From the NCBI GenBank assembly GCA_046760705.1, contig JBHIER010000263.1, forward strand, positions 1 to 5,183: DNA of 5,183 nt, written 5' to 3'. The notes below the pieces were generated by a model that saw nothing but the letters and a program-made list of their open reading frames with translations, was not told the origin of the DNA and did no database searches. This DNA comes from JBHIER01 sp046760705 [NCBI: bacterium]. Its GTDB lineage: Bacteria; JBHIER01; G020348925. The translations under genes and the position numbers were made by a program. Shown piece after piece: positions 1-5,183 of this stretch (positions are counted from its first letter, which is position 1; the number at the start of each line of letters is the position of its first letter).

Positions 1-410
1 CCACACTTCAAGTCAAATCTCTCCTTATATAGCCCAACTCTTTCAAGATTTCTCTCGGCCATTGCAGGATAGGCTCCAGCCGTATATGTATCATTGTCAA
101 TACAGATCAATCTGCCTTTTCTGTTCTCCTTCAAGGCCCTTGCCCATCCAACAGCCGTCCCACCAGCGTATGTCCCAACTTCAACGATGATATTTGGTTT
201 GTAAAACTTAGCGAATGCATATACCCACCTCCCATACCGGGGATGGTCCTTACCCCGACCAACTTTCAAATGGCCCGGGCCCCGGAAATCCGGGAGAGGA
301 TCTTCAACTGAAGAGAGGAAGCAGTCGAACAACCCTTCGTCTAACCTTAATGGACCGTCGACGCCTCTGACTGCGAAATATCGTAAGTAAGTATTCCCAA
401 AGAGTCCCAT
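1..410 (-). CDS. Class I SAM-dependent methyltransferase, N-terminal part (cut by window edge)
   Basis: An open frame runs from ATG at 410 to the left edge without a stop, giving 136 codons; the C-terminus lies outside. Residues 74-88 (IIVEVGTYAGGTAVG) form the glycine-rich motif I of Rossmann-fold SAM methyltransferases. LICIDND (101-107) follows as the second beta strand, whose acidic end (about D105) usually binds the SAM ribose. The region between, with ALKENRKGR, fits the usual O-methyltransferase / CmcI-like layout. The substrate cannot be told; small-molecule or sugar O-methylation is a guess. The start is uncertain: no clear Shine-Dalgarno precedes 410, and the frame stays open upstream through GTG 467 and ATG 497, which would overlap the end of the mutase gene. 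By hand count 65 of 136 third positions are G or C, and six AGA arginine codons occur, unlike the neighbouring mutase, so the gene may have a separate origin. Confidence 0.85.
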   Translation of the reverse strand, partial: MGLFGNTYLRYFAVRGVDGPLRLDEGLFDCFLSSVEDPLPDFRGPGHLKVGRGKDHPRYGRWVYAFAKFYKPNIIVEVGTYAGGTAVGWARALKENRKGRLICIDNDTYTAGAYPAMAERNLERVGLYKERFDLKC

Positions 411-447
411 AGGATGACAGGGTTTCTCAGAGAGACCGTCTCTATAG

Positions 448-2100
448 TTAGAATATCGGCGGTTCACGATATTCGCCGAACACCTCTCGCAACACATCGC
501 AGATTTCACCCAGGGTGGCGTAGACCCTGGCGGCATCCAGGATTTTCGGCATGAGATTGTCACCACCCCTGGCCGCCCTGCGCAGCTCTTCCAACCTCTC
601 TTTGACCGCTCCGTTGTCCCTCTCGGCCTTGAGCCGTTTCACGCGGTTCACCTGCTCCTCTTCGATCTTGGGATCGATCCGCAGGATGGGAATATCGATC
701 TCCTCATCCTCCTCGATGAAGTCGTTCACCCCCACAATGATCCGTTTCTCCTCTTCGATCTCCCGCTGATAGCGATAGGCGGCGTTGGCAATCTCTCTCT
801 GGAAAAAGCCTTTTTCGATGGCCTTGATGACCCCGCCTAAGGCTTCGATCTTTTCGAAATAGGTTTCGGCCTGTTCTTCGAGGGAGTTGGTCAGAGACTC
901 CACAAAGTAGGAGCCGGCCAGCGGATCGATGGTGTTGGCCACACCGCTTTCGTAGGCGATGATCTGCTGGGTCCGCAGGGCGATCTTGGCCGCTTTGGCT
1001 GAGGGCAAGGCATGCGTCTCATCCATGGAGTTGGTGTGTAAGGATTGGGTTCCACCCAACACCGCGGCCAGCCCCTCAAAGGCCGTTCTGACGATGTTGT
1101 TCTCCGGTTGCTGGGCCGTTAGAGAGCATCCGGCCGTCTGAGTGTGGAACCGCATCAGCCACGAGCGTGGGTCTTTCGCCTTATACTTCTCCTTCATGCG
1201 TCTGGCCCAGATCCGTCTGGCAGCCCGATATTTGGCAATCTCTTCGAAGAAGTCCAGGTGTGAATTGAAGAAAAAGGAGAGCCTCGGGGCGAAGGTGTCC
1301 ACATCCATGCCGGCGGCTACGCCGGCCTCAACGTAGGCAAATCCGTCGGCCAGGGTGAAAGCCAGCTCCTGGGCGGCTGTTGAGCCGGCCTCCCGAATGT
1401 GGTAGCCACTAATAGATATGGTGTTCCACTTGGGAACGTGGTCAGCAGCAAAGGCCATGACATCGGTGATGATGCGCATGGAGGGCTCAGGCGGAAAGAT
1501 CCACGACTTCTGGGCAATGTACTCCTTCAGGATGTCGTTCTGGATCGTCCCGCTGAGCTCTGTGGATGGGACCCCCTGTTTCTCGCCAGCGCAGATGTAA
1601 AAGGCCCAGAGCATGGCGGCCGGGCCGTTGATGGTCATGGAGGTGCTCACCTTATCCAAAGGGATACCATCAAATAGGGTCTCCATGTCGGCCAAGGATG
1701 AGACGGCCACCCCACACCGGCCCACCTCCCCCCTGGCCCGAGGATGGTCCGAACTGTAACCCATAATGGTCGGCATATCGAAGGCGACGGACAGACCGGT
1801 CTGCCCCCGGGCCAACAGAAAATGGTACCGCTCGTTCGACTCCTTCGCCGTGGCAAACCCAGAGAACTGGCGCATAGTCCACAACTGGCCCCGATACATC
1901 GTCTTATACACACCTCGAGTGAAGGGGTACTTCCCCGGATACCCCAGATCCCGCTCGTAATCCAGACCTTTGACATCATCAGGGGTGTACAGCTCCTTGA
2001 CCGGTTCGCCAGAGATGGTCGTAAACTGGCGCTCCCTCTTCTTCGACTCGATCTTAAGCAGTGGTTTCTTCCTTTGCACCGATTCTGAGGCCTTCGACAT
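448..2100 (-). CDS. Coenzyme-B12 acyl-CoA mutase large subunit, methylmalonyl-CoA mutase family, isobutyryl-CoA mutase (IcmA)-like
   Basis: This 550-residue protein covers the substrate-binding TIM-barrel part of the methylmalonyl-CoA mutase family and stops before the cobalamin-binding domain, so it should pair with a separate small subunit of about 130-140 residues. Family landmarks are YPFTRGVY (58-65), WTMRQFSGF (74-82), [10 protein letters not shown] (102-111), [11 protein letters not shown] (184-194), SISGYH (229-234, with catalytic-type His234), APRLSFFF (271-278), HTQTAG (319-324) and [11 protein letters not shown] (351-361). The family carries out adenosylcobalamin radical rearrangement of acyl-CoA thioesters in the cytoplasm. 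MutB Tyr89 and Arg207, which hold the methylmalonyl/succinyl carboxylate, align with Phe79 and Gln197 (YIAQKSWIF) here, matching Streptomyces IcmA Phe80/Gln198 as I recall them. I therefore infer a non-carboxylated substrate such as isobutyryl-/butyryl-CoA, or a related branched acyl-CoA. The length is close to IcmA (about 566). The start is supported by a strong ribosome binding site, and meaB lies just upstream. Confidence 0.95.
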
Positions 2101-2109
2101 TTCTCTCTT

Positions 2110-2118
2110 CCTCCCTCC
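2110..2118 (-). promoter_or_regulatory. Ribosome binding site of the mutase gene
   Basis: The minus strand reads GGAGGGAGG, a double near-consensus Shine-Dalgarno. It ends 9 nt before the ATG at 2100, in the short gap after the meaB stop. It fixes the mutase start and shows that the gene has its own strong translation initiation. Confidence 0.7.
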
Positions 2119-2177
2119 GCTTTAAAACCTCCTGCCGACCCGTAGTGGCCGGCGTCTCCCTCGGCCTTTCAGGCTGT

Positions 2178-3158
2178 TTACGGGTCTATCGAATTGGCCG
2201 CCTTCAAAATCTCCTCGGCGGCCGAATGGGGTGTCCCCCTTCCGGCAACGATCTCATCGACCCTCTTTTTCAACAACTCATCGATTTTCGAATTGTTCCA
2301 CACCCTGGCGTGGAGCCTCTCTTCAACGATTCCTACGACCGCCGCCTTAACTCGTCTCCGACGGTTCTCCGCCAGTCTATCTCTGGACTTCAGAAACTGG
2401 TGGTGTCGATCAATGGTCTGTCTCAACTCCTCAATACCGTGCCCGTCGTTGGCGATCGTTTTCAGAACCGGGGCTCTCCATCCCTCCTTGTCCGGGATCA
2501 TCTCCAGGATGGTTTCGATCTCTCTGACTGCATTGTCGGCCCCCTCCCGATCGGCCTTGTTCACCACGAAAACATCCCCAATCTCCATGAGTCCGGCCTT
2601 CATCGCCTGAACACTGTCCCCCGATTCGGGTACCAGGACCACAACGGTCGTGTCGGTCGTCTCGACCACATCCAGTTCCGACTGGCCCACCCCGACCGTC
2701 TCAAAAATGATTACGTCCTTACCGAAGGCATCGAGCACGTCTGCCACCTCACTGGTTGCCCTGGCCAACCCTCCCAAGCTTCCGCGCGTGGCCATGCTCC
2801 GGATGAAGACCCCTTCGTCCGTACCGATATTCGTCATCCGCACCCGATCTCCCAAGAGGGCTCCTCCGGTGAAGGGGCTGGTGGGATCGACGGCGATGAT
2901 GCCCACAGTGAGACGCTCCTTGCGCAGAGCTGAAGTCAGTCTGTCGACCAGAGTGCTTTTGCCAACCCCCGGTGGACCGGTGACGCCTATCTTGGAAGCT
3001 TTCCCTGTGTGGGGGAAAATCTCCCTGACGATCTCCGAGCTTTCCGCTGAATCCTGCTCGACCATGGAGATCAGCCTGGCCGCGGCCAATCGGTCTCCCT
3101 GGAGCAATCTTGAGACCAACTCAGTCGTCCGTTGCTTTTTGAAGGGACAAGATACCAT
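2178..3158 (-). CDS. meaB: MeaB/ArgK-type GTPase, G-protein chaperone of B12-dependent acyl-CoA mutase
   Basis: This 326-residue P-loop GTPase of the SIMIBI class has the usual MeaB length (about 310-335). Numbering from ATG 3158: a helical N-terminal extension (1-55), Walker A GPPGVGKST (61-69), the signature VDPTSPFTGGALLGDRVRM (90-108) with Mg/switch I acidic residues, the switch II/Walker B equivalent ETVGVGQSE (153-161), the MeaB-specific switch III loop around VPESGDSVQAMK (176-187), the guanine-specifying NKAD (200-203), and a charged helical C-terminal dimerisation arm (about 255-326). MeaB proteins bind the mutase, gate delivery of adenosylcobalamin, and release damaged cofactor using GTP. 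The mutase 77 nt downstream is the evident client. A GTG at 3161 directly before the ATG is an alternative start adding one residue. AGGG at 3167-3170 lies 8 nt from the ATG. ArgK, the older name for this family, came from a proposed arginine-transport kinase role now considered mistaken. Confidence 0.95.
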   Translation of the reverse strand: MVSCPFKKQRTTELVSRLLQGDRLAAARLISMVEQDSAESSEIVREIFPHTGKASKIGVTGPPGVGKSTLVDRLTSALRKERLTVGIIAVDPTSPFTGGALLGDRVRMTNIGTDEGVFIRSMATRGSLGGLARATSEVADVLDAFGKDVIIFETVGVGQSELDVVETTDTTVVVLVPESGDSVQAMKAGLMEIGDVFVVNKADREGADNAVREIETILEMIPDKEGWRAPVLKTIANDGHGIEELRQTIDRHHQFLKSRDRLAENRRRRVKAAVVGIVEERLHARVWNNSKIDELLKKRVDEIVAGRGTPHSAAEEILKAANSIDP

Positions 3159-3349
3159 CACTCACGCCCTGGGGAAACCCGGTTGATCCTCTGCCCTCGC
3201 CCAAGGAAGCTCAGTGTACCCCCCATGGCCGAATCTCCGGGCATATTTTCTCCACCACCCACCTTTGTAGTCCCAAGCAGAACCAATCGACCTTCCAACA
3301 TCCTAAAATAGAACGACATCACGGATAAGACAACCAAAATTTGATTCAT
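3158..3349 (-). CDS. Doubtful small ORF, 63 codons, overlapping the meaB start
   Basis: An open frame fills the space between the membrane protein gene and meaB. From ATG 3349 it encodes 63 residues; an ATG at 3385 would give 75 and overlap the preceding gene. The start is followed by a hydrophobic stretch (ILVVLSVMSFYF, about residues 4-15), then a glycine-rich, uncharged middle and a basic end. Its TGA shares a base with the meaB ATG (TGATG), an arrangement typical of translational coupling. Against it: I recognise no family, no well-placed Shine-Dalgarno precedes 3349, and G/C at third positions (about 35 of 63 by hand) is below the neighbouring mutase. It may be a real small membrane peptide, a leader frame feeding ribosomes to meaB, or chance. 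Confidence 0.25.
   Translation of the reverse strand: MNQILVVLSVMSFYFRMLEGRLVLLGTTKVGGGENMPGDSAMGGTLSFLGRGQRINRVSPGRE
3167..3170 (-). promoter_or_regulatory. Ribosome binding site of meaB
   Basis: AGGG on the minus strand lies 8 nt before ATG 3158 and 5 nt before GTG 3161. The spacing favours the ATG, although both are usable. Confidence 0.45.
3305..3333 (-). promoter_or_regulatory. Weak sigma-70-like promoter candidate before meaB
   Basis: On the minus strand TTGTCT (3333-3328) is followed after exactly 17 nt by TATTTT (3310-3305), four of six matches to each sigma-70 consensus hexamer. It lies in the most A+T-rich part of the spacer and would start a transcript about 140 nt before meaB. 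Such matches are common by chance, and the sigma factors of this organism are unknown. Confidence 0.2.
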
Positions 3350-3359
3350 CCCATCTGTG

Positions 3360-3396
3360 CTCCCTTCAGTTATCGTCTCCTCCATCTGAGGGAGAC
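3360..3396 (-). repeat. Overlapping inverted repeats spanning the stop codon of the membrane protein gene
   Basis: On the minus strand the arm CTCCCTCAG (3394-3386) can pair with CTGAAGGGAG (3369-3360) with a single bulge and a 16-nt loop containing the TAA stop. The overlapping arm GTCTCC (3396-3391) can instead pair with GGAGAC (3380-3375), and TC/GA extends that stem past one bulged base. The two hairpins exclude each other. No run of T follows, so this is not a standard intrinsic terminator. Confidence 0.4.
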
Positions 3397-5183
3397 AATC
3401 CCACCTGTGGCAGAGGCTCCCCTTAAAGTCATGTTCTCCCCCTGCAACTGATACGATAACACATTTCGGCCCGCCCCGAAGAGATAGTAGTAATCGAGCC
3501 CTGAGGGCTCCTGGCGAATTACGTTGAAGGCAATGCTGGAATCGAAAACCGAGTATGTCCCGAATTCCACGATCGAAAATCTCTGGCCGTCTTGATCTTT
3601 GAAACCGGGATTGGTGAGAACAAAGGCGCTATCACTCTCCAACTGCAAGATGGACCCGGTGAAGGTGGAATCGATGTCCAGATCATCGGATCCCTCAAAC
3701 TCGTACTCCCCGACCGGGGAGGAGAACAAGCGCTCCAAAGCTGCCTTCACCTTTTCAGCGGACGGCCCCTCGGAATTGAAGATGAGCACCTGTCGATACG
3801 CTGAGATTGCTTTGGAATTGAGTCTCTCCTGTTCAAAAATCTTCCCCATCAGGTTCCAGGCATCGACCAGAGAAGGGCAGACCGATATACTGTTCCGCAG
3901 AAGTCGTATTGCTGCCTCGTAGCGCCCCTGCTCAAAGGCCTCGATCCCTGAATAATAGAGGTAGGAGGCGAAGCTGATTTCTTCCCCGAACTTTTTCGCC
4001 GTATCGATCTCCTTGACTACATATCTGGGATCGAAGATGGGTTGATAGTCCACCGCCCAATCGTCCTTGACCTCACCCTCTTCGAGAACCTCGTAGACCC
4101 GAAAACAGTCATTCTGATACCGGAGGCCAAAACGGCTCAGTCGTTCCGGATAGAAGTGGGCATCATAGACGAAGGACTCTGGATTGACGGCCAATCGGTC
4201 GGCAAGATACCTGGTGCCAACAATCGAGTAGTCGAGGAAGAATCTGGCCGAATAGACGAAGTAGTCCACGTCGTATTGCCGACAGTAGTTGTAAAATATC
4301 TCCTCATCACTGTACAGGGCGGAGGCAAACTCAGTGATCTTTTTGCGCATGCGGGCGTCTTCGAAAAATGTGTGCAGAACCGTCGTTCTGTCGGCATAAG
4401 GCAGCAGTTCGGCCGAAATGTGCCAATAGCTCAACAGCACGCTCTGGGGCGAGGTGTTCTCTCTGATCCAGTGAATGAGATCGCTCATATTGGTCACATT
4501 CTCCAAGAAGAGCTCCTCCTGATGAGGCCGAATCTTTAGGGTAGTGAGCACTCGAAGGGGGTCCCAATTGTCCACCACTTGAGCCACTTGATGAACACCC
4601 ACCAACCCGACGGCCACATACACAAAAGCCCTGGTCTTGAATCTGGCCAGGGTCAGATCGATGGTCCGACCGATGAAGATGGCCAGAAAGAAGATGAAGA
4701 AGACATGGAGCCGGGAGAAGAAGAGATAGCTGACGAGGGTGGCGAAAAATAAGTAGAGGAGGAGTTGCTCCCCCGCCGAACCCCTCCGCCGCAACAAGTC
4801 CCAAACGGAGCGGCCGACACCGTAAACCCCAGCCAGAAGGGGAAGAGAAAAGTAGGCCAAGAAGTTGTACAGGGAGGGATGGGTGTACCCCGGCACCCAA
4901 TAGAGCCGAGCCTCAAGAGGCAGAAGAGACGGATCTTGAGGATGTCGGAAGAGAAAGAGGATCTGGTACAGGGTCGTATAGTAGACGTGGCCGAAGCGAC
5001 CGGTATGGGGTAGAAAGAGATAGAAAACACCAAAAGTGCCTACTAAGATGGCCGCTCTGGGAAACCATCGTCGAACTGGCCTCACGAACCGGTCTATGAG
5101 TTCCAAAAGGGCCATGCCGTAAAAGAGCATCATGGGCAACGATGTCAGGAACAGGTCGGCTCTCAGGTGGGGAACGATCAAAC
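3370..5183 (-). CDS. Large membrane protein with TPR repeats and C-terminal beta domain, possibly GT-C glycosyltransferase-like (5' end cut by window edge)
   Basis: The frame is open to the right edge, so the true start lies outside; the first codon that could serve as a start is a TTG at 5181, unlikely to be the real one. Counting from there (603 residues to TAA at 3370), hydrophobic segments lie near 12-29, 42-57, 105-122, 139-154, 157-173 and 186-202. A soluble domain of about 205-395 follows, containing SYWHISAELLPYADRTTVLH (251-270) and a YDVDYFVY strand (303-310). Two TPR-like helical pairs come next (about 404-437 and 438-471), with characteristic GRYEAAIRLL and SKAISAYRQVL. The last 110 residues are beta-rich, ending LSYQLQGENMTLR (575-587), which resembles lipocalin-like barrels. 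Multi-span membrane cores followed by an extracytoplasmic domain occur in GT-C glycosyltransferases of the PMT/STT3 kind, and the soluble region loosely recalls STT3, but no WWDYG motif is present. The function is therefore uncertain. Lipid-linked sugar transfer or surface-polymer assembly is inference. Confidence 0.85.
   Translation of the reverse strand, partial: LIVPHLRADLFLTSLPMMLFYGMALLELIDRFVRPVRRWFPRAAILVGTFGVFYLFLPHTGRFGHVYYTTLYQILFLFRHPQDPSLLPLEARLYWVPGYTHPSLYNFLAYFSLPLLAGVYGVGRSVWDLLRRRGSAGEQLLLYLFFATLVSYLFFSRLHVFFIFFLAIFIGRTIDLTLARFKTRAFVYVAVGLVGVHQVAQVVDNWDPLRVLTTLKIRPHQEELFLENVTNMSDLIHWIRENTSPQSVLLSYWHISAELLPYADRTTVLHTFFEDARMRKKITEFASALYSDEEIFYNYCRQYDVDYFVYSARFFLDYSIVGTRYLADRLAVNPESFVYDAHFYPERLSRFGLRYQNDCFRVYEVLEEGEVKDDWAVDYQPIFDPRYVVKEIDTAKKFGEEISFASYLYYSGIEAFEQGRYEAAIRLLRNSISVCPSLVDAWNLMGKIFEQERLNSKAISAYRQVLIFNSEGPSAEKVKAALERLFSSPVGEYEFEGSDDLDIDSTFTGSILQLESDSAFVLTNPGFKDQDGQRFSIVEFGTYSVFDSSIAFNVIRQEPSGLDYYYLFGAGRNVLSYQLQGENMTLRGASATGGIVSLRWRRR

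What the first reader, a model, noticed from the sequence alone, without database searches (positions are those of the whole stretch)
1485..1870. Mutase active site carries the isobutyryl-CoA mutase residues, not those of methylmalonyl-CoA mutase
Phe79 (in RQFSGF) replaces the MutB Tyr89, and Gln197 (in YIAQKSW) replaces Arg207, the pair that anchors the substrate carboxylate. Streptomyces IcmA has Phe and Gln at these positions, and its surrounding YIAQK-W-F context and C-terminal GEIC-VLR pattern also match as I recall it. The enzyme should favour isobutyryl-/butyryl-CoA or another branched, non-carboxylated acyl-CoA, so an automatic annotation of methylmalonyl-CoA mutase would mislead pathway reconstruction. 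A Phe/Gln pair does not separate isobutyryl- from pivalyl-CoA-type substrates.
Basis: partly seen in the sequence, partly recalled or inferred. Interest (0 to 1): 0.6.

Follow-up and report, generated by a model that had tools for sequence, protein, structure and literature searches.

The report
Isobutyryl-CoA mutase labelled as methylmalonyl-CoA mutase
This vitamin-B12 enzyme would be named methylmalonyl-CoA mutase by automatic tools, but its pocket residues, its family tree and the genes beside its relatives say it more likely interconverts isobutyryl-CoA and butyryl-CoA, which is a known reaction.

Summary
The 550-aa mutase (448-2100, minus strand) has Phe79 and Gln197 where solved methylmalonyl-CoA mutases have Tyr and Arg; solved isobutyryl-CoA mutase IcmF has Phe/Gln too. 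In 180 genome regions from three phyla, 215 mutase-family rows gave 82 Phe/Gln, 122 Tyr/Arg, 11 others and no mixture. A third column (Ile112) separates the classes equally well. With the two columns removed, the window still falls in the Phe/Gln clade; grouping it with Tyr/Arg rows is rejected (p-AU 0.00075; control 0.56). Methylmalonyl-CoA epimerase lies within 2.5 kb of 96 of 122 Tyr/Arg genes and 0 of 82 Phe/Gln genes; acyl-CoA dehydrogenase near 3 of 122 and 45 of 82, but near 0 of 16 Asgard Phe/Gln genes. The closest relative's genome holds both types, the Tyr/Arg one beside an epimerase. Best reading: large subunit of a split isobutyryl-CoA/butyryl-CoA mutase with its chaperone MeaB. 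Kinship-free statistics, enzyme activity and the isobutyryl-versus-pivalyl question are not settled; the B12-binding subunit is not in the window. The residue rule is already published: a new member of a known kind.

The parts
448..2100 (-). acyl-CoA mutase large (substrate-binding) subunit, 550 aa, IcmA type
   Evidence: Pfam PF01642 7.4e-233 and NCBIfam TIGR00641; solved relatives 4r3u, 2xij, 1req, 4xc6; tree position
1864..1866 (-). codon TTC, Phe79, at the place of methylmalonyl-CoA mutase Tyr89
1510..1512 (-). codon CAG, Gln197, at the place of methylmalonyl-CoA mutase Arg207
1765..1767 (-). codon ATT, Ile112: third column that separates the classes (Leu/Ile in the 156 Phe/Gln rows, Gln/His in the 127 Tyr/Arg rows compared)
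1783..1785 (-). codon GCC, Ala106, where HcmA has Asp; argues against 2-hydroxyisobutyryl-CoA as substrate
1399..1401 (-). codon CAC, His234 (His244 in recalled methylmalonyl-CoA mutase numbering), invariant in both classes where a letter is present (156 and 127 rows)
2178..3161 (-). MeaB-type GTPase chaperone, 327 aa, 77 bases upstream of the mutase on the same strand
   Evidence: Pfam MeaB 2.4e-92, NCBIfam TIGR00750 349 bits over cut-off 241
3370..5181 (-). membrane protein with Dpy19-like and TPR matches, upstream neighbour near the window end; same neighbour in L001
   Evidence: Pfam Dpy19 1.4e-8 and TPR; 848 bits to L001:2108-4729
3..447 (-). downstream ORF with a methyltransferase-like match, cut by the window end; stands where L001 has the B12-binding subunit
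   Evidence: Pfam Methyltransf_24 9.3e-6 on the open frame 3-566; L001 gene order; start codon not determined, the open frame overlaps the mutase end

Best explanation
The gene encodes the large, substrate-binding subunit of a two-subunit adenosylcobalamin-dependent isobutyryl-CoA mutase (IcmA type). With a separate small B12-binding subunit, which must be encoded outside the window, it would move the carbonyl-CoA group between neighbouring carbons by a radical mechanism and so interconvert isobutyryl-CoA and n-butyryl-CoA. Phe79 and Gln197 (with Ile112) stand where methylmalonyl-CoA mutase holds the free carboxylate with Tyr and Arg, so the pocket suits a methyl group. The adjacent MeaB GTPase would load and protect the cofactor. 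In relatives it may link valine-derived or environmental isobutyrate to butyryl-CoA oxidation. Shown here: the residues, the clade, the neighbours. Inferred: the pocket geometry, the reaction, the direction, the partner subunit.
For: Residues: Phe/Gln as in solved IcmF; no mixed pair among 215 rows; Ile112 agrees. Trees without the two trait columns: window in an all-Phe/Gln set, 24 rows at 99/91, 25 rows at SH-aLRT 95; union with Tyr/Arg rows rejected, p-AU 0.00075, while the Tyr/Arg rows alone give 0.563. Context in the drawn genomes, same strand within 2.5 kb: epimerase 0 of 82 Phe/Gln versus 96 of 122 Tyr/Arg; carboxylase 7 of 82 versus 65 of 122; acyl-CoA dehydrogenase 45 of 82 versus 3 of 122. 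Some near relatives (L002, L005, L018) sit with thiolase, acyl-CoA dehydrogenase, adenosyltransferase, MeaB and B12 subunit, two of them also with 3-hydroxybutyryl-CoA dehydrogenase. The closest genome G001 holds both classes: the Tyr/Arg gene is next to an epimerase, the Phe/Gln gene next to B12 subunit and MeaB. Strain TGB-C1, reported to isomerise isobutyrate to butyrate, has a cluster of mutase N- and C-terminal proteins, adenosyltransferase and MeaB-like protein, the gene set of L002, L005 and L018 (PMC5017805, passage).
Against: The window has no acyl-CoA dehydrogenase, thiolase or B12 subunit, and the 13.6 kb around the closest relative L001 has only MeaB and the B12 subunit of the markers sought. 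Of the 76 nearest Phe/Gln relatives only 22 have acyl-CoA dehydrogenase within 2.5 kb, 9 thiolase and 9 3-hydroxybutyryl-CoA dehydrogenase (some contigs are short); in the Asgard sample 0 of 16 have the dehydrogenase. Within 5 kb, 36 of 82 Phe/Gln genes have a carboxylase on the same strand. 14 of 133 genomes showed only Phe/Gln genes among those fetched. Only 2 to 4 independent residue switches occur on the tree, so residue and context cannot be tied together statistically beyond shared ancestry. IcmF also acts on pivalyl-/isovaleryl-CoA (PMC10481361, passage). An enzyme assigned to the HcmA subclass, ActD, is proposed to act on a carboxylated substrate, hexylmalonyl-CoA (PMC5719088, passages), so subclass alone does not fix the substrate.
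Confidence: 0.75

Rival explanations
1. A mutase of the same class whose main substrate is another non-carboxylated branched acyl-CoA, such as pivalyl-/isovaleryl-CoA or 2-methylbutyryl-type esters.
For: Phe/Gln does not exclude it: IcmF is reported to act on pivalyl- and isovaleryl-CoA (PMC10481361, passage). The Phe/Gln clade is wide and its neighbours vary; most of the 76 nearest relatives lack the butyryl-CoA oxidation markers within 2.5 kb.
Against: Butyryl-CoA oxidation genes beside several near relatives and the same gene set in an isobutyrate-isomerising strain (PMC5017805, passage).
Confidence: 0.17
2. A methylmalonyl-CoA mutase, as automatic annotation says, with an unusual pocket.
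For: The NCBIfam model over cut-off is the methylmalonyl-CoA mutase N-terminal domain; whole-chain similarity to human and Propionibacterium enzymes is strong; 14 of 133 genomes showed only Phe/Gln among the genes fetched.
Against: Carboxylate-binding Tyr and Arg both absent; tree test rejects the Tyr/Arg grouping; no epimerase near 82 Phe/Gln genes; a separate Tyr/Arg gene beside an epimerase in the closest genome.
Confidence: 0.04
3. A 2-hydroxyisobutyryl-CoA mutase (HcmA type).
For: HcmA (4r3u) is the best solved match, 578 bits, shares Gln, and branches at the edge of the Phe/Gln clade.
Against: HcmA has Ile where the window has Phe79 and Asp where it has Ala106; HcmA groups with an Ile/Gln row (L165) at 100/99, apart from the window.
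Confidence: 0.04

Closest known systems
Split-type isobutyryl-CoA mutase IcmA/IcmB (Streptomyces; gene cluster of strain TGB-C1, PMC5017805, passage)
   Different: No named IcmA or TGB-C1 sequence could be compared; the B12 subunit is not in the window
Fused isobutyryl-CoA mutase IcmF (4xc6)
   Same: Phe and Gln at the two sites, Leu at the third column where the window has Ile; GTPase partner
   Different: IcmF is one chain with B12 domain and GTPase; distant in sequence (294 bits against 578 for HcmA) and on its own long branch
2-hydroxyisobutyryl-CoA mutase HcmA (4r3u)
   Same: Best solved match, 578 bits; separate large subunit; Gln at 197
   Different: Ile at 79 and Asp at 106 in HcmA; Phe and Ala here
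Methylmalonyl-CoA mutase (human 2xij, Propionibacterium 1req, split type of Ilyobacter L103)
   Same: Same family, invariant His; the split Ilyobacter protein is 61.5% identical to the window
   Different: Tyr and Arg at 79 and 197, Gln or His at 112; the Ilyobacter gene sits with epimerase and carboxylase

Membership tests
isobutyryl-CoA mutase large subunit (IcmA type) | Phe and Gln at the two substrate-specificity sites | tested here: met
   Phe79, Gln197; same pair in solved IcmF. That two specificity sites exist and are Tyr/Arg in methylmalonyl-CoA mutase: PMC7238569 citing Jost 2015, passage
isobutyryl-CoA mutase large subunit (IcmA type) | falls outside the methylmalonyl-CoA mutases on a tree | tested here: met
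   AU test and control
isobutyryl-CoA mutase large subunit (IcmA type) | groups with a biochemically proven IcmA | not testable with these tools
   no named IcmA sequence reached; Streptomyces plasmid mutases read were Tyr/Arg
isobutyryl-CoA mutase large subunit (IcmA type) | works with a separate small B12-binding subunit | tested here: inconclusive
   the chain has no B12 domain and none was found in the window; a B12 subunit is next to the mutase in L001 and within 2.5 kb of 67 of 82 Phe/Gln genes
isobutyryl-CoA mutase large subunit (IcmA type) | interconverts isobutyryl-CoA and butyryl-CoA | not testable with these tools
   needs an assay
methylmalonyl-CoA mutase | Tyr89 and Arg207 hold the substrate carboxylate | tested here: not met
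   Phe79 and Gln197
methylmalonyl-CoA mutase | usual company of methylmalonyl-CoA epimerase in related loci | tested here: not met
2-hydroxyisobutyryl-CoA mutase (HcmA) | Ile at site 79 and Asp at site 106 | tested here: not met
   Phe79, Ala106; that these two define HcmA is recalled, their presence in 4r3u is
IcmF | fusion of B12 domain, GTPase and mutase in one chain | tested here: not met
   separate 550-aa mutase and 327-aa MeaB; IcmF NCBIfam model 360 bits, cut-off 1500
pivalyl-CoA mutase | residues or activity that separate it from isobutyryl-CoA mutase | not tested
   I found no held paper or sequence that defines it (search listings)

The most novel reading that the evidence does not exclude
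The Phe/Gln clade is a widespread, mostly mislabelled branch of split acyl-CoA mutases that reaches archaea (15 of the 80 nearest loci carry archaeal record titles, 14 of them Lokiarchaeota/Lokiarchaeia or Thorarchaeota). In lineages without butyryl-CoA oxidation neighbours it may serve other non-carboxylated acyl-CoAs, so that archaea too isomerise branched short-chain acyl-CoAs.
Probability: 0.25. Interest if true: 0.5.

Novelty: new member of a known kind. Interest (0 to 1): 0.3.

Why it matters
A genome model built on the automatic label would credit this organism with a methylmalonyl-CoA/succinyl-CoA step from this gene and miss an isobutyrate-butyrate link. The two residues plus Ile112 give a simple check: all three columns separated 156 from 127 rows without exception. 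It could correct other records. The two-site rule itself is published: Jost 2015, seen only as cited in PMC7238569 (passage). Mislabelling of the fused form is reported in PMC7764203 (passage).

Tried and rejected
Own genome: none held. Rfam: no match in the window at gathering threshold. Tree-corrected test of residue against context: no power, 2 to 4 independent switches. Counter-cases: L253 is Phe/Gln but placed outside the clade, with B12 subunit, MeaB and adenosyltransferase beside it; L286 holds a Tyr/Arg gene inside the clade. Ilyobacter L103 looked like a counter-example because of its epimerase and carboxylase neighbours, but it is Tyr/Arg. Papers not held, so not read: PMC2804213, PMC3346121, PMC3281689, PMC4646380. 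Passages also read in PMC11599936, PMC6759758 and PMC9499637 without a result used here.

Rows dropped: mutase rows with 300 or fewer aligned positions were left out of the counts. The lists held more matches than the 180 regions fetched, so some places (fragments, lower-ranked Asgard and some Zixibacterial matches) were not examined, and the count of genomes with both classes is a lower bound. The draws include their own centre genomes G005 and G006 (and G007), which came from the relatives of the window. Two of the 82 Phe/Gln rows are IcmF fusions. For the trees, sequences were thinned at 72% identity (293 to 102); six small-subunit-like rows and two duplicates were removed; 57 rows were used for (13 chosen by hand, 44 at random, from a pool without IcmF, the long branches and the rows of other residue pairs, except two Ile/Gln rows chosen by hand). 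L286 was left out of the Tyr/Arg group in both AU tests after the tree had been seen.

Full report
The observation. The window holds one mutase gene on the minus strand, 448-2100, 550 aa, a full-length match to Pfam MM_CoA_mutase. Phe79 and Gln197 are encoded by TTC at 1866-1864 and CAG at 1512-1510. In the alignments to solved chains, human and Propionibacterium methylmalonyl-CoA mutase have Tyr and Arg there and HcmA has Ile and Gln; IcmF has Phe and Gln.

Is it more than chance? Of the 80 nearest relatives kept from the genome collection (114 confirmed, best 80 kept), 76 are Phe/Gln, 3 Tyr/Arg and 1 is truncated with Gln. That set is chosen by similarity, so I also drew genomes from three phyla: 101, 60 and 59 genomes, centred on Carboxydocella, a Zixibacterium and a Thorarchaeon, the centres themselves being relatives of the window. 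From the matches I fetched 180 regions. They gave 215 mutase-family rows with more than 300 aligned positions: 122 Tyr/Arg, 82 Phe/Gln, and 11 others (3 Leu/Ser, 1 Leu/Asn, 1 Ile/Gln, and 6 of 24-27% identity that look like non-catalytic small-subunit paralogues). No row mixes the pairs. A comparison of all columns over 156 Phe/Gln rows (IcmF left out) and 127 Tyr/Arg rows, from the draw and the nearest relatives together, found a third perfect separator, window Ile112: Leu or Ile against Gln or His. HcmA and IcmF have Leu there by the printed alignments.

Tree. With columns 79 and 197 removed, a quick 105-row tree places the window inside starred all-Phe/Gln sets of 25 and 28 rows. A careful 57-row tree gives an all-Phe/Gln set of 24 rows at 99/91. 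Holding the window together with the Tyr/Arg rows costs 105 log units, p-AU 0.00075. The control, the same Tyr/Arg rows without the window, is not rejected, p-AU 0.563. The stray Tyr/Arg row L286 was left out of the group in both. HcmA branches at the edge of the Phe/Gln clade. IcmF, also Phe/Gln, sits on a long separate branch, so the pair either arose more than once or is old; the tree cannot say which.

Gene context. In the drawn genomes, on the same strand within 2.5 kb: methylmalonyl-CoA epimerase beside 96 of 122 Tyr/Arg genes and 0 of 82 Phe/Gln genes; carboxylase 65 of 122 and 7 of 82; acyl-CoA dehydrogenase 3 of 122 and 45 of 82; MeaB 31 of 122 and 52 of 82; B12 subunit 57 of 122 and 67 of 82; thiolase, 3-hydroxybutyryl-CoA dehydrogenase, enoyl-CoA hydratase and CoA-transferase do not differ clearly. 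By phylum (Bacillota, Zixibacteria, Asgard), epimerase is beside 40 of 47, 41 of 47 and 15 of 28 Tyr/Arg genes, and beside 0 of 16, 0 of 48 and 0 of 16 Phe/Gln genes with the two IcmF fusions set apart; acyl-CoA dehydrogenase is beside 11 of 16, 32 of 48 and 0 of 16 Phe/Gln genes. So the dehydrogenase link fails in the Asgard sample. Among the 76 nearest Phe/Gln relatives it is present in 22, thiolase in 9 and 3-hydroxybutyryl-CoA dehydrogenase in 9 (some contigs are short). Within 5 kb a carboxylase is present for 36 of 82 Phe/Gln genes; in several Zixibacterial contigs a second mutase lies roughly 8 kb away on the same strand, which may explain part of this. Rows share ancestry: only 2 to 4 independent switches of residue occur on the tree, so the association cannot be tested free of kinship. 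Of 133 genomes with a fetched mutase, 68 hold both classes, 49 only Tyr/Arg, 14 only Phe/Gln and 2 neither; since not all matches were fetched, 68 is a lower bound.

Butyrate neighbours. The near relatives L002, L005 and L018 have thiolase, acyl-CoA dehydrogenase, adenosyltransferase, MeaB, mutase and B12 subunit on one strand; L002 and L005 also have 3-hydroxybutyryl-CoA dehydrogenase, and L005 an enoyl-CoA hydratase. [quoted passage not shown] I did not compare its sequences.

The closest relative. L001, from an assembly titled Gemmatimonadota, is 87% identical over the mutase and shares the upstream Dpy19/TPR-like membrane protein (848 bits) and MeaB (524 bits). Its genome (G001) has two mutase genes: the Phe/Gln one beside B12 subunit and MeaB, and a Tyr/Arg one directly beside an epimerase. 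Around L001 no dehydrogenase, thiolase or carboxylase marker was found in 13.6 kb. In the window, the space after the mutase is taken by a cut ORF with a methyltransferase-like match instead of the B12 subunit, so the partner subunit must lie elsewhere. No genome is held for the window itself.

How it most likely works. By family knowledge (PMC10481361, passages; PMC2847961, section 10), these enzymes use adenosylcobalamin to move the carbonyl-CoA group by a radical path; IcmF turns isobutyryl-CoA into n-butyryl-CoA. Loss of both carboxylate-holding residues suits a methyl group in the pocket. MeaB would load and protect the cofactor. The direction of flux is unknown; neighbours in some relatives suggest feeding butyryl-CoA oxidation. 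Activity, substrate range, pocket geometry and the partner subunit are inference.

What is known already. Two specificity sites in this family, Tyr and Arg in methylmalonyl-CoA mutase, were described by Jost 2015; I saw this only as cited in PMC7238569 (passage), and the paper itself is not held. Mislabelling of IcmF as methylmalonyl-CoA mutase is reported in PMC7764203 (passage). A 2009 survey joined the three mutase kinds into one group because they are quite similar (PMC2667541, passage). A search for isobutyryl-CoA mutase with archaea listed 17 papers, of which I read passages in five; I make no claim that archaeal members are unreported.

Noticed in passing
window 1765-1767 (Ile112): A third column separates the two classes without exception: Leu/Ile in 156 Phe/Gln rows, Gln/His in 127 Tyr/Arg rows.
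   Followed up: yes
window 3-447, minus strand: A methyltransferase-like ORF stands where the closest relative L001 has the B12-binding subunit, so the subunit is separated from the mutase here.
   Followed up: partly
L030, L034, L039, L050, L053-L055, L058-L062, L064, L068 (archaeal titles): Lokiarchaeota and Thorarchaeota assemblies carry Phe/Gln mutases 61-64% identical to the window. In the Asgard draw, 8 of 16 Phe/Gln genes have adenosyltransferase, 8 a B12 subunit and 8 MeaB within 2.5 kb, and 0 acyl-CoA dehydrogenase.
   Followed up: partly
L286:18049-19725: A Tyr/Arg mutase placed inside the Phe/Gln clade, a possible return to the methylmalonyl type; the fetched region ends there, so its downstream context was not seen.
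   Followed up: partly
L253:7250-8959: A Phe/Gln mutase placed outside the Phe/Gln clade, with B12 subunit, MeaB and adenosyltransferase beside it.
   Followed up: partly
L170, L171, L172 (Leu/Ser), L173 (Leu/Asn), L290 (Ile/Ser), L098 (Val/Cys), L096 (Phe/Tyr): Mutases with other residue pairs at the two sites, of unassigned substrate; possibly other specificities.
   Followed up: no
   Followed up: no
window 3370-5181, minus strand: Large membrane protein with Dpy19-like and TPR matches, perhaps a glycosyltransferase, conserved upstream of MeaB in L001.
   Followed up: no
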